A DNA stretch of 64,000 nucleotides from NCBI GenBank assembly GCA_016791475.1, contig JAEUWI010000037.1, positions 1 through 64,000 of the forward strand, given 5' to 3'. Shown here piece by piece: positions 1 through 64,000 of the stretch. A model generated the notes under the pieces. The model was given only the letters and a program-made list of their open reading frames with translations. It was not told the origin of the DNA and searched no databases. How positions within the stretch are numbered: position 1 is the first letter of the stretch; each line of letters opens with the position of its first letter. The DNA is from Candidatus Hydrogenedentota bacterium. Its GTDB lineage: Bacteria; Hydrogenedentota; Hydrogenedentia; Hydrogenedentales; JAEUWI01. Both the position numbers and the translations under genes were made by a program.

Positions 1-77
1 CAACTGTCAACTGTCAACTGTCAACTGTCAACTGTCAACTATCAACTATCAACTATCAACTATCAACTATCAACTAT
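1..77. repeat. 7-bp tandem repeat (CAACTGT/CAACTAT)
   Basis: Eleven head-to-tail 7-bp units run from the window edge: five CAACTGT followed by six CAACTAT. The array is cut by the left edge, so its full length is unknown. The same unit type returns at 51953-52070, so this is a dispersed family. It lies upstream of the first gene, and no reading frame is apparent. Confidence 0.95.
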
Positions 78-81
78 TTTA

Positions 82-111
82 TTGCATCGTGTGTGCGGGG
101 CCTGTTAGAAC
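82..111 (+). promoter_or_regulatory. Candidate sigma70 promoter
   Basis: TTGCAT (82-87) is followed after 18 bp by TAGAAC (106-111), with an extended -10 TG at 103-104. It begins directly after the heptamer array and could drive the TAXI-type gene at 174. Both hexamers deviate from consensus, so the call is tentative. Confidence 0.35.
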
Positions 112-173
112 AATGCCAGCGGGAAGCTTTGTGTGTGCCCGCGATTTACCTTGAGGTTTGAACTACGGTACGT

Positions 174-2120
174 ATGGCCTGGCTTCCTGATCGCAGAATT
201 CTATTGAATGTCTTTACCGCGGCGATGCTCTTGAGTGTGGCGTGCGGCGGGGTTTTCTTTATTTTTGCTCCCTATCAGGCGAGCCGTATCCGGGCGGAGA
301 TTGCGGATCGGTTTCACACGAGTGGCGAGGCGCCGCTGGTGCTGGCGACGGCGGAGGAGGGCGGGGCCTATCACAAGCTGGGCGGCGTGTTGCGGCAGCA
401 TCTGGATGCCTTCCACTCCTATGTGCTGGATGTGAAGGCGACCCACGGTTCGGTGGAGAATCTGGGGTTGTTGAAGGATGGCGGCGCACAGTTGGCCCTG
501 GTGCAGAGCGGTATTGCCTGGGATCGGGACAATCTGGTGGCGCTGGCGAACCTGGGCCGGCAATATCTGCACGTGGTGGTGCCGGCGGATTCCCCGGTGG
601 AGAGCTTTCGCGATCTTGCGGGCAAGCGCATCGGCGTCGGGCCCCAGGGCAGCGGCGCGGACGATCTGGCGGGGCGCATGCTGGGATTCTTCAGTTTTGG
701 CGAGGAGACCTCGCTGGTTTACGACCACAACCCGGATCTGAAGGAAGCCTTTCTCGACGGCGAGATCGACGCGGCTTTTACGGTTTACGGCCTCTTCGAT
801 CCCGCGATGGAGAGTCTGCTGGCGGCGGGCTGGTACCGGCTGGTGCCGGTGCGCGAGGCGGATTCCGTGGCGCGCTATCTACCCGGCGTTTTCGCCGAGA
901 CCCTCCCCCCCAGTCTTTATGGCCCGGATCGCAGCATTCCGGCGGCGTCCGACGCGCCTTTTCAGACGCTGGCCGTGAATACGCTGCTGGTGTGCCAGCG
1001 CTCCCTGCCGAACCGTCAGGTCCACACGGTGCTGGAGCTGATTTTCCGGGGCGATTTCCTGAAGGCGGCGCGCCTCACCGGGTTGACGGAGGCCGGCGCC
1101 CAGGCGGATCTCCATCTCCCACTCCATGCGGGCGCGGAAGAATTTTACAATCGCCGCAATCCGGTCTCCGCGGACCGCTTTGAAATGATGTCTTTTATCC
1201 TGGCGGGTGTTGTGTGTCTGGCGAGTGTGTATCACTTCCTGGCCAACCGTTACCGGTATAACGCCCAGATGGAGCGGCGCCGGGCGATCCGCCCTTATTT
1301 CGAGGCGATGATGGATTTCGGCGATGAGGTGGAGGCTTCCGGGAACCCCGCCAACCTGACGCGGCTGGTGCACAAGATGATGGCCACGCAGCGGGGTGCG
1401 GAGCGGGAGTGGCTGAATGGCGCTTTTGACACGGAAGATATGGAAAACCTCTATGCCGTGTATGGGCTCCGCTGCGACAACGCCTTCCACAAGATCTTTG
1501 ACCTCCACCTGCAGGCCCTGCGCGGGCTGAATACGGTCGAGCCCCCCCGCCCCGGCGCTTCCGACGCGCTGCCGGATTATGTAAAGCCGGTGCTCTCTGA
1601 ATCGCGCACGCGGAGCGAAGATCCCTTCCCCGAGGATTCCCACCCCTACAGCGAGTCGCGGCCCTACCTCTCTTCGCGCACCTATACCGAATCCCGGGTG
1701 AAATCGCGCTACGAGAGCGAAGACGACGGCTTTTTCAGCGGTTCCGCGCTGGCGGGTATCGACAAGACCAAGAGTGAGATCGCGGAGCGGTTGCCGAGCC
1801 GTTACGATCCCGGACTGTTGTACGACACCGAGGCGAGCGGCGCGGGGTCGGTCCGGGTACGGAAATCGAAGCCCCAGGCGGATCTTCAGGCGGTGGTGGA
1901 GAAGGCGGTGGTGGACAAGGATGTCGTGGAGAAGGTGAAGGCCAGGAAAGTGCCGGTTGAGAAGGCCACGGTTGAACGAGACGTGCCGGAACGCCCCATG
2001 ACCCCGGAAGCGGTGGTGGTGCCTGCTCCGCACTTTCTGAACGATGATCCCTTTGCGGACGTACCCGCCCAGGAAGAGCCCGAGGACGAGACCGGCCCGG
2101 ATCAGTTGATGTTGTTCTGA
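174..2120 (+). CDS. Membrane-anchored TAXI-family substrate-binding protein with long disordered tail
   Basis: The 648-residue product starts with a membrane segment at about residues 10-32. Residues 45-325 resemble the TAXI solute-receptor family of TRAP transporters: GGAYHKLGG, a serine/glycine-rich ligand region, and GKRIGVGPQGSGADDLA near the middle. A second membrane helix follows at about 335-358. The remaining ~290 residues are cytoplasmic-type sequence ending in a Ser/Arg/Glu-rich and then a Val/Lys/Glu-rich low-complexity tail. Ordinary TAXI receptors are about 320 residues and periplasmic, so the second helix and tail are unusual. No TRAP permease (DctM/DctQ fusion) is nearby. The ATG at 174 has only a weak, distant ribosome-binding site. 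A role as a ligand sensor or orphan receptor is inference. Confidence 0.75.
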   Translation: MAWLPDRRILLNVFTAAMLLSVACGGVFFIFAPYQASRIRAEIADRFHTSGEAPLVLATAEEGGAYHKLGGVLRQHLDAFHSYVLDVKATHGSVENLGLLKDGGAQLALVQSGIAWDRDNLVALANLGRQYLHVVVPADSPVESFRDLAGKRIGVGPQGSGADDLAGRMLGFFSFGEETSLVYDHNPDLKEAFLDGEIDAAFTVYGLFDPAMESLLAAGWYRLVPVREADSVARYLPGVFAETLPPSLYGPDRSIPAASDAPFQTLAVNTLLVCQRSLPNRQVHTVLELIFRGDFLKAARLTGLTEAGAQADLHLPLHAGAEEFYNRRNPVSADRFEMMSFILAGVVCLASVYHFLANRYRYNAQMERRRAIRPYFEAMMDFGDEVEASGNPANLTRLVHKMMATQRGAEREWLNGAFDTEDMENLYAVYGLRCDNAFHKIFDLHLQALRGLNTVEPPRPGASDALPDYVKPVLSESRTRSEDPFPEDSHPYSESRPYLSSRTYTESRVKSRYESEDDGFFSGSALAGIDKTKSEIAERLPSRYDPGLLYDTEASGAGSVRVRKSKPQADLQAVVEKAVVDKDVVEKVKARKVPVEKATVERDVPERPMTPEAVVVPAPHFLNDDPFADVPAQEEPEDETGPDQLMLF

Positions 2121-2178
2121 TGAAACCCGGCGGAGGCTGTCCCGCCTGGATGAGTTGTTTCCGGTCAAGCAATCAAAA

Positions 2179-2330
2179 AAAATGCGGGACGGTCCCGAAC
2201 GCGCAGCGGGCTTTGATTCGTGAAGTTGAAGCGCTCATGAATCGGCTTGCGGTGTTTCATCGGCGAGATCCTGCGTTCAGGACGGTCCCGTCGTTGTCCT
2301 CTTGTTTTAGAAGCGCGGGACAGCCCCGCT
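2179..2330. repeat. Short palindromic GGGACGGTCCC-type repeats in intergenic DNA
   Basis: Between the TAXI gene and the porin promoter, variants of the palindrome GGGACGGTCCC occur near 2184-2195 (followed by GAACGCGCAG) and near 2281-2291, plus a GCGGGACAGCCCCGC variant near 2316. Related copies lie at 12205-12230 and about 12310. I see no convincing gene in 2121-2418. Confidence 0.6.
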
Positions 2331-2418
2331 CGGCGGTCTCTACCGCCTGTGGTGGAGGGTAAAAAAGTGGCCTCTACAGGGTGGGGAATAAATTATTTAC
2401 AAAAGGGGAAGAAATTAC

Positions 2419-2447
2419 TTGACGGGGGGTGTCCGGATTGTTATACT
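2419..2447 (+). promoter_or_regulatory. Strong sigma70 promoter of the porin gene
   Basis: TTGACG (2419-2424) and TATACT (2442-2447) are separated by exactly 17 bp. This is the best-matching promoter in the window. Transcription would start near 2454, leaving a leader of about 300 nt before the porin ATG at 2756. Confidence 0.8.
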
Positions 2448-2454
2448 ATGCCGA

Positions 2455-2755
2455 GTCATGAGCAGTGAAAGCTGTCATTAGACTTCACCGGACTTGGAGG
2501 TCCGGTGGGAGAAATGGGATGTTGACTACACCATCGGGATCGATCTCGAGAACGAAGCCGGAAGGAGGGATGGTAGCGCGCTAGAGATAGCCACGCTTCA
2601 GGGATCGAAAAAACGCCGATTTATTCAAACGTGCATAAAGAGCAGCGTGTCTCCCCTGGAAGGCCGGGGTTGAGATGCCACGCACGGGACCCAACGGTGT
2701 CGTGTGAAAAAGAAGCGCCGGTGAGACGCCGGTGAAACTATGGAGATAACGCATC
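2455..2755 (+). promoter_or_regulatory. Long 5' leader of porin mRNA with hairpins
   Basis: This ~300-nt untranslated leader carries a stable hairpin at about 2486-2507 (CACCGGAC/GTCCGGTG type arms around a short loop) and a GCGCCGGTGAGACGCCGGTG direct repeat near 2715-2735. The ribosome-binding site GGAG is at 2742-2745, ten bases before the ATG. I do not recognise a known riboswitch class. RNA-stability or small-RNA control of an abundant porin is a guess. Confidence 0.5.
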
Positions 2756-4150
2756 ATGCGTTCATTTAAGATCCTTATGGTTGCAGTTCTTGCGCTGGGT
2801 ACGGTCGCGGCCGCCCAGGCTGAACTTCAGAATGTTGAGGTTGGCGGTTCGGTTCGTATCCGCGGCAACTGGTTCGATTTCGACGACAACGCGTTCATCA
2901 ACGCCGGCGAAGAGTTCGCCAACGTCGAACAGCGCACCCGTCTGAATGTGAAGGCGGACTTCACCGACGAAGTGTCCGTGTTCATCGAATTCGACTCCTA
3001 TGAAAACTGGGGCGACAACTTCCGCTCCAACTATGTAACCGGTGTTGACGGCTTCGGTGGTGACGATGTGGAACTGTACCAGTCCTACATCGAAATCAAC
3101 AACGCCTGGGGTCTTCCGATCCGCACCCGCATCGGTCGCCAGGAGCTTGAGTTCGGCAGCGAGTGGCTCCTCGGTAACCAGGACACGGCCTCCGTGTTCA
3201 CCGGCCTGTCCTTCGACGGTATCCGCACCAGCTACACGGCCGACAGCTTCACCGTTGACGTGCTGTCCATGAAGCTCAGCGAAACCTTCAACAACTTCGC
3301 TGACGGCGACACCAACCTGTACGCCATCTATGGTAGCTACATTGGTCTGGAAGACTGGCAGTTCGACGCGTACTGGATGTACGTGATGGAAGACGAAGGC
3401 GACAACGGCGCTGCCACCGTCGCTGAAGGCGTTCTCGGCGCAGCCGCCGGTGACGTAGACCTGCACACCATCGGCCTCCGCGGAGCTGGCACTTATGGTG
3501 CATTTGACCTTGAATCTGAAATCGCCTACCAGTTCGGCGAAATCGACGTGGACAACGGCGGTTTCTTCGGTGACGACGACCTCGAATACGACGCGCTGGC
3601 CTTCAACCTTGAAGCCGGTTACACCTTCGACATCACCTGGACGCCCCGCGTGTACTTGGGCGCTGCTTTCTTCGAAGGCGGCGATCAGGACAACGGCGGC
3701 TTCTTCTTCGGCGACGACGACAACGACCTGTCCTTCAACCGTCTGTTCAGCAACTGGGAATACAGCGAGTTCCTTGAGAACACCGACCTGTCCAACAGCC
3801 TGATCTACCGCGCCGGTATCAGCGCCATGCCCACGGAGAAGATCTCCCTGCTGCTGGCTCTGGCCTACTTCCAGGCGGATGAAGAAGTCGACCTCGGCTT
3901 CGACGGCTTCGGTATCTTCGACCTGTTCGACAACGATGCCGACGACAACGAAGGCCTTGAAGTTGGTCTGTATGGTGACTACCAGTACAGCGAAGACCTG
4001 GTCTTCCGCGCTGGCTTCGCCCACTTCTTCGGCGACGACGGCCTTGAAGACGGCAACTTCGTCATCCTCAACGGTCTTGGCGCTTTCGCTGACACCGAAG
4101 ACGACGGCGACTACAACTACCTGTTCTGGGAAGCTGAGATCAGCTTCTAA
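2756..4150 (+). CDS. Outer-membrane beta-barrel porin (alginate-export-like)
   Basis: The 464-residue product has a clear signal peptide (cleavage after AAAQA, about residue 22) and alternating amphipathic strands typical of a 16-18-strand porin. It ends in Phe (EAEISF), as outer-membrane proteins recognised by BamA do. Early segments such as SVRIRGNWFDF and RTRIGRQELEFGSEWLLG match the alginate-export/porin type. External loops are rich in Asp, Gly and Phe (NGGFFGDDD is repeated), giving a very acidic protein. Strong promoter, long leader, own terminator and a marked bias towards C-ending codons (GAC, TTC, AAC) suggest high expression. Its presence implies a diderm envelope. The substrate is unknown. 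Confidence 0.85.
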   Translation: MRSFKILMVAVLALGTVAAAQAELQNVEVGGSVRIRGNWFDFDDNAFINAGEEFANVEQRTRLNVKADFTDEVSVFIEFDSYENWGDNFRSNYVTGVDGFGGDDVELYQSYIEINNAWGLPIRTRIGRQELEFGSEWLLGNQDTASVFTGLSFDGIRTSYTADSFTVDVLSMKLSETFNNFADGDTNLYAIYGSYIGLEDWQFDAYWMYVMEDEGDNGAATVAEGVLGAAAGDVDLHTIGLRGAGTYGAFDLESEIAYQFGEIDVDNGGFFGDDDLEYDALAFNLEAGYTFDITWTPRVYLGAAFFEGGDQDNGGFFFGDDDNDLSFNRLFSNWEYSEFLENTDLSNSLIYRAGISAMPTEKISLLLALAYFQADEEVDLGFDGFGIFDLFDNDADDNEGLEVGLYGDYQYSEDLVFRAGFAHFFGDDGLEDGNFVILNGLGAFADTEDDGDYNYLFWEAEISF

Positions 4151-4177
4151 TTTACAGGCTAAGTTAGTCTGACTGAA

Positions 4178-4212
4178 GCCCTTGCAGGCGAACCTGCAAG
4201 GGCTTTTTTTTT
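4178..4212 (+). terminator. Intrinsic terminator after porin gene
   Basis: A perfect 11-bp inverted repeat (GCCCTTGCAGG / CCTGCAAGGGC, loop CGAA) is followed directly by nine T residues. It ends the monocistronic porin transcript. Confidence 0.95.
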
Positions 4213-4315
4213 CCTCGGGTCCGCCGGGGGTTCAAAGGTGGGCAAGAGGGCCACAACTGTTCTATACTATAGGCATCATCCTCACCCTCAACCGCCCTCC
4301 GACCGAGAGACCGCC

Positions 4316-5059
4316 TTGGAACGCGCATACGCCAGAATCGAGAAAGGGACCATCCAGCTCGCCAACCCGTGGCTGGAACGGCGCTGGAATGCCTTCATGG
4401 GCACCACGACGGAACTCCTTCGGCTGCCTGGCGGACAAGACTGCCTGGCCCGGAAATCCCCGGAGTTTCACCTGGACTATGATGGACGCCCCCTGGCGGC
4501 GCAGGATCTGGGCGACATCGGGTGGAGCGACACAAGCGACTCCCATGGGGCCTCCGTGGTCCTGTCGCTATCCGGGCCGGGTATTGCACTCCAAATGGAG
4601 ACCGTCCTGCTGCACCGATACCCCGGCATGATCCGGACCATGTCCATCGCGAATACGAGTGGAACCGCGGTCACGGTGACCCGCGCCGCCGTGGATGTGC
4701 TGCCGCTGAGCCACGGGGAGTACGGCGGGCGGGCGGCCGACGCGCCGCGATTCACCGCCCAGAGTCTGGGGGAGAGCATTCACTACGCCGCACTGCGGGG
4801 AGACGCACACCAGCTCCTGCTGGGAGCCTATCGCAAGGCGCGCTTCGTGCTCTTCGATCCGAATCCGGCGTACTGCGCGCCCGTTTGGGAGGGATCGGCC
4901 CTGGTCCCCCCCGGAAAGACCTGGCGCGCCCCGGCGACGCTGCTGTACCTTCCCCGGTCCACCAGCGAAACCAGTATTCAAACCGAACTCGCGTCGTTCC
5001 ATCAGGCCTGGGAAGCCCGGAAGGCCGCCGAGGGTGGACTCCACCCTTCGCGCAACTAG
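4316..5059 (+). CDS. Glycosidase N-terminal-domain-like protein
   Basis: I do not recognise a full family. The 247-residue soluble product resembles the beta-sandwich N-terminal domain seen in melibiase-type alpha-galactosidases: NPWLERRW near the start, then strands alternating with short loops (ALQMETVLLHRYPG, MSIANTSGTAVTVTR). No TIM-barrel catalytic domain follows. An in-frame ATG exists at 4238, but a TATACT -10 box sits at 4263-4268. A TTG start at 4316 therefore seems better than a start upstream of the likely transcription start. No signal peptide is visible with that start. It could be a stand-alone carbohydrate-binding module or a remnant of a larger enzyme; compare the exported glycosidase-like protein at 19672. 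Confidence 0.55.
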   Translation: MERAYARIEKGTIQLANPWLERRWNAFMGTTTELLRLPGGQDCLARKSPEFHLDYDGRPLAAQDLGDIGWSDTSDSHGASVVLSLSGPGIALQMETVLLHRYPGMIRTMSIANTSGTAVTVTRAAVDVLPLSHGEYGGRAADAPRFTAQSLGESIHYAALRGDAHQLLLGAYRKARFVLFDPNPAYCAPVWEGSALVPPGKTWRAPATLLYLPRSTSETSIQTELASFHQAWEARKAAEGGLHPSRN

Positions 5060-5133
5060 ACGTCACTTCTTCGTAGCCCATGCGCTTCCGCCGCCACCCG
5101 GCGCGGTCCGGAGCAACCAGGAAAGCACCCCAC

Positions 5134-6288
5134 GTGATCAAGAACATCGAAATTACCTCCGTAGGCCACGGCGGCGCGGGCATTGGCCGGCTGGATGGCC
5201 AGGTTTGCTTCGTCCCCTATGGGCTGCCCGGCGACCATCTGGAAATCAAAATAACGCGCGCAACGAAAAAGATGCTCTGGGGCGAACTTATCAAGGTCGT
5301 CCAGCCTTCACCCGATCGGGTGGAGCCGGACTTTCCCGACTGGCGCCGAAGCGGCGTGAGCACCTGGCTTCACTTTGCCTATCCCGCCCAGGCGGAGTGG
5401 AAGCAGCGCATCGTGAATGACTGCCTCCAGCGCATCGCCGGGCTGGCGATTCCCGCCCTTGAATGGCTGGAAGACGAGAAACTCCGCACGGGCTACCGCA
5501 CGCGGGCGGAGTTTCACGGGGACGGCAAAGTCTTCGGCTTCTACGCCCTGGGCAGCCACGATATCGTGGATACGCCCCAGTGCCCCTTGTGCCACCCGGC
5601 GATGAACCGCGCGCTGACGCGCCTGCGCGAACTGGAGCTGAAGGGATCGGTCACGGTAACCATCAATCCCGAGGGCGACGATGTGCTGGTGTGGACCAAT
5701 TTCAACAACCGAAAACTGCGGGACCGCTTTCCCCAATCGGGCACGCCGGACGACGAACGGCCCCTGGCGGTTTTCGAGTTTGACGGTGTACCGATTATTA
5801 ACGGCGGATTTTCCCAGTCCAGTCTGCTGTTGAATCGTCTGCTCGTGGCCACGGTGAAGGAGTTCGTGGGCGCGCCGAGCACGTTGCTCGATCTGTACTG
5901 CGGTAACGGCAACCTGAGTCTAAGCCTGCCGGACCGCACCGAGGTGACCGGGCTGGATCACAACAAGATCGCGGTGAAAGCGGCAAGTCGCATGGGCCGC
6001 GGCACCTATCAGCCGGGCCAGGAAAACAAAATGATCAGGAAGATCGAAGAGAACGCCTGGGAATGCATCGTGCTCGATCCGCCCCGTGCGGGCGCGAAGC
6101 CCCTGGTGCCGGCGTTGGCAAAGTCGAAAGCGGAGACGATTGTGTATGTGTCCTGTGACCCGGCGACCCTCGCGCGGGATCTCAAGGGCCTGAGCGATGG
6201 CGGCTGGAAGCTGGAGCGGGTTCGGGTGCTGGATCTGTTTCCGAATACGCCCCACGTGGAGACGGTCTGCCGGTTGACGCGGGGGTAA
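5134..6288 (+). CDS. TrmA/RlmD-type RNA (uracil-5-)-methyltransferase without Fe-S ligands
   Basis: This SAM-dependent enzyme should make 5-methyluridine in rRNA or tRNA. The GTG at 5134 is chosen because AGGAAAG lies eight bases upstream, giving 384 residues. A TRAM-like RNA-binding region (about 1-58) is followed by the central domain. The SAM loop LDLYCGNGN is near residue 252, DPPRAG near 315, and the catalytic cysteine is in VSCDPATLARDL near 340. In RlmD (RumA) proteins a CxxCGGC cluster binds 4Fe-4S; here the aligned segment reads RRSGVSTWLHF (about 71-81), so those cysteines are missing. The fold and catalytic residues are intact. The exact target base cannot be told from sequence. 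Confidence 0.85.
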   Translation: MIKNIEITSVGHGGAGIGRLDGQVCFVPYGLPGDHLEIKITRATKKMLWGELIKVVQPSPDRVEPDFPDWRRSGVSTWLHFAYPAQAEWKQRIVNDCLQRIAGLAIPALEWLEDEKLRTGYRTRAEFHGDGKVFGFYALGSHDIVDTPQCPLCHPAMNRALTRLRELELKGSVTVTINPEGDDVLVWTNFNNRKLRDRFPQSGTPDDERPLAVFEFDGVPIINGGFSQSSLLLNRLLVATVKEFVGAPSTLLDLYCGNGNLSLSLPDRTEVTGLDHNKIAVKAASRMGRGTYQPGQENKMIRKIEENAWECIVLDPPRAGAKPLVPALAKSKAETIVYVSCDPATLARDLKGLSDGGWKLERVRVLDLFPNTPHVETVCRLTRG

Positions 6289-6305
6289 GGGTAAACGACC
6301 GATAG

Positions 6306-6361
6306 GACGGATAGGACCGATTTGAACTCTCCGATTCGATTGCTCATCGGTCCTGTCCGTC
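6306..6361. repeat. Inverted repeat of the GGATAGGAC family
   Basis: GACGGATAGGACCGAT (6306-6321) is mirrored by ATCGGTCCTGTCCGTC (6346-6361) with one mismatch. Related inverted repeats follow other genes at 35452-35490 and 63850-63914. It lies just after the methyltransferase stop codon and could form a hairpin, but no T-run follows. Confidence 0.8.
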
Positions 6362-6401
6362 TTAACCGTCAAATCTGGAATCGCGGTCAGACCGCGCGCC
6401 T

Positions 6402-6433
6402 TTGCATTTTCCCGGCCCGGCCATTACTATAAT
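6402..6433 (+). promoter_or_regulatory. Candidate promoter of LOG gene
   Basis: A perfect TATAAT is at 6428-6433. The best -35 match, TTGCAT (6402-6407), gives a 20-bp spacer, which is longer than usual. The -10 box carries most of the support. Confidence 0.4.
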
Positions 6434-6502
6434 TTTTCCCGGCAAGGCAGCCGTGAACATGTCGCGTGCGCCTTGATAGTAAAACCAGAGGAGCCCCCAA
6501 CC

Positions 6503-7099
6503 TTGCTGAAATGCGTTTGTGTCTTTGCGGCCTCGAGCGACGCGGCCGTGCCCGTCTTTGGCGAGGTGGCGGGCGAGCTCGGGCGCTTCATGGGCCGTGC
6601 CGGCATGACCCTGATCTACGGCGCGGGCAAGGTGGGGCTGATGGGCTCGGTCGCGCGGGGCGTACACGAAGCCGGTGGCCGAGTGGTGGGGGTGATCCCG
6701 GTCAAGCTCAATGTGGACGCGCTCACCTATCGCGCATGCGATGAACTGATTGTCACGAAGACCATGTCGGAACGGAAGGCGATCATGACCGAACGCGCCG
6801 AGGGCTTCGTGGTGCTGCCGGGGGGCTTCGGCACGCTGGAAGAACTCTTTGAGGTCCTCGTGGGCAAGCAACTCGGCTATCACAACAAGCCCATCGTCTT
6901 TTTGAACACCGGCGGAGCTTTCGACGGACTTATGGGCTATTTTGCTGAAATGGTCGACCTCGATCTGGTCAAAGAGGACCAGTGCGATCTGTTCATGGTG
7001 GCGGAGACCCCGGAAGCGGTCATGGAAGCACTTCAAAACTACAAGGCATCGGCAGTGTCGGGGAAATGGACGGAGCCGGCCCCGGCCGGACAAGCATAG
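6503..7099 (+). CDS. LOG-family protein (nucleoside 5'-monophosphate phosphoribohydrolase)
   Basis: LOG enzymes release the base from cytokinin-riboside or other nucleoside monophosphates. The diagnostic PGGFGTLEE motif is at residues 106-114, preceded by SERKAIMTERAEGFVVL, and a Rossmann-type nucleotide site begins with CVFAASS. A TTG start at 6503 is preferred because AGAGGAG lies about nine bases upstream and the product then begins MLKCVCVFAASS, the normal family start (198 residues). An alternative TTG at 6473 would add ten residues. The next gene starts 12 bp downstream, so the two are probably co-transcribed. Substrate is unproven in most bacterial members. Confidence 0.9.
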   Translation: MLKCVCVFAASSDAAVPVFGEVAGELGRFMGRAGMTLIYGAGKVGLMGSVARGVHEAGGRVVGVIPVKLNVDALTYRACDELIVTKTMSERKAIMTERAEGFVVLPGGFGTLEELFEVLVGKQLGYHNKPIVFLNTGGAFDGLMGYFAEMVDLDLVKEDQCDLFMVAETPEAVMEALQNYKASAVSGKWTEPAPAGQA

Positions 7100-7111
7100 A
7101 AAGCGTATGCC

Positions 7112-9829
7112 GTGACCGAATCGCGCAGTCCCCGAAAGTTTTCCTTTCCCGCCGCCCTGTTTATCCTTGTGCTGGCGTTTTTCTTTGTCTCCGGCGCCTG
7201 CGGGCTGCTCTATCAGGTCGTGTGGACCCGCAAGCTGGTGCTGCTCTTCGGCACCACGTCCCATGCCGTGAGCACCGTGCTGAGCATCTTTTTCCTCGGC
7301 CTCGGCGCGGGCAGCGTGTGGGGCGGGAAGCTGGCCGATCGCACATCGCGGCCCCTCTGGTGGTATGGTGTTTTTGAATGCATCATCGGGGCCTGGGCCG
7401 TTTTCTTCATTGTCGCGGTAACCTATGGCGAGGGGTTGGTGGTGGCGCTGCTGAAGGCCTTCCAGTTTTCCCGCGGCATGGGCGTGGGCCTTCGCGGGCT
7501 GCTGGCGCTGGTGCTGCTTTTTGTGCCCGTCACGCTCATGGGCGCGACATTGCCGCTCCTGGCCAAATTTGTTTCACGGGAGGCTCAGGTGCGCGGGATG
7601 CGCGTCGGCGCGCTGTATACCTTAAACACCCTCGGTGCCGTGACGGGCTGTTTCGTGGCGGGTTTCTTCCTCATCGCGAACTTTGGCTACAGCCGCACAA
7701 CGCTGATTGGCGCGGCGGCCAACGTGATCGTGGGTGTGGTGGCGTGGGCGGTATCACGGCGGCGGGAGCGTGGCGTGGACGATACCGCAGGCGAGGCGAA
7801 GACGGTAACGGCAGAGGGGATGTCCGGCGCGAACAAGCTGATTCTGGCGGCGTTCTTTCTCTCCGGCTTCTGCTCGCTGGGTTTGGAGGTGATGTGGACG
7901 CGCCTGCTGGCGATTATTTTCCTGGGCACGACCTACGCCTACACCACCATGCTTACCACCCTGCTCCTCGGCATCGCGCTGGGCAGCGCGGTGGCCTCCG
8001 CCATCGTTGATCGCGTGCGGGTGCCGGCCCTGCTGCTGGGCGGCGCGCTGCTGGCGACCGGTGTGGGCTGCGTGCACATGCTTTCCGTGCTGGCCGCGCT
8101 TCCGGCGCAGGTTCAGGAGCTTCAGGTGCAGAGCGGGGCGCAGTGGGAAGCCGTGGTCTGGGGCAAGTTCTGGTTGTCCTTTAAAGCGCTCTTTGTGCCG
8201 ACTTTCTTCCTCGGCATGACTTTTCCGCTCGTGGTGAAGGCCGTTAGCCGGCAGCGGGAGACGGTCGGACGCGATGTGGGGCGGCTGTACTTCGCCAACA
8301 CCATCGGCGGCGTCCTGGGGTCGCTCGCGGGCGGCTTCCTGGCCATTCCCCTGCTGGGTACGCACAACGGCATTCTGGCCTTCTCGCTCATCCTCGTGGC
8401 AGCGGGTGCGGTGGTGGTGATCGCGCTTGGCGACGTGCGCATGCCCGTGCGTGGCGCGGCTCTTGCGATAGCCACGGCCCTGCTGATGCTGAGCTATGTG
8501 CGGGCGCCGGAAGATGTGAACCGCGCCCTGAATTCGGGGTATGTGCCCGAAGACCACCGCGTGCTGCACTACGATGAAGGCGTGGAGGGTACCGTCGCGG
8601 TGTCCGAGCCGGTGGAAGATTCCTCCGGGACCAACCGCGTGCTGTGGATCAATCGAGTGCAGGCCACGACGTCCATCGAGAAGGGCGTGAAGATGAACCG
8701 GTTGCAGGGCGTGCTGCCCCTGCTTTTTGACCGCGATCCGAAAGACGTGCTTTTCATGTGCTTCGGCTCCGGCATCACCTGCGGCACGCTGGCCTTGTCC
8801 GATTTCGAAAAGATCGATGCGGTGGACATCTCGCCCGAAGTGCTCGCGGCCGCGCCCTATTTTGAAGTGGACAACCTCGGCGTGATTCAGCGTCCCGAAG
8901 TCACTTTTCACGTGGATGACGGGCGCAACTACCTGCTCACGTCGAAAGACAACTATGACGTGATTACCTTCGAGCCCATGCCTCTCGCGGTATCGGGCGT
9001 GTCCACCTTTTACACGGCGGAGTATTACCAGCTCTGCCTGAAGCACCTGAAGCCCGGCGGCATGGTGTCCCAGTGGGTGCCGCTCCACAGCCTGAACCCG
9101 GAAGTGGTGCGCTCCCTCATCAAGACCTTCACCTCCGTGTTTCCCCACTTCACGGCCTGGTTTATCAACGCGGACGTGTTCCTCATCGGCTCCAACGAAC
9201 CGCTGAAGCTCGACGCGGCACGGATCCACGCGCGCCTGGCGAATCCGAAACTGGACAAGGCCCTGAAAGATGTGGGCTTCATGGACGTGGAGTCCGTGAT
9301 CGGCTGTTATCTCATGGACGAGGCGGGCCTGAAGGCCTTCGCCGAAGGCGGCACGGCCATGCACGACGATCTGCCCTGGGCCGAATTCGTCGCGCCAAAG
9401 CTCGTGTATGCGCGCACGCAGCACAAGTCCATGGCGGAGCTGGAGAAGCACATGAGCAGTCCGGCGCCCCTTTTCGTGGAGGGAGCCGATCCCGAATTCC
9501 TCGCGCGGGTGGAGCGGCGGCACCAGGCCCACGTGAGCGACATGAAGGCCGTACAGGAATACTACGGCGGCATGGCCATCGGCGGTACCGTTCTGGACAA
9601 GTTCCTCGCCTCGCTGGCGATCGATCCCAACGACTGGAACGCGAAGTTCTACCTCGGCGAGATCGCCCGGACCCAGGCGGAAGTTTTCCTCGACTGGGAA
9701 GAGTACGATCAGGCCCTGGCCATCCTCGACAAAGTGCTACCGCACCTGCCCGACGATGCGAAGCTGCTCGAATTGAAAGCGGCCCACGAAAAGGCCAAAG
9801 CGGAGAAGGCGGCGGTGGGACCGTCCTGA
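7112..9829 (+). CDS. MFS-like membrane protein fused to spermidine-synthase domain, with TPR-like C-terminus
   Basis: The 905-residue product starts at a GTG 12 bp after the LOG gene. Residues 1 to about 470 hold some 12-14 hydrophobic helices arranged like a transporter repeat, including SGACGLLYQVVWTRKLVLLF and a matching second-half segment SGFCSLGLEVMWTRLL. Residues about 490-720 form a spermidine-synthase-type Rossmann domain: FGSGITCGTLALSD, DAVDISPEVL, FHVDDGRNYL, YDVITFEPMP. The end (about 830-895) looks like helical TPR repeats. Such fused proteins are known in many bacteria but their substrate is not established. They are often labelled spermidine synthase without proof of polyamine synthesis. 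The domain order is clear; the function is inferred from family. Confidence 0.85.
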   Translation: MTESRSPRKFSFPAALFILVLAFFFVSGACGLLYQVVWTRKLVLLFGTTSHAVSTVLSIFFLGLGAGSVWGGKLADRTSRPLWWYGVFECIIGAWAVFFIVAVTYGEGLVVALLKAFQFSRGMGVGLRGLLALVLLFVPVTLMGATLPLLAKFVSREAQVRGMRVGALYTLNTLGAVTGCFVAGFFLIANFGYSRTTLIGAAANVIVGVVAWAVSRRRERGVDDTAGEAKTVTAEGMSGANKLILAAFFLSGFCSLGLEVMWTRLLAIIFLGTTYAYTTMLTTLLLGIALGSAVASAIVDRVRVPALLLGGALLATGVGCVHMLSVLAALPAQVQELQVQSGAQWEAVVWGKFWLSFKALFVPTFFLGMTFPLVVKAVSRQRETVGRDVGRLYFANTIGGVLGSLAGGFLAIPLLGTHNGILAFSLILVAAGAVVVIALGDVRMPVRGAALAIATALLMLSYVRAPEDVNRALNSGYVPEDHRVLHYDEGVEGTVAVSEPVEDSSGTNRVLWINRVQATTSIEKGVKMNRLQGVLPLLFDRDPKDVLFMCFGSGITCGTLALSDFEKIDAVDISPEVLAAAPYFEVDNLGVIQRPEVTFHVDDGRNYLLTSKDNYDVITFEPMPLAVSGVSTFYTAEYYQLCLKHLKPGGMVSQWVPLHSLNPEVVRSLIKTFTSVFPHFTAWFINADVFLIGSNEPLKLDAARIHARLANPKLDKALKDVGFMDVESVIGCYLMDEAGLKAFAEGGTAMHDDLPWAEFVAPKLVYARTQHKSMAELEKHMSSPAPLFVEGADPEFLARVERRHQAHVSDMKAVQEYYGGMAIGGTVLDKFLASLAIDPNDWNAKFYLGEIARTQAEVFLDWEEYDQALAILDKVLPHLPDDAKLLELKAAHEKAKAEKAAVGPS

Positions 9830-9837
9830 TGCGACCA

Positions 9838-9846
9838 TGCTATAAT
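9838..9846 (+). promoter_or_regulatory. Extended -10 promoter of AlbA_2-ParA operon
   Basis: TGC followed by a perfect TATAAT (9841-9846) forms an extended -10 element, about 75 bp before the first gene of the pair. No good -35 is seen, which extended -10 promoters tolerate. Confidence 0.55.
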
Positions 9847-9919
9847 CCCGCAAACAAGAAGCAGCACGCAACGTTAAGACATTACCTTCAGGTGCTGTGT
9901 TCAATAGCGAGGGTTGGCA

Positions 9920-11113
9920 TTGATCAATGAAACGGAACTGAGAGTTCTCCTGGCTGACTTGGAGTCAGATCGAATTGAGCGCACCACGTCCACCAACGAC
10001 ACGGAGAAATTTCGTGAGGCGATTTGCGCCTTCGCGAACGACATGGCGGCGCACGGTCAACCGGGATACCTGATCATCGGTGCGCGCGACAACGACGGGG
10101 CCATTATCGGGGCGCAAGTGACCGACGAACTTCTTAAGAAATTGTCCGACTATGCCGATTCCGGCCAGATCGTGCCGCTTCCCACAGTTTTTGTGGCAAA
10201 AATGACCCTGCTCGAAGGAGACCTTGCCGTCGTCGAAGTGCTGCCCTCCGATATGCCTCCCGTGCGTTACCGGGGAAGAGTCTGTATTCGGCGTGGCCCA
10301 CGAAAGGCCATCGCAAATGAGCAGGAAGAGCGAATTCTCACCGAGCGGCGCGCCCATCACGCGCGCACCTTCGATTTGAGACCCTGCAAAGGCTGTGGTC
10401 GCGATGAGTTGGCCTTGGACTTGTTCCAGCTTACGTATCGCAACGCTGCGATAGCCCCAGAGATAATCGCCGAGAATCACCGCGACATGTTTCAGCAAAT
10501 GGCGTCGCTGGGAATGTGGTCATTACCCGAGAGCTGCGCCACGAATGCCGGTGCGCTGCTCTTCGCTCTCGATCCGCTCAACTGGTTTCCGGGAGCGGCG
10601 ATTCAATATGTGCGATACGATGGCGATTCCCTTGCTTCGGAGGTGGTGGATGAACGGCGATTCGAGGGTGATTTGATCACGGTACTTCGCGAGGTGGACG
10701 GATTCCTGAAAACATTGTTTCCCAGCTTTCCGAAAACCACCACGCCCCTGAAGGAGGTGGATCGGACGCCATATCCCGTGGCGGCCATTCGTGAATTACT
10801 CATGAACGGCGTCATGCATCGGGACTACGAATCCAACGCGGCCATTCGATTCTATTGGTTTTCCGGGCGAATCGAAATTCAGAATCCCGGCGGGCTCTAC
10901 GGGAGTGTAACAGCCGCGACTTTTCCGGACCAGAATGACTATCGAAATCCAAAGATAGCCGAAGCGATGAAAACACTCGGCTATGTCAACCGCTTCGGGA
11001 TGGGAATAGCCCGGGCGCAGCGCGCGCTTGCGGAAAATGGCAACCCCCCGGCCGAATTCAACGTCAGCCAACCCAACTACTTCCTGGCGACGCTTAAGGC
11101 GAACACGCCGTGA
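9920..11113 (+). CDS. AlbA_2 (Schlafen-like) domain protein with RecG-C/HATPase-like C-terminus
   Basis: The 397-residue product begins with an AlbA_2-type putative nucleic-acid-binding domain (about residues 8-125): LESDRIERTTS, EAICAFANDMA, GYLIIGARDNDG. A CxxC pair (PCKGCGRDE) sits near 155. The C-terminal part has the pattern found in ATP-binding proteins of this family: AIRELLMNGVMHRDY near 290, then IEIQNPGGLYG and GMGIARAQRAL. The TTG at 9920 is favoured over 9914 by its distance from GCGAGGG. The stop codon overlaps the GTG of the next gene in a GTGA junction, so the two proteins are translationally coupled. Such proteins occur as regulators and in defence-like islands; the cellular role here is unknown. 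Confidence 0.8.
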   Translation: MINETELRVLLADLESDRIERTTSTNDTEKFREAICAFANDMAAHGQPGYLIIGARDNDGAIIGAQVTDELLKKLSDYADSGQIVPLPTVFVAKMTLLEGDLAVVEVLPSDMPPVRYRGRVCIRRGPRKAIANEQEERILTERRAHHARTFDLRPCKGCGRDELALDLFQLTYRNAAIAPEIIAENHRDMFQQMASLGMWSLPESCATNAGALLFALDPLNWFPGAAIQYVRYDGDSLASEVVDERRFEGDLITVLREVDGFLKTLFPSFPKTTTPLKEVDRTPYPVAAIRELLMNGVMHRDYESNAAIRFYWFSGRIEIQNPGGLYGSVTAATFPDQNDYRNPKIAEAMKTLGYVNRFGMGIARAQRALAENGNPPAEFNVSQPNYFLATLKANTP

Positions 11114-12111
11114 AGACCATTGCCTTCTTTAACAACAAGGGCGGTGTTGGCAAGACCACTCTGGTCTATCATGTCGCCCACATGTGCGCGGAGCTCGGCC
11201 ACCGCGTGCTCGCGGTCGATCTGGATCCCCAGGCGAACTTGACCGCCATGTTTCTGCAAGAGTCCGTGCTGGAGCAGATCTGGCCGGAGGAGGGCGAGAA
11301 CCGGAGTATTCTGACGTGTATCCAGCCAATCATTCAGGGGTTGGGCGACATCATCCCCGCACCGTTACAGGAGGTATCGCCGAGAATACGTTTGATTCCC
11401 GGCGACCTCGGGCTCGCGAGATTCGAGGATCGGCTCTCCGACCATTGGTCGAAGTGCATGAGTGGCGATCCCGCCGCTTTTCGCGTAGAGACCGCCTTTC
11501 ACCGCATCATGCGGGAAAGCGCCATTGCGTTTGACGCGGACATTGTCCTGGTGGACGTGGGCCCCAATCTAGGCGCTATCAATCGCGCCGCGCTACTAGC
11601 GACGGACCACGTAATCATGCCGCTGGCACCCGGTCTGTTTTCACTCCAGGGCCTGCGCAACTTGGGCCCGACCCTTTTCGAGTGGCGCAAGAGTTGGGGG
11701 CAGCGGGTAGCGGAAGCGCCAGAGGCACTCAATAAGGATGCAAGCTTCTCTATGCCGTCGGGCACGATGGAACCCGCTGGCTATATCGTGATGCAGCATG
11801 TTGAGCGGAGAAGTCGTCCGGTCAAGGCATTCCAGAAATGGGTGACTCGAATTCCCGAGACCTATGGCACCCATGTGCTGCGGAAAAACACGGCAAGTTT
11901 GTTAGCGGAACAAGATCCCAATTGCATCGGCTTTATCAAGAACTACCAGAGTCTTATGCCACTTGCGGAGGATGCCCGAAAGCCAGTGTTCCGCCTGACG
12001 CCTGCAGACGGCGCGATTGGTGCCCACGCGGAGGCCGTGAGCCGTTGCTATTTGGATTTTGGGAAGCTGACCAAAGAAATTCTGAGGCGGACCCTGACGG
12101 GACCATCCTGA
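11110..12111 (+). CDS. ParA/Soj-family ATPase
   Basis: The 333-residue product has a deviant Walker A motif NNKGGVGKTT (residues 7-16), LAVDLDPQANLT shortly after, and a Walker B-type segment DADIVLVDVGPNLG near 140-155. These place it in the ParA/MinD group of P-loop ATPases, and it is larger than a minimal ParA. No parB or centromere-like repeat follows, so plasmid or chromosome segregation is not supported by context. The GTG start overlaps the stop of the AlbA_2 gene by four bases, which ties its work to that protein. ParA-like ATPases paired with nucleic-acid-binding effectors occur in some plasmid-maintenance and defence modules; that reading is inference. Confidence 0.85.
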   Translation: MKTIAFFNNKGGVGKTTLVYHVAHMCAELGHRVLAVDLDPQANLTAMFLQESVLEQIWPEEGENRSILTCIQPIIQGLGDIIPAPLQEVSPRIRLIPGDLGLARFEDRLSDHWSKCMSGDPAAFRVETAFHRIMRESAIAFDADIVLVDVGPNLGAINRAALLATDHVIMPLAPGLFSLQGLRNLGPTLFEWRKSWGQRVAEAPEALNKDASFSMPSGTMEPAGYIVMQHVERRSRPVKAFQKWVTRIPETYGTHVLRKNTASLLAEQDPNCIGFIKNYQSLMPLAEDARKPVFRLTPADGAIGAHAEAVSRCYLDFGKLTKEILRRTLTGPS

Positions 12112-12333
12112 ACGCAGGGGCCAGTTGATGATGGCAAGGGTCGTTGCATGCTGATATTTGCTACGGTGGGAGCGGCCTGCCTGGCATTCGGGACCGTCCA
12201 GTATTCTTAAAGCGGGGGACGGTCCCGCACGCGCAGGGGCCTTGGCTCGGTTGGGCGGGCGAGTACGTGCGAGGGTGGTGTTTGCGGGTTGGGGTGGCCT
12301 TGCGCGCAGGACGGTCCCCTCCGTGGCGAACGA
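12112..12333. repeat. Intergenic stretch with GGGGACGGTCCCG palindromes
   Basis: GGGGGACGGTCCCGCACGCGCAG (about 12205-12227) and GGACGGTCCCC (about 12308-12318) repeat the motif seen near 2184 and 2281. The stretch separates the convergent parA-like gene and coaD. I see no gene or T-rich terminator in it. Confidence 0.55.
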
Positions 12334-12831
12334 TTACTTCCCGGCGATCTCTCTCAATTTTTCGTGGAGGCGTTTTTCTACGGCGGGGCTGACGAAGTGG
12401 CTGAGGGATCCGCCGAAGGCGGCGATTTCTTTTACGAGGCGGCTGCTGAGGAAGAGGTAGGGCTCGCTGGGCATGAGGTTGACGGTGTCGATTTCGGGGG
12501 CGAGCTTGTGGTTGTTGATGGCCATGGTGAGCTCGAATTCGAAGTCGGAGACGACACGCAGGCCGCGGATGAGGGCGACGGCCGCTTTTTGTTTGGCGAA
12601 GTTGACGGTGAGGTCGCAGAAGTGATCGACGGAGACGCGCGGCACGTCGGCGAGCATTTCGCGGAGCATTTCCATGCGCTCCTCGGTGGAGAAGAGACCC
12701 GATTTGGCGCTGTTGACGGCGACGGCGACGATCACGTGGTCGAAGATTTTCACGGCGCGATTGATCAGGTCGAGGTGGCCGAGGGTGGGGGGATCGAAGC
12801 TGCCGGGGTAGATGGCAATCCGTTCAGACAT
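12334..12831 (-). CDS. coaD: Phosphopantetheine adenylyltransferase
   Basis: CoaD transfers AMP from ATP to 4'-phosphopantetheine, giving dephospho-CoA in the penultimate step of coenzyme A synthesis in the cytoplasm. The 165-residue protein is full length and has the nucleotidyltransferase signature near its start (YPGSFDPPTLGHLDLI, with TLGH as the HxGH-like motif), ALIRGLRVVSDFEFE in the middle, and LSSRLVKEIAAFGG near residue 130-143, which corresponds to the ISSTxVRE motif. Its ATG lies inside the end of larC: the two genes overlap by 8 bp, so coaD is probably translated by coupling to larC. Confidence 0.97.
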   Translation of the reverse strand: MSERIAIYPGSFDPPTLGHLDLINRAVKIFDHVIVAVAVNSAKSGLFSTEERMEMLREMLADVPRVSVDHFCDLTVNFAKQKAAVALIRGLRVVSDFEFELTMAINNHKLAPEIDTVNLMPSEPYLFLSSRLVKEIAAFGGSLSHFVSPAVEKRLHEKLREIAGK

Positions 12832-14263
12832 CGGCGAACTCTCCCTTGATGGCGGCCGCGAGCGCGGCCTCGTAAACTCTGCGTACGGGAATCTGGGCGG
12901 CGTTGGCGACGCTCAGGCAATCTTCGTATTCGGGCGCGGTGGTGAGGGCGCTCTCCCCGCGCGCGCCTATCTTAACACGTACGGGACCCCAGGGGGTGGA
13001 AACGGATTTCCACGCGCGGTTGAGGATGAAGCGCTGCTCGGTGCGGGTGCGCACGCCGAGGGTGGTGGAGTGGGCGAAGATCAGCTCGCAGAGGGCCTGG
13101 GCCCTGTCTTCCGCCGCCAGGACGGTGATCACGTGGGCCGGGCGACCTTTTTTGCCGATGACGGGCGTGAGGAAGGCATCGAGCGCGCCGCCGTCCATCA
13201 GCGCGGCCACGAGGGGCGCCAGGAGTTCGCCGGACATATCGTCGAGGTTCGCTTCGAGTATCTGGATGGTGTCGCGGCCCGAATCCGCGCCGCTTTCGCC
13301 AATGGTGATGCGGAGGACGTTGGCGCGGTCGGGCAGGTTCTTCGTGCCGCTGCCGTAGCCGATGGCCAGGGTGCGCATGAGGGGCGCGGGGCCGAATTCG
13401 GTGACGCGGTGGCGGATGATAGCCGCGCCGGTGGGGGTGACCAGTTCGCCGTCGACCGCGCCGCCGTAGGTGGGGATGCCCTGGAGCAGACGGGCCGTGG
13501 CGGGCGCGGGTACAGGCATGATGCCGTGGTCGCACTTGACGGTGCCGCTGCCCACGTGGAGGGGCGAGCAGGCGAAGCGCTCGATGCCCAGGAGGTGAAA
13601 GCCGATCTGGGAGGCGACGATATCGACGATGGAATCCACTGCGCCGACTTCGTGGAAGTGGACCTTGTCGATGGTGGTGCCGTGGACGGAGGCCTCCGCT
13701 TCGCCCAGGGCAAGGAAGGTGGCGTTGGCGGCGTCCTTCACGGCCTGGGGCAGGCTGCTGCCCGTGATGAGCTTCTCGATGTCGGCCAGATTGCGGTGGG
13801 GGTGGTGATGGTGACCGTGACCGTGATCATGGGTGTGCGAATGAGAATGGCTGTGGCCGTGATCATGAGAGTGGCCATGGTCATGACCATGACCATGGTC
13901 GTGATGATGATGGTGGTGATCGTGTCCATGCTCGTGGTCGTGATCGTGGTGATGATGGTGACCCGGCGTCAGTACGTGTTTGTGCTGGTGGGTCTGGACG
14001 GGCGTGAAGCGCGGGGTGGCGATATGATCATGATCGTGCGCGTGATGGTGGTGGTGATCCGGCGCCCCGTGATCGTGCACGCGGAACTGGGTGGCGTGGA
14101 CGCCGTTCTTGAGCACTTTCTCGGCGGAGACGGTGTAGCCTTCGACGCCCAGGGAGTGTAGGCCCTCTTTGATGGCGTCGAAATCAGCGCCCGCATCGAT
14201 GAGGGCGCCCACGGTCATGTCGCCGCTGATGCCGCTGAAGCAGTCGAAGTAACAGGTTTTCAT
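12824..14263 (-). CDS. larC: LarC, nickel insertion protein for the nickel-pincer cofactor
   Basis: LarC inserts nickel into the pyridinium bis-thiocarboxylate nucleotide to finish the nickel-pincer cofactor of lactate racemase and related enzymes. The ATG at 14263 gives the standard start [16 protein letters not shown]. Residues about 60-155 form a very long histidine-rich insert with more than 40 His in His/Asp/Gly runs, a likely Ni store. The C-terminal domain (ANLDDMSGELL, then DAFLTPVIGKKGRPA) is in the same frame. No frameshift is therefore needed, unlike in Lactobacillus plantarum, where LarC is made through a programmed frameshift. larB lies upstream on the same strand; larE and larA are not in the window. 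Confidence 0.95.
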   Translation of the reverse strand: MKTCYFDCFSGISGDMTVGALIDAGADFDAIKEGLHSLGVEGYTVSAEKVLKNGVHATQFRVHDHGAPDHHHHHAHDHDHIATPRFTPVQTHQHKHVLTPGHHHHHDHDHEHGHDHHHHHHDHGHGHDHGHSHDHGHSHSHSHTHDHGHGHHHHPHRNLADIEKLITGSSLPQAVKDAANATFLALGEAEASVHGTTIDKVHFHEVGAVDSIVDIVASQIGFHLLGIERFACSPLHVGSGTVKCDHGIMPVPAPATARLLQGIPTYGGAVDGELVTPTGAAIIRHRVTEFGPAPLMRTLAIGYGSGTKNLPDRANVLRITIGESGADSGRDTIQILEANLDDMSGELLAPLVAALMDGGALDAFLTPVIGKKGRPAHVITVLAAEDRAQALCELIFAHSTTLGVRTRTEQRFILNRAWKSVSTPWGPVRVKIGARGESALTTAPEYEDCLSVANAAQIPVRRVYEAALAAAIKGEFADV

Positions 14264-14443
14264 GGGGTGCATCCGGGAGGCTGGGCCTCGTGGTTTATTG
14301 GACTTTGGTTCCAACGTATTTGTAACGATTTAGCATTCTTTAGTACTCGGAATACGTCAAGTCATAGCACGGTGTGCGACATAAGCCCTTGCGGGAAATC
14401 ACCGGAAATGACTCGGCAATATCCACCCTATTTCGCGGGCCAG

Positions 14444-14591
14444 GGTGGGTTAGGCGTCCCGCCTGACCATCGCGCCTGGATCGCTATTGGGCCGTTTGCA
14501 TGATCGAGATACCACTCATATTTGTCATAGTTGTATTCAGTCGCTCTCGTTGAACCGCGTCGTATTGGTCAGGCGGGACGCCTAACCCACC
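14444..14591. repeat. 25-bp perfect inverted repeat (first copy; second at 14987-15134)
   Basis: GGTGGGTTAGGCGTCCCGCC (continuing TGACC, 14444-14468) is mirrored exactly at 14567-14591, with 98 bp between the arms. The same pair recurs at 14987-15011 and 15110-15134 in the duplicate. The arms and the AT-richer centre look like a small non-coding mobile element or structured RNA; no transposase is present. Confidence 0.85.
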
Positions 14592-14602
14592 TTGGCGCGC
14601 TT

Positions 14603-14806
14603 TCATATCTCCAATGTATATTGCGAATGCGGGATGCACATGGCTACAGAATTGCGTACCTTTCCGCGTGAGAGGTGGCGATAGTAGCGGGATTTTGTGG
14701 GGCGTGTATCTTTGATGACGTCGAAATCGGCGCCCGCATCGATGAGGGCACCCACGGTCATGTCGCCGCTGATGCCGCTGAAGCAGTCGAAGTAACAGGT
14801 TTTCAT
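14603..14806 (-). pseudogene. Truncated duplicate of the larC 5' end
   Basis: The second copy of the duplication reproduces the larC start codon and about 32 codons ([16 protein letters not shown] onward to DFDVIK). It then runs into unrelated sequence and stops after 67 codons. If translated it would yield a short LarC N-terminal peptide. It is best read as a duplication by-product. Confidence 0.8.
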
Positions 14807-15376
14807 GGGGTGCATCCGGGAGGCTGGGCCTCGTGGGTTATTGGACTTTGGTTCCAACGTATTTGTAACGATTTGGCGGTCTTTAGTACTCGGAATACGT
14901 CAAGTCACAACACGGTGTGCGACATAAGCCCTTGCGGGAAATCACCGGAAATGACTCGGCAATACCCACCCTATTTCGCGGGCCAGGGTGGGTTAGGCGT
15001 CCCGCCTGACCATCGCGCCTGGATCGCTATTGGGCCGTTTGTATGATCGAGATACCATTTATATTTGTCATAGTTGTATTCAGTCGCTCTCGTTGAACCG
15101 CGTCGTATTGGTCAGGCGGGACGCCTAACCCACCTTGGCGCGCGTTCATATCTCCAATGGATATTGCGAATGCGGGATACACATGGCTACAGAATTGCGT
15201 ACCTTCCCGCGTGAGAGGTGGCGATAGTAGCGGGATTTTGTGGCGCGTGTGTTTTTGATGGACCGATTCCTTATGGGCACTGTCCTCCCGCGGCAGATCT
15301 TCGACTCCCGATTGGCTGGGCGTCGCTGTTGCTATACCAGCGTCGTGGTCCAATCGGCCGCAGTCGCTATCGGAAT

Positions 15377-16138
15377 TCATCTTCCACGCTCCGCCATGCG
15401 GTTGATGGTGGAGGCGGCGACGGCGGCGCCAAAGCCGTTGTCGATATTGACGACGGTGACGCCGGTGGCGCAGGAGTTGAGCATGCCCAGAAGTGCGGCG
15501 AGTCCGCCGAAGCTTGCGCCGTAACCCACGGAGGTGGGCACGGCGATGACGGGACACTGCACGAGGCCGCCGAGGACGGACGGCAGGGCGCCTTCCATGC
15601 CGGCGCAGCAGATGATGACGTTGGCGCGGTTGAGGCGCTCGCGCTGGTGGAGAAGGCGGTGGATGCCGGCGACGCCAATGTCGGAGATGGAATCGACCGG
15701 GTTGCCTAGGAGTTCGCAGGTGACGCGCGCCTCTTCGGCGACGGGGAGATCGCTGGTGCCCGCGCAGACAATGGCGATGGTGCCCGTGGCTTGCGGGGGC
15801 GCTTTCGTGGTGATGGTGAAGGTGCGGGCGAGCTCGTTGATAACGGCGTCGGGCTGGGCCGATTTCACGGCTTCGAGTGTTTCGCGGGAGCAGCGGGTGC
15901 CCAGGACCGTGCCGCTCTTTTCGCGCATGTGGGCCGCAATGGCCACGACCTGCTCGGGGGTCTTGTTCTGGCAGAAGATGGTTTCGGGATAGCCTTTGCG
16001 GAGTTCCCGGTGGTGATCGATCTTCGCGAAGCCGAGATCCTCAAAAGGGAGATCGCGCAGAAGCGCGGCCGCCGCGTCGGGCGTGGCCTTGCCCGACGCC
16101 ACGTCGCGCAGGAGGTTTTGGAGCGTTTCGTGGTCCAT
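15377..16138 (-). CDS. larB: LarB, nickel-pincer cofactor carboxylase/hydrolase
   Basis: LarB carboxylates and hydrolyses nicotinic acid adenine dinucleotide in the first step of nickel-pincer cofactor synthesis. The 253-residue protein has the N-terminal LarB extension (LQNLLRDVASGKATPDAAAALLRDLPFEDLG, read in parts) and a PurE-like C-terminal domain (IVCAGTSDLPVAEEA, CAGMEGALPSVLGGL, VPTSVGYGASFGG). FCQNKTPEQ resembles the conserved family segment near residue 55. It lies upstream of larC on the same strand but is separated from it by the 543-bp tandem duplication, which may have changed co-expression. The ATG at 16138 follows a purine-poor leader with no strong ribosome-binding site. Confidence 0.95.
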   Translation of the reverse strand: MDHETLQNLLRDVASGKATPDAAAALLRDLPFEDLGFAKIDHHRELRKGYPETIFCQNKTPEQVVAIAAHMREKSGTVLGTRCSRETLEAVKSAQPDAVINELARTFTITTKAPPQATGTIAIVCAGTSDLPVAEEARVTCELLGNPVDSISDIGVAGIHRLLHQRERLNRANVIICCAGMEGALPSVLGGLVQCPVIAVPTSVGYGASFGGLAALLGMLNSCATGVTVVNIDNGFGAAVAASTINRMAERGR

Positions 16139-16223
16139 GGGGGAGATTCCGTGCCTGGGGTTTGGAAGGGCTTCAGTGTACAGGTTTGACCGGGGAAATG
16201 AAATGAGGTCCCGGTTGAAGGGA

Positions 16224-16355
16224 ATGGGTCTTATGGGTCTTATGGGTCTTATGGGTCTTATGGGTCTTATGGGTCGTATGGGTCGTATGGGTCGTATGGG
16301 TCGTATGGGCGGTGGCGAAGCGTTTTCATAAGACCCATACGACCCATAAGACCCA
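16224..16355. repeat. 9-bp repeat array (ATGGGTCKT) with inverted arm
   Basis: Five ATGGGTCTT units and four ATGGGTCGT units (16224-16304) are followed, after a 24-bp spacer, by three units on the opposite strand (AAGACCCAT, ACGACCCAT, AAGACCCAT; 16329-16355). A run of T then follows. The arms can pair into a long hairpin. The array lies between larB and the choice-of-anchor-X gene. Confidence 0.95.
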
Positions 16356-16366
16356 TTTTTTCTTCC

Positions 16367-16960
16367 TTACCGCTCGATGGTCAGCTCCGTGTTGGCCACG
16401 AGCTTCACCACGGTGCCGTCGGGCTTTAGTGTGGTGAGTGCCTTGCCGTTCTTATCGTAGGGGGTGATCTCCACCGTGTAAGCGCCGCTGGGGGTCACGT
16501 CGAGGGGGGTGAGGGTGGCGGTCCAGATTCCGTCGCCGGGGGTTTTGTCGCCCTGAGTGCCGTCGTCGTAGAGGTCGGTGGAAAGGCTGGTGCCCGCGAG
16601 GCGGACCGACAGCGTGTCCACTTCATCGTATTTGTCGCGCACGTTGACCGTGACGATGAAGGGTGCGCCGGGCGCGCCTTTCGCCGGGAATACTTCGGGC
16701 CGCTCGAGACTGAGGGGGGGATCTTCGAGTGCGGGGGTCTCGGTTTCCGGGGTCTCGGTTTCGCCCTTCGCGGCAATGCTGTGGACGTTAATCTTGAGGG
16801 GGTCGTCCTCGCCACCGGCGTTGAGAGACTTGATGAAGTCGAGCACGGCCTGAATCTCTTCGGGCTCGCCCTCGACGGTGAGGGAGACTTCAAGCGCGGG
16901 GGTGGTGGTCGCGAGGAACAGGAGGGCAATCGGGAGGGTCGGACGCAACAGCGAAATCAT
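16367..16960 (-). CDS. Exported protein with choice-of-anchor-X-like domain
   Basis: The 197-residue product starts at the ATG at 16960; longer in-frame extensions upstream run through repeat DNA and lack a signal. An N-terminal signal peptide (MISLLRPTLPIALLFL, cleavage near TTPA) is followed by a short acidic region and a Glu/Thr/Pro linker (TETPETETPALEDPP). A C-terminal Ig-like domain of about 100 residues then carries LYDDGTQGDKTPGDGIW, the hallmark of choice-of-anchor-X domains. It is probably periplasmic or cell-surface. Neighbours give no functional clue. Confidence 0.7.
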   Translation of the reverse strand: MISLLRPTLPIALLFLATTTPALEVSLTVEGEPEEIQAVLDFIKSLNAGGEDDPLKINVHSIAAKGETETPETETPALEDPPLSLERPEVFPAKGAPGAPFIVTVNVRDKYDEVDTLSVRLAGTSLSTDLYDDGTQGDKTPGDGIWTATLTPLDVTPSGAYTVEITPYDKNGKALTTLKPDGTVVKLVANTELTIER

Positions 16961-17052
16961 GAATGAGGTTATCCTGGTTTTCTTGGCACAGGGGCCGCTT
17001 CGTTGAATGAATGCATAGATGATATTGGGGAGAAACCAAACCGTATTTGACC

Positions 17053-17240
17053 ACGGAAGCTCACGGAAGTGATGGTTTGTGTTGGCCACGGAGATCACGG
17101 AGATCACGGAGGCACGGAGAAAAGTAATTGGATGGAGAAGAGAAGGGGGGCATACCTGAAAGCGAACGTGACACGGTGCGGTGTCCGTACATTCGAAGCT
17201 CATTTTCTTCTCCGTGCCTCCGTGTCTCCGTGTTTCGTAT
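17053..17240. repeat. CACGGAG-type repeats in inverted arrangement
   Basis: The left arm contains repeated CACGGAG units with about 9-bp spacing (17080-17120), and the right arm contains CTCCGTG units (17207-17235). Both arms share the word CACGGAGGCACGGAGAA. The spacer is about 85 bp. This fills most of the ~300-bp gap between the choice-of-anchor-X gene and dnaX; no gene is evident. Confidence 0.8.
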
Positions 17241-17267
17241 TTTTTTGGTGGCCGCCTATGGACGTCG

Positions 17268-19067
17268 TCAGGGTTCCGCGCTTTCCATGGGCAATTCGGC
17301 TTGTACCTGCACGTCGGCGATCTTGCCTTTGAAAGTATTCACCACGGCGGCAATGCCGGGGTCATCCATGACCTCGCGGGCTTCCACGGGGTTCACGGAA
17401 GGGTAGAAGGGCAGGTCGCCATTGACCGCGGGCTTGCGCTGGGCGCTCGCGGGCGCATTCTCGGGGGCCTTCTTGATCCGCACGGTGACGCTGTCAAGAT
17501 TCGTCGTGGCGGCGCGGAGTATCTCGGCCATGGCGGCGCGGTTCTTCGCATCGCTCATGAAGGCGGAGGCATTGTCCGCGTTGGCCGGGGCCTCCAGGAT
17601 CAGGGTGCTCCCTTCGAGGGCGATCGGACGGCCCTGGCCGAACCAGGTGCCGAGGCTGAGATCCTGTTCGCTGGCCTGCTGAATGATGCTGGACCAAAGG
17701 CGGGCCAGGTTGCCTTCACTTGCTTCGATGCGCCGAGGTGCTGCCGGAGCCGCGGGCGCTGGTGGAGCCGGCTCGGCCTCAGGAGGGTCCGGTGGCGTCT
17801 CCGCAGGCTTGGGGGCCGGCGTTTTCGGGGCTGCGGCAACGGGCTCTTTCGCGCGTGGCGCGGGTGGCGGCGTGTTCTCGGCTTCCATCGTCACGGGCGC
17901 GCCCATGCCGATGCCGCCCTGGCCCAGAGCGATGAGCTTTTCCATGATGGTGTCGACGGACACTTCCACGCCGACCTTGGAAATGCGAATGAGCATGGCC
18001 TCCAGCGCAATGCGCTGGGCGAGCTGGGAGTCAAAACTGTTGACCAGTTCGGCGAACTGCTCCACGAGGCGGATCAGGTTCGTGAGGGAGACCCGGGCGG
18101 CGCGCTGGTTCATGGCCGCGAGCTCTTCCTCCGGCAGGTGAAGAAGTTCCTTCACATTGGCCGTCTTGCAGACGAGGAGGTTGCGGAAATAGCGCAGCAG
18201 CTCCTGGACGAACTGGGTGAGGTCTTTGCCGGCGGAGGCCACCTGCTCCACGATGAGGAGCTGGCGCGTGACATCCTTGTCGAGGATGGCGTCGCAGAGG
18301 TCGTGCATGACCTGCCAATCAACGAGGCCGAGTACATCGAAGACGTCCTGAAAGGTAATCTCGCCGTTGCAGTAGGTGATGAGTTCGTCGAGGATACTTT
18401 CCGAATCGCGTACGCCGCCTTCCGCCGCGCGGGCGATGGCGTGGAGGGCCTCGTCGGTGGCCTTCAGGCCCTCTTTGTCGAGGATGTTGCGGAGGAGCTC
18501 GATGAGCTTGGGGATCGGCACGCGGCGGAAATCGTAGCGCTGGCAGCGCGAGACGATGGTGGCCGGGATCTTGTGGGCTTCCGTGGTGGCGAGGATGAAG
18601 ACCGCGTGGGGGGGCGGCTCTTCCAGCGTCTTGAGCAGGGCGTTAAAGGCGCCGACGGAGAGCTGGTGCACTTCGTCGATGATATAGACCTTGTAGCGAC
18701 CGTTGGTGGGCATCATGCGGATGTTGTCGCGCAATTCGCGAACATCGTCCACACCATTGTTGGAGGCGCCGTCGATCTCGATGACGTCGAGATTGTTGCC
18801 GGCGCTGATGGAGGCGCAATTGCTGCACTCGCCGCAGGGCTCGGGCGTGGGCTTGTCGCTTTCGAGGCAGTTCAGGGCCTTGGCGAGGATTCGGGCGGTG
18901 GTCGTCTTGCCGATGCCTCGGGAGCCGATGAAGAGGAAGGCGTGGTGAATGCGCCCGGAGGTAATGGCGTTCTTGAGGGTCCGGGTGATGTGGTCCTGGC
19001 CCACGACGCTTTCAAAAGCCTGGGGGCGCCACTTCCGGGCAAGCACCAAGTACTGATCGTTTGCCAT
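17268..19067 (-). CDS. dnaX: DNA polymerase III subunit gamma/tau
   Basis: DnaX is the ATPase of the clamp loader that places the sliding clamp on primed DNA. The 599-residue product has Walker A GSRGIGKTT (residues 48-56), a four-cysteine zinc module (CGECSNC plus an upstream Cys), a Walker B-type DEVHQL and the SRC sensor motif (ATTEAHKIPATIVSRCQRY in parts). After the collar domain comes an Ala/Pro/Glu-rich linker (about 395-445) and a tau-like C-terminal domain. The ATG at 19067 has GGAGG five to six bases upstream. The SRP RNA gene lies 75 bp upstream on the same strand; ffs and dnaX are neighbours in many bacteria. Confidence 0.97.
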   Translation of the reverse strand: MANDQYLVLARKWRPQAFESVVGQDHITRTLKNAITSGRIHHAFLFIGSRGIGKTTTARILAKALNCLESDKPTPEPCGECSNCASISAGNNLDVIEIDGASNNGVDDVRELRDNIRMMPTNGRYKVYIIDEVHQLSVGAFNALLKTLEEPPPHAVFILATTEAHKIPATIVSRCQRYDFRRVPIPKLIELLRNILDKEGLKATDEALHAIARAAEGGVRDSESILDELITYCNGEITFQDVFDVLGLVDWQVMHDLCDAILDKDVTRQLLIVEQVASAGKDLTQFVQELLRYFRNLLVCKTANVKELLHLPEEELAAMNQRAARVSLTNLIRLVEQFAELVNSFDSQLAQRIALEAMLIRISKVGVEVSVDTIMEKLIALGQGGIGMGAPVTMEAENTPPPAPRAKEPVAAAPKTPAPKPAETPPDPPEAEPAPPAPAAPAAPRRIEASEGNLARLWSSIIQQASEQDLSLGTWFGQGRPIALEGSTLILEAPANADNASAFMSDAKNRAAMAEILRAATTNLDSVTVRIKKAPENAPASAQRKPAVNGDLPFYPSVNPVEAREVMDDPGIAAVVNTFKGKIADVQVQAELPMESAEP

Positions 19068-19141
19068 GCGAGCCTCCGATATTCACCCTGGGCGCGGTCC
19101 AATTGAGCTGTCGCAGGTGCGGGGCGGGGCTTGGAAAATTC

Positions 19142-19278
19142 GCGGAGCAACGGGTGATGACGGCCAGGCACTCCTGCAGCACACGCGAATGTAATCTACG
19201 GCTGCTTCCGTCAGGACCTGACCGAGTTCGTCTACACCACGTTGAGCAGGACCCAACCGCCATCACCCTTTGCTCCGC
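19142..19278 (-). ncRNA. ffs: Signal recognition particle RNA (4.5S-type)
   Basis: Read on the minus strand, GGTCAGGTCCTGACGGAAGC is the conserved SRP helix-8 core that binds Ffh (E. coli has GGTCAGGTCCGGAAGGAAGC). The 5' end GCGGAGCAA (19270-19278) pairs perfectly with TTGCTCCGC at the 3' end (19142-19150). The adjoining GGGTGATGGC pairs with the GTCATCACCC region, giving a closed rod of about 137 nt. This is a little longer than the ~110-nt E. coli RNA and far shorter than the 270-nt Bacillus form, so the Alu domain is probably absent. An AATTTT follows the stem. It lies upstream of dnaX. Confidence 0.93.
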
Positions 19279-19671
19279 AAGACAATCGAATCCTGGCAAG
19301 CGCACGGGGACAGTTCGGGAAATCGTAGCACATGGCGGGAAAATGAGTCAAACCGGATGGGAGATGAATTGTGGGGTAGCGTGACGGTCAATCGTTGGGA
19401 TTCCCAGTGGGCGGACCTCGGTCGAACGTCGGGTACACCCATCGGTGGGGGGACCCCTCCGGAAGAGCGGCACCCATTGCGTTATGAGGCGCCCGGCGGA
19501 TTGGAGTATACTGTCGCCTTGCGATGTTCCCCACGTTCAGAATCGGCGGGTGGCGAAATGGCGGAAAGTCCCCGACTGCGGGCACCGCCTGGATGCCCGT
19601 TTCGCGGGGCGTCGAACCGCGCATCGGCGCGGCAATCGAGCAAACAACAGCAGACTCACGGAGTGGTGTAA
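19279..19671 (+). other. Intergenic region and leader of glycosidase-like gene
   Basis: This ~390-bp stretch lies between the divergent ffs gene and the gene at 19672. A TATACT -10-like box is at 19507-19512 with only poor -35 matches. The region 19545-19640 is GC-rich and can fold, but I could not match it to a tRNA or known RNA. GGAG (about 19660) precedes the ATG. Confidence 0.35.
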
Positions 19672-21765
19672 ATGAGAGCAAATTTCTCCCCGGTACTATG
19701 GGGCGCGGCGCTGCTTGCGCTAGCGCTGGCCCCGGCGGTTCAGGCGGACACAAACAAGCCCTGGGACCTCCGCAACCAGTACAAGATCCCGATCGAGCGC
19801 GGCGTGCTGGTATACGCCGAGGACACGGCCGAATGGCGGGTGCTGATGGACGGCGGCCAGGTGCTGGCGGACCGGATTGGCTTCTGCGTGGTGCTGGAGG
19901 ACGGCACCGAGATGCGGGGCATCGGGCTGACGGACGGCACGTCGGATCGTGAGAAGTTCACGGATGATTTTGGTGAAGGGACGGTCTATTCCGTGGCGTT
20001 TCCGCCGAAAAACGGCCTTCGCATCGTTCACTCGTTGAAGACCTACCGGAACCGGCCCTTTGTATTTATCGAGATCGCCGTTGACAACGTCAGCCAGTCT
20101 GATGTGAAGATTGCGGCGATCAAGCCCGTGATTGCCGAGAAATCGGTGATGCAGTCCCTGAGCGATCAGGCCACGGTGCGCCACCGCCGGATCCTGGACA
20201 CGGGCGGCCAGCCGGTCGTCGCTCCGGGGAAGGATGCGACCATGGCGGTCATTCACGATCCGTCAAAGCCCATTTGCTTTGGCGTGGGGCTGATTCCCCA
20301 GGGCCTGGCGCGATCCACGGTTTCATTCAAGGAAGCGGCGGGCGAGTGGCACGGCGACATTACCTGCAATTACGAGCCCTACAAGCTGCTGAAGCCCGGC
20401 GCGAAACTTGTCTCCGATCCCTTGTGGATTTCCCATGGCGTGCCGGAGCCGGACCGGGTCGATCTGAACTATTCCTGGGTGTACAGCACCCTGGTGAAAG
20501 TGGCGCCGCGCCCCTTCAATGAACGCGGCTGGTATACGCTGGCCAGCGACAAAGGACTGGATGCCTACGTTCAGGCCGCCGCGGATTGGAAGAAGGCCGG
20601 TATTGATCATGTGTTGATTGGCCGCGGCTGGGAAGGTCGCCCCGGCTCCATGGAAGGCGCCGCGGGACGTTTCCCGGACAGCATGAAATCGGCGGTGGGC
20701 GATCTGTCCAAGGCCGGACTCGAGGTCGGCGTGACCATTGAGCCCCTGGCCAGCAAGGTTGACGGCGCGGGTACCGCGAAGTCGGCCGATGGCCTGTCGT
20801 GGATCAACCCCGCCGCGCCCGAGTCGGGCCCCATCTTTCTGGACAAGATCAAGTCGCTGAAGAGTTGGGATGCCGCCTTCGTGGTGGTGGACTACTCGGC
20901 GATTCCCGACGATGTGCTCGCGGGCTTCGGCCTGACCCGCGCGGAGGCGCAGAACCTGGCCTATCGCGCGCTGCGCGCCGCGGCGGATCCCCTGCCGGTG
21001 TTCCCCTCCTCGGTGTCCACGGTGGATGATGACCTGGAAGTCTGGCTTGACGCGGGCAGTTCTGTCGCGCGCATGGCGGTCTATGGCATGACGCCCGGAC
21101 CACTTTGTTGCGCGCTGGACGGCGGTGCGCAGATCACGCCCGAACTCATGACGGCGGCCCAGTTCTGGCCGGGCCCGATCGAGTTCATTGGCACGCTGGA
21201 TGGCAATATCAAAGGCGACGTGGAAAAGCTGATCAGCCGGGAGCGCGTGGCGGCTCATCCGATTGACGCGGGGCTGGACGCGCCCCGCTCCTGGCGTCTG
21301 ACGCGGCATGACGCGGCGGGCGCGGTGGTCGAAGACCGTACGCTGGTCCTGGGCGAGGACGCGTCTCCCGCGCCGGATGCCGCGAAAGTGGAATCGCAGA
21401 AGGCGGCAAAGGCCGAGGCTGAGAGAGCCGAGGCCGCCAAGGCTAAGGAGGATGCGGCCAAGGCAGAGGCTGACGCCAAAGCGGAAGCGAAGGCAGAGGC
21501 GAAGGCTGAAAAAGCCAGGGAAGCCGAAGCGCGGGAAAAGGCGAAGGAAGAAAAGGCGGAGGCGGATAAAGCGGAGGAAGTAAAGGCGGCGGCGGCCGAG
21601 TCCGAGCAAGCCGAGACCGCAACGACTGCGGAAGCACCGGCCAGCGAAGAAATGGCGGCGGAAGATACAGCCAAGACCGAGACCGCAAAGGCTGAAACGC
21701 CCAAGTCGGATGACGATGGCGAAGGTAGTCTGAAGAAAAAGCTGCGGCGCGCGTGGCCGTTCTGA
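19672..21765 (+). CDS. Exported alpha-galactosidase-like protein with long Ala/Glu/Lys coiled tail
   Basis: The 697-residue product has a signal peptide (cleavage after AVQA, about residue 25), a beta-sandwich region, and a TIM-barrel-like part starting near residue 280 (NERGWYTLASDKGLDAYV, then KAGIDHVLIGRGWEG). The general pattern is that of melibiase-type glycoside hydrolases. Normal catalytic Asp motifs (KxD and DxD types) are not obvious; FVVVDYSAIPDD near 402-413 is the closest. From about residue 570 to 690 the sequence is almost entirely Ala, Glu, Lys and Asp in a helical pattern, ending in LKKKLRRAWPF. That looks like a long single helix or coiled coil, perhaps for envelope tethering. 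Activity is uncertain. Confidence 0.6.
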   Translation: MRANFSPVLWGAALLALALAPAVQADTNKPWDLRNQYKIPIERGVLVYAEDTAEWRVLMDGGQVLADRIGFCVVLEDGTEMRGIGLTDGTSDREKFTDDFGEGTVYSVAFPPKNGLRIVHSLKTYRNRPFVFIEIAVDNVSQSDVKIAAIKPVIAEKSVMQSLSDQATVRHRRILDTGGQPVVAPGKDATMAVIHDPSKPICFGVGLIPQGLARSTVSFKEAAGEWHGDITCNYEPYKLLKPGAKLVSDPLWISHGVPEPDRVDLNYSWVYSTLVKVAPRPFNERGWYTLASDKGLDAYVQAAADWKKAGIDHVLIGRGWEGRPGSMEGAAGRFPDSMKSAVGDLSKAGLEVGVTIEPLASKVDGAGTAKSADGLSWINPAAPESGPIFLDKIKSLKSWDAAFVVVDYSAIPDDVLAGFGLTRAEAQNLAYRALRAAADPLPVFPSSVSTVDDDLEVWLDAGSSVARMAVYGMTPGPLCCALDGGAQITPELMTAAQFWPGPIEFIGTLDGNIKGDVEKLISRERVAAHPIDAGLDAPRSWRLTRHDAAGAVVEDRTLVLGEDASPAPDAAKVESQKAAKAEAERAEAAKAKEDAAKAEADAKAEAKAEAKAEKAREAEAREKAKEEKAEADKAEEVKAAAAESEQAETATTAEAPASEEMAAEDTAKTETAKAETPKSDDDGEGSLKKKLRRAWPF

Positions 21766-21861
21766 TTACGAGCGGCCTGGTTCCGGTGCTGGAGCGACAT
21801 CAGGCTGTTCGCTTGTGCGTCGTTGGCGCCCGCCGGGCCCGGCACGGTTGAAAGGCAGCGC

Positions 21862-23535
21862 TTGTACTATTCCAAGCTAGGAAAGCACACGGTTAACGCA
21901 GTGCGTCTTGCCGAAGTGCTGCAGGTCTTCGTGAAACATGGTTTCGCGGATTTGCTCCAGCGTGCCGGTTTTCACCGCAGCCTCCCTGCGAAGCTTCTGC
22001 GCGGTCTGAACCTGATGGACTCGCCGGTGGGCGCGCCGCACACCCTCGGGCAGCGGCTGCGCGCCGCGCTGGTGGAGCTGGGCCCGACCTTTGTCAAGCT
22101 GGGCCAGGTGCTGAGCACGCGGCCCGATCTGATCCGCCATGAGCTGGCGCGGGAACTGAGCAATCTCCAGGATCAAGTGGACGCGGTTCCCTTTGACGTC
22201 ATGGAGGAGGTGCTGAAAGAATCCTTCGGCGCGGGTGCGTCGGAGTTGTTTGCAGCCTTCGACAAGACCCCCGTTGCTTCGGCTTCGCTGAGCCAGGTGT
22301 ATCGGGCGCAGTTGCGGACAGGCCAGGAAGTGGCGGTGAAGATTCAGCGCCCGGGCGTGTCGAAGATCATCGACTCCGATTTGAGTCTGATGCGCCAGGT
22401 GGCGGAGTGGAGCGCGGGTCACCTGGAGGACGTGAAGTGGCTGGACCCGCCGGGAATTGTGGACGAATTTGCCCGCTCGATTCGCCGCGAGCTCGATCTG
22501 GAAATCGAAGCGCGGGTTATCGAGCAGTTTCGCAAGAATTTTGAAGACGATCCCGCCGTCATCATTCCCCAGGTCTATCCCGAATTCTGTGCCCAGTCGG
22601 TGCTCACCATGGAGTGGATCGACGGCGTTCGGGTGGACTGCCTGGAGGCCTATGCGGAGCGCAACTGTGATCCGGTGCAAGTCGCCATCAACGGGTGCGA
22701 CGCCCTGTGTCGGATGGTCTTTGAGTACCAGTTGTTTCATGCCGATCCCCACCCCGGCAATATTTTCGTCACGAAGGACAACCGCCTCGCCTTCCTCGAT
22801 CTGGGAATGGCGGGCCATCTGGAAAATACGGATGTGGCCGCCATTGGCGATGTCTTTCTGGCCATATTCGGCCGGGACAGCCGCGCCTGCGTCGATGCGA
22901 TCCTGGTGCTTACCTCCGGCGGAGAGCCGGCCGATCTGGTGGTGCTGGAGCGGGAGTTGACGGAGTTTACCGCCTTTGAGGCCCGGGCAATTCTGGGCGG
23001 AGGCCAGGTGGCGCGGGGCCTGGAGCGGGCCACCCAGATCCTGCAGCGGGCGAACATGGAGTTGTCTCCCCGATTTTCGCTGTTGATCAAGGCGCTGGCG
23101 ACCATCGAGATGGTGGGCCGTAGTCTGGATCCCGATCTCGATATGGTCCCGATTATTCGACCCTATGTGGAGCGGCTCATCAAGAAGCGCTATGCGCCCC
23201 GGCAAATTTTTCGCGACCTGCAGCACAACGCCCGGGTCATCCTGCGCCTGGGCCATCAGGTGCCGCGCGATGTGTCCTATCTGCTGCAGCAGTTGCGCCA
23301 GGGCAAGCTGAAATTCTCCATTCACCACGAGCACCTGGATGATCTCGCGGCGACGATTGATCGGGCGAGCAGCCGCAACACGGTGGGGATGATCGTGGCC
23401 GCGCTGATCGTGGGGTCGAGTCTGCTGATCACGACGGAGTCAACCTTCAGCCGGCTGGGCATGGCGGGCTTCCTGTTTGCCGGGATCCTGGGCAGCGTGC
23501 TGGTGATTTCGATCTTGTGGACGCGGAAGTTTTGA
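21862..23535 (+). CDS. ABC1/AarF/UbiB-family atypical kinase
   Basis: UbiB-like proteins are membrane-associated ATPases/kinases that support quinone biosynthesis. The 557-residue product carries the family hallmarks: the KxGQ motif (PTFVKLGQVLSTRPDL), the Ala-rich nucleotide loop ASASLSQVYRAQL, VAVKIQRPGV, the catalytic FHADPHPGNIF, and FLDLGMAG in place of DFG. Two hydrophobic helices end the protein (TVGMIVAALIVGSSLLI and the following LAGFLFAGILGSVLVI-type stretch). The TTG at 21862 is preferred because AAAGG lies seven bases upstream; an in-frame TTG at 21823 is the alternative. No ubi or men genes are adjacent, so quinone involvement comes from family knowledge only. Confidence 0.92.
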   Translation: MYYSKLGKHTVNAVRLAEVLQVFVKHGFADLLQRAGFHRSLPAKLLRGLNLMDSPVGAPHTLGQRLRAALVELGPTFVKLGQVLSTRPDLIRHELARELSNLQDQVDAVPFDVMEEVLKESFGAGASELFAAFDKTPVASASLSQVYRAQLRTGQEVAVKIQRPGVSKIIDSDLSLMRQVAEWSAGHLEDVKWLDPPGIVDEFARSIRRELDLEIEARVIEQFRKNFEDDPAVIIPQVYPEFCAQSVLTMEWIDGVRVDCLEAYAERNCDPVQVAINGCDALCRMVFEYQLFHADPHPGNIFVTKDNRLAFLDLGMAGHLENTDVAAIGDVFLAIFGRDSRACVDAILVLTSGGEPADLVVLERELTEFTAFEARAILGGGQVARGLERATQILQRANMELSPRFSLLIKALATIEMVGRSLDPDLDMVPIIRPYVERLIKKRYAPRQIFRDLQHNARVILRLGHQVPRDVSYLLQQLRQGKLKFSIHHEHLDDLAATIDRASSRNTVGMIVAALIVGSSLLITTESTFSRLGMAGFLFAGILGSVLVISILWTRKF

Positions 23536-23908
23536 AGAAGTGGAACCGCAAATTTACGCAAATTAGCGCAAATTATGTGGGACGAGAGGGATAAGTACTG
23601 AACCGCGAATGGACGCGAATTCACGCGAATAGGAAATAGCAGTGCCGATGATCGCGACCGGATAGGTTTCACCACGAAGAGCACGAAGAACACGAAGATG
23701 GGAAAGAATTTGTCTTATTGATGCGGATACCATCGCTAAATGAAGCAGCCATCGAAATCTTGAGGCATTAACATTTGCCCGCTTTCTTTTGATACCAAGG
23801 TGGACGATTCCTCCTTTCTTCTCTATTTCCTTCGTGCACTTCGTGGCCTTCGTGGTGAAAAAAGTCCGAGTTCTTCGCTTGGACTGGATAGTTGGAAAGT
23901 TTGTAGTT
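23536..23908. repeat. Intergenic degenerate repeats (CGCAAATT, CGCGAATN, CACGAAG)
   Basis: Three repeat types fill this 373-bp gap: CGCAAATT-like units (23545-23575), CGCGAATKSA-like units (23602-23630), and CACGAAG units near 23672-23697 that are mirrored by CTTCGTG units at 23829-23855. The last pair forms an inverted arrangement with ~130 bp between arms. I see no gene. Confidence 0.75.
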
Positions 23909-24787
23909 GTGAAACCGGTGACCTACCGATCCTATGGAAAAATAAACCTGTACCTCGATGTGCTGGACCGTCGGCCCGATGGCTTCACGAATATTGAGAC
24001 GATCTTTCAGACGATTGATCTGTGGGATGAATTGCGGGTTGATGCGGGCGGCGATGGTATTGAATTTACCTGCAGCGACGTTAGCCTGTGTGCGCCGGAG
24101 GAGAATCTGGTGTATCGCGCGGCGAAGTTGATTCGCGAACGCGCCGGCGTGACGGACGGCGTGAAGATCCATTTGGAAAAACGGCTTCCGGTGGCGGCGG
24201 GCTTGGCGGGCGGCTCGGGCAATGCGGCGGCGGCGTTAATTGCGTTAAATGATCTGTGGTCGCTCGGGTTCTCCGGCGAGGCCCTGGCGGAAATGGCGTT
24301 GGCGCTGGGATCGGATGTTCCCTATTGTCTCCGGGGGGGAACGGTGGCGGCGACGGGCCGAGGGGAAGTGATGGAGGTGTTGCCCGCGGTAGCGCCGCAG
24401 TGGCTGGTGCTGGTCCATCCGCCCCTGGCAATTACAGCGGGCCACGCCTATGGCCATCCGAAACTCACCCGGAATCTGGAGCCCGCTCGTGAAGGCAAGA
24501 CGGATGCATTTCGTGAAGCCCTGGCGCGGTTGGCATCGGGGGATGTGGCCGGTATGATCTTCAATCGCATGGAGTCGGGCGTTTTCCACGACCACCCGGA
24601 GCTGGCTTCGATCAAGGAACGCCTGCGGAACTACGGCTGCGATGCCAGCGCCATGAGCGGCAGCGGGCCGACGGTGTTTGGGTTGTGTGCCGATGAAGTC
24701 AGCGCCCGCCGTGTCGGCGAACGGTTCGATGATTACAGGGTCTCGGTGATCCGGACCGCCCCACATGGCGTGGAGCGCCAGGAATGA
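23909..24787 (+). CDS. ispE: 4-diphosphocytidyl-2-C-methyl-D-erythritol kinase
   Basis: IspE is a GHMP kinase that phosphorylates CDP-methylerythritol in the non-mevalonate isoprenoid pathway. The protein starts VKPVTYRSYGKINLYLDVL, with the substrate motif KINLYL. The ATP loop is LPVAAGLAGGSGNAAAAL and the C-terminal motif is AMSGSGPTVFGL. A GTG at 23909 is chosen because GGAAAG lies about nine bases upstream. An ATG at 23789 in the same frame would add 40 residues encoded by the CTTCGTG repeat, which is unlikely to be translated. Length is then 292 residues, normal for the family. Confidence 0.94.
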   Translation: MKPVTYRSYGKINLYLDVLDRRPDGFTNIETIFQTIDLWDELRVDAGGDGIEFTCSDVSLCAPEENLVYRAAKLIRERAGVTDGVKIHLEKRLPVAAGLAGGSGNAAAALIALNDLWSLGFSGEALAEMALALGSDVPYCLRGGTVAATGRGEVMEVLPAVAPQWLVLVHPPLAITAGHAYGHPKLTRNLEPAREGKTDAFREALARLASGDVAGMIFNRMESGVFHDHPELASIKERLRNYGCDASAMSGSGPTVFGLCADEVSARRVGERFDDYRVSVIRTAPHGVERQE

Positions 24788-24799
24788 GCGAGTGAGCGG

Positions 24800-24901
24800 G
24801 TCTTATGGGAAAATGGGTCCGATGAGAAATGGATTCAAGCAATAGTGCTGGCCGACCCATACGACCCATACGACCCATAAGACCCATAAGACCCATAAGA
24901 T
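24800..24901. repeat. 9-bp repeat pair (ATGGGTC units, inverted)
   Basis: A degenerate left arm (GGGTCTTATGGGAAAATGGG, about 24800-24822) faces a cleaner right arm of five to six units on the opposite strand (CGACCCAT, ACGACCCAT, ACGACCCAT, AAGACCCAT and so on, 24857-24900). It lies between ispE and the zinc-ribbon gene. Confidence 0.85.
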
Positions 24902-24948
24902 CCCCGCAATGGCTTCGGCCAGCGGTGACCAATCAGGATGACACAAGA

Positions 24949-25182
24949 ATGAGCGAAGTAATCTGTCCCGGATGCGGGACGAAAATGGAGAATGGCGGTA
25001 CGCCCTGCCCGACGTGCGGCTATGCGAAAGATCCGGCATTCAAGAAGAAAGTTCTGCAATTCAGCGTGCTGTTTGCTATATTGGGCGCTTTATGGCTGTA
25101 CTTTCTCCTTACCCACGCGGGTGAGAAGAAAGACGGCCCCGCAGTGCGCGATGCTACGGGACAGATTGTGACTTCGCCGTGA
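24949..25182 (+). CDS. Small zinc-ribbon membrane protein
   Basis: The 77-residue protein starts at the ATG at 24949, with AGGA nine bases upstream. Two CxxC knuckles (CPGCGTK and CPTCGYA) form a zinc ribbon in the first 25 residues. A single transmembrane helix (VLFAILGALWLYFLL) and a short polar tail follow. Longer in-frame starts upstream would translate the 9-bp repeat (Ile-Arg-Pro repeats) and are rejected. It precedes the two GTPase genes by about 50 bp and may belong to the same unit. Function unknown. Confidence 0.75.
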   Translation: MSEVICPGCGTKMENGGTPCPTCGYAKDPAFKKKVLQFSVLFAILGALWLYFLLTHAGEKKDGPAVRDATGQIVTSP

Positions 25183-25234
25183 AGCGCGAACGAAGTTGTT
25201 CGCCAGCCCCGCCCATGAGATTCTTTGATTTTCC

Positions 25235-27010
25235 ATGATGGACGACCCTTTGAGCGATAGCCTTCAGGAATTTAACACCGCCGTGCATGCACTGGAGGCG
25301 GCGGTTTCCGCGCAGCCCGCGCTGGCGCAGGTGTTGTTTGACAATACACGGGAGTGGCGCAAGCTGCTCACCTTCAAGCTCCTTCCCCAGCTCGCGGGGA
25401 AGGATGTGCTGGTGGCCGCGGTGGCCGGCGGCACGAACACGGGCAAGTCCACGGTCTTCAATCTCCTGGTAGGTTCCGTCATGAGCCCGGTCCGCGCGAC
25501 GGCGGCGGCCACCTGTCGCCCGCTGCTCGTGGGCAACCAGCTTCGCTTCGATCAGGGGCTCACGGGCAATCTGGTGCCGGGCCTGCAGGCGCGCCTTCAG
25601 TCGCGCGATACGGACCCGGTGGATCGCACCGCGCCGCCCGACGTGCTCTTCATGAAGCCCTCGAAGGATCTTCCCGACTTTCTGGTGCTCCTCGATGTGC
25701 CGGATGTGGACTCCATCGATCTGATCAACTGGGACGTGGCGGAAAATATCCAAGCCGTGTGCGATGTGCTGATCGCGGTGTTGACGGGCGAAAAATACCA
25801 GGACGACAAGGTCATCGAGTATTTCCGCAAGGCGTCGGGATCGGGGCGCATCATTCTGCCGCTGATGAACAAAAGCAGCGCAGATGAGAACTATGCGACG
25901 GCGCGCGCTCAAATTGAAGATTTCTGCGAGGTGGTGGGGATTACGCCCCCCGCGTTTTTTGCGGTGCCCCACGACTTTACGCTGATGGACTCCTGCACCC
26001 AGCCCATCGTGTCTCTGACGGGCACCGCGCCGTTGCGGGAGTACCTGGAGCAGCTCGACGTGGTGGAGACGAAGGACCGGGTCTACCGAAACACCCTGAG
26101 CCACTTTGCCTTGGAAACCGCAGTCTTTGTGGATCGTCTGGATTCCGTGGAAAAGGGCCTCGAAAAGATCGAGGCGCTCTTTGCGGGCCGGGCCGAGGCG
26201 ATGGCGGCGACCTACGACCCCGAGCCCGATGCCCAGGTGGGCCGCCTGCTCCATGAGTTCATCAAGGCCCGCCGTGGACTGCTGAGTCGCACGGTGGGCA
26301 ATGTGGGCACGGCGATCTTTGAGCGCGTGGCGCCCGTGGGCCGCGCGGTGGGCCGGATGGTGCAGCGGCGCCTGACCCTGGCCAGTGTGGCGAGTCCGCC
26401 CACGCCGGCGGAAGTGCGGGCGCACCACGCGCGCGAGCTGGAGTTCCGCACGCGGGATTTCATTCGGGAATGCGCGGAGCTTGCCCAGAGCCTGGATTCA
26501 CCGGCCCGGGAGATGCTTGCCGGCGTGTTCGAGCGGATGGATGTGGCGGCGGCGGTGAAGGCGGTGGAAGAAGCAACATTGAAGGAAGATAACATTTCGG
26601 AGGCCTTCCGCCAGCATGCGGAGAAAACCCTGGCGTCGTGGTGGGACGATCACACCGTGCGCCGGACGCTGCTGGTGGAGCTGGATGCCCTGTTGATGTT
26701 TGCCCCCACGGTGGTGGCGGTTCCCCTGGCCTTTTACACCGGTGGGGTGGGCGTGCCGGAGGTGGTGGCGGCGGTGAGCCCGCTGGCGGGCGATTTCTTT
26801 TCCCGGATCATGGAGCATCAGTTCGCCGACAAGTGGTTTGATCTGATCGCGCCGTGGCACGTGGAGCAGCAGGCGCGCTTCAAGACTGCGCTGGCCGAAC
26901 ATGTACTGGGCGCGGGCCTGGCCCCCCTGGCGGCCGGGCGCGCGGCACTGGCCAGCCCCGAGGCGGAGCGCATCCGGAGGATTCACGAGCAGTGTCTGAA
27001 AGCATCCTGA
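25235..27010 (+). CDS. Dynamin-like/YfjP-type membrane GTPase A
   Basis: The 591-residue product has a G domain with P-loop GGTNTGKST (residues 65-73), a G3-like LLDVPDVDS (152-160) and a G4-like MNKSS (211-215, NKxx). A long helical region (about 280-500) follows, and then a hydrophobic stretch near 490-520 (LLMFAPTVVAVPLAFYTGG). This is the plan of bacterial dynamin-like or YfjP-type GTPases, which act at membranes. Its stop overlaps the start of a second GTPase, so they probably function as a pair, as tandem bacterial dynamin-like proteins often do. No clear ribosome-binding site precedes the ATG. Confidence 0.8.
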   Translation: MMDDPLSDSLQEFNTAVHALEAAVSAQPALAQVLFDNTREWRKLLTFKLLPQLAGKDVLVAAVAGGTNTGKSTVFNLLVGSVMSPVRATAAATCRPLLVGNQLRFDQGLTGNLVPGLQARLQSRDTDPVDRTAPPDVLFMKPSKDLPDFLVLLDVPDVDSIDLINWDVAENIQAVCDVLIAVLTGEKYQDDKVIEYFRKASGSGRIILPLMNKSSADENYATARAQIEDFCEVVGITPPAFFAVPHDFTLMDSCTQPIVSLTGTAPLREYLEQLDVVETKDRVYRNTLSHFALETAVFVDRLDSVEKGLEKIEALFAGRAEAMAATYDPEPDAQVGRLLHEFIKARRGLLSRTVGNVGTAIFERVAPVGRAVGRMVQRRLTLASVASPPTPAEVRAHHARELEFRTRDFIRECAELAQSLDSPAREMLAGVFERMDVAAAVKAVEEATLKEDNISEAFRQHAEKTLASWWDDHTVRRTLLVELDALLMFAPTVVAVPLAFYTGGVGVPEVVAAVSPLAGDFFSRIMEHQFADKWFDLIAPWHVEQQARFKTALAEHVLGAGLAPLAAGRAALASPEAERIRRIHEQCLKAS

Positions 27011-28635
27011 GTGTATTGAACCATCTCGAAACGCTGGCGGGCTACAACGGTCCCTGGAAAGCGCTGCGGAACGAAGCCGTGCTATTGAAAGAGCGCGTGG
27101 TCGAGCTGCGCACACGGGAATCGCGCCTGGACGATGTGCTCGTGGTGGCGCTGGTGGGCGGATCGGGCGTGGGGAAGTCGACGCTGCTCAATGCGATCGC
27201 GGGCGACCAGATCGCCCTGACCTCGCCCATGCGTCCCTGCACCACACGGCCCATGGCCTATCACCCGCCGGGCACCGAGCTGCCCTTCGACACGTGGGAA
27301 GGGGTGCCCCGATCCGCGTTGGAAAACCTGGTGCTCATCGACACGCCCGATTCCGACAGCATCCAGCACGAACACCGCGAGCGCACCATCGGCGTGCTCA
27401 AGCAATGCGACCTCATTGTACTTTGCGCCAGTCAGGAGAAGTACCTGGACGAGGCCACTTGGTCTCTGCTGCGACCCTTGCGCGGCCAGCGGGCCATGGT
27501 GTGCCTGGAGACCAAGGCGGGCCCCCAGAGCGCGGTGCGCGAGCACTGGCTGGGGCGGCTGGAGGAGCAAGGCTTTCAGATCGGCGGCTATTTCCGGGTG
27601 AATGCGTTGCGCACCCTGGATCGGAAGCTCTCCGGATCGGCGCCGAGCGCGGAGGAGATCGACTTTCCGGAGTTCGACAAGTTTCTGAGCCGCGAGCTGA
27701 ACCGGGAGCGCATCGCGCGAATCAAGCGATCCAATGTGGCGGGCCTGCTGCGCAAGGCCACGGAGCGGCTGGACGATCTGGGGAAGAAGATTGCGCCCGA
27801 GCTGGACCTGCTGGAGAAGGCGATTGGCGAGGCGGACAAGACCCTCGCGCGGGAAAGTCTTTCCTATGTGAGTCAGCACCTTTTTGCCGAGGCGCACCTG
27901 TGGACCTATGCCGTAGGCCGGGAAACGAGCATTCGCTCCAAAGGTATCGTTGGCATGACCTACCGCGTTGCGGAGAGTGTCCGAAACCTGCCCGTGCGTG
28001 TGCCGGGACTCCTTTCGTGGGGCGGCGCGAAGGACACGAGCGGCCGGCGCGCTGCGGAGATGTTGACCGATCAGGAACTGGTCCAGCCGGGTGATCGGTT
28101 GGTATCCGAGCGGCTGCTGGAAGATTATCGCAATGCCCAGAGCGAGCTGGCTTTGGCTTTCGTGCGTGCGGGGCTGGTGGCGCCGGATGGCGCGGCGGGG
28201 CTTGCTTCGTACCAGGCGGAGCTGGACCGACGCCTGTCGGCCGTTATCAAAGGGCCTGCGCGGGAGCGGGTGAAGCACGGCGGGCGCATGTTGAGCCGGT
28301 GGATCACCACGGCCATGCTGGATGCCCCGCCAGTCGCCTTTCTGGGGTATTCCGGTTACGTGGTGGTGGACAACTACCTTGGGGCCCATATTCTGGGCGT
28401 TTCATTTCTGGTGCACAGCGGCACGGTGCTGGGGATCATTCTGGGGTTGGAGCTTGCGGCATTGTCCGGCGCGGTGCGCTTCTTTGCGTGGCTTGCCCGC
28501 CAGGGCAGTCTGATGGATCTTCGGGCGTCGTTGCTCGCGCCCCAGTTGGCCTTTGGCGCCGAGCGTGAATTAATCCGTGATGTGCGCGAGAAGCTGGACC
28601 GGATCGAGAAGATCAAGTCGCTCGTGATGGATTGA
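26992..28635 (+). CDS. Dynamin-like/YfjP-type membrane GTPase B
   Basis: The 547-residue partner begins at a GTG at 26992 (GGAGG about 11 bases upstream), inside the last codons of GTPase A (19-bp overlap). G1 is GGSGVGKST (about 56-64), G3 LIDTPDSDS (115-123) and G4 is probably LETKAG (TKxx) near 180. A helical middle domain follows, then two hydrophobic segments around residues 445-500 (PVAFLGYSGYVVVDNYLG and LGIILGLELAALSG). It resembles GTPase A in order of parts but is diverged in sequence. A heterodimeric membrane-remodelling or envelope-stress role is inference from dynamin-like pairs. Confidence 0.8.
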   Translation: MSESILSVLNHLETLAGYNGPWKALRNEAVLLKERVVELRTRESRLDDVLVVALVGGSGVGKSTLLNAIAGDQIALTSPMRPCTTRPMAYHPPGTELPFDTWEGVPRSALENLVLIDTPDSDSIQHEHRERTIGVLKQCDLIVLCASQEKYLDEATWSLLRPLRGQRAMVCLETKAGPQSAVREHWLGRLEEQGFQIGGYFRVNALRTLDRKLSGSAPSAEEIDFPEFDKFLSRELNRERIARIKRSNVAGLLRKATERLDDLGKKIAPELDLLEKAIGEADKTLARESLSYVSQHLFAEAHLWTYAVGRETSIRSKGIVGMTYRVAESVRNLPVRVPGLLSWGGAKDTSGRRAAEMLTDQELVQPGDRLVSERLLEDYRNAQSELALAFVRAGLVAPDGAAGLASYQAELDRRLSAVIKGPARERVKHGGRMLSRWITTAMLDAPPVAFLGYSGYVVVDNYLGAHILGVSFLVHSGTVLGIILGLELAALSGAVRFFAWLARQGSLMDLRASLLAPQLAFGAERELIRDVREKLDRIEKIKSLVMD

Positions 28636-28640
28636 GCCGC

Positions 28641-29093
28641 CTACATCGCCACGAGAATGATCGTGATGAAGAAGGCCAGCAGCAGGGCGGCGGTGATACC
28701 CACGACCATCATGTTGCCCTTGGACATGGCCGGCGCACTGCCGGCGTGGCTGGAGCTTCGGTAGCGTCTGACCTCTTCGGGCCGGGGACCGTCGTGGTGG
28801 CGCGCTTCCGCCGGAGCCGCCTGGGTCAGCGTGAGCATGGCGTCCTGCAACTCGGCCTTGAGCTGCATCGCTTCCGGGTGCTGGAACTGGAGCACCAGCT
28901 CGTCCAGCAGATCCATGGCCTCGTTGGTTTCGCCGATCTCTACGAGGCAGCGCGCGCGGGGATACATGATATTGGGCGAATTGGGGAAGGCCTGATCGAG
29001 CTCGTCGAGGAGGGAGAGGGCCTCATCGAAGCGACTCTGCTGGAAGAGCAGGTCGGCCTGGCCGAATTTGTTTTGGGCGGTATGACGTTGCAT
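28641..29093 (-). CDS. TPR protein with C-terminal membrane anchor
   Basis: The 150-residue product starts at the second of two close ATGs (29093), which is correctly spaced from AGGGAA. Two TPR-like helical pairs (FGQADLLFQQSRFDEALSLL and YPRARCLVEIGETNEAMDLL in their cores) occupy the first 75 residues. A charged linker and one C-terminal helix (MVVGITAALLLAFFITIILV) follow. It converges with GTPase B, with only five bases between stop codons, and is paralogous in layout to the next gene. Probably an inner-membrane scaffold protein. Confidence 0.7.
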   Translation of the reverse strand: MQRHTAQNKFGQADLLFQQSRFDEALSLLDELDQAFPNSPNIMYPRARCLVEIGETNEAMDLLDELVLQFQHPEAMQLKAELQDAMLTLTQAAPAEARHHDGPRPEEVRRYRSSSHAGSAPAMSKGNMMVVGITAALLLAFFITIILVAM

Positions 29094-29178
29094 GGGCATT
29101 TCCCTGAACACACGTTCTTCAAAATGATACTTCAGGGCGAATCCATTCGCAACTTCGTGCGGCGGGGATTCAAGCGGT

Positions 29179-30042
29179 CTATCGGCGCAGTCCCCGCCAG
29201 CGCGCGAGGTCCCAGCCCTGTCCAAAGGTGAGGAGGAGCGCGCCGAAAATGAGGGAGAAGCCGATGGCCAGAACGGTCTGGAGCACAAGGAAAAGGATCA
29301 GCTCACCCAGGCGGAAGCCATAGTGCTTTCGAATGAGGATGGGGATCCAGGCCCAGCCGATGACCGGGACGAAGAGGAGGAGGCTGACATAGAGGGCGTA
29401 CTGGATGACATCGAAGATGTTGTCGAGAGGCTCCTCATAGCGCAGTCGGTGCATGAGGTGGAGGAGGGCGTACATGGTGGCCAGATTGGCGGAGAAGAAG
29501 GTGGCGAAAAAGAGGACCAGGACTTGGCCGATGTTGAAGCCGCCGCCGCGCCCGGCCTCGGCCGCCCCGTAGCCCGGCGTGAAATAGAGAAAGCTTCCGG
29601 CGAAGAGGAGGAAGAGGGCCAGGAAGGCGACGATGCCGAGGGTGTAGAGCAAAGTACGATTCTGGCCGGGTTGCGCGGGCGGGATGGATACACTGTCTGG
29701 ATCCATCAGCATGGCGAGGAGGCGCTGATCTTCCTGGTTCAGGCGGCGGGTCCCGCTGCTGGTGAGAACGGGTTCCTCCACGCGGTCGAGGCCGGCAAGT
29801 CGGCCGAGGATTACGTCGGCCCGCTCATCCTGAAAGCGGTCGATGAGTTGCTCGCAAAGCCCGATGCACTCCTGGGCGCGCCCGAGCTGCTCCAGGCAGA
29901 GGGCGGCGGAATACATGATGTGCTTCTGCCGCGGGAATTCGACGTTGAGACGTTGAAGGAGGTGGAGTGACGCGTCGAACTCGCCCCGATCAAACAGGGC
30001 GTCCGCTTCCTGAAATATTCTCTTGGCTTCTGTCTTATCCAC
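29179..30042 (-). CDS. TPR protein with multi-span membrane domain
   Basis: The 287-residue product begins with TPR-like repeats (IFQEADALFDRGEFDASLHL; MYSAALCLEQLGRAQECIGL) that match those of the downstream 150-residue protein, including the MYxxAxCL core. From about residue 130 there are four or five membrane helices (TLLYTLGIVAFLALFLLF first). The gap to the next gene is 85 bp, so the two are likely co-transcribed. Function unknown; a TPR domain on a polytopic membrane protein suggests protein recruitment at the inner membrane. Confidence 0.7.
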   Translation of the reverse strand: MDKTEAKRIFQEADALFDRGEFDASLHLLQRLNVEFPRQKHIMYSAALCLEQLGRAQECIGLCEQLIDRFQDERADVILGRLAGLDRVEEPVLTSSGTRRLNQEDQRLLAMLMDPDSVSIPPAQPGQNRTLLYTLGIVAFLALFLLFAGSFLYFTPGYGAAEAGRGGGFNIGQVLVLFFATFFSANLATMYALLHLMHRLRYEEPLDNIFDVIQYALYVSLLLFVPVIGWAWIPILIRKHYGFRLGELILFLVLQTVLAIGFSLIFGALLLTFGQGWDLARWRGLRR

Positions 30043-30134
30043 GCTGGCGGCGATGTCCCGATTGCTCCAGTCCCGCCGTATTCTATCGCAGACAAGCCGG
30101 GCAGCGCCACGAAAGGGCGTGACCGTCCGTGGTT

Positions 30135-30620
30135 TCAGGGTCGGGGCGTGTTTGCGCTGTTCTCGCTGTAGACCAGGCGCAGGAGGGTTTCGCCGGTTTC
30201 TTCGTGGACATGCTCGTCGTGAAAGGTGAAGCCGTAGCGGCGGTAGAAGTCGCGGCCGATGCGGTTTTCCTTGAAGACTTCCACTTCCAGATCGCCCCGG
30301 AGCATCCGGGCGTGGTCCATCAGCGCGCGTCCGAAGCCCTGGCCGTGATACTCGGGATGGACGAAGATGGCGCCGACTTCATTCTTGATGAGGGCGATAA
30401 ATCCGACCACGCGGTCATCGTGCACATAGACGAAGGTGTCGGCCATGGGGAGGTAGATCTGGGGGATATTGTGCCGCTCGATATCGAAGAATTCTTCGGA
30501 AAGGAAGGGGTGGGCTATCTGGGAACCCGCATACCACGTGTCGAGCAGGTCTTCCAGATCATGCTTTTCATACGGCCGTATCACATCGAAATCCTCACTG
30601 CTGATGCCGGACTGGATCAT
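30135..30620 (-). CDS. GNAT-family N-acetyltransferase
   Basis: The 161-residue product has the GNAT acetyl-CoA motif A, VHPEYHGQGFGRALMDHA (Q/RxxGxG/A type), preceded by beta strands (VVGFIALIKNEVGAIFV), and motif B FYRRYGFTFHDEHV. These proteins transfer acetyl groups from acetyl-CoA to small molecules or protein amino groups; the acceptor is not predictable. It lies between the TPR genes and a Cro/C1-type regulator on the same strand. Confidence 0.88.
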   Translation of the reverse strand: MIQSGISSEDFDVIRPYEKHDLEDLLDTWYAGSQIAHPFLSEEFFDIERHNIPQIYLPMADTFVYVHDDRVVGFIALIKNEVGAIFVHPEYHGQGFGRALMDHARMLRGDLEVEVFKENRIGRDFYRRYGFTFHDEHVHEETGETLLRLVYSENSANTPRP

Positions 30621-30661
30621 ACGGGTATCGTGCGTGCCCGCGCAAGCCGGCTGGCGGGGGC

Positions 30662-30925
30662 TTAATTGAGATCGCCGCCGCCGCCCGCCCGGCCCTGGCG
30701 ATCCGGACTTTCCAGGTAGAAAAGGTGGTCCACGGTCGAGCCGAGAACCTGGGCGATCTTGAGGCTGAGGCGAATGGAGGGGTTCAGGCGGTCTTTCTCG
30801 ATCGCCAGGATGGTCTGGCGGGTGACCTGAACCTGATGGGCAAGATCGGCCTGGCGCAGATTTCTGGCCATGCGAAGTTCCCGCACGCGATTCTTCAATA
30901 TCTGACTATCATCCATGGGGGACAT
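30662..30925 (-). CDS. Cro/C1-type (XRE) helix-turn-helix regulator
   Basis: The 87-residue protein has one HTH_3 domain: VRELRMARNLRQADLAHQ, with the recognition helix VTRQTILAIEKDRLNPS. It resembles the short YozG-like regulators that often sit with membrane proteins. ATGs at 30925 and 30916 are both possible; 30925 has GGCGGG five bases upstream. It ends 42 bp before the GNAT gene on the same strand and may regulate this small cluster. Confidence 0.85.
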   Translation of the reverse strand: MSPMDDSQILKNRVRELRMARNLRQADLAHQVQVTRQTILAIEKDRLNPSIRLSLKIAQVLGSTVDHLFYLESPDRQGRAGGGGDLN

Positions 30926-31038
30926 GATATCCCGCCCGCCGGGTGTCATTCAAGAAAGGTCTTACGTATATAGTGAGCCTAGTAACATTAGAACAGTAGA
31001 CCTAACGGCGCGCCGCGGCCCGGGCCTTCCCGATCAAT

Positions 31039-31068
31039 TTGCATGGGCTCTGATCGAGGTGATATACT
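31039..31068 (+). promoter_or_regulatory. Sigma70 promoter of Hsp70-like gene
   Basis: TTGCAT (31039-31044) and TATACT (31063-31068) are 18 bp apart. The predicted start near 31075 leaves a ~70-nt leader before the GTG at 31145. Confidence 0.6.
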
Positions 31069-31144
31069 TCGCGGTTTGGTAAAAAATGACCTGCCCCAAC
31101 AACCTAAGTTGTTTCCCTAAAACACGTTACAGAGGTACCTGCCC

Positions 31145-32557
31145 GTGGGGAAGTATTACTGCGGTGTCGACTTCGGCACTTCGAATTCCAGCGTCGCCCT
31201 CTCGGACGGCGCCCAGGTGAGAGTCCTGTCCCTGGACGACTCCAACGACAGCCCGACGTCCCTGCCCTCCCTGCTGTACATCACCAGCGAAGGCGAGAAA
31301 ATCATCGGCCGCGGCGCCGCGAACGCCTTCATTGACCGCAATGTGGACCGGGAAGTATTGCTGCAGCAGGTGGACCTCGGTATCAGTATTGAGGCCTATG
31401 TGGCGTCCGAGCCCGACAAGAGCGAGGGCTACCGTCCCCATACGACCGATGGCACGGCCCGCGAGGCGGTGCGCGCCCGCGCCGTGGTGGAGGTCAATTC
31501 GCCCGGCCGGCTTTTTCAGTCGTTGAAAACGCTCATGCGCCACGATGGTTTCCGGGGCACTGAAGTCTTCGGCACCCACTACCAGATTGAAGAGCTCGTG
31601 GCCATGATCCTGCGCCCCATGAAGGAAGCGGCGGATCGGGAAGCGGGCGAGAGCATTGATCGGGCGGTCTTCGGCCGTCCCGTGCGCTTTTCCGAACGGG
31701 ATTTCGAGAATGAGACGGCGGAGCGGCGGCTGCGCACGGCGGCCGAGCTGGCGGGCTTCAAGGAAGTGACCTTCTTTTACGAGCCCGTGGGCGCCTGTGT
31801 GGAGTATGCGATGGTGGCGGAACAGCGCCAGCGCCTCATGGTGGTGGACATCGGCGGCGGCACCTGCGACGTCTGCATCATGGAATTCGGCAACGCTCAT
31901 GGCTTTCATGACCGCCTGGCGGAGAGCAAGATCCTGAGTGTGGCCGGCGTTCCCGTGGCGGGCGACGCCATCGACAAGGAAATCATCCGCAGCAAGCTGT
32001 TCCCGGTCTTCGGCAGCCGCGCGCGCTACGGCCCCAACCGGCTGCCCATGCCCCAGTACCTGTACAACCAGATTCTGGACTGGCAGAACCTCTACAAGCT
32101 CAACAACGAAGAGACCATCAACTGGCTCATCGCGGCGGAGTCCACGTCGGACAATCCCGCGGCCCTGCGGGCGTTGCGCTGCCTGATTCAGCGCAACTTC
32201 GGTTATCCCGTGAGTCGCGAAGTGGAAGCGGCGAAGCGCCGCCTTTCGGTGGATCTCGAAACGGAGATCAAGATCGAAAAAGAAGCTATCCAGATTCACG
32301 AGCGGCTGGAGCGGGTGGAGTTTGCCCACATTATCGAGTACAACCTGGAGAAGATGCTCCAGAGTATCGAAGAGGCGGAGAAGCTCGCGGGCATCAAGTC
32401 CAGCGAAGTGGACCTCGTGCTGACCACGGGCGGCACCAGCCTGATCCCCGCGATCCAGTCCATGCTTGCGGAGCGTTTCGGCCAGGAAAAGCTGAAGCAG
32501 CGCGACACCTTCACCAGCGTGGCTACGGGCCTGGCCATCGTGGCGCAGTACGCTTAA
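31145..32557 (+). CDS. YegD-like Hsp70-family protein
   Basis: The 470-residue product has the actin/Hsp70 ATPase motifs: phosphate-1 CGVDFGTSNSSVAL at the start, phosphate-2 VVDIGGGTCDVCIM near 236, and the adenosine motif LTTGGTSLIPAI near 435. It lacks the substrate-binding domain of DnaK, as do E. coli YegD-type chaperone homologues. The GTG at 31145 has AGAGG nine bases upstream. It has its own promoter and terminator, so it is monocistronic. No DnaJ or GrpE partner is nearby. Confidence 0.9.
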   Translation: MGKYYCGVDFGTSNSSVALSDGAQVRVLSLDDSNDSPTSLPSLLYITSEGEKIIGRGAANAFIDRNVDREVLLQQVDLGISIEAYVASEPDKSEGYRPHTTDGTAREAVRARAVVEVNSPGRLFQSLKTLMRHDGFRGTEVFGTHYQIEELVAMILRPMKEAADREAGESIDRAVFGRPVRFSERDFENETAERRLRTAAELAGFKEVTFFYEPVGACVEYAMVAEQRQRLMVVDIGGGTCDVCIMEFGNAHGFHDRLAESKILSVAGVPVAGDAIDKEIIRSKLFPVFGSRARYGPNRLPMPQYLYNQILDWQNLYKLNNEETINWLIAAESTSDNPAALRALRCLIQRNFGYPVSREVEAAKRRLSVDLETEIKIEKEAIQIHERLERVEFAHIIEYNLEKMLQSIEEAEKLAGIKSSEVDLVLTTGGTSLIPAIQSMLAERFGQEKLKQRDTFTSVATGLAIVAQYA

Positions 32558-32573
32558 ACCGTCCTGAAATTAC

Positions 32574-32606
32574 AAAGCCCGCGTCTCGGTGAGACGCGGG
32601 CTTTTT
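32574..32606 (+). terminator. Intrinsic terminator after Hsp70-like gene
   Basis: AAAGCCCGCGTCTC and its exact complement GAGACGCGGGCTTT surround a GGT loop, giving a 14-bp stem that ends in TTTTT. Because the stem begins with A and ends with T it could also act on convergent transcription from the minus-strand SGNH gene. Confidence 0.93.
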
Positions 32607-32669
32607 CATGGACACAATGGACTGTGTGGACTGAGTCCACGCTGTCCACAGCGCCTGACTCAATACGGT

Positions 32670-33998
32670 CTAGTTCCTGGGAATCTCCCGCACGAAGACA
32701 TTCCTGAACGACAGCGGGTTACCATGGTTTTGCAGTTCGATCTGGCCGCTGTCGTAAATCGGCTTGGAGCGGTCCCAGTAGTTTTCCAGCACCACGTTGT
32801 CCACCACCAGCACATCGTTGAGGTAAACGGTGACCTTTTCACCCTTCATGATGATGCGGAAGCGGTTCCACTCGCCGATGGGGTTATCGGCTTTCACCAG
32901 CGGGTTCGAGGGGTTTTTCTCGTTGTTGTAGAGACCGCCGGAGCCCTGGGGCCACTGGGCGGGATCCCAGATCTGCACCTGGGGCGCGCCGCGGAGGTAG
33001 ATGCCGCTGTCGCCCATGGGGCTGATTTTCCAGTCCACGAGCATATCGATGTCCTGGTAGTCCCGCGCCGTGCAAAGGCTGTGACCTTCGCCCGTGAAAT
33101 TGAGGACACCATCCTGGACCGACCAGGTGGCGCGCATTTCCTCGTCCGCCGCCTTCTGTCGTTCGGCAAGCTCTTCGGGGGTCATGGCGGCGCGCTTTTC
33201 AGGATCCTCCACGAGTCCCTTCCAGCCGGTGAGATCGGCGCCGTTGAAAAGCGGTACGTAACCCTTGGGCGGCGTGTTGTTCACGTACTCACCCATGAGC
33301 TCGGCCACCTGGGGCTCGATGGCCTCTGCCCAGATCTTGTATCCCTTGGCGTTCGGGTGGAGCAGGTCGGGCATGACCTCGGCGGGGAGCGCGCCGGCGT
33401 CGTCCAGGAAGAAGCGGCCCATATCGAAATAGGTCACCATCTTGTCGGCGGCGAGATCGGCAATGAGGGAGTTTACCTTCTTCAGCTTGTCCTGGAATTC
33501 CTGGGCCACATCGGTGCGGGGGAAGATGCCCAGCAGGAGAATTTTCATCTCGGGCAGATCGTTGCGCAGTTTGCGGACGATGGCGGTGACGCCCTCGGCA
33601 ATCTCTTCGGCGGAGTTGGCGCCGTGGTTATTGGTGCCGATCATGACGACGGCGAGTTTGGGGGAGATACCGGCGATGTTGCCGTTTTCCAGGCGCCAGA
33701 GCACATGCTGGGTCTGGTCCCCGCCGATGCCGAGGTTCACGGCGTTGCGCGGGGCGTAATATTGCTCCCACACGGCGGCGCCTTCGCCCTCCCACCCGTG
33801 TGTGATGGAATCGCCGATGAAGAGGAGGTCGGCGTTGCCCTGCTTGACCCGTTCATTCATCTGGGCGTGGCGCGCCTGCCACCACTCTTCATTTTTCGGC
33901 GCGGGCTCGGTTGCGGAATTGGCGTGGGCCATTCCCGCGACGAGGAGCAGTGCCAGGGCTCCGAGGCCGCATCGTGCGCGGCGCAAGACAGGATTCAT
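32670..33998 (-). CDS. Exported SGNH/GDSL hydrolase fused to DUF1080 (3-keto-disaccharide hydrolase-like) domain
   Basis: The 442-residue product has a signal peptide (cleavage after MAHA, about residue 26). The SGNH domain (about 40-235) is complete: block I GDSITHGW with Ser64, an oxyanion Gly in NLGIGGDQ, block III GTNNHG with Asn near 123, and block V DLLHPNAKGY with Asp211 and His214. From about 238 to 442 comes a DUF1080 beta-sandwich (PLFNGADLTGWKG, MGDSGIYLRG, then IELQNHGNPLSFRNVFVREI), a family linked to glucan-like or 3-keto-glycoside hydrolysis. ATG 33998 has GGAG eight bases upstream. A combined deacylating and glycan-binding or cleaving enzyme is likely; substrate unknown. Confidence 0.9.
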   Translation of the reverse strand: MNPVLRRARCGLGALALLLVAGMAHANSATEPAPKNEEWWQARHAQMNERVKQGNADLLFIGDSITHGWEGEGAAVWEQYYAPRNAVNLGIGGDQTQHVLWRLENGNIAGISPKLAVVMIGTNNHGANSAEEIAEGVTAIVRKLRNDLPEMKILLLGIFPRTDVAQEFQDKLKKVNSLIADLAADKMVTYFDMGRFFLDDAGALPAEVMPDLLHPNAKGYKIWAEAIEPQVAELMGEYVNNTPPKGYVPLFNGADLTGWKGLVEDPEKRAAMTPEELAERQKAADEEMRATWSVQDGVLNFTGEGHSLCTARDYQDIDMLVDWKISPMGDSGIYLRGAPQVQIWDPAQWPQGSGGLYNNEKNPSNPLVKADNPIGEWNRFRIIMKGEKVTVYLNDVLVVDNVVLENYWDRSKPIYDSGQIELQNHGNPLSFRNVFVREIPRN

Positions 33999-34167
33999 GG
34001 GTAATTCTCCGTGTTGATGAGGTGTTGGCAAATGGTTAGCCGCCGGTAGACTTGGCGGGCACAGTGGCGGCTAGTGTACTCTATTTTTGCAGTAGTTTGT
34101 AGCATCGAACAGGGCGCGGCTTCGCCCTCCAACCAACGCCCTCCTCGGGCGGGAGACACCTGGAATC

Positions 34168-35433
34168 ATGGCACGCTTTTTCTTTCTCACCCTGGTGGCG
34201 GCGCTGGCCTCGGTCACGGCTTGCGGCGAGGCCCAGTGGTTTAAGGGGGCGACGCACGTCCACAGTTTGTGGAGCGATGGCGATGCGGCTCCGGAGCACA
34301 TCATCCAATGGTATAAGACGCGCGGGTGGGACTTTGTCTGCAATTCCGAGCACAACACGCTGATGCAGGGCGAGCGCTACGAGGTGGTGCAAGCGGAAGG
34401 CAAACTGACCCCGGCGCGGGTGCAGGCGCTGTCGGCGGAATTCGGGAAGGACTGGGTGGAGCTTCAGTATGACGAAGCGGGCGCGCTGACCATGCGCCTG
34501 AAGACCATCGACGAGCTTCGGGCCCACTTTGAGGAGCCGGGCGAATTCATTCTGGTTCCGTCGGAGGAGATGACCACGCTGAAGGGCAATCCCCATGTGA
34601 ACGCGCTGAACGTGCGCGAGGTGGTGGCGGGCCTGCCGGGCGAGGGCGACAAGACGGAGAAGATGCAGTACTACGTGGACCAGATTGCGGCCCAGAGCCG
34701 GAAGTACGGCCAGCCCATGATCGCCCATATCAACCATGTGAATTTTTCGGATCGGATTACCACGGAAGAGCTGATGAAGGTCAACGGCCTGGCTTTTTTC
34801 GAGGTGTACAACGGTCACGCCAACGTGTTTTCCTGGGGCATACCGGCGGAGGGCGCGCCCTCGGGCGAGCGACACTGGGACGTGATTCTCTCCATGAAAC
34901 AGCGGCGCGAGCCGGACTACCTGCTCTATGGCGTCGCCACGGACGACAGCCACCACTATCACGAGTATAAAGTGGGCCAGTCCAATCCGGGTCGGGGCTG
35001 GGTGATGGTGCGGGCGGAGGTCCTGGAGCCCGGCGCGATCGTGGCGGCGATGCAGCGGGGCGATTTCTACGCCAGTACCGGGGTGACCCTGAAAGATGTG
35101 AAGAACGACGGGAAATCCATATCGGTGAGCATTGACGGCGCGGAGGGGGTCACCTACAAGACCCAGTACATCGGCACGCGCCAGGGCTTCGACGAGGCCG
35201 CGAAACCGGCGGTGGACCCGGCGGGCGCACCGTTGCCGCGCAGTTCGCTGATCTACAGCGACAGCATCGGCGTGGTGCTCCACGAGACGACGGATCTTGA
35301 CTCGAGTTACGTCTTCGCTGGCGATGAGATGTACGTGCGGGCCCGGGTGGTCTCAAACCGGGTACAGTCAAACCCCCACGCGGAGGGAGATTACGAAATG
35401 GCCTGGGTTCAACCGGTGCTGGCGCGGGAATAG
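34168..35433 (+). CDS. PHP-domain lipoprotein (putative phosphoesterase)
   Basis: The 421-residue product begins with a short hydrophobic signal ending in VTAC, a plausible lipobox with Cys19. A PHP-type metal-binding domain follows: THVHSLWSD (HxH motif), FVCNSEHNT, and later MIAHINHVNF and ATDDSHHYHEYKVG with further His/Asp ligands. PHP proteins hydrolyse phosphoesters using two or three metals. The C-terminal ~100 residues are beta-rich. It is divergent from the SGNH-DUF1080 gene and closed by a strong hairpin. Cell-envelope location is predicted; substrate unknown. Confidence 0.82.
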   Translation: MARFFFLTLVAALASVTACGEAQWFKGATHVHSLWSDGDAAPEHIIQWYKTRGWDFVCNSEHNTLMQGERYEVVQAEGKLTPARVQALSAEFGKDWVELQYDEAGALTMRLKTIDELRAHFEEPGEFILVPSEEMTTLKGNPHVNALNVREVVAGLPGEGDKTEKMQYYVDQIAAQSRKYGQPMIAHINHVNFSDRITTEELMKVNGLAFFEVYNGHANVFSWGIPAEGAPSGERHWDVILSMKQRREPDYLLYGVATDDSHHYHEYKVGQSNPGRGWVMVRAEVLEPGAIVAAMQRGDFYASTGVTLKDVKNDGKSISVSIDGAEGVTYKTQYIGTRQGFDEAAKPAVDPAGAPLPRSSLIYSDSIGVVLHETTDLDSSYVFAGDEMYVRARVVSNRVQSNPHAEGDYEMAWVQPVLARE

Positions 35434-35451
35434 GAGAAACGGGACCGATCC

Positions 35452-35490
35452 GACGGATCGGACCGATCTGTCCGATCGGTCCGATCCGTC
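35452..35490 (+). terminator. Perfect hairpin of GGATCGGAC type after PHP gene
   Basis: GACGGATCGGACCGATC (35452-35468) is followed by loop TGTCC and its exact 17-bp complement (35474-35490), then TTGCTTTT. It belongs to the same inverted-repeat family as 6306-6361 and 63850-63914, and here it has terminator character. Confidence 0.7.
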
Positions 35491-35614
35491 TTGCTTTTCT
35501 GTTCTTTCACCCGCCTGAGGCGTCCAGGTGGATTGGGGCTCATTTTCGTGCAGGATGGTCCCCGCACCGGCTATGATTTCAAAAACCGTTCATCCCTTTC
35601 CTCACAGGAGCACC

Positions 35615-37777
35615 ATGGGCAGATTCTCCATCAGCCGCGCCGCGAAGCGCGAATGGGCCATCGGGACCGCGATCTTTGTTCTGGGGGCCGTCTGGGGCAT
35701 GGTGTATGTGTCCACCTGGGGCCGCACGGCGGACATACTTCAGGCGAGCTATGGTCCCTCGGTGATGCTGGGCTGCGGACGGGGCTTTGTGAATCCGAAG
35801 GCGTCCGAGGTCCCCGAACTGGTGGCCTTCCTGCAACCCGATCAGCACCGCGACGGTCCGCCGCTGATTGATCGCTTTGATTGCGGACTGCTCCCGGAGG
35901 ACATGGCAATCGTGCCCTTTACCGGGATCCACAAGCGCACGTGGCACATGTTCTTCGTGGCGGGCTGGGTCTGGCGTGTCCTCGGCGTGGCCTGGTCGTC
36001 GCTCACCCCGCTTTACGGCCTGCTCTATGGCCTTTCGGCCGTGGCGGCCTATGCCCTGTTTCGGCTGTTGATGAATCCGCCGATCGCCCTCTTCTGCGCG
36101 GCGCTCTTTCTGATCTCGCCGATTCAGTTGCACTATCTGGTACGCCTCCGCGATTTCGCCAAGGCGCCCTTCATGCTCTTCGCCCTGTTCTGTCTGCTGC
36201 TGTTGCTCGTCTATCCCCGAGGCTGGAAGCGGGCGCTGTGGTGCGGCGCGGCGGCCGGTGGGGCCATCGGCCTGGCCACGGGCTTTCGCGCGGAAGCGGT
36301 GATGTATGTGATCCTCTTCGTGCCCGGCGTGCTGCTTTTCTACCCCGGCTGGCGCTGGCCCGCGTGGGGCGCGCGGCTGGCGGCCTGCGGCGCTTTTCTC
36401 GTCTGCTTTCTCGCGGCCTCGTGGCCCGTGATGATGCAGTTCCAGACCTATGGCGAGCGCACCCATCCCTTCCTCATGGGTTTTGGCGTGTTCTACGACG
36501 GGCGTCTCGGCGTGGACAATCCGATGTATCAGGTGGCCCAGTCGGATCTCGACACCGAGGCGCTGGCCATGCACAACGCCCACAACCAGTACCTGGACGG
36601 CGCGGCGCGACCCATCATCTACGAGACACCCGGCTACGAGGCCGTGGGGGATGACTATTTCTTTCGCAATCTGCTCTGGACCCTGCCGGGCGATCTGGCC
36701 ACGCGCACGGCGGCGGCTTCGCTGCGCATGCTGGACGAACTGCGCCCGAATGCAGAGGACTACATGCCGCGCTGGATCACGAATCGCTTCCTGGACCCCC
36801 TATACCAGGCGCGGGTTTGGCTGATGGACACCCTGTTCAACCGCACGCGCTATGTGGCCCTTGGGCTGGTGCTGCTGCTCGGCGCGCTGAGTCCGCGCCT
36901 TGGTTTTCTTATGCTGTATCTGATGTTCTGTCTGGCGGGCATGGCCTCGGTGCAGTTTGCCACGCGCCATTATTTTCACCTTGAAGTAATCCCCCTCTTT
37001 CTGGGCGGCGCCCTGCTCTACCTCGCCTGGCGAATCTGCGCGCTTTCGCGGAAGTCGGAGCGGGCCTGGCTTGCGGAGCGGCTCGGCAGCCGCGCGTGGT
37101 GGCTCGCGCGCTTGAAGTTCGGCGTGGTGTTTTCAAGCGTGGGCTCGGCGCTGGTGCTGTCGACCTTCTGGGGACTTCGCTGGCACCAGGATCGGCAATT
37201 GCGCGCTTTGTTCACCAGTTTCGAGACGGCGGAGCGCGACACCGTGTGGCCCGCCGTGGCATCGGTGCAGGGCGAAGATAAGGTGCGCCTGTCCTGTGAT
37301 CCCGTGACCTTGCCCGCGGGATTGCCGGCAGTGGGTCCCGAGGGGTTCTTCCAGGTGGATATGCTGGTGATTGAAATGGCGCGCACGGACCGCGAGGTGC
37401 CGCTGTTGTTTCGCTATCGGGGCGACACGTCCGAGCGGGATCTAAGCTGGCACACGCGGGTGGGTCCCCGGGGAACTACCCCCCCTGCCCCCCCGTCCTC
37501 CTCCGGCGCATCGTTGACAGCGGGGGGAGAAGACACGGTGCGCTACTACATTCCAATTTACAACGCGATTTGGCCCGAGACCCCCGACTCGGCGGCCTGG
37601 GGCGATCTGCCGCCGACCTGGACGCGTTTCGAAGGCATCGAGATGAACACGGTGGACCTCGCGCAACTGAAAGGCGTCTACCGTGTCCGCGAGGCGGCGG
37701 GGTACACGCCGTTGATCATGGCGGTGTTGGATGAAGGCTGGGAAACGCGCGGACTGTATCAGCGGTTCACGCGATGA
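35615..37777 (+). CDS. Polytopic membrane protein, glycosyltransferase-like (ArnT/PMT type)
   Basis: The 720-residue product starts at the ATG at 35615, with GGAG four bases before CACC. A first helix (TAIFVLGAVWGMVYVS) is followed by a periplasmic loop and then nine or ten further helices to about residue 500. This is the layout of GT-C-fold glycosyltransferases that use lipid-linked sugars. Short acidic patches occur in the first loop (LIDRFDCGLLPED), where GT-C enzymes keep catalytic Asp/Glu. The last ~200 residues are soluble. I cannot assign a substrate. It is followed closely by a TAT-exported oxidoreductase. Confidence 0.6.
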   Translation: MGRFSISRAAKREWAIGTAIFVLGAVWGMVYVSTWGRTADILQASYGPSVMLGCGRGFVNPKASEVPELVAFLQPDQHRDGPPLIDRFDCGLLPEDMAIVPFTGIHKRTWHMFFVAGWVWRVLGVAWSSLTPLYGLLYGLSAVAAYALFRLLMNPPIALFCAALFLISPIQLHYLVRLRDFAKAPFMLFALFCLLLLLVYPRGWKRALWCGAAAGGAIGLATGFRAEAVMYVILFVPGVLLFYPGWRWPAWGARLAACGAFLVCFLAASWPVMMQFQTYGERTHPFLMGFGVFYDGRLGVDNPMYQVAQSDLDTEALAMHNAHNQYLDGAARPIIYETPGYEAVGDDYFFRNLLWTLPGDLATRTAAASLRMLDELRPNAEDYMPRWITNRFLDPLYQARVWLMDTLFNRTRYVALGLVLLLGALSPRLGFLMLYLMFCLAGMASVQFATRHYFHLEVIPLFLGGALLYLAWRICALSRKSERAWLAERLGSRAWWLARLKFGVVFSSVGSALVLSTFWGLRWHQDRQLRALFTSFETAERDTVWPAVASVQGEDKVRLSCDPVTLPAGLPAVGPEGFFQVDMLVIEMARTDREVPLLFRYRGDTSERDLSWHTRVGPRGTTPPAPPSSSGASLTAGGEDTVRYYIPIYNAIWPETPDSAAWGDLPPTWTRFEGIEMNTVDLAQLKGVYRVREAAGYTPLIMAVLDEGWETRGLYQRFTR

Positions 37778-37882
37778 GGCACCCATGGCCGATGAAAGGA
37801 TCCGGCTGGATTTCGGGGGCGTCGCGGGGTACCATGGCGGGGTGTAGCGTTTGGAATGATCGCAACCTTGGAGACCCGCACC

Positions 37883-39217
37883 ATGAAGCCCTTGAGCCGC
37901 CGCACCTTTCTCCACACCTCCGCCCTGGCCACGGCCACCTTTGCCATCGGGCGCGCGGGCTTTGCGCAGCAGTCACCCAACAGCAAGGTGAACGTCGCGG
38001 GCATTGGCATCGGCGGTATGGGCGCGGGGAATCTCGGCGAGCTCTCGAAGAACGAGAATATCGTGGCCCTGTGCGATGTGGACTCGGTCTACGCCGCGCC
38101 GGTTTTCGCACAGTACCCCGACGCAAAGCGGTACAGCGATTTCCGCGTGATGCTGGAGAAGCAGCCGGAGATCGACGCGGTGCTTATCGCCACGCCGGAC
38201 CATACCCACGCGGTGATCGCGAAGGCGGCGATTGAAGCGGGCAAGCATGTGTATTGCCAGAAACCACTGACCCACGATGTTTTCGAGGCGCGACGCCTGG
38301 CGGCGATTGCGGCCGCGTCCAAGGTCGTCACCCAGATGGGTATCCAGGGGCACTCCATGTCGGGCGGTCGCCAGGTGGCCGAGTGGATCCAGGCGGGTGT
38401 CATCGGCGAGGTGCGCGAGGTGGACGCCTGGTGCGATCTGAGCTATTACCCCTGGGGCCACGAGAGCTGGAGTTGCCCCGTGAGCGCGCGGCCCGTGGAG
38501 ACGCCGCCCGTGCCCGACACGCTCGACTGGGACCTGTGGATCGGCCCCGCGCCGATGCGCCCGTACCACCCTTGCTATCACCCGCGCACGTGGCGGAGCT
38601 GGCTGCACTTCGGTTGCGGCATGATGGGCGATCGCGGCGCGCATACGCTGGACCCCATCGTTTGGGCGCTCGATCTTGGCGCGCCCATCAGCATCGACGG
38701 CAGCTCTACCGGCCAGACGGACGAGATGCATTCCCTCGCTTCCGCGGTGCGCTATGAATTCCCCGCGAAGGGCAATCGCCCGGCGGTCGCCATCAACTGG
38801 TACGACGGCTTGCGTCCCCCGCGCCCGAGTGAGCTGGGCGAGAAAGACGTGCTCGGCGCTTCCGACGGCGGCGCGCTCTTCAAAGGCAGCAAGGGCTACC
38901 TCACCTGCGGCACCTACGGCCAATCGCCCCGGCTGCTGCCCGAAGCGCGAATGAAAGACTTCACACCACCCGCGCCAACCCTGCGCCAGATCGAAGGCAG
39001 CCACGAAAACGAATGGTGCAATGCGATTCGCGAGAGTCGCAAGGCCAACGCGGATTTCGCCTACTCCGGCCCGCTTACGGAGATCGCGCTGCTCGGCAAC
39101 ATCGCCAAACGCATGAACACCAAGCTGCTGTGGGATTCGGAAAAGATGGAATTCACCAACGTGCCCGAGGCCACGCAATACGTGCGCCAGGCCTACCGCG
39201 AAGGCTGGAGTCTGTAG
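37883..39217 (+). CDS. TAT-exported Gfo/Idh/MocA-family oxidoreductase
   Basis: The 444-residue product starts at the ATG at 37883 (GGAG nine bases upstream) and has a twin-arginine signal SRRTFLHTSALATATFAIG. The Rossmann NAD(P) site is VNVAGIGIGGMGAGNL, followed by ALCDVDSVYA. The conserved substrate/catalytic segment is HVYCQKPLTHDVFEAR (EKPL-type, here QKPL). Gfo/Idh/MocA proteins oxidise or reduce sugars and inositols. The twin-arginine signal implies export with the cofactor already bound, as in glucose-fructose oxidoreductase. A second such protein is encoded at 49541. Confidence 0.9.
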   Translation: MKPLSRRTFLHTSALATATFAIGRAGFAQQSPNSKVNVAGIGIGGMGAGNLGELSKNENIVALCDVDSVYAAPVFAQYPDAKRYSDFRVMLEKQPEIDAVLIATPDHTHAVIAKAAIEAGKHVYCQKPLTHDVFEARRLAAIAAASKVVTQMGIQGHSMSGGRQVAEWIQAGVIGEVREVDAWCDLSYYPWGHESWSCPVSARPVETPPVPDTLDWDLWIGPAPMRPYHPCYHPRTWRSWLHFGCGMMGDRGAHTLDPIVWALDLGAPISIDGSSTGQTDEMHSLASAVRYEFPAKGNRPAVAINWYDGLRPPRPSELGEKDVLGASDGGALFKGSKGYLTCGTYGQSPRLLPEARMKDFTPPAPTLRQIEGSHENEWCNAIRESRKANADFAYSGPLTEIALLGNIAKRMNTKLLWDSEKMEFTNVPEATQYVRQAYREGWSL

Positions 39218-39392
39218 GCAGGGCATACCCCCGCAGAGGCTCCCGACACAACAAGAAAAACCTTAGCACGTCAGGGATCTGAAGCGTCCGCGAACGTGCA
39301 GCGTCCTTTGATCTCCAGTAGGAGATTGTTAAGGCTGGGAGCGCAGGCGGCCCGTGGCGCGAGTCCGTCCCCGCGCGACACATCGGTTCCCC

Positions 39393-39421
39393 TTGCATTT
39401 TTCCCGCGATGCTGTTAGGTT
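39393..39421 (+). promoter_or_regulatory. Candidate promoter of chemoreceptor gene
   Basis: TTGCAT (39393-39398) and TAGGTT (39416-39421) are 17 bp apart with an extended -10 TG at 39413-39414. The ~300-bp gap 39218-39523 otherwise shows nothing clear. The -10 is weak. Confidence 0.35.
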
Positions 39422-39523
39422 GACGTAGTCCTGTGTGCCGGGGGAGAAGCACATCAGGAACGGTATGTAGAGTCGGGATGCGTCCTGGGCGCGTATCCGA
39501 ACCGCCACGGGGAGTTTTCCGCC

Positions 39524-41827
39524 ATGAGTCTGGAAGTCAAAGTCACCCTCCGCCTGCTGGCCCTGCTCCTTGTTTCCTTTGCCGTGGTGACGACCATCGT
39601 GGCGCTTATGGCCCGAGGCGCCCTGCGTGAAGAGGCCTTCGAGCGACTCGCCAGCACGGCGGACAGCCAGGCGGCGCGCATTGCGGTGGATCTGAACGAT
39701 GCCATGGGCGCGGCGCGGGGGCTCGGCAAGTCGCTCCAGGGCGCCATCACCCAGCGGGCGCAGGCGAGCCGGCCCGCCGCACTGGCCGCCATGAAGGCGG
39801 TGCTCGAATCGAATGATTTCTACTTTGGCGTGTGGGCCCAGTTTGAGCCCGACGGCTTCGACGGGCGTGACGCGGCTTTCGTAAACGTGGACGGCTACGC
39901 GGCGGATGGCGCGTTTCTGCCCTATGTTCTCCGGGAGAATGGCGGAATTACCATTCAGGCCAGTACCGGTACCTACGAAGAATACAAGGAAGAGGCGTAC
40001 TACACCATTCCCCGCGACACGGGCCGCGAGGCGGTGATGGAACCCTACATTGAGCCCGACGCGGACAACGCGCTGATGACTTCGGTGTGTGTGCCTGTCT
40101 TCGACGGCGAGCGGGTGGTGGGCGTGGTGGGCATCGATGTACTACTCAATGATTTCAGCCGGGTCGTGGGCGAGATCAAGCCTTTTGGCGATGGCTACGC
40201 CTTTCTCCTTTCCCAGTCGGGCAACTTCATCGGCCACCCGGACAAATCGAAGCTCAGTCAGGCCGCGTCCGAAAATGGCATAAGCGCGGCGGGCCTGGAA
40301 GCGATCCCCCGGGGTGAATCGAGCCTCGTTGCGCAGGCGGATCCGGAGACAGGCGAGACGGTGCATATCCAGTTTTCACCCGTGCGCGTGGGCAACGCGC
40401 CCACGCCGTGGTCCATGGCCGTGGCGGGCCGCGAGGCGAGTATGATGCGCGCGGCCAACCGCATGACCGTGATCGTGGCGCTCATCGGCTTCGCCGCCCT
40501 CGTCCTCTGCGGGTTATTCACGTATATCACCGTGCGCGCCATCACCACGCCCATTAAGCATGTGGTGGCGCGGCTGCGCGATATCGCCGAGGGTGAAGGC
40601 GATCTGACCCATCGCATCGACATCAAGCGCTCCGACGAGATAGGCCAACTGGCCCTGTGGTTCAACACGTTTGTAGACAAATTGCAGCATATCATCCGCG
40701 AAGTCGCCGCCGGCACCGCGCGGCTGGCCCAGTCGGCGGACGCCATGGCGCGCGACGCGCAAGACGCCGAAGCGGGCGCACGGGAAGTGCTTGAAACCGC
40801 CCAGCAGGCCTCCGGCGCCACCACGGGCGCCTCCGCGAATCTGGAGGGTGTGGCCGCGGGCGTGGCCGAGGTCAGTCACTCCATCGATGCCGTGGCCGAT
40901 GGGTCCGGGGCCGTATCCAATAATCTCGAATCCGTCAGCGCCGCCGTCGAAGAAATGTCCGCCAACATGAACACGATCGCCGCCGCGGTGGAGGAGATGT
41001 CCTCCTCGGTCAATACGGTGGCTTCGGCGGTGGAGGAGATGTCCGCGTCTCTCGGCGAAGTCTCGGGCAACACGCGCAAGGCCGCGACGCTGTCGGGCAG
41101 CGTGTCCGAAAAAGCGTCGGCCACGGCGGAAACGGTCAGCGCATTGCAGGACGCCAGCAGCCAGATCAGTCAGGTGGTCGATTTGATCCGCGGCATCGCC
41201 GCGCAGACCAACCTGCTGGCCCTGAACGCCACCATCGAGGCGGCCTCCGCCGGCGAGGCGGGCAAGGGCTTCGCCGTGGTCGCCCACGAAGTGAAGGAAC
41301 TCGCGCGCCAGACCCGGTCGGCCACGGAGGAGATCAGCGCGCAGGTGGAGCATATCCAGCAAAGTTCCCGTGACTCCGTGGCGGCGATTAACGGCATCAG
41401 CGAGGGCGTGGTCGAATTGAACGAATCTTTCAAGGTCATCGCCTCCGCCGTGCAGGAGCAGACCATCGCCATCCACGAGATCACGCAGAATCTCGGCGAG
41501 GCGGCGAAGGGCGCGGGGGAAGTCTCGCGCAATGTTCAGGAGGCGGCGGCGGGCGCCACGGACATCTCGCGCAACGTCAGCCTGGCCAGCCAGAGCACCA
41601 CGGACATCGCGAGCCGTTCCGGCGACGTGGCGGGCGCGGCCAACCGGGTGGCGGGAGATTCCGACGAAGCCTCGCACCGCATGCGGGACGCCGCGGCCAA
41701 CGTGGAGCGTATTCGCAATTCGGCCCGGAGCGCCGAGACCCGCGCGGAATCCATGCGCGCCTCGGCCCAGGACCTGCAAGGGCTGGCGAACCGGCTGCAA
41801 GAGATCGTGGGGCAGTTTACGGTGTAG
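39524..41827 (+). CDS. Methyl-accepting chemotaxis protein with periplasmic Cache domain
   Basis: The 767-residue receptor has TM1 at about 9-29, a periplasmic dCache-type sensor (about 35-300, with [18 protein letters not shown] typical of Cache_1), TM2 near 313-333 and a HAMP domain to about 386. A long signalling helix bundle follows. Its hairpin tip carries the conserved [18 protein letters not shown] and [15 protein letters not shown]. It should signal to CheA/CheW, but no che genes are in the window, and the usual C-terminal CheR-docking pentapeptide is not present. ATG 39524 follows GGGGAG. The ligand is probably a small organic molecule, as for other dCache receptors. Confidence 0.93.
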
Positions 41828-41977
41828 CGTCACGGGGAATGGACCTGATGGGTCCCGTAAGTCCCGGAAGATCTATGGCGCCGCCCCGAGACTGGCGCAA
41901 TTCCAACTCTCATGCTATGCTGGCTGGCGAGCGATACGGTTGGCGGTTGTGCGGCCAGGACAATAGGGGATGGCACC

Positions 41978-42937
41978 ATGTCGATGTTAAGAACAATATT
42001 TCTGCTCGCAGCGTGCGCGGCGGCGATGCCATTGCAAGCGTCGGAGTTGAGCACTGCGGAAAGGGAGGCTCTGTTTTCGTCATTTGAGGAGGTGGACTGG
42101 TTTGAGGACGAAGACAATGCGCGGTACAAGCACTTCGTTTATCTTGAGGATCCTCAAAGCAGCGTTGCCCTCCGTTCGGACAAACGCTCCACGAAGAAAC
42201 TCTTGCGTGCCTTGGAAGAAGACCCCTTCGAGTACGGGTATTGCCGAACGGGGCGAATTCTGGCGAGTCGTGGGGCAACCATTTTGCCGCAACTTCTGGA
42301 CGCCTTGCCCGGTTCGGACAGCTACTATCGCATATGCCTGGTGAATTTACTGAGCGAAATTTCCGATCCACAACGAGACGCCGCATTTGTTGATCTCCTG
42401 CAGAAAATCCTCCACGAAGGGGACCCGGACTCCCTGGTGGCCCCCGCGGTCGAACCGGCCATGCGCGTCCTCGCCGCGCGAAATGTGGCGGCGGCCGTGC
42501 CAGTGCTCAGGGCCTATCTCGAAACGGACGGTATCGAAGGAGAACTGCGCGCCGGCGCAAGGATTGCCCTGGGGCGCATGGGAGCACTGGATCCCGGTTC
42601 TATTCCAAGCGTGCCCTATGAAAAAGAGGCGGGTTTGAATGTGGAGGGGTTGGGCGATCAAGTGGCGCTGCTGGAGTTGCTGTTGAAGTATGAACTGATC
42701 ATGGCGCCGCTCAAGCTCGTGGAATTCGAGGCCGGCGCCGCCCCGACGAAAGTATTGAAGGGCACCATCGAAGACGGAACCTGGTATCTCCGTGTCGGCC
42801 AGGCGCAGGACGGCCGCGTGCCGTTCTACTATAACTGGGACACCGGGCCCCTGTCGGCGGCGGGCTACACCGGCGTGGCGGAAGTGCGGAACGGGCAGTG
42901 GATCGTGACGGACTGGCGGATGATGTGGATTAGTTGA
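41978..42937 (+). CDS. Exported HEAT-like repeat protein, unknown function
   Basis: The 319-residue product starts at the ATG at 41978, seven bases after GGGGA. A signal peptide (MSMLRTIFLLAACAAAM, cleavage near LQA) is followed by helical repeats of HEAT type (ILPQLLDALPGSDSYYRICL; AVPVLRAYLETDGIEGELRA). The C-terminal ~70 residues are beta-rich (TWYLRVGQAQDGRVPFYYNW). An extended -10 (TGCTATGCT, 41913-41921) is a possible promoter. Not recognised beyond the repeat class. Confidence 0.65.
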   Translation: MSMLRTIFLLAACAAAMPLQASELSTAEREALFSSFEEVDWFEDEDNARYKHFVYLEDPQSSVALRSDKRSTKKLLRALEEDPFEYGYCRTGRILASRGATILPQLLDALPGSDSYYRICLVNLLSEISDPQRDAAFVDLLQKILHEGDPDSLVAPAVEPAMRVLAARNVAAAVPVLRAYLETDGIEGELRAGARIALGRMGALDPGSIPSVPYEKEAGLNVEGLGDQVALLELLLKYELIMAPLKLVEFEAGAAPTKVLKGTIEDGTWYLRVGQAQDGRVPFYYNWDTGPLSAAGYTGVAEVRNGQWIVTDWRMMWIS

Positions 42938-42999
42938 GGGTAGTGCAGTGATTGGGAATCGTCGGACGCCACACCACGGTTTTAACAACTTCTCCGGCG

Positions 43000-43008
43000 T
43001 GATATAAT
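43000..43008 (+). promoter_or_regulatory. Extended -10 promoter of toxin-antitoxin-like pair
   Basis: TGA plus a perfect TATAAT (43003-43008) lies about 27 bases before the ATG of the first gene. TTAACA (42982-42987) is a possible -35, with a short 15-bp spacer. Confidence 0.6.
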
Positions 43009-43034
43009 CTAGTCACAAGAGGCAAATTTCGATT

Positions 43035-43271
43035 ATGGCGACCGATCAGAACGACTACTCTTTGATGGATGCGGCGGAGCAAGCCTTCGCCGCACAGGCA
43101 GGCGCGGTTTTTGCCGCCGCTCGGAAATCTCACTTGTCCATGGGGCATGATGTGGTCATCGCCCGGGGCGATGCGATGTATCGGCTGACACCGGACGGAG
43201 CCTGCCATTTCATCAAGCATATCACCCCTCCCCGGAAATATGCACCGGGTACCAAGATTCGACTTCGGTGA
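43035..43271 (+). CDS. Putative antitoxin of zeta-type kinase
   Basis: The 78-residue protein is not a recognised family member. Its N-terminal half is helical and Ala-rich (MDAAEQAFAAQAGAVFAAARKS); the C-terminal half is basic (HITPPRKYAPGTKIRLR). Position, small size and the four-base GTGA overlap with the following zeta-like kinase gene all match an antitoxin. It does not resemble the three-helix Epsilon antitoxin at sequence level, so the call rests on context. Confidence 0.55.
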   Translation: MATDQNDYSLMDAAEQAFAAQAGAVFAAARKSHLSMGHDVVIARGDAMYRLTPDGACHFIKHITPPRKYAPGTKIRLR

Positions 43272-44011
43272 AAGTACCTCGAATGCGGGTCTTTGCGGGA
43301 CCGAATGGTTCGGGCAAGAGCACCCTCAATTCCGTATTGCCCTCCTACCTGCTCGGTCTGTATTTGAACGCGGATGACGTCGAGGCATCCTTGAAAGGTC
43401 AGGGGTATGTGGATCTGTCACGCTTTGGACTTGAATCGCCGCTGCTGGGAATCCATGAATTTCTCACCGCCTCCCCATTGTTCTTAAGGTCTGGCGTCGA
43501 CGTCGTGCCGCGAGGCGGAGTTGTTGTTGAAGGAACACGGGTTCTGCTCGCGGACAAACTGCGCAATTCTTATGCGGCGGCGGCTCTGGTGGAATATGTT
43601 CGGGAAGAGCTTCTTCGCAAAGGAGTTTCTTTCACTTTTGAAACCGTTATGTCCCACCAATCCAAAGTCCTTTTCATGGAAAAAGCGCTGGCCGCAGGTT
43701 TTCGCGTCTATCTCTACTACATCGCCACGTCGAATCCCAGTATCAATGTGGCCCGGGTTAAGAATCGTGTCCAATCCGGAGGTCACGCCGTTCCGGAGGA
43801 TAAAATTCTGAGCCGCTACGGACAGTCGCTGAAACTACTTTACGATGCAATTCGCAACTCGAGTCGCGCGTATATTTTTGATAACTCGGCCGATGCCGCA
43901 GACATTGTGTGGATCGCAAAGTGCACCGATGGGATTGAGATCGAGCTCCAGGTGGAGGACGTACCCGACTGGTTTGCGCGGCACGTATTGGATCGATTCG
44001 AAAGTGGTTGA
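43268..44011 (+). CDS. Zeta-toxin-like P-loop kinase
   Basis: Zeta toxins phosphorylate UDP-N-acetylglucosamine or related nucleotide sugars and so block cell-wall synthesis. The 247-residue product has Walker A GPNGSGKST (residues 11-19), LNADDVEA (the NxD substrate segment), FTFETVMSHQSK, and the arginine-rich RVKNRVQSGGHAVPEDKI followed by SRYGQSLKLL. These fit the zeta/PezT-like and YezT-type family. Residues about 45-90 form a larger insert than in short members. The GTG start overlaps the upstream small gene by four bases, supporting coupled synthesis. Confidence 0.82.
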   Translation: MKVPRMRVFAGPNGSGKSTLNSVLPSYLLGLYLNADDVEASLKGQGYVDLSRFGLESPLLGIHEFLTASPLFLRSGVDVVPRGGVVVEGTRVLLADKLRNSYAAAALVEYVREELLRKGVSFTFETVMSHQSKVLFMEKALAAGFRVYLYYIATSNPSINVARVKNRVQSGGHAVPEDKILSRYGQSLKLLYDAIRNSSRAYIFDNSADAADIVWIAKCTDGIEIELQVEDVPDWFARHVLDRFESG

Positions 44012-44134
44012 GTTTCACTTTCCGGGTGCGCCGCCGCGTGGGCACGCGCGTTGCCGTCGCCGCAGCTTTCTCGGGGCTTCTTATTGATGCGTGGCCAATA
44101 CGGCTCAGCGTAGCGGCCTTGCGCGAGTCCGTCC

Positions 44135-45397
44135 CTACGCGCCCAATTCCACTGCAATCACCGACACCACGGGATCGGGCAACTTCGCCGGTAGCACAAT
44201 CGACTTCGCGGTGTCATCCACCTTCAACACTTCACCCGTTTCCAGCAGCCTGGCGCTATTGATTGAGCGCTTCAGGCCGGTCAATGTCACCGTGTCCGCA
44301 TCGCGTGATTCGAGGTGCAGGAAGAGCGTGTCGCCCTTCGCCGTGAGCTTGCCGCTGGAGGCGGTGATGCCGTTGGCCTTGCGGGTACCGTAGATGGCCT
44401 CGCCGTTTACCATCAGCCATGCGCCGATGTCGTTCAGGCGCGCCACGAGGTGCTCGGGCACGGTGCCGTCAGGCCGTGGGCCCACGTTGAGCAGGAGATT
44501 CCCGCCCCGGCTCACCACGTCCACGAGGGTGCGAATAAGCTCGGTGCTGCTCTTGGCCGGACCGTCGTCCCGGCGATAGCCCCAGGCGATGCCCATGGTG
44601 AGGCAGGCCTCCCAGGGGCGGACTTCTTTCTCTTCCGCCTCGGTCTTCTCGCCGATTTCGGACATCTGCTCGCGGGTGTAGAAGTCGGCCAGGGGCGTGA
44701 CGCCGCGCACGCCTTTGCCCAGGCGATCATTGATTAAGGCATTCGGCTGGAGCGTGCGAATCATGTTCACCAGCTCCGGCGCGCGCCAGGTTTCCGCCGG
44801 GTGATCCCATTCGCCGTCGAACCAGATGCCGTCGATGGGGCCATAGTTTGTGCAAAGTTCACGCACCTGACCAAACATAAACTCGTCGATGTATTTCGGC
44901 AGGTTCGCTTTGAAGTCCGGCCGGTACCAGTCGAGGGTGGAGTAGTAGAACGAAATCTTTACATCGTTCGCCCGGGCCGCCGCGACGAGCTCCTTTACAA
45001 TGTCGCGCTTCGCCGCGCGGTCCATGGAATCGTAGTCCGTCAACGCGCTGTCGAACATCGCAAAGCCCTCGTGGTGCTTGCTTGTGAAGGTCATGTACTT
45101 CGCGCCCGCGCGTCGCACCATTTTCATCCACGCGTCCGCATCGAAAGCGGTGGGATTGAACTGATCCGCGTACTTGGAATAGACCTCGACGGGGATCTGC
45201 TCGTCGTGCATGGCCCAGGAGACATAGGGGCCTTTGGAATTCGTGCCGTGGAGGGCGTAGAGGCCCCAGTGGACGAAGATGCCGAACTTGGCGTCCTTGA
45301 ACCAGGTGTTGTCCGCGTGGGGCAGCATGGCGGGCTGGGCGCTTGCGGCGAAGGGCGCCAGAACGGTGAGGAGGGCGAGGGCAAGGAATCGGTTCAT
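44135..45397 (-). CDS. Exported alpha-L-fucosidase (GH29)
   Basis: GH29 enzymes cleave alpha-linked L-fucose from glycans by a retaining mechanism. The 420-residue protein has a signal peptide (cleavage after AASA, about residue 20) and family motifs KFGIFVHWGLYALH (38-50), YMTFTSKHHEGFAMF (101-115) and DGIWFDGEWDH. Asp194 of WFDGEW is the expected nucleophile. The C-terminal ~90 residues form the small beta domain. AAAGG precedes the ATG. It is next to another glycan-related gene (45854), consistent with use of fucosylated polysaccharide. Confidence 0.95.
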   Translation of the reverse strand: MNRFLALALLTVLAPFAASAQPAMLPHADNTWFKDAKFGIFVHWGLYALHGTNSKGPYVSWAMHDEQIPVEVYSKYADQFNPTAFDADAWMKMVRRAGAKYMTFTSKHHEGFAMFDSALTDYDSMDRAAKRDIVKELVAAARANDVKISFYYSTLDWYRPDFKANLPKYIDEFMFGQVRELCTNYGPIDGIWFDGEWDHPAETWRAPELVNMIRTLQPNALINDRLGKGVRGVTPLADFYTREQMSEIGEKTEAEEKEVRPWEACLTMGIAWGYRRDDGPAKSSTELIRTLVDVVSRGGNLLLNVGPRPDGTVPEHLVARLNDIGAWLMVNGEAIYGTRKANGITASSGKLTAKGDTLFLHLESRDADTVTLTGLKRSINSARLLETGEVLKVDDTAKSIVLPAKLPDPVVSVIAVELGA

Positions 45398-45423
45398 GGG
45401 AGTACCTTTCTACAGTCACGGAA

Positions 45424-45452
45424 ACTATACAGGTGGGGCGCAAACGGGGCAA
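45424..45452 (-). promoter_or_regulatory. Sigma70 promoter of fucosidase gene
   Basis: On the minus strand TTGCCC (45447-45452) and TATAGT (45424-45429) are separated by 17 bp, placing the start site about 20 bases before the ATG at 45397. Confidence 0.5.
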
Positions 45453-45853
45453 ACAGATGGACTTGATCTTGCCGCGAAAGAACGCGAAGAAAATGGTATC
45501 CAACCATTCGCGGGTGATCCGGGACAGCATCGCCCGATGATACCGGCAGGCGAGAAAGGCTACGGGGTGAGAATAATCCTTGGTCCGGCGTCATTCGCTA
45601 AGACCGTCGAGGCTGCCCCGTTGTTTGGCGGTGCAACTGGACGCCAACGGCTTGAGCCTCGCCGTCACAATGAGACTTCTTACTCGCTTATACTGCCTAC
45701 GCGCGAGAGCGGTGATCGTTTCAGTACCCTTCTCTGACAACAGGACAGCCCCGCCGGTTAAAGCGATTTGCGCCCGGCCCAGTCGGAAGAACGGACCCGT
45801 AGCGCATTTCACCCCACCAAGGCACGGGGCGACGCTGTCCCTATGATCAAAAT
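45453..45853. other. Intergenic region without evident gene
   Basis: About 400 bp between the fucosidase promoter and the stop of the beta-helix/GH43-like gene. It contains GGACAGCCCCGCC near 45742, like the palindromic motif at 2316, but no convincing reading frame, RNA or terminator. Confidence 0.4.
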
Positions 45854-47809
45854 CTACTTCGCGGCCCCCACACTTCCGTGGTCCACGATGCCGGGCTCCT
45901 TGTACCAGCGGGCGAAGAATTCGTCCGCCGTGCCGGGGAAGACACCGCCCTTCACGTTCATCCAGGTGAGCTGATCGCCCACGGAGAAGTACACATGGGT
46001 CTTGCCGTCAAACTCGACCAAGGCGGGGTCGGAGGCGTTGATGCCTTCGTCCAGGCCTTGGGGCGAGAGCACGGGGTTGGCGCTGCTGAGTTCCCATTGC
46101 TTCAGGTCTGCCGAGCGCGTGATGTAGGTCTCGTAGTAGTGGCGGGGCTTACGATTCTCGAGGTAGAGCACGTAATAGTAACCGTTGCTGTAGTGGATCT
46201 CGGGGCAGGCCGTATAGCGGTTGGTGCCAAAGGTGGCCTCGGGCAGTTTCTCCCAGGTCTTCAGATCCTTCGAGGCCGCGAATTTCACGGTGAAGGCGGG
46301 ATAGTCCGGTGTGTTGGATTCATAGGCGAGGACGTAGCCCTCGGGGCCCTTGCAGAGGCTGCTGTTGAAGAGGTGCTCGTTTTCCTGGGTCACGATGACC
46401 TGCTTATCCCAGGTCTTCAGGTCCTTCGAGCTGAAGAGCGTCACGTCGTTCCAGTTGTTGTCCGCAAAGCGCGAGGCCGTCGCGTAGAAGGTGTCGCCAT
46501 CCACGAAGCAACTTGCGAGGCCGTAGCCCTCGGCGAATTTCGCCACGGGTTCGTTGGTCGCGGCGTCGCGCACTTCGAGCCAATATTGATCGGCGGAGCC
46601 ACCACTTGCCGGGCGCACGCAGGCCAGGTGCATCAGCTTGCCCTGCCACACCACAGGCGACATCTCGCACATATCCTTCTGGACCAGCGCGATGTCCCGC
46701 AGGCCGTTGTCCGGCGCGATTTGTGCGGGCGGGGCCATCTGCGCGAAGGCACCCACGGGCCACTGTTGCAGGCGGTGGAAGCCCTTGGGCACTTCCTGCT
46801 GGAACTGGACATAGGCCTGGGTACTCCCCGCCGTCGTGTATTGGATTTCGGGGGCGGTTTCCTTGTTCACGCGCACGCCGAAGACCTTATAGCCCATGAC
46901 GGTCGTGTCTTCCAGGTCCACCGCGAGCAGCTTGCCCTGCTCCACGCTCTGAATTGCGCCGTCGATGGGCGTGCCCTGGGGCTGGCTGAAGTTCAGGGCG
47001 ATCAGCGTGCAGTTTTTCAGCTTGATGCGCATGCTCGTGTCGAAGCCGAAGTTGCCCGCCTTCACGGCGCACTGAGGACTGGCCATGGTGCAGTCTTCAA
47101 AGATGATATCGGGTGTGGCGGGCATGGTCTTGTTTTCCACACGCACATAAGCCCCGGCGGTGTCGCCCCACCAGTCCAGGGCATACAACTGCGTGCGGCG
47201 GAAGGTGATGGGCTCGTCGGGGCGAGAGAGGCAGCTCGCCACACCGCCGCCGAAGGCCCGGCCGATGCTCACGCAATCCTCCACGATCACCGTGAAGGGC
47301 TCCACCTTGTTTGTGTTGTCCCAGAAGAGTCCGGCGTCGCTGCCGGTGGCGTAGAGGCGGCTCAGTTTCCAGCGGTCCCAGATGACGGCGGAAAAGGTCT
47401 CGTCCGTGTGCTCCTTCGACCAGCCCTTCTGCGTTGAACGGATGGTGCCGTGCCAGTCGTAGCTCTTGAAGCCCTGCTGCGGATCACCGGAGTCGATAAC
47501 GACCCAGCCCGTGCGTCCGCCGCCCAGCGCGCCGTCGAAATCGCCGACAAGCTCGTTGTAGGCCCCGGCCGCGCCGCGGTGCGCGGGGGAAAGCATGGCC
47601 TCCATGTAGGTGTCGGGCCGCACGATGATGCGGTGGCCGCCCTGATCATTCGGGATGGCGTCCAGCGCGGCCTGAATGGTGGTGAAGGCCGTGGCCCAGG
47701 TCTGGCCCCCGGCGTCGTTGCCGAGCTTGGAAACGTAGAAGGTCTCGGCGGACGCCAGTGGCGCGAGGACGAGGGTGAGCACGAAAAGAAAGACGGGACG
47801 GGACGGCAT
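45854..47809 (-). CDS. Exported beta-helix protein fused to GH43/GH32-like five-bladed propeller domain
   Basis: The 651-residue protein has a signal peptide (cleavage after LASA). Its first part (about 22-345) begins FYVSKLGNDAGGQTWATAF and AALDAIPNDQ, which is the start of right-handed beta-helix (pectate-lyase-like) domains. The second half (about 375-640) has propeller-type repeats with DLKTWDKQV, DLKTWEKLPE and DLKQWELSS, the 'S+D+L+xW' pattern of GH43/GH32-related proteins. Two glycan-active folds in one secreted chain suggest a polysaccharide-binding or cleaving enzyme. GGAG precedes the ATG. Catalytic acids cannot be fixed from sequence alone. Confidence 0.75.
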   Translation of the reverse strand: MPSRPVFLFVLTLVLAPLASAETFYVSKLGNDAGGQTWATAFTTIQAALDAIPNDQGGHRIIVRPDTYMEAMLSPAHRGAAGAYNELVGDFDGALGGGRTGWVVIDSGDPQQGFKSYDWHGTIRSTQKGWSKEHTDETFSAVIWDRWKLSRLYATGSDAGLFWDNTNKVEPFTVIVEDCVSIGRAFGGGVASCLSRPDEPITFRRTQLYALDWWGDTAGAYVRVENKTMPATPDIIFEDCTMASPQCAVKAGNFGFDTSMRIKLKNCTLIALNFSQPQGTPIDGAIQSVEQGKLLAVDLEDTTVMGYKVFGVRVNKETAPEIQYTTAGSTQAYVQFQQEVPKGFHRLQQWPVGAFAQMAPPAQIAPDNGLRDIALVQKDMCEMSPVVWQGKLMHLACVRPASGGSADQYWLEVRDAATNEPVAKFAEGYGLASCFVDGDTFYATASRFADNNWNDVTLFSSKDLKTWDKQVIVTQENEHLFNSSLCKGPEGYVLAYESNTPDYPAFTVKFAASKDLKTWEKLPEATFGTNRYTACPEIHYSNGYYYVLYLENRKPRHYYETYITRSADLKQWELSSANPVLSPQGLDEGINASDPALVEFDGKTHVYFSVGDQLTWMNVKGGVFPGTADEFFARWYKEPGIVDHGSVGAAK

Positions 47810-47960
47810 GACGGGCTCCTGTAGAGGGTTGAGTTCCGGCGGCTACGATTGAGTAACGGGGGTGGGAGTGGAGAGTGTTTAGCCACCGAAAGGTTGACTG
47901 AGACCACCGCAAGTTCGAACGGTGGTTTTCGATACTATCGAATGAGACGTTGTCCCAAGA

Positions 47961-48866
47961 CTACGAGTTCTTCAGCACGACGTGCTGGACCGCTTGAATA
48001 AACGCGGTACCGATGTGATTTTCAATAATCTTGAACGCATTGGTCGAAGAGACCGTATGGATGGCCGCATGATGCAAAGACAGGACCGCATCTTGCATCG
48101 ACTGATTGTCTTCGAGCGACGTGACTTTGAGCCCAATTTCTCTGGCTTTGCTTAACGATATGTGCCGTGCGTGATTGAGGTTCAATGCATGGTCGGCCAA
48201 CTCGCGAATTACGCTTTCAATCTCCGAGTCAGCGTTTTGGTCACCAAAGAACATGCCGCTGGCAAGCCATTCTCGAACCAATGACTCAGACCACTGCACG
48301 GCCTTCTCGCATTCGCCGATCAGCGTCGGATTGTACTTGGCTATTATTGGTTGCCACACAACGGCTTTGGTCTGATCCTTCTTGATTTCATCGAAAGCCC
48401 TGTTAAATTCCTCAACGATACCATGGGCGGGAATTCCATTGAACTGCGGATCGATTGGCCCGAGGCTCGACTGCTTGCCCATCACAATCTCTTTGGACGC
48501 GCAGGCAATCATCGTGCCGGCAGACATCGCAAGTTGGGGCACGATGACCCGGATGTCCTTTCCGAACATTGCGCGAAGGTAGTCAACGATTGACTCTGTC
48601 GCGGCGGTTTCTCCGCCTGGCGTATGAAGTACCAGGTCCAACCCCAGAGTTCGGTCCAATTTGTGGATTACCGACATGAATCCATTCTTGTCCGCGTCGT
48701 TGATGTGCTGACCCCGAACATCTGGCTTCTGAAGCCATCCAGAGTAGTAAATTATGACATTGCGGCCAGTAATCTCATGCAACTCACCGAGGTATTTCCG
48801 CCTAATGAGGTCGTGCGTGCTGCCCGCCTTCTTGATTTCATCGAGAATCTCATTCCAATTCGGCAT
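47961..48866 (-). CDS. SDH_sah-family serine dehydrogenase/proteinase-like protein (ClpP fold)
   Basis: The 301-residue cytosolic protein has the ClpP/crotonase-type core of the SDH_sah family: VIIYYSGWLQ, VLHTPGGETAATES (81-94, oxyanion Gly-Gly) and VPQLAMSAGTMIACAS with the likely nucleophile Ser115. KQSSLGPIDPQF follows. No signal peptide or membrane helix is seen. Members have been called serine dehydrogenase proteinases; substrates are unknown. Its ATG is overlapped by the end of the 57-codon gene at 48850-49023, which carries the only strong ribosome-binding site, so translation is probably coupled. Confidence 0.85.
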   Translation of the reverse strand: MPNWNEILDEIKKAGSTHDLIRRKYLGELHEITGRNVIIYYSGWLQKPDVRGQHINDADKNGFMSVIHKLDRTLGLDLVLHTPGGETAATESIVDYLRAMFGKDIRVIVPQLAMSAGTMIACASKEIVMGKQSSLGPIDPQFNGIPAHGIVEEFNRAFDEIKKDQTKAVVWQPIIAKYNPTLIGECEKAVQWSESLVREWLASGMFFGDQNADSEIESVIRELADHALNLNHARHISLSKAREIGLKVTSLEDNQSMQDAVLSLHHAAIHTVSSTNAFKIIENHIGTAFIQAVQHVVLKNS

Positions 48867-49023
48867 AGCTATTGAAATCTGTTACAGGATTTGAGGAGTT
48901 GTCGGTTACGATGAATTGGTAGACATCTGGTTCGCAATCGGGCGCTTTTTCAAACATTAGGGGGCTTGGGGGCTGGGCGCTCAGTGCCCATTCAATTTCG
49001 TTCCATTTTTCAGAGATGCTCAC
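48850..49023 (-). CDS. Small 57-residue protein gene overlapping SDH_sah gene
   Basis: A GTG at 49023 has an excellent Shine-Dalgarno AAGGAG (49032-49037) eight bases upstream. It opens a 57-codon frame that stops at 48850, 17 bases inside the SDH_sah gene. The product is acidic and soluble (it starts with SISEKWNEIEWALSAQ and ends with SYAELE) and contains YQFIVTDNSSNP. I know no family. The overlap, the strong ribosome-binding site and the lack of any other site before the SDH_sah ATG support a real two-gene unit in which this is the leader partner. Confidence 0.65.
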   Translation of the reverse strand: MSISEKWNEIEWALSAQPPSPLMFEKAPDCEPDVYQFIVTDNSSNPVTDFNSYAELE

Positions 49024-49110
49024 TGTAGAGACTCCTTTATCTGCAAAGGCCTTCTAGCCCTATGGAATAGCGTCGGTGCCACTTCGATTTTCCAGGTCAG
49101 TTCTTACGGA

Positions 49111-49135
49111 TAGTATTGTATTCACCGCAATACTA
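49111..49135. promoter_or_regulatory. Inverted repeat, candidate operator of the small gene-SDH_sah unit
   Basis: TAGTATTG (49111-49118) and CAATACTA (49128-49135) are perfect complements around a 9-bp spacer. The pair lies about 90 bp upstream of the GTG at 49023 and 50 bp downstream of the AF2212-like gene. No canonical promoter could be placed with confidence. Confidence 0.45.
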
Positions 49136-49185
49136 GAGAAATTCTGAGAAGGGGTCAAGTACGATGAGGGCTTCCTACAATACCT

Positions 49186-49395
49186 TCATGCGTGCTTGGC
49201 CCGCATGGCGTCGTGGTATTCGGTTCGCGCATCCGTGTCTCGCGCAATGATGCCGGTAAACCGCTCAAGGTCGGGATGGAGAGAATCTACTCGGGGCGTG
49301 GCAATGAATTCCACGGCCACAGTTGCGCCTTCCGGAAGTTCCACCTCGGTGTCCAAAACAATCTGTCCATTCTCAACGTGGCCTCTGTATACCAT
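49186..49395 (-). CDS. AF2212-like antitoxin-type protein (orphan)
   Basis: The 69-residue protein starts MVYRGHVENGQIVLDTEVEL, then PEGATVAVEF, the beta-strand pattern of AF2212-like (DUF104) antitoxins. A polar helical tail follows. AAGGAG precedes the ATG and an extended -10 promoter lies upstream. In typical modules a PIN-type or RelE-type toxin gene follows; none is present downstream here, where the inverted repeat and the small gene-SDH_sah pair lie. It may be an orphan or a regulator of the next unit. Confidence 0.65.
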   Translation of the reverse strand: MVYRGHVENGQIVLDTEVELPEGATVAVEFIATPRVDSLHPDLERFTGIIARDTDARTEYHDAMRAKHA

Positions 49396-49416
49396 AGCGA
49401 AGCTCCTTGTGCGTGC

Positions 49417-49425
49417 ATTCTATCA
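49417..49425 (-). promoter_or_regulatory. Extended -10 promoter of AF2212-like gene
   Basis: On the minus strand TGA precedes TAGAAT (49417-49422). CTGATG 16 bp further upstream is a partial -35. Confidence 0.45.
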
Positions 49426-49475
49426 TGAAATCATTGCACATCAGCCATCGAGATTCTGGCGGGTTTGGTTCCTGC

Positions 49476-49511
49476 AAAAAAAAATCCCCGGATCGTTTCC
49501 GATCCGGGGAT
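49476..49511 (-). terminator. Intrinsic terminator after Gfo/Idh gene
   Basis: Read on the minus strand, ATCCCCGGATCG and CGATCCGGGGAT (12 bp, perfect) enclose a GAAA tetraloop and are followed by nine T residues. It closes the transcript of the gene at 49541-50848. Confidence 0.95.
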
Positions 49512-49540
49512 GCAGTATCAGTCTACAAACCGTGCTTCGC

Positions 49541-50848
49541 TCAGGCGAAGGCGGTCTCGCCGGGGCGGGCGATGGGGCGGGTGGCCAGGGGGCCCCACTC
49601 GAGGGTGGCTGGCACGATGCTGATGGGGGCGTTGGCCACTTCTTCCCAAGTCAGGGTCTTGCCGGTGTAGGCGGAAAGGCGGCCCATGATGGCCATGAGC
49701 GTGCTGTCGCACATGTACTCGCCGTTGTTGATCGCTTCGCCTTTGCGGATGCTGGCGAAGAGGGCGTTGTGTTCGTTCTGGTACATGTTGTCCGGACCGG
49801 TGGCCTTGTGCTCCCACTTGCCGATCTTTTTGGAGTCGATGATGTGGCTCTGGAGTTCGCCAACGCCTTCGGTGCCGTAGATCCAGTCGGACACGTCCGT
49901 GCTGGTGCTGGCCCACTGGCGGCAACTGCTGAAGCACTTGGTGCCGTCGGCCCATTCGTAAACCGTGTTGAAGTGGTCATAGATGTTGCCGAACTTCTCG
50001 TCGGTGCGCACCACGCGACCGCCGCTGGAGGTGGCCTTCACGGGGTAGACGTTGCCCATGACCCAGCCGATCTTGTCCAGGCTGTGGATGTGCTGTTCGT
50101 TGATGTGGTCGCCGGAAAGCCAGTCGTGGTAGAGCCAGTTGCGCACCTGGAATTCGGTGTCGCTCCACTCGGGCTGGCGCTCGTGGAACCAGAGCGCGCC
50201 CGTGTTGTAGGTCGTCTGCATGGTCAGGATCTTGCCCAGAGCGCCGTCCTGAATCTGCTTGATGACGTCCTGCTTGGAGAACTGGTAGCGGTAGCACAGG
50301 CCGGAGACGAGGGACAGGCCCTTTTCCTTGGCCAGCTTGCTGGTCTCGCGGACGGAGCGCACGCCTTCGGGGTCTACGGCGATGGGCTTTTCACAGAATA
50401 CGTGGCAGCCCTTCTCGACGGCGGCCTTGAGGTGGGCGGGGCGGAAGGCGGGGGGCGAAGCCAGCACGACCACGTCGCATGCGGCGATGACGCCGAGGTA
50501 GTTGTCGAATCCGGTGAACTTGTGGTCATCGTCCACGGCAATCTGGTGGCTTTCGATGCCGCTGCCGGCGGATTTCAACTTGGTGAGGCATTCATCGAGG
50601 CGGTCGGAGAAGGTATCACCGAGGGCGACGAGCTTCGTGTTCGGATCGGCCAGGAGGGCTTCGCGCACGGCGCCCGTACCGCGTCCGCCGCAGCCGATGA
50701 GGCCGACTTTGAGCACTTCGGAATTGCTGTCACCGGCGGCCGCACGGGCGCTGGAGGCCACATGGAACGTGGCGGCGGCGGCCATGACGGCGCCGCTGTT
50801 GCGAATGAATTCTCTGCGGGAACTGCCCGCGCCCGATGCCTTGTTCAT
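49541..50848 (-). CDS. TAT-exported Gfo/Idh/MocA-family oxidoreductase
   Basis: The 435-residue product has a twin-arginine signal (SSRREFIRNSGAVMAAAATF), a Rossmann NAD(P) site LKVGLIGCGGRGTGA, and the conserved CHVFCEKPIAVDPEGVR with Lys of EKP. The C-terminal domain contains NWLYHDWLSGDHINEQHIH, common in the exported branch of this family found in planctomycete-type genomes. AAGGAG precedes the ATG and a strong terminator follows, so the gene is monocistronic. It is related to, but not a close copy of, the protein at 37883. Sugar or sugar-derivative oxidation is expected. Confidence 0.93.
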   Translation of the reverse strand: MNKASGAGSSRREFIRNSGAVMAAAATFHVASSARAAAGDSNSEVLKVGLIGCGGRGTGAVREALLADPNTKLVALGDTFSDRLDECLTKLKSAGSGIESHQIAVDDDHKFTGFDNYLGVIAACDVVVLASPPAFRPAHLKAAVEKGCHVFCEKPIAVDPEGVRSVRETSKLAKEKGLSLVSGLCYRYQFSKQDVIKQIQDGALGKILTMQTTYNTGALWFHERQPEWSDTEFQVRNWLYHDWLSGDHINEQHIHSLDKIGWVMGNVYPVKATSSGGRVVRTDEKFGNIYDHFNTVYEWADGTKCFSSCRQWASTSTDVSDWIYGTEGVGELQSHIIDSKKIGKWEHKATGPDNMYQNEHNALFASIRKGEAINNGEYMCDSTLMAIMGRLSAYTGKTLTWEEVANAPISIVPATLEWGPLATRPIARPGETAFA

Positions 50849-51107
50849 TGCGATATTCTCCTTAACTGGCCGCTAACGCGGCGCTGCTATGCTGAGGTAT
50901 GCGCCAAATGCCCCGAGCCCGGGGCGGGGTATGGCGTCAGCCGGCGGCCCGACGAGGCCAGCGGACGGTCTTCCATGATACCGAATAAACCGCATGCGCA
51001 CAAATTTACGGAATTAATCGAGAAGGGGGAACGGGCCTGTAATGACCGCGTGGGTATCGGCCACAGAAATTCTATACAATAGCCAATCATCCAACCGGGA
51101 GCCTCCC

Positions 51108-51791
51108 ATGACGCAGAAGCAGCCAGCCGTCGTTCTCTTGAGCGGCGGCGTCGATTCAACGGTATTGCTCCACTATGTGGTGCGGCGTCTGGACCGCCCG
51201 AATGTTCACGCGCTGAGTTTCAACTACGGCCAGCGGCACAGCCGTGAACTGGTCTGCGCGTCGGCCCAGGCCCGCCTGGTCTCGGCGGAGTACCGCATCA
51301 TCGACCTTTCTTTCATGGGCGCGCTGATTCAAGAGGGTTCCGCGTTGATTGAGGGCGGCGCACCGGTGCCGGATCTGGATTCGCTGACCGTGGAGGAACT
51401 GCAGCAGCCCCCGACCTACGTGCCCAACCGGAACATGATGCTGCTGTCCATGGCGGCGGCCTATGCCGAGGCCCACGGAATTGCGGATGTTTACTATGGC
51501 GCCCAGGCCCAGGACGAGTATGGCTACTGGGATTGCACCCGGGATTTCCTGAAACGTATGAACGAGGTGCTGGGCCTGAACCGCAAGCGGCCGGTGACGA
51601 TACATGCCCCCTTCGTGGTGAAGTCCAAGGCGGAAACCGTGGGGTTGGGTCTGGAACTCCGGGTGGACTTCACCCAGACCTGGAGCTGCTATCGCGGCGG
51701 TGAAAGCGCCTGCGGCACCTGCCCCACCTGCGTGGAGCGGCTGAACGCCTTCAAGGCGAATGGGATTGCGGACCCCGTTTCGTATTTGTGA
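51108..51791 (+). CDS. queC: 7-cyano-7-deazaguanine (preQ0) synthase
   Basis: QueC converts 7-carboxy-7-deazaguanine to preQ0 with ATP and ammonia. The 227-residue protein has the PP-loop SGGVDST (residues 12-18), LSFNYGQRH, PNRNMMLLS, and a C-terminal four-cysteine zinc site (CYRGGESACGTCPTC). The ATG at 51108 follows GGGAG. It is on the plus strand, separated from the other que genes by repeat arrays and a sensor kinase, but clearly belongs to the same pathway as the genes at 55272-57209. Confidence 0.97.
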   Translation: MTQKQPAVVLLSGGVDSTVLLHYVVRRLDRPNVHALSFNYGQRHSRELVCASAQARLVSAEYRIIDLSFMGALIQEGSALIEGGAPVPDLDSLTVEELQQPPTYVPNRNMMLLSMAAAYAEAHGIADVYYGAQAQDEYGYWDCTRDFLKRMNEVLGLNRKRPVTIHAPFVVKSKAETVGLGLELRVDFTQTWSCYRGGESACGTCPTCVERLNAFKANGIADPVSYL

Positions 51792-51829
51792 TCGGGGGCC
51801 GTGAACGCCCGCTCGGGGGGGAAAGGGAC

Positions 51830-51931
51830 GTATGGGTCTTATGGGTCTTATGGGTCGTATGGGTCTTATGGGTCGTATGGGTCGTATGGGTCGTATGGGT
51901 CGTATGGGTCGTATTCGTATGGGTCGTATGG
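51830..51931. repeat. 9-bp repeat array (ATGGGTCKT), single orientation
   Basis: About eleven ATGGGTCTT/ATGGGTCGT units in one orientation, with one interrupted unit (GTATTCGTATGGG) near the end. No inverted arm is seen here. It follows queC and runs almost directly into the 7-bp array at 51953. Confidence 0.95.
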
Positions 51932-51952
51932 TGTGGCGGTGAACTGGGCAGT

Positions 51953-52070
51953 CACTGTCCACTGTCCACTGTCCACTGTCAATTGTCAATTGTCAATTGT
52001 CCACTGTCCACTGTCCACTGTCAACTGTCAACTGTCCACTGTCCACTGTCAACTGTCAACTGTCAACTGA
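51953..52070. repeat. 7-bp tandem repeat array (CACTGTC/CAACTGT/CAATTGT)
   Basis: About 17 units of 7 bp: blocks of CCACTGT, CAATTGT and CAACTGT alternate. This is the same family as positions 1-77. The array overlaps the 3' end of the sensor-kinase gene, whose last codons (Ser-Val-Asp-Ser) and TGA stop are repeat sequence. Confidence 0.95.
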
Positions 52071-55000
52071 ACTCGGCAGCCAGATGAGCACCCGGGTGCC
52101 TGGCTTGTCTTCTCGATTCGTGTATTCGATCCCGCCGTTGTGGCGCATCATGATATTTCGCACGATGCTGGTGCCGAGGCCCACACCAAAGTTCTTGGTG
52201 GAGAATAGGGGCTCGAATATGCGCTCCAGCACGTCTTCGGGAAGACCGGGCCCCGAATCCTCCACGTAGATCTCGGCCCGCCCGTCCCGCTCCAGGGAGC
52301 GCACCCGGATGACGCGCTCCGTGCTTTCGGCCTCGTTCATCGCCTGCACCGCGTTGTCCAGCAGGTTGATGAGCACGCGGCGCATGAGCTCCCGATCAAT
52401 GCGAACCCATGCGGGGCAATTGAGTTCGAGCACGAGCCGCGTCTCTTCCGGAGCGCCGATATCGTCGAGGGCCTCCCTCAGCCAGGGGTCCACCTGGGCG
52501 GACTGGGGGGAAAGTTCGCCGGCGCGGGTGAAGTCGAGGAGCTCCTCAATAATCCGGTCGCAGCGCTTTACGCTGCGGGCGGTGCGGTCGAGGGCGGATT
52601 CGAGGTTGAGCCCCATGCCGCGGACGCGCTTTTCGATCATGAAGAGCGAGCTCTGGATGGTTCCCAGGGGATTGCGGAGTTCGTGGCTCACGGTTGCGGT
52701 AAGTTGGCCCAGTGTGGCCAGGCGTTCCTTGCGAATGAGTTCCTCCTGCACCTGAGCGAGGACGCGGGTGCGCTCTTCCACCAGCTCCTCCAGATTTTCA
52801 CTGTGCCGCTCCAGAAGCGCCTCGGTGCGTTTTCGTATTTCCACCTCCGAGAGCAGCGCGGCTTCGGAACGCAACAGGGCCTTGCGGCTGAACCACTGGA
52901 ACAGGAGCGCCACGGCGGCCAGCACGATGGACAGGAAGACCGGCAGAAAGAAGCCGGGTTTCATCCAGACGGGCGGCAGCACGGCAAACGAACGGGTTGC
53001 CGGCGTGGGATCGACGTTGCCGTTTTCATCCGAGGCGCGCACCTCGAACTGGTAGGGCCCGTGTTCCAGCGTACCGGTGACTATGGTCGTATCCGTGGAA
53101 AAGGGGGACCATGCCGCGCCCCCATCGCCCCCGGCGGGCAGTACCCGCCAGGAAAAGTGGAGGTCGCGGATCGGGGTCTGATTCCAGGCATCGCGCCCGG
53201 CGAAGGAGAATACGCCGATACCATGGGCCTCGACCTGGGCGGGCCCCACCACAATCTCCGTCTCCGGCGCTTCGCGATCCGGGCGGTACCGGAAGAGCCC
53301 CTGGGTCTGGGAGCTGACCCATAAGACGCCCTCGTCGGTCTCGGCCATCGTGAGGGCGGGTGCGTGGGGCAGGCCGTGCTCCAGGCCATAGTGGACCCAG
53401 CGTCCACCCCGCAGCGCCGACAGGCCCGTGCCCCGGTTGGCAATCCAAATTGTGCCATCGCGGTTTTCGCGAATGCCCCGGACCGAATTGCTGCGAAGTC
53501 CATCGGCCTTGGTGAAGTGCTCGAATCGCTTCCCATCGTAGCGGTAGATGCCGGCTCCCATGCTGCCAAACCAGAGATCGCCCCCGCGCGTCTGGACAAT
53601 GGCATGAACATCGTCTTCCGGCTCCACCCCGTCGGCCGCGCCGAAGGACTGGATGGATTCGCCGATCCAGCGCTCTATCCCGCCGCGCACACCGGCCCAG
53701 AAGACGCCCGGCTCGGTTTCTACGAGGGCGAATACCTGCTTCTGTTTGTAACCCGGCGCGGTGGGAAAGGGGGTCCAGGCGCCGTCCTCGAGGCGGAAAG
53801 CGCCTTCCATCGCCATGTAGATCAAGCTGCCGCCGGCCGTCACCGTGAAGCGCTCCAGGGTGGGATCCGTGGGTGGAAGGGTCCGGAGCTCGGTGCGCTC
53901 GCCCATGTCCAGCGAGTAGATGCTCAATTCCCCCCGGTAAATGGTGTGAAGCATTCCGTTCGCCACCATGGTCCACCGGAGGCCGCCGTCCGATTCGACC
54001 CAGAGGCGCCCGTCGCCCAGCCAGGTGGAATCATCCAGCGTCACGTCGCCTTCCTTCCAGGGATTCAACGCGCATCGGGGCACCCAGCTCGCGCCCTCCG
54101 GGGCAAAGATCGTTCCCGCGAAGTTCATGGCCCGTATCGGGTCGTTCCGCTGCGCGCGGGGCAGCAGTACGGAAGGCCCATCGGGCTGTTCAAGGGCAAG
54201 CCAAGTGGGCGGCGTGGCCCGAATGAGCCCCTCACGTCCGCCGGCCCAGACGGCGCCGTCGAGGGTCGTGGCGACGCAGCTCAATTCAGGCTCGCCGAAC
54301 GCGGGGTCCAGGGCCCAGGGCCGCCAGCCGGCGTCCCCGCGGAGGAAGAGCCCGGAATGGGTGGCGACCAGCAATTCTCCCGTATCGAGGTCCAGCAGGT
54401 CATTGACGCTGGGTGGATATTGTTCCTGCGGCGTCCAGACGCCTCCACCCAGGCGATAGCCCTGGCCCCCGTCCCGTTCCACCGCCCACACTTCCCGCTC
54501 GTTCGTCTTGCGCGTTTCGTGCAGCACATGGTACTGGAGGTTTCCCAATTGGGCGTCGGGTGTCCACACGCCCTGGCGCAGCCAGCCAAGTCCGCCCCAG
54601 GCGAGAGAGAGCAGGTAGTTGTCGGGCTCCACCTCAACCACGTCCACCAGCTCGTGGCCGCGGCTTGTTTCGGGCATGGCAATGGCGCGCCAGCCCATTG
54701 CCAGATCGGCGGGCAGGGTGCCCACGGGATCTCGCAGCAAGAGCGTCCCATCGACGGTTCCCGTCAAGATCTGGCCGTTGGCCAACTCGCGGACGTGCGA
54801 GACGTCGCCCGTGGTCAAGAGGTCCAGATCGCGCGGGGTCAGGGGGAAGACCCGATCATCCCGCACCAGCGCCAGGCCCTCGCCCGTGCCAATCCAGACG
54901 CCGCCCCCAGGCGACTCGGTGATGGAATGAATCCAGTCATCCGGCAGACCGTCGGCCTCGGTGTAGGTGCGCCACTCCGTGCCATGGATTCGGTGGAGGC

Positions 55001-55208
55001 CCTCACCCCAGGTGGCGATCCAGACCGCGCCCTCCCGGTCCGCGAGCATACCGTTGACCGGCGCCACCGGCGCGCCACCCGGCATGGTGTACACCCGGAA
55101 CTCCATTGCCGTTTCCGCCCGCCCGGCCAGAGCCAGCAGGATCATTGCCCACGTGGTCAGACTCCATCTCAAAAGGCGAATACGCCGTCTGTGGGCCCAG
55201 TCCCGCAC
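52056..55208 (-). CDS. Large beta-propeller sensor histidine kinase
   Basis: The 1050-residue product has an N-terminal signal/anchor (about 12-30) and periplasmic Reg_prop-type propeller repeats up to about 680 (GAVWIATWGEGLHRI, GGVWIGTGEGLALV, GDLWFGSMGAGIYRY, GTIWIANRGTGLSAL). A Y_Y_Y-like domain (about 690-755) and one membrane helix (about 763-785) follow, then a coiled coil. The HisKA domain has VSHELRNPLG (phosphorylated His near 838) and the HATPase has an N box LINLLDNAVQAM and VEDSGPGLPEDVLE, then STKNFGVGLGTSIV. Unlike many such 'hybrid' sensors it has no receiver or DNA-binding domain. The GTG start has GGAGG upstream. It follows queF by 63 bp. Polysaccharide sensing is typical of the class. 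Confidence 0.93.
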   Translation of the reverse strand: MRDWAHRRRIRLLRWSLTTWAMILLALAGRAETAMEFRVYTMPGGAPVAPVNGMLADREGAVWIATWGEGLHRIHGTEWRTYTEADGLPDDWIHSITESPGGGVWIGTGEGLALVRDDRVFPLTPRDLDLLTTGDVSHVRELANGQILTGTVDGTLLLRDPVGTLPADLAMGWRAIAMPETSRGHELVDVVEVEPDNYLLSLAWGGLGWLRQGVWTPDAQLGNLQYHVLHETRKTNEREVWAVERDGGQGYRLGGGVWTPQEQYPPSVNDLLDLDTGELLVATHSGLFLRGDAGWRPWALDPAFGEPELSCVATTLDGAVWAGGREGLIRATPPTWLALEQPDGPSVLLPRAQRNDPIRAMNFAGTIFAPEGASWVPRCALNPWKEGDVTLDDSTWLGDGRLWVESDGGLRWTMVANGMLHTIYRGELSIYSLDMGERTELRTLPPTDPTLERFTVTAGGSLIYMAMEGAFRLEDGAWTPFPTAPGYKQKQVFALVETEPGVFWAGVRGGIERWIGESIQSFGAADGVEPEDDVHAIVQTRGGDLWFGSMGAGIYRYDGKRFEHFTKADGLRSNSVRGIRENRDGTIWIANRGTGLSALRGGRWVHYGLEHGLPHAPALTMAETDEGVLWVSSQTQGLFRYRPDREAPETEIVVGPAQVEAHGIGVFSFAGRDAWNQTPIRDLHFSWRVLPAGGDGGAAWSPFSTDTTIVTGTLEHGPYQFEVRASDENGNVDPTPATRSFAVLPPVWMKPGFFLPVFLSIVLAAVALLFQWFSRKALLRSEAALLSEVEIRKRTEALLERHSENLEELVEERTRVLAQVQEELIRKERLATLGQLTATVSHELRNPLGTIQSSLFMIEKRVRGMGLNLESALDRTARSVKRCDRIIEELLDFTRAGELSPQSAQVDPWLREALDDIGAPEETRLVLELNCPAWVRIDRELMRRVLINLLDNAVQAMNEAESTERVIRVRSLERDGRAEIYVEDSGPGLPEDVLERIFEPLFSTKNFGVGLGTSIVRNIMMRHNGGIEYTNREDKPGTRVLIWLPSSVDS

Positions 55209-55236
55209 GGTAGTCCTCCAATGGCAGTGCGCGCTC

Positions 55237-55242
55237 AGTATA
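55237..55242 (-). promoter_or_regulatory. Candidate -10 of sensor-kinase gene
   Basis: TATACT on the minus strand lies about 30 bases before the GTG start at 55208. The -35 region (TTCCGG at 18 bp) is poor, so read-through from the que genes remains possible. Confidence 0.4.
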
Positions 55243-55271
55243 GCGGATTCTTCCCATGCCCCGGAAAAGGA

Positions 55272-55724
55272 TCAGGTCATGGGCCCCATGCTCGCGCGGT
55301 CATACGACGCCGTCACCGTGCTGGAGAGGCCGCCGCGGGGGTTGCACGTGATGGTGATGGTCATGGAGCGGGGCGCGCAGGCCTTCACGAGATCTTCGAG
55401 CATGCGGTTGACCAGGTGCTCGTACCAGATGCCCACATCGCGATACGAAAGGAGATAGTATTTAAGGGAGCGCAATTCCAGGCAATGCTCGCCGGGCACA
55501 TAGCGGATGTTGACCACGGCGAAGTCGGGCAGACCGGAAAACGGGCATACCGAGGTGAACTCGTCGGTTTCCGTCTCGATACACATGGCCTGGCCGTGGG
55601 GTTTGTCCGCGTACTCGTAGGGGAAACATTCGAGCAGGTGATCTTCGATGGCCTCCTGTCCTTTGAAGGGCAGGGACTTGTCGAGCGCCTTGAATTGATC
55701 TTTGGCGGGCGTGGGGTTTTCCAT
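55272..55724 (-). CDS. queF: NADPH-dependent preQ0 reductase
   Basis: QueF reduces the nitrile of preQ0 to the aminomethyl group of preQ1, the last free-base step before tRNA insertion. The 150-residue protein is of the short, single-domain type. Catalytic Cys60 and Asp67 are in TSVCPFSGLPDFA, followed by the family segment CLELRSLKYYLLSYRD. AAGGAA precedes the ATG at 55724. It is the third gene of the queE-queD-queF cluster. Confidence 0.95.
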   Translation of the reverse strand: MENPTPAKDQFKALDKSLPFKGQEAIEDHLLECFPYEYADKPHGQAMCIETETDEFTSVCPFSGLPDFAVVNIRYVPGEHCLELRSLKYYLLSYRDVGIWYEHLVNRMLEDLVKACAPRSMTITITCNPRGGLSSTVTASYDRASMGPMT

Positions 55725-55800
55725 TGGGATTCCTTCGGGATAATGGACAAAGTGGATTCGCCGCGGCGATTGCACACGGTCCACCGCGGGGGCGTCCGGC

Positions 55801-56502
55801 TCAGCCGCCGTAGTAAATACACCGCGCGGTATAGGTTTCCTGCACCACCACCACGGTCGGTTCTTCACCCGCCGCGACCAGACGATCCCAGACCCACTTG
55901 CAGATGCGCTCGCAGGTGGCCCATTCCAGGCCGGGCACTTCGTTAAGGTAGGTGTGATCCAGCTCGTCGTAGATCGCGCGGAGGTGCGGCTCCAGTGCGT
56001 CGAGATTTTTTGTTCCCACTTCGAAGCGATAGCTGTGGCCGTGGATGCAATTGCACGGGTGGGTCGAGGGCAACTGGGGCAGGGACTGGGCCGCTTCGAA
56101 GCTGAAGATGACCCGTTCCGGCAGATTTTCAAAGGGGATGGCGGGCAGCCGGCGCGGCACGAAGTCCAGGTCGCCGTCGATGGAAACGCGCACCCCGTCA
56201 TACCAGGCCGGTTTGGGCGACAGGTGGGCGTCGATCCAGCGCTCCAGCGCGGGGACGGTCGTGTCGTTCTCCAGGCCGGGGATATCATTCAGACAGGCAT
56301 GATCGAGCTGATCGTAGAGGGGACGGAAGAGGCGTTTGAGGGCCGAATAGTCCACGATCCAGCCAATTTCCGGGTCGAGTCCGCCTTTGGCCAGGATCTC
56401 CACTTTGTAGCTGTGGCCGTGGAGGCGCTGCTGTTTCTCGTTGCCCTTCGGGTTGCGGTGGGCCGCTTCCACATAGGCGATTTTCGTTAAATGGGCTTCC
56501 AA
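55801..56502 (-). CDS. queD: Double-domain QueD (6-carboxytetrahydropterin synthase) with split active-site residues
   Basis: QueD makes 6-carboxytetrahydropterin from dihydroneopterin triphosphate. This 233-residue protein contains two QueD domains, where the normal enzyme has one of ~120 residues. Domain 1 (about 8-110) keeps the zinc histidines (His15, His28, His30) and Asp67-His68. It has Gln24 where the catalytic Cys is expected (KQQRLHGHS versus KCGRLHGHS in E. coli), and it lacks the C-terminal Glu motif. Domain 2 (about 132-233) keeps Cys150, HGH, Asp182-His183 and the pterin-binding Glu222 (VVQETYTARCIY). Its first zinc ligand is Gln139 (FEAAQ instead of FEAAH). The two halves appear complementary. 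TTG start with AAGGAAG upstream. Confidence 0.92.
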   Translation of the reverse strand: MEAHLTKIAYVEAAHRNPKGNEKQQRLHGHSYKVEILAKGGLDPEIGWIVDYSALKRLFRPLYDQLDHACLNDIPGLENDTTVPALERWIDAHLSPKPAWYDGVRVSIDGDLDFVPRRLPAIPFENLPERVIFSFEAAQSLPQLPSTHPCNCIHGHSYRFEVGTKNLDALEPHLRAIYDELDHTYLNEVPGLEWATCERICKWVWDRLVAAGEEPTVVVVQETYTARCIYYGG

Positions 56503-56525
56503 GGGACTTCCTTAACGGGCCGTGA

Positions 56526-57209
56526 TTAGACGCCGCGTTCGTTCGGCGGCCAGATGAATTTGTGCATCTGCAATTGAAAGCGGACCGCGTTCAGCCCGTC
56601 TTCGAGCATCCAGGTGACGATGTCTTTCGGATCAACCTCTCCGAACACGGGGGAAAAGAGCACCGCCCTGCAGCATTGGGTGAGATTATAACGCCGGACG
56701 GTGTCCCGGCTCCATTCGTAATCCCGCCGGCTGGCGATGACGAACTTGACCTCGTCGCGATCCGCCCTCAAATGGGGGATGTTGGTCCAGTCGTTGAAAC
56801 GTTCCATGCCGCTGTCGGGACATTTCAGATCCATGATGCGTACCACGGGGTCGGGCAGGGTGTTGATGGGCAGGGAGCCGCTCGTCTCGATCAGCACCGT
56901 GCAGCCCGCCTCCAGCAGCAACTCCGCCAGGGGCACACATTCCTTCTGGGCCAGCGGCTCGCCGCCGGTCAGCTCCACCAGGGGCACGCCGAAGGCCAGC
57001 GTAGCACGGAGGATTTCCTCCAGGGTCTGCTTCTCGCCGCCGTGGAAGCTGTAGGTGGTGTCGCACCAGCGACAGCGCAGGTTGCAGCGGGCCAGGCGGA
57101 TGAATACGCACGGCAGCCCCGCCCAGGTGCTTTCGCCCTGGACGCTGCAGTAGATCTCGATCATCCGCAGCGTCTGGGTAAGTCGCGGGTCGGTGGTGGG
57201 TAGGGGCAT
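56526..57209 (-). CDS. queE: 7-carboxy-7-deazaguanine synthase
   Basis: QueE is a radical-SAM enzyme that contracts 6-carboxytetrahydropterin to 7-carboxy-7-deazaguanine. The 227-residue product starts at the ATG at 57209, and a longer frame upstream would run through repeat DNA. The cluster motif is RCNLRCRWCDT, a CX3CX2C with Cys42, Cys46 and Cys49, and the SAM motif VELTGGEPLAQKE follows. YCSVQGESTWAGLP is typical of the family. It is the first gene of the minus-strand que cluster: queD starts 23 bp after its stop. A TATAAT box lies 46 bases before the ATG. Confidence 0.95.
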   Translation of the reverse strand: MPLPTTDPRLTQTLRMIEIYCSVQGESTWAGLPCVFIRLARCNLRCRWCDTTYSFHGGEKQTLEEILRATLAFGVPLVELTGGEPLAQKECVPLAELLLEAGCTVLIETSGSLPINTLPDPVVRIMDLKCPDSGMERFNDWTNIPHLRADRDEVKFVIASRRDYEWSRDTVRRYNLTQCCRAVLFSPVFGEVDPKDIVTWMLEDGLNAVRFQLQMHKFIWPPNERGV

Positions 57210-57254
57210 GGGGGAGGATTCCGGTTCAGGGCCTGGGTTGCGGGGTCGGGGGGT

Positions 57255-57260
57255 ATTATA
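57255..57260 (-). promoter_or_regulatory. Promoter (-10) of queE-queD-queF cluster
   Basis: A perfect TATAAT on the minus strand; CAGACT 16 bp upstream (57277-57282) is a partial -35. The transcript would begin close to 57248. Confidence 0.5.
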
Positions 57261-57305
57261 CGCGAAGTTAACCTGGAGTCTGGAGTCTGGAGGGGTCGGG
57301 AAGAA

Positions 57306-57408
57306 ATGGGCCTTATGGGTCGTATGGGTCTTATGGGTTCGTATGGTGGTGGTTAGTGGCTGGTCGATCATAGCGACCCATAAGACTCATACGACCCATA
57401 AGGCCCAT
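57306..57408. repeat. 9-bp repeat inverted pair with matched unit variants
   Basis: Left arm 57306-57340 (ATGGGCCTT, ATGGGTCGT, ATGGGTCTT, ATGGG...) and right arm 57374-57408 are reverse complements over about 33 bases with one mismatch. The unusual outer unit ATGGGCCTT has its exact partner AAGGCCCAT at the far end. The spacer is 33 bp. It sits between the divergent queE and DUF4129 genes. Confidence 0.95.
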
Positions 57409-57488
57409 TCTCTCTCCTCTCGACTTCCCCTCCGCAAAGCTGCTACAACATCCCGGTACCCATTGCCACCTCTCGGATTCGATTCCCC

Positions 57489-59387
57489 ATGGACAAGCGC
57501 GGCGATCACATCCCCCTGGACCTCCACTCCCTCCGCCGGGAGTTTGCCGCGCCGCCGGCCCTGCCCGAGGGTGCGCCACGCCCTGAAGTTGAAGAGGAGC
57601 GCAGCCTGGCGGATCGGGCGGTGGATCTTCTTATCCCGCTCATGATTTTCTGCATGATGCTTGCCGTCGCCTGGTTTCTTCTCGATATCCGCTTCATCTA
57701 CACCGAGCGGCTCGATATCAATATGCGGGCCTTCGCCTTTTTCTTTGTGATGGGCATTGTGGCCCTCAATCGGCTGCGGGCGGATCGGGAGGCGACGGAT
57801 TCCGGGGTTTACCTCGTGGGTATGATTTTCGCCGTGGGCATGTTCACCGTGGTGACTCAGCTCCGGGGCGGCGGACTGGCCGGGGGCGTGATGACCAGCA
57901 TGCTGCCCTCGCTCTGCTTCAACATCAGTGTCGTGGCCATCCTCTGGAAAGTGACCGACCGGCTCACGCGGGATTGCTGTGTGGATGCCAGCGCGCGCTA
58001 TGGCGAGGTGGGTATCCTGCGGGGCGGCTGGCTGCGCAAGGCCCCGCCCGCCGAGGTCTCTGCCGAGCCGGAGATCGGCAAGGGACGTCTCCCGCGCAAG
58101 CACCCCGCCAATTCACTCTTCTATCTGGCCATTCCCATCATGATCCTCCTCGCCATCGGCCAGCGTCTTCTGCCCCAGGGCGGCTCCCTCATGGAATCGG
58201 CGGGGAGCGTCTACGTGGGCGTTTACACGGTTGCCATGTTGCTCTTGCTCATGCTGTCGAGTTACCGGGGCCTTCGCGTCTATTGCCAGCGCCGGGCCAT
58301 CACCTTTCCCACGAGTATCGCGGCCTTCTGGCTTGGTCTGGGCAGCCTGATGGTGGGGCTGGTGCTTATCCTGGGGCTCTGGGGGCCTGTGCCGGCGAAG
58401 CCGGAGGCCTGGCATGGGGCGGCGCGTCAGGTGGACGAATCGGGGCGAACAATCTCGACGAAGTACGACTACCACGAGTATCAGCGGTGGAGCGAAGCGA
58501 GTACCGAGCACGGTCAGCAGGGCGAACTGGGCCCCGAAGGTCGGGAAGGTCAGTCGAGTGAGATCCGCCAGCCGGGACAACAAGGACAACAAGGACAACA
58601 GGGCCAACAAGGACAACAGGGACAACAGGGACAACAGGGACAACAGGGACAACAGGGACAACAGGGACAACAAGGACAACAAGGACAACAAGGACAACAA
58701 GGACAACAAGGACAACAGGAAAATCCCCGATCCGGTGCCGAGGATCCGCAGCAATCGCAGTCCGTAGAGAAAAGCCCGGAACAGTCCACCGGACAGGAAT
58801 CTTCCGGGTCAAGCGGCACACCGCCCGCAACCCAAATTCCCATGAACGAACTGATGGACGCGGCGCCCGCGCTGAAGTGGCTGGCCTACGGCGCCCTGGC
58901 GCTGATGGGGCTGTTCTTCCTTTACGTCCTGGTTCAGGCGGCAGCCCACTACTTCGGACGGGCGGCGGGCCAGCGGGCCGGATTCTTCGACCGGCTTGCG
59001 CGCTTCTTCCGCAGGCTGACCTACGTGCCAAGGCGCAAGCCGCGGCGGCCGCGGGTCAAGGTGGACCGCGATATTGCCACGTGTACGCGCTATCAGAATC
59101 CGCTTCGCGGACAGGGGTCGCTGCTCGAAAAGATCCAGTACAGCTACGATGCCCTCTGCGCGCTGGCCTACGATTTGGGCGTGCCGCGAGAAGAAGGCGA
59201 GACGCCCTTCGAGTACCTGGCGCGCCTGCCCGAGCCGATCGCGGAGATCGGCCCGGAGGCCGATACGCTGACCCATCTCTATGTGGCGGGCAGCTATTCC
59301 ACCCTACAGATTCCGGAAGAGGCCGCGTCGGAGCTGGGCAAGTTCTGGAAAGGATTCGAACGGCTGCGGGGCCGGGTGCTTCGATAG
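57489..59387 (+). CDS. DUF4129-containing membrane protein with (Gly-Gln-Gln)16 repeat
   Basis: The 632-residue product has about five membrane helices in residues 45-310 (LLIPLMIFCMMLAVAWFLL first) and a polar loop starting near 325. That loop includes sixteen Gly-Gln-Gln repeats (about 363-410) and a Ser/Gln/Glu-rich stretch. A further helix (WLAYGALALMGLFFLYVLV, about 457-480) follows, then a soluble C-terminal DUF4129 domain (about 535-625: YSYDALCALAYDLGVPRE, TPFEYLARLP). The layout is that of the C-terminal half of transglutaminase-like membrane proteins (TgpA-type), but the transglutaminase domain is missing; the repeat occupies its place. Function unknown. Confidence 0.75.
   Translation: MDKRGDHIPLDLHSLRREFAAPPALPEGAPRPEVEEERSLADRAVDLLIPLMIFCMMLAVAWFLLDIRFIYTERLDINMRAFAFFFVMGIVALNRLRADREATDSGVYLVGMIFAVGMFTVVTQLRGGGLAGGVMTSMLPSLCFNISVVAILWKVTDRLTRDCCVDASARYGEVGILRGGWLRKAPPAEVSAEPEIGKGRLPRKHPANSLFYLAIPIMILLAIGQRLLPQGGSLMESAGSVYVGVYTVAMLLLLMLSSYRGLRVYCQRRAITFPTSIAAFWLGLGSLMVGLVLILGLWGPVPAKPEAWHGAARQVDESGRTISTKYDYHEYQRWSEASTEHGQQGELGPEGREGQSSEIRQPGQQGQQGQQGQQGQQGQQGQQGQQGQQGQQGQQGQQGQQGQQGQQGQQENPRSGAEDPQQSQSVEKSPEQSTGQESSGSSGTPPATQIPMNELMDAAPALKWLAYGALALMGLFFLYVLVQAAAHYFGRAAGQRAGFFDRLARFFRRLTYVPRRKPRRPRVKVDRDIATCTRYQNPLRGQGSLLEKIQYSYDALCALAYDLGVPREEGETPFEYLARLPEPIAEIGPEADTLTHLYVAGSYSTLQIPEEAASELGKFWKGFERLRGRVLR
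58575..58718 (+). repeat. Coding 9-bp repeat, 16 copies (GGACAACAR)
   Basis: Exactly 144 bp made of 16 units of 9 bp, each encoding Gly-Gln-Gln, with only CAA/CAG third-base alternation and one GGC unit. Low synonymous variety points to recent expansion by slippage. It is in frame within the DUF4129 protein. Confidence 0.97.
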
Positions 59388-59395
59388 CGCCCAAG

Positions 59396-59430
59396 AAAAA
59401 CGGCCAGCATCCCGGCGGGACACTGGCCGT
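59396..59430 (-). terminator. Intrinsic terminator of exported-protein gene
   Basis: ACGGCCAG/CTGGCCGT arms with an inner TCCC/GGGA pair; on the minus strand the stem is followed by TTTTT. It lies after the stop at 59455 and just after the convergent DUF4129 gene. Confidence 0.8.
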
Positions 59431-59454
59431 CTCAAGTGAATTTCCCAGAGCGGG

Positions 59455-60171
59455 CTACTGCTTTTCGATGGGTATGAGCTTGAAGCTCTTCACGATTTCC
59501 TCGAACACGGGGCCCCACTCTTCAAACTGTCCCTGAACGCCGCCCAGAATCACGCCGTAGTTGCTCTTGTTGCCATACGCGCCGATAAGCCAGCGGTGGA
59601 TCTCGTCGGGTTTGGTCTTGGCCACTTCCTTGTACCAGAAGGCATTGCCCTCATAGGCGTAGCCGGCTTTCTTCGAGAACACCTGGGGATCGGTATATTT
59701 TGGAGCGGGCGAACTGATGTCCTGCTTGACCGAATCCATGTTGGCCTTGTAGAGGGTTTCCGGGGCCACATCGGGCATCCAGGTCCAGGTGACATGGATG
59801 CTGAGGGCGCTCTCCAGGCCACCGCCAGTTGCCCCACCGCTTTCCGCAGTCCCGCCCGCGCCGCCCTGAGTCGCATCCTGTGCGATGCCTTTCAATTTGG
59901 CCCCGAGCGATTTCTTCTTCTTTTCGGCGGGTTGATCGGCGGGCTTTTCCGCAGCGGGCGCGCTGCCCGGCTGAAAGATCCAGCTCGTGGTCGTATCCTC
60001 CGACTGAATGGTGAACTCCGCGGGGATCTTCAGAGAATAGCCAAACTTCTTGCTCTCATAGGTCTTCCATTCCCGGGCCTGCGCCACGGGGGCCAGTACG
60101 ATGGCCGCGAACACGCCCGCGAACAACCATTGAAAACGCATTTTTCCAGCCCGACTCATTACGCTGATCAT
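59455..60171 (-). CDS. Exported protein of unknown function
   Basis: The 238-residue product starts at the ATG at 60171, seven bases after GGGAG. A signal peptide ends near PVAQA. The mature protein begins REWKTYESKKFGYSLKIPAEF, a segment like the PsbP/DUF1795-type fold found in exported stress-related proteins. A Lys/Ala/Gly-rich insertion near the middle is probably disordered. The end (FEEWGPVFEEIVKSFKLIP) also fits that fold. Family assignment is tentative. Confidence 0.6.
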   Translation of the reverse strand: MISVMSRAGKMRFQWLFAGVFAAIVLAPVAQAREWKTYESKKFGYSLKIPAEFTIQSEDTTTSWIFQPGSAPAAEKPADQPAEKKKKSLGAKLKGIAQDATQGGAGGTAESGGATGGGLESALSIHVTWTWMPDVAPETLYKANMDSVKQDISSPAPKYTDPQVFSKKAGYAYEGNAFWYKEVAKTKPDEIHRWLIGAYGNKSNYGVILGGVQGQFEEWGPVFEEIVKSFKLIPIEKQ

Positions 60172-60221
60172 CGACTCTCTCCCGTCATGTGGCGGCGTGG
60201 AACGACGCCATCTCCCATATG

Positions 60222-60251
60222 AAAACACACCACGCACATGCGTGGTGTGTT
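60222..60251 (-). terminator. Intrinsic terminator after nagB
   Basis: AACACACCACGCA and TGCGTGGTGTGTT form a perfect 13-bp stem with a two-base loop; on the minus strand TTTTC follows. It lies between nagB and the exported-protein gene. Confidence 0.85.
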
Positions 60252-60297
60252 ACTTCCTGCTCAAATGTCAACCCATGCGGGCGGTGTCCGGAGCGCT

Positions 60298-61083
60298 TCA
60301 GCGGTAGGGCGCCCACTCCGGCTCGTTCTGGAAGATCCAGTCGTAGTAGCCCCGGTTTTCCAGCTTGGCCGAGGCGGCTTCGTCCACGATGACCGTGCAC
60401 TTGGGGTGAAGCTGCAGCGCCGACGCCGAGATCATGGAGGTGATGGGGCCTTCCACCGCCTTGGAGACGATGTCGGCCTTGGCGGCGCCGGTCACCAGCA
60501 TGATGCAGCGGCGGGAATCGAGGATGGTTCCCACGCCCATGGTCATGGCGCGACGGGGCATGTCTTCGGGCTTGTCGAAGAGGGGCGCGTTCTGGGCGAT
60601 GGTGCCGGGCGTCAGGGCCTTGCAGCGGGTGCGGCTGCGCAGGGCGGAGAGGGGTTCGTTGAATCCGATGTGGCCCGTGCTGCCGATACCCAGCAACTGG
60701 AGATCGATGCCATTGCTCGCCTCAATCCGCCGTTCATAGTCCTCGCACTCCTTGTCCAGGTCCGGCGCGGTGCCGTTGGGGAGGTAGGTGCTGGCTTTGG
60801 GAATGTTGATATGGTCAAAGAGATGGTGGTTCATGTAGCTCCGGTAGGAATTGGGATTCTCCGGGGCCAGGCCGATATATTCGTCAAGGTTGAAGGTCGT
60901 TGCGGCGGCGAAGTCCAGTCCGTCCTCCCGATGTTTCTTGACCAGCCGGGCGTAAAGCCCTTCCATGGTGCGGCCCGTGGCCAGACCCAGCACCAGTCGC
61001 GGGTTGGCGATCAGCGCCTGGGCGATCAGGTCCGCCGTCAACTGTGCGGCCTCTTCCTCGGTTTTCCGGATGATGACTTCCAT
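60298..61083 (-). CDS. nagB: Glucosamine-6-phosphate deaminase
   Basis: NagB converts glucosamine-6-phosphate to fructose-6-phosphate and ammonia, feeding amino-sugar carbon into glycolysis. The 261-residue protein is full length. Catalytic Asp67 and Glu68 are in NLDEYIGL, the conserved GIGSTGHIGFNEP follows, and TMGVGTILDSRR is present. The allosteric-site extension seen in longer enzymes is not obvious. GGAAGAG precedes the ATG. It has its own terminator and is not linked to nagA here. Confidence 0.96.
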   Translation of the reverse strand: MEVIIRKTEEEAAQLTADLIAQALIANPRLVLGLATGRTMEGLYARLVKKHREDGLDFAAATTFNLDEYIGLAPENPNSYRSYMNHHLFDHINIPKASTYLPNGTAPDLDKECEDYERRIEASNGIDLQLLGIGSTGHIGFNEPLSALRSRTRCKALTPGTIAQNAPLFDKPEDMPRRAMTMGVGTILDSRRCIMLVTGAAKADIVSKAVEGPITSMISASALQLHPKCTVIVDEAASAKLENRGYYDWIFQNEPEWAPYR

Positions 61084-61330
61084 GGCTCTTCCACTCTCTC
61101 AGTTCGGTGCTGCCGCATCCATTGCAGCAGGTTCGGCACGGACGGGCACCAGTTGCGGGGCGCGCGCCGGCACGTGGATCGGGCCCTGGATGTGGGGATC
61201 CAGACCGGATGAACGCGGGAAAACGGCAGGCGGGCCGTAGATGCGCGCGGATCCCCCCGAGGGTCCGATTGCGGGGTGGCCCAAAGAATACCGTCCGGCA
61301 ACCCCAAAACGCAACCCAACACGATTCTCA

Positions 61331-61339
61331 TGCTACAAT
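61331..61339 (+). promoter_or_regulatory. Extended -10 promoter of TPR gene
   Basis: TGC plus TACAAT (61334-61339); the -35 is weak. The start would be about 110 bases upstream of the ATG at 61458. The 61084-61457 gap shows no other feature. Confidence 0.4.
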
Positions 61340-61457
61340 AGCCGTACGAGAATGGAGCGAAATCGAGATCAAAGGCGGCATGCGCGGCGGCGGACACTCG
61401 GGTGCCCGGGTACGCCGCGGCCGGGGCAAGGTACCAGCACAGGATTTTGAGCGAATC

Positions 61458-62309
61458 ATGAAACATCATCTGGTACTGTGGCGGATAGCCCTTGTGGTAG
61501 CGCTGATCGCCTCACTCGTGTATGTATCGCGCCAGACGACCGCCCGGGGGCCGGGGGGGCTGGAATCCCCCGAGGTCGTGACGGATCGGGCCCTGAGCCT
61601 GCTCCACGCCGATGTGAACGCCCTTCGCGCGGATACCCAGGAGGCGATCCGGATCGCGGCGGTGTACGCGGGCAGCGGCATGAACAACACGGCCGAAGGG
61701 GCGTACCTCCTGGGGTGCCAATATGAGCGGGAGCAGAATTATCACTCGGCGGAGGGCTACTTTAAGAAGGCCATCGCACTCGCGCCGGAATGGAGCTGGC
61801 CCTATGCCAGTCTGGGCAACCTCCTGGGGCGTTACAGTTTCGACCGGGTGGAGGAGGCCAAGGCCACCCTCCAGAAGGCGATCGCTCTGGAACCCGAATG
61901 GGGCCGGCCCTACGGCATCCTGGCCATTATCCTTCGCGCGGAAGGCAAGTATGAGGAGGCTCTGGTCCAATCCGAGCTCGCCCTGCGCTATATGCCGGGC
62001 GACATTTCGCCGCTGAACAACTACGCGAACCTGCTGGTGGACTTGAAGCGTTACGACGAAGCCGAGGTCTATTTTCACCGGGCCATCGAGAGCTTTCCCG
62101 GTCACCCGAAGCCCTACTACAACCTGGCCTGTCTCTATGCCCTCAATGGGCGTACGGACGAGGCCCTGGCGAATTTGACGGAAGCTTTCAAGTTGTCCGA
62201 CGCGCTCCGTCTGGAGGCCATGAACGATGGGGACTTTGCGGGCCTGCGGGAAGACCCCCGCTTCGATGCCCTGGTGCACCGGGGCAAGCAGCCCGCCGCG
62301 GGGGCCTGA
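61458..62309 (+). CDS. Membrane-anchored TPR protein
   Basis: The 283-residue product starts at the ATG at 61458 with a signal anchor (LVLWRIALVVALIASLVYVS). It is followed by at least four TPR repeats with typical cores (GAYLLGCQYEREQNYHSAEG; AYASLGNLLG-type; SPLNNYANLLVDLKRYDEAE; PYYNLACLYALNGRTDEALA). The C-terminus contains DFAGLREDPRFDALV, common at the end of such TPR proteins. A longer upstream frame has no signal and crosses the promoter. Probably a periplasmic scaffold; partners unknown. Confidence 0.8.
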   Translation: MKHHLVLWRIALVVALIASLVYVSRQTTARGPGGLESPEVVTDRALSLLHADVNALRADTQEAIRIAAVYAGSGMNNTAEGAYLLGCQYEREQNYHSAEGYFKKAIALAPEWSWPYASLGNLLGRYSFDRVEEAKATLQKAIALEPEWGRPYGILAIILRAEGKYEEALVQSELALRYMPGDISPLNNYANLLVDLKRYDEAEVYFHRAIESFPGHPKPYYNLACLYALNGRTDEALANLTEAFKLSDALRLEAMNDGDFAGLREDPRFDALVHRGKQPAAGA

Positions 62310-62396
62310 CACGGGGGCGGTGTTACTAATGGGTCTCAGGGGTCGTATGGATTCTATGGTTCGGGGTCTCGCCTGCTTTTTTGCTTGCCGCTCAAC

Positions 62397-62430
62397 AAAA
62401 AAGCCGCCCCTGGATGGATCCAGGGGCGGT
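62397..62430 (-). terminator. Intrinsic terminator of DegT/DnrJ-type gene
   Basis: CCGCCCCTGGAT and ATCCAGGGGCGG (12 bp, perfect) with a two-base loop; on the minus strand TTTTTT follows. On the plus strand a weaker T-run also follows, so it may serve the convergent TPR gene too. Confidence 0.9.
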
Positions 62431-62452
62431 CTTGTTTTCGATGGTTGGAGAC

Positions 62453-63739
62453 CTACTTCCGTTTTTTCGGGGGGGCCTGAAGCTCGCCGACGTTTTCCAC
62501 CACTTTGCGAACGGCGGCGGCGACGATGTCCATCTCTTTTTGCGTGTTCATCAGCAGGCGGTGGTGAATCACCACACCCGAGTTCGTGTGGGCTTCGGTG
62601 CAGACGGGAATCTTGTGGCGTTTCGGGTCGATGGCCTTGAAGTATTCCTTGTCCAGTTTGTGGCGGAACTTCGTGGTCGGCTTGTAGAGCATGCACTGAT
62701 TCAGGGGCTGATAGGGCCGGTCGAAGCCCTTTGTGCTCAGTTCGGCGTTCAGCGCGGCGATGAACTGGCTGTTGTTTACCTTCAGCGCTTTCGTGTCCAG
62801 GCGGAAGCTGAAATTGAAGTAGCTCTGCTGGGTCACTTCCTTGCGGCGGCGCATGGGCAGCACGCCGGGGATCTCCGCCAGTTGGCTGTTCAGGTAGATC
62901 GCGTTGGCGTCCCGCTCCTTGACCTGCTGATCAAGACGGCCCAGGGCGCCGAGAAGGATTCCCGCCTGCCATTCGGTGAGGCGATAGTTGCCCGACTGGA
63001 GGGTGGTGGAGAGATCGGCGGGCTTCTTCAGGCCGTAGACCACGGGATCCGCCTCATAGGGGCGGCCGCAGTTGCGCAGGCTGTAGAGCTTGTAGAACAT
63101 CTCCTTCGTCTTGCACATGTTGAAGCCACCCTCGCCGGAGGACATGACCTTGGACTCCTGGAAGCTGAAGGAGGCGGCGTCGCCGAAGCTGCCCACGCCC
63201 TGGCCCTTCCAGAAGGTGCCGTGCTGGTGGGCGCAATCCTCGATGAGGAAGAGCTTGTGCTTCTTGCAGAGTTGTACAAGTTTCGTAATGTCGGTCACGG
63301 CGCCGTAGAGGTGCACCACGATGACGGCGCGGGTCTTCTTTGTGATCAGCGATTCCACGTGGGCCAGATCCAGATTCCACGTGTCGGGCTCCACGTCCGC
63401 CAGGATGGGGACGGCGTTCACGTCCACACAGGCCGCCGCGGTTGCCTGCCAAGTCATGCCGGGCACGATGACTTCATCGAAGGCGCCGATACCGAGGGCT
63501 TCCAGCGCGAGCTGGATGCCCACCGTGCCGTTGGCGCAGCACAGGCCGAACTTGGCCTTCTGATAGGCGGTGAATTTCTGGGCGAACTCCCACTCGGTGG
63601 GTCCGTCGTAGGACCACTTGTTGCGCCGCGTGATCTCGGCCAGCAGTTTCGCGTCGGACTCGTCGCTCACGGGCCAGGAGGCCCAGTTTTTGGTTTGCGT
63701 GGTGACCGGATTGCCACCGTTGATTGCCAGAATTCCCAT
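62453..63739 (-). CDS. DegT/DnrJ/EryC1/StrS-family PLP aminotransferase
   Basis: These PLP enzymes aminate nucleotide-bound keto-sugars or related scaffolds. The 428-residue protein has the cofactor lysine in FSFQESKVMSSGEGG, the phosphate region FGLCCANGTVGIQLALEALGIG (in parts), and VHLYGAVTD and EDCAHQHGT with the pyridine-nitrogen Asp. It resembles the branch found with Gfo/Idh oxidoreductases (3-amino-5-hydroxybenzoate synthase-like). The C-terminal Lys-rich tail (PPKKRK) is unusual but short. Its upstream neighbour on the same strand ends at 63920. Confidence 0.93.
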   Translation of the reverse strand: MGILAINGGNPVTTQTKNWASWPVSDESDAKLLAEITRRNKWSYDGPTEWEFAQKFTAYQKAKFGLCCANGTVGIQLALEALGIGAFDEVIVPGMTWQATAAACVDVNAVPILADVEPDTWNLDLAHVESLITKKTRAVIVVHLYGAVTDITKLVQLCKKHKLFLIEDCAHQHGTFWKGQGVGSFGDAASFSFQESKVMSSGEGGFNMCKTKEMFYKLYSLRNCGRPYEADPVVYGLKKPADLSTTLQSGNYRLTEWQAGILLGALGRLDQQVKERDANAIYLNSQLAEIPGVLPMRRRKEVTQQSYFNFSFRLDTKALKVNNSQFIAALNAELSTKGFDRPYQPLNQCMLYKPTTKFRHKLDKEYFKAIDPKRHKIPVCTEAHTNSGVVIHHRLLMNTQKEMDIVAAAVRKVVENVGELQAPPKKRK

Positions 63740-63849
63740 GGGTTCTCACTTCCGGGCGCGGGCGCGCCCCTTTTTTGGACGTCGTTAACTGCAACGGATA
63801 AGGGCCATAGCATAGCTGGTGGCCCGGTTTTGCTTCAATGGGGTGAGAG

Positions 63850-63914
63850 ATAGGACGGATAAGTCGGATAGGACGGATTTGCGCTATCGGTCCTATCCGT
63901 CAAATCAGTCCTAT
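63850..63914. repeat. Inverted repeat of the GGATAGGAC family
   Basis: ATAGGACGGATAAGTCGGAT (continuing AGGACGGATTTG, 63850-63881) faces CTATCGGTCCTATCCGTCAA (continuing ATCAGTCCTAT, 63884-63914). The 9-bp unit is visible as GGATAGGAC, GGATAAGTC, GGATAGGAC. It lies between the aminotransferase gene and the partial gene at the right edge. Confidence 0.8.
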
Positions 63915-63919
63915 CATCG

Positions 63920-64000
63920 CTATTCGAACTTCGGCAGGTTCCGCGCCGGTCGCTTGTGGAAGGGCGGCAGCACCGGCGGGTTGGACTTCAGCAGGCGCAG
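63920..64000 (-). CDS. C-terminal end of a gene continuing beyond the window
   Basis: An open frame enters from the right edge on the minus strand and stops at TAG (63920-63922). The visible 26 residues begin LRLLKSNPPVLPPFHK and end NLPKFE. Too little is present to assign a family; similar tails occur on sugar-related oxidoreductases. It is probably co-oriented with the DegT-type gene. Confidence 0.5.
   Translation of the reverse strand: MRLLKSNPPVLPPFHKRPARNLPKFE

Follow-up and report, generated by a model that had tools for sequence, protein, structure and literature searches.

The window, by which we mean the whole 64,000-nucleotide stretch analyzed here, encodes a 233-residue protein that raises the question of how a QueD enzyme could work when its key residues are distributed over two domains of one chain. 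The sequence-only reading had proposed two fused QueD domains with complementary active-site losses. We asked whether the fusion is genuine, which pathway it serves, and which residues of the two domains belong to the same active site.

Two QueD domains are fused in a single reading frame

The frame begins with TTG (Table 1), is preceded by a Shine-Dalgarno-like AAGGAAG motif just 5′ of this codon, and starts 23 bases after queE; queF then follows. Pfam profile PF01242 matches two stretches of the protein (E 2.6e-38), and the NCBIfam QueD equivalog TIGR03367 scores it at 121.8 bits vs. a cut-off of 89.25. The presence of two QueD domains in one chain, as first read, was thus borne out. With the subfamily profile TIGR00039 the protein scores below the cut-off. 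The secondary structure of the AlphaFold model (mean pLDDT 96.4, pTM 0.90) comprises two tandem T-fold domains, and Foldseek matched the model to 4NTK, 3QN0 and 2OBA with 44–47% identity over one domain. Domain 2 is shorter by ∼11 residues, corresponding to a GWxxD loop that is present in domain 1 and in single-domain QueDs.

The fused gene is the sole PF01242 gene of the source genome (7.7 Mb, 96% complete). Of 68 Hydrogenedentota genomes, 60 contain PF01242, and in almost all of these a single open frame gives two matches. Where an inspected genome lacked a clean two-domain frame, the frame was short or broken, in several cases at the end of a contig. The nearest named contigs, both from Candidatus Hydrogenedentota (JAUIMA010000075 and JAJRPE010000131), were deposited separately and carry the full-length fusion; the single contig scan behind this found these two near relatives only. 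Dozens of independent genomes and these two contigs show the identical single-frame fusion, which rules out an assembly error joining two genes and leaves a negligible chance to any assembly or annotation artefact. Since most Hydrogenedentota genomes carry the fusion, it is an old, standing trait of the phylum. The earlier proposal of a duplication and fusion of QueD is likewise supported.

Beyond the Hydrogenedentota, sampling of the distribution was limited to plasmid, phage and viral collections. The plasmid protein search with P0001 splits single-domain QueDs into two pieces, so only single-piece matches were counted as fusions. Viral contig L124, a candidate two-domain QueD, is in fact single-domain, its long alignment being spurious. 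ToyB/TubA of the deazapurine antibiotics were also considered as possible fusions and set aside, since TubA has 125 residues and hence is single-domain.

Judged by its sequence, the 233-residue protein is a QueD by descent and motif, and bimodular by architecture. We propose the name bimodular QueD; a literature search, itself far from complete, found no paper using this or a similar name.

Table 1. Coordinates of the fused QueD gene, its key residues and the neighboring queuosine genes in the window.
Feature	Coordinates	Strand	Basis or conservation
Fused two-domain QueD (bimodular QueD), 233 aa	55801..56502	-	TTG start; PF01242, TIGR03367, AlphaFold model
Domain 1, residues 1–116, T-fold without Cys and catalytic Glu	56155..56502	-	Boundary from alignment and model
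Domain 2, residues 129–233, metal/Cys/Glu domain	55804..56118	-	Alignment
Asp67-His68 of domain 1, predicted to complete the domain 2 active site	56299..56304	-	His68 56/56, Asp67 55/56
Gln139, first zinc-His position of domain 2	56086..56088	-	Gln 38/52 and His 14/52 Hydrogenedentota; His 4/4 Actinomycetota
Cys150, predicted catalytic cysteine	56053..56055	-	51/52 Hydrogenedentota and 4/4 Actinomycetota
His154-Gly-His156, second and third metal histidines	56035..56043	-	56/56
Glu198, Thr-x-Glu motif	55909..55911	-	56/56
Glu222, (K/Q)ET motif	55837..55839	-	56/56
queE, directly upstream of fused QueD	56526..57371	-	TIGR04349 QueE best NCBIfam match, 4e-75, 252 bits, below curated cut-off 300
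queF, unimodular type, directly downstream of fused QueD	55272..55724	-	TIGR03139 QueF-II, 122 bits, cut-off 86.9
queC	51042..51791	+	TIGR00364, 193 bits, cut-off 150

The fused QueD most likely serves queuosine synthesis

The genes around the fusion belong to preQ0 synthesis (Table 1). QueE profiles match the upstream gene strongly, all below their cut-offs, and the true starts of queE and queC probably lie inside the listed frames, that of queC ∼22 codons in. FolE and TGT are encoded elsewhere in the source genome. The gene order queE-queDD-queF (queDD denoting the fused gene) recurs in relatives, and in roughly 37 genomes QueF and the fused QueD share a contig at a distance of ≤ ∼1 kb. Three high-quality relatives (G024, G036 and G044) have neither QueD nor QueF at the cut-off and have kept QueC.

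As the only PTPS-family protein of its genome, linked to preQ0 genes, the fused QueD is most likely the 6-carboxy-5,6,7,8-tetrahydropterin (CPH4) synthase of the queuosine pathway. The sole PTPS gene, the operon with queE and queF and the presence of FolE, QueC and TGT agree with the service in preQ0 synthesis suggested at first. The protein might instead have left CPH4 synthesis for other pterin chemistry or a regulatory role, as the Gln at a zinc-ligand position, the altered domain ends and the low TIGR00039 score could be taken to indicate. We consider this quite unlikely, because the protein is the only one of its kind beside a full preQ0 gene set, its Cys, His and Glu residues are invariant, and it passes the QueD equivalog.

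The two domains retain different subsets of the QueD residues

The residues named in the sequence-only reading were confirmed by aligning the protein with QueD of E. coli and Pseudomonas and with relatives. Domain 1 has His15, His28 and His30, Gln24 at the Cys position and Asp67-His68, and lacks the Glu. In domain 2, Gln139 occupies the first zinc-His position, and Cys150, His154 and His156, Asp182-His183 and Glu222 are present. The glutamate of the Thr-x-Glu motif (Glu198) occurs in domain 2 only, with Pro at the equivalent position of domain 1; Glu198 is presumably the pterin-anchoring glutamate, by analogy with PTPS. The CxxxHGH motif, as defined for QueD (PMC5041015), is present in domain 2 only, as Cys150-Asn-Cys-Ile-His154-Gly-His156. 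The Asp-His and Glu catalytic residues expected of a QueD are all found (Asp67-His68, Asp182-His183, Glu222), whereas the three zinc histidines are incomplete in the Cys-bearing domain (Gln139) and complete only in the Cys-less domain 1. Close relatives have all three zinc histidines in domain 2, so that, by descent, the protein clearly belongs to QueD.

Conservation was scored in 46 full-length proteins first and then in 52 Hydrogenedentota and 4 Actinomycetota proteins (56 in all). We call set A the metal, Cys and Glu residues of domain 2 together with Asp-His of domain 1, and set B their counterparts. Set A is nearly invariant. Among Hydrogenedentota, Cys150 is kept in 51/52 (one Arg) and His154, His156, Glu198 and Glu222 in all 52, and in domain 1 His68 is kept in 52/52 and Asp67 in 51/52 (one Glu). 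Across the 56 proteins, Asp67 and Cys150 are each present in 55 and His68, His154, His156, Glu198 and Glu222 in 56. The protein with Arg at the Cys150 position (L013, G021:C343; HPRRNIHGH) has its other site residues intact, and may reflect a sequencing error or an inactive copy.

In set B, no domain 1 of the 56 has the Cys, and the equivalent of Glu222 is absent. The zinc His triad of domain 1 is intact in 36/52 Hydrogenedentota and incomplete in the other 16 (19/56 overall), and Asp-His of domain 2 is incomplete in 17/52 (20/56 overall). At the position equivalent to Glu198, domain 1 varies, with Glu in 14/52 Hydrogenedentota. Both the domain 1 triad and the domain 2 Asp-His are kept in 35 of the 56 proteins and both are lost in 18, with 3 mixed. 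On the tree this co-loss corresponds to three changes of each trait, two of them shared (three independent pairs, sign test not significant); with only two shared events it has small statistical weight, and the weight of the argument rests on the pattern of retention. Twenty-eight single-domain QueDs hold set A and set B residues together; they came from viral contigs picked by patterns that included the Cys and His motifs, so that only their Asp-His and Glu conservation is unbiased. The reciprocal conservation in the two domains supports the subfunctional loss after duplication that had been suggested.

Domain 1 probably lends its Asp-His pair to the domain 2 metal site

In rat PTPS the Cys lies on one subunit and Asp-His on the neighboring subunit, and in PTPS the glutamate of Thr-x-Glu anchors the pterin. 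PTPS active sites lie between adjacent monomers (PMC7546909), and the catalytic triad is intersubunit according to the title of Burgisser et al. (1995), as cited there. It had been assumed at the outset that each subunit is normally complete. This holds insofar as every PTPS subunit carries all the residues, but, going by PMC7546909 and the title it cites, each active site is built from several subunits. Because the triad spans subunits, the fused protein is best read as having one composite site with Asp-His from domain 1.

We therefore propose, with a probability of roughly 0.78, a bimodular QueD that makes CPH4 for queuosine at one working site (site A), which would join the metal, Cys and Glu of domain 2 to Asp-His of domain 1, the other site having decayed. 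Under this proposal, a single-domain QueD was duplicated and the copies fused; the fused pair would then have had two interface sites, site A and a site B formed by the domain 1 metal and the domain 2 Asp-His. Site A would have been retained as the working active site, and site B would have lost its Cys and Glu, and decayed entirely in some lineages.

The sequence of the 233-residue protein itself permits another arrangement, since it retains Asp182-His183. Domain 2 alone could be the enzyme, with copies from different chains meeting and using their own Asp182-His183, and domain 1 serving as a scaffold; a domain 2 that holds Asp-His besides Cys and Glu is indeed found in this protein and in 35 relatives. 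The domain 2 pair has been lost, however, in 20/56 fusions, whereas His68 of domain 1 has never been lost and Asp67 has changed once (to Glu), which makes a domain-2-only enzyme unlikely.

The composite site A gains further support from a family of 15 proteins (f11), in which the domain 1 zinc histidines are gone or incomplete and the domain 2 Asp-His is lost. Invariant in 15/15 are Asp67, His68, Gln139, Cys150, His154, His156, Thr196, Glu198 and Glu222, so that Asp-His are the only catalytic residues remaining in domain 1. According to the AlphaFold model of one member (pLDDT 95.8, pTM 0.88), this domain 1 is still folded. An Asp-His pair so fully conserved in a domain that lacks its own metal site most plausibly works for the other domain, and its persistence after the loss of all other catalytic residues likewise speaks against domain 1 as a mere scaffold.

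The same family bears on the pairing suggested in the sequence-only reading, in which zinc held by His15, His28 and His30 of domain 1 would serve Cys150 and Glu222 of domain 2. The triad is intact in the 233-residue protein and in 36/52 Hydrogenedentota, as that pairing would require. In all 15 f11 proteins, however, it is missing or incomplete, with Cys150, His154, His156, Glu222 and Asp67-His68 invariant; the triad is also lost in Streptomyces and Embleya fusions that keep Cys150, His154, His156, Glu198 and Glu222, and in 14 Hydrogenedentota the His triad next to the Cys of domain 2 is complete. The existence of f11 without those domain 1 histidines leaves the pairing unsupported, and we rate it as very unlikely. 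The idea of a site shared between the domains thus stood, with the difference that domain 1 appears to give Asp-His and not the metal.

These data suggest that (i) nature has run an experiment on a shared active site, in which fusion left one of two equivalent interface sites free to decay; (ii) the relatives preserve several stages of this decay; and (iii) the pattern of decay could assign residues to their sites without the need for mutagenesis.

Actinomycetota carry similarly split fusions

Plasmid-borne two-domain fusions were found in Streptomyces, S. globisporus, Embleya and Amycolatopsis. Three Streptomyces/Embleya fusions are split, with Asp-His without the zinc triad in domain 1, and His-His-His, Cys and Glu without Asp-His in domain 2; in the Amycolatopsis fusion, only the Cys and Glu of domain 1 are lost. 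The actinomycete fusions adjoin queE, and some also folE or queC-like genes. The domain tree groups the actinobacterial domains with support of 83/72, which is not firm, and thus leans towards a separate origin of this fusion; an AU test did not reject a single origin of the Hydrogenedentota and actinobacterial fusions (p 0.31). Next to a Streptomyces fused QueD and after folE, an ORF (L064, 8077–8895) without an NCBIfam match resembles tRNA-guanine transglycosylase by eye.

Gln139 and two histidines probably bind the site A metal in the Gln139 clade

Gln139 is not unique to the 233-residue protein; it occurs in 38/52 Hydrogenedentota, with His in the other 14/52, and marks a large subclade. 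The Gln139 proteins formed one supported group (96/94) in a first tree, and in a second tree, from which the key columns were excluded, the trait requires two changes. In f11 there is no other metal site at the canonical positions, and Gln139, His154 and His156 are invariant; either the Gln is a metal ligand, or two histidines act with something else. In the Gln139 clade, which includes the 233-residue protein, Gln139, His154 and His156 probably serve as the ligands of the site A metal. Gln is known as a zinc ligand elsewhere, e.g., in phosphomannose isomerase; its being uncommon in this role is a point against the composite model. The His triad kept in site B of the 233-residue protein possibly binds a structural metal, or may simply reflect recency.

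A more extended version, in which Gln-His-His is the catalytic metal centre of bimodular QueD, the split arose at least twice (in Hydrogenedentota and Actinomycetota) and the oligomer is not the canonical dimer of trimers, is tentative and, taken as a whole, somewhat doubtful. The Gln139 clade offers a test case for whether QueD chemistry needs three metal-bound histidines.

Bimodular QueD resembles bimodular QueF in architecture

Single-domain QueD (PTPS-I; E. coli QueD 4NTK, 3QN0; Pseudomonas 2OBA) shares with the fused protein the T-fold, the CxxxHGH, Asp-His, Thr-x-Glu and ET motifs and the operon partners. It differs in having all the residues in the one domain of each chain, whereas in the fused protein the two domains divide them, with Gln in place of one zinc His. 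Animal 6-pyruvoyl tetrahydropterin synthase (PTPS-II) has a zinc site with a catalytic triad that is intersubunit, as the cited title states (Burgisser et al., 1995, in PMC7546909), but it is a homohexamer with CxxxxxHGH spacing and a different product.

In bimodular QueF of E. coli and V. cholerae, the motifs are distributed over two tandem T-folds, the active site is interdomain, and of the two domains only the C-terminal one retains the catalytic Cys (PMC5372742). This enzyme belongs to the same pathway, and conservation across the 56 proteins suggests that the catalytic residues of bimodular QueD are divided between two tandem T-folds in the same way, with the Cys in the C-terminal domain; the active site of the QueD would likewise lie at the interface of its domains. 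In contrast, QueF is a nitrile reductase, and the QueF encoded next to the fused QueD is of the unimodular type. After bimodular QueF, the fused QueD would represent a third step among the T-fold enzymes of one pathway at which fusion gave a single asymmetric site.

Uricase and GTP cyclohydrolase IB also have two T-folds per chain and gave weak fold matches (E 0.02–0.1), but they catalyze other reactions, and no significant sequence relation to the fused QueD was found. QueD2 of Acinetobacter baumannii (7V0F), a QueD paralogue of the PTPS fold, matches one domain only in sequence. For some bacteria, paralogues of this kind, named queD2, are predicted to be under Zur control (PMC9508795), and there they are a second queD copy; the source genome has one PF01242 gene.

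Repeats elsewhere in the window

Arrays of a 9-bp repeat, ATGGGTC(G/T)T, lie at positions 16223–16310, 24849–24903, 51825–51931, 57306–57346 and 57370–57406 of the window and are apparently intergenic. A 27-mer of three such units has 572 copies in the genome vs. 0 for the reversed control; the repeat is a dispersed minisatellite. Tandem arrays of 7 bp (CACTGTC or CAACTGT type) occupy positions 1–89, at the edge of the window, and 51953–52069, beside queC. A GQQ tandem repeat (9 bp, ∼16 copies; 58575–58717) is found inside ORF 57489–59387, a putative membrane protein. Two 300-nt direct repeats, 97% identical and 543 bases apart, are located at 14166–15008.
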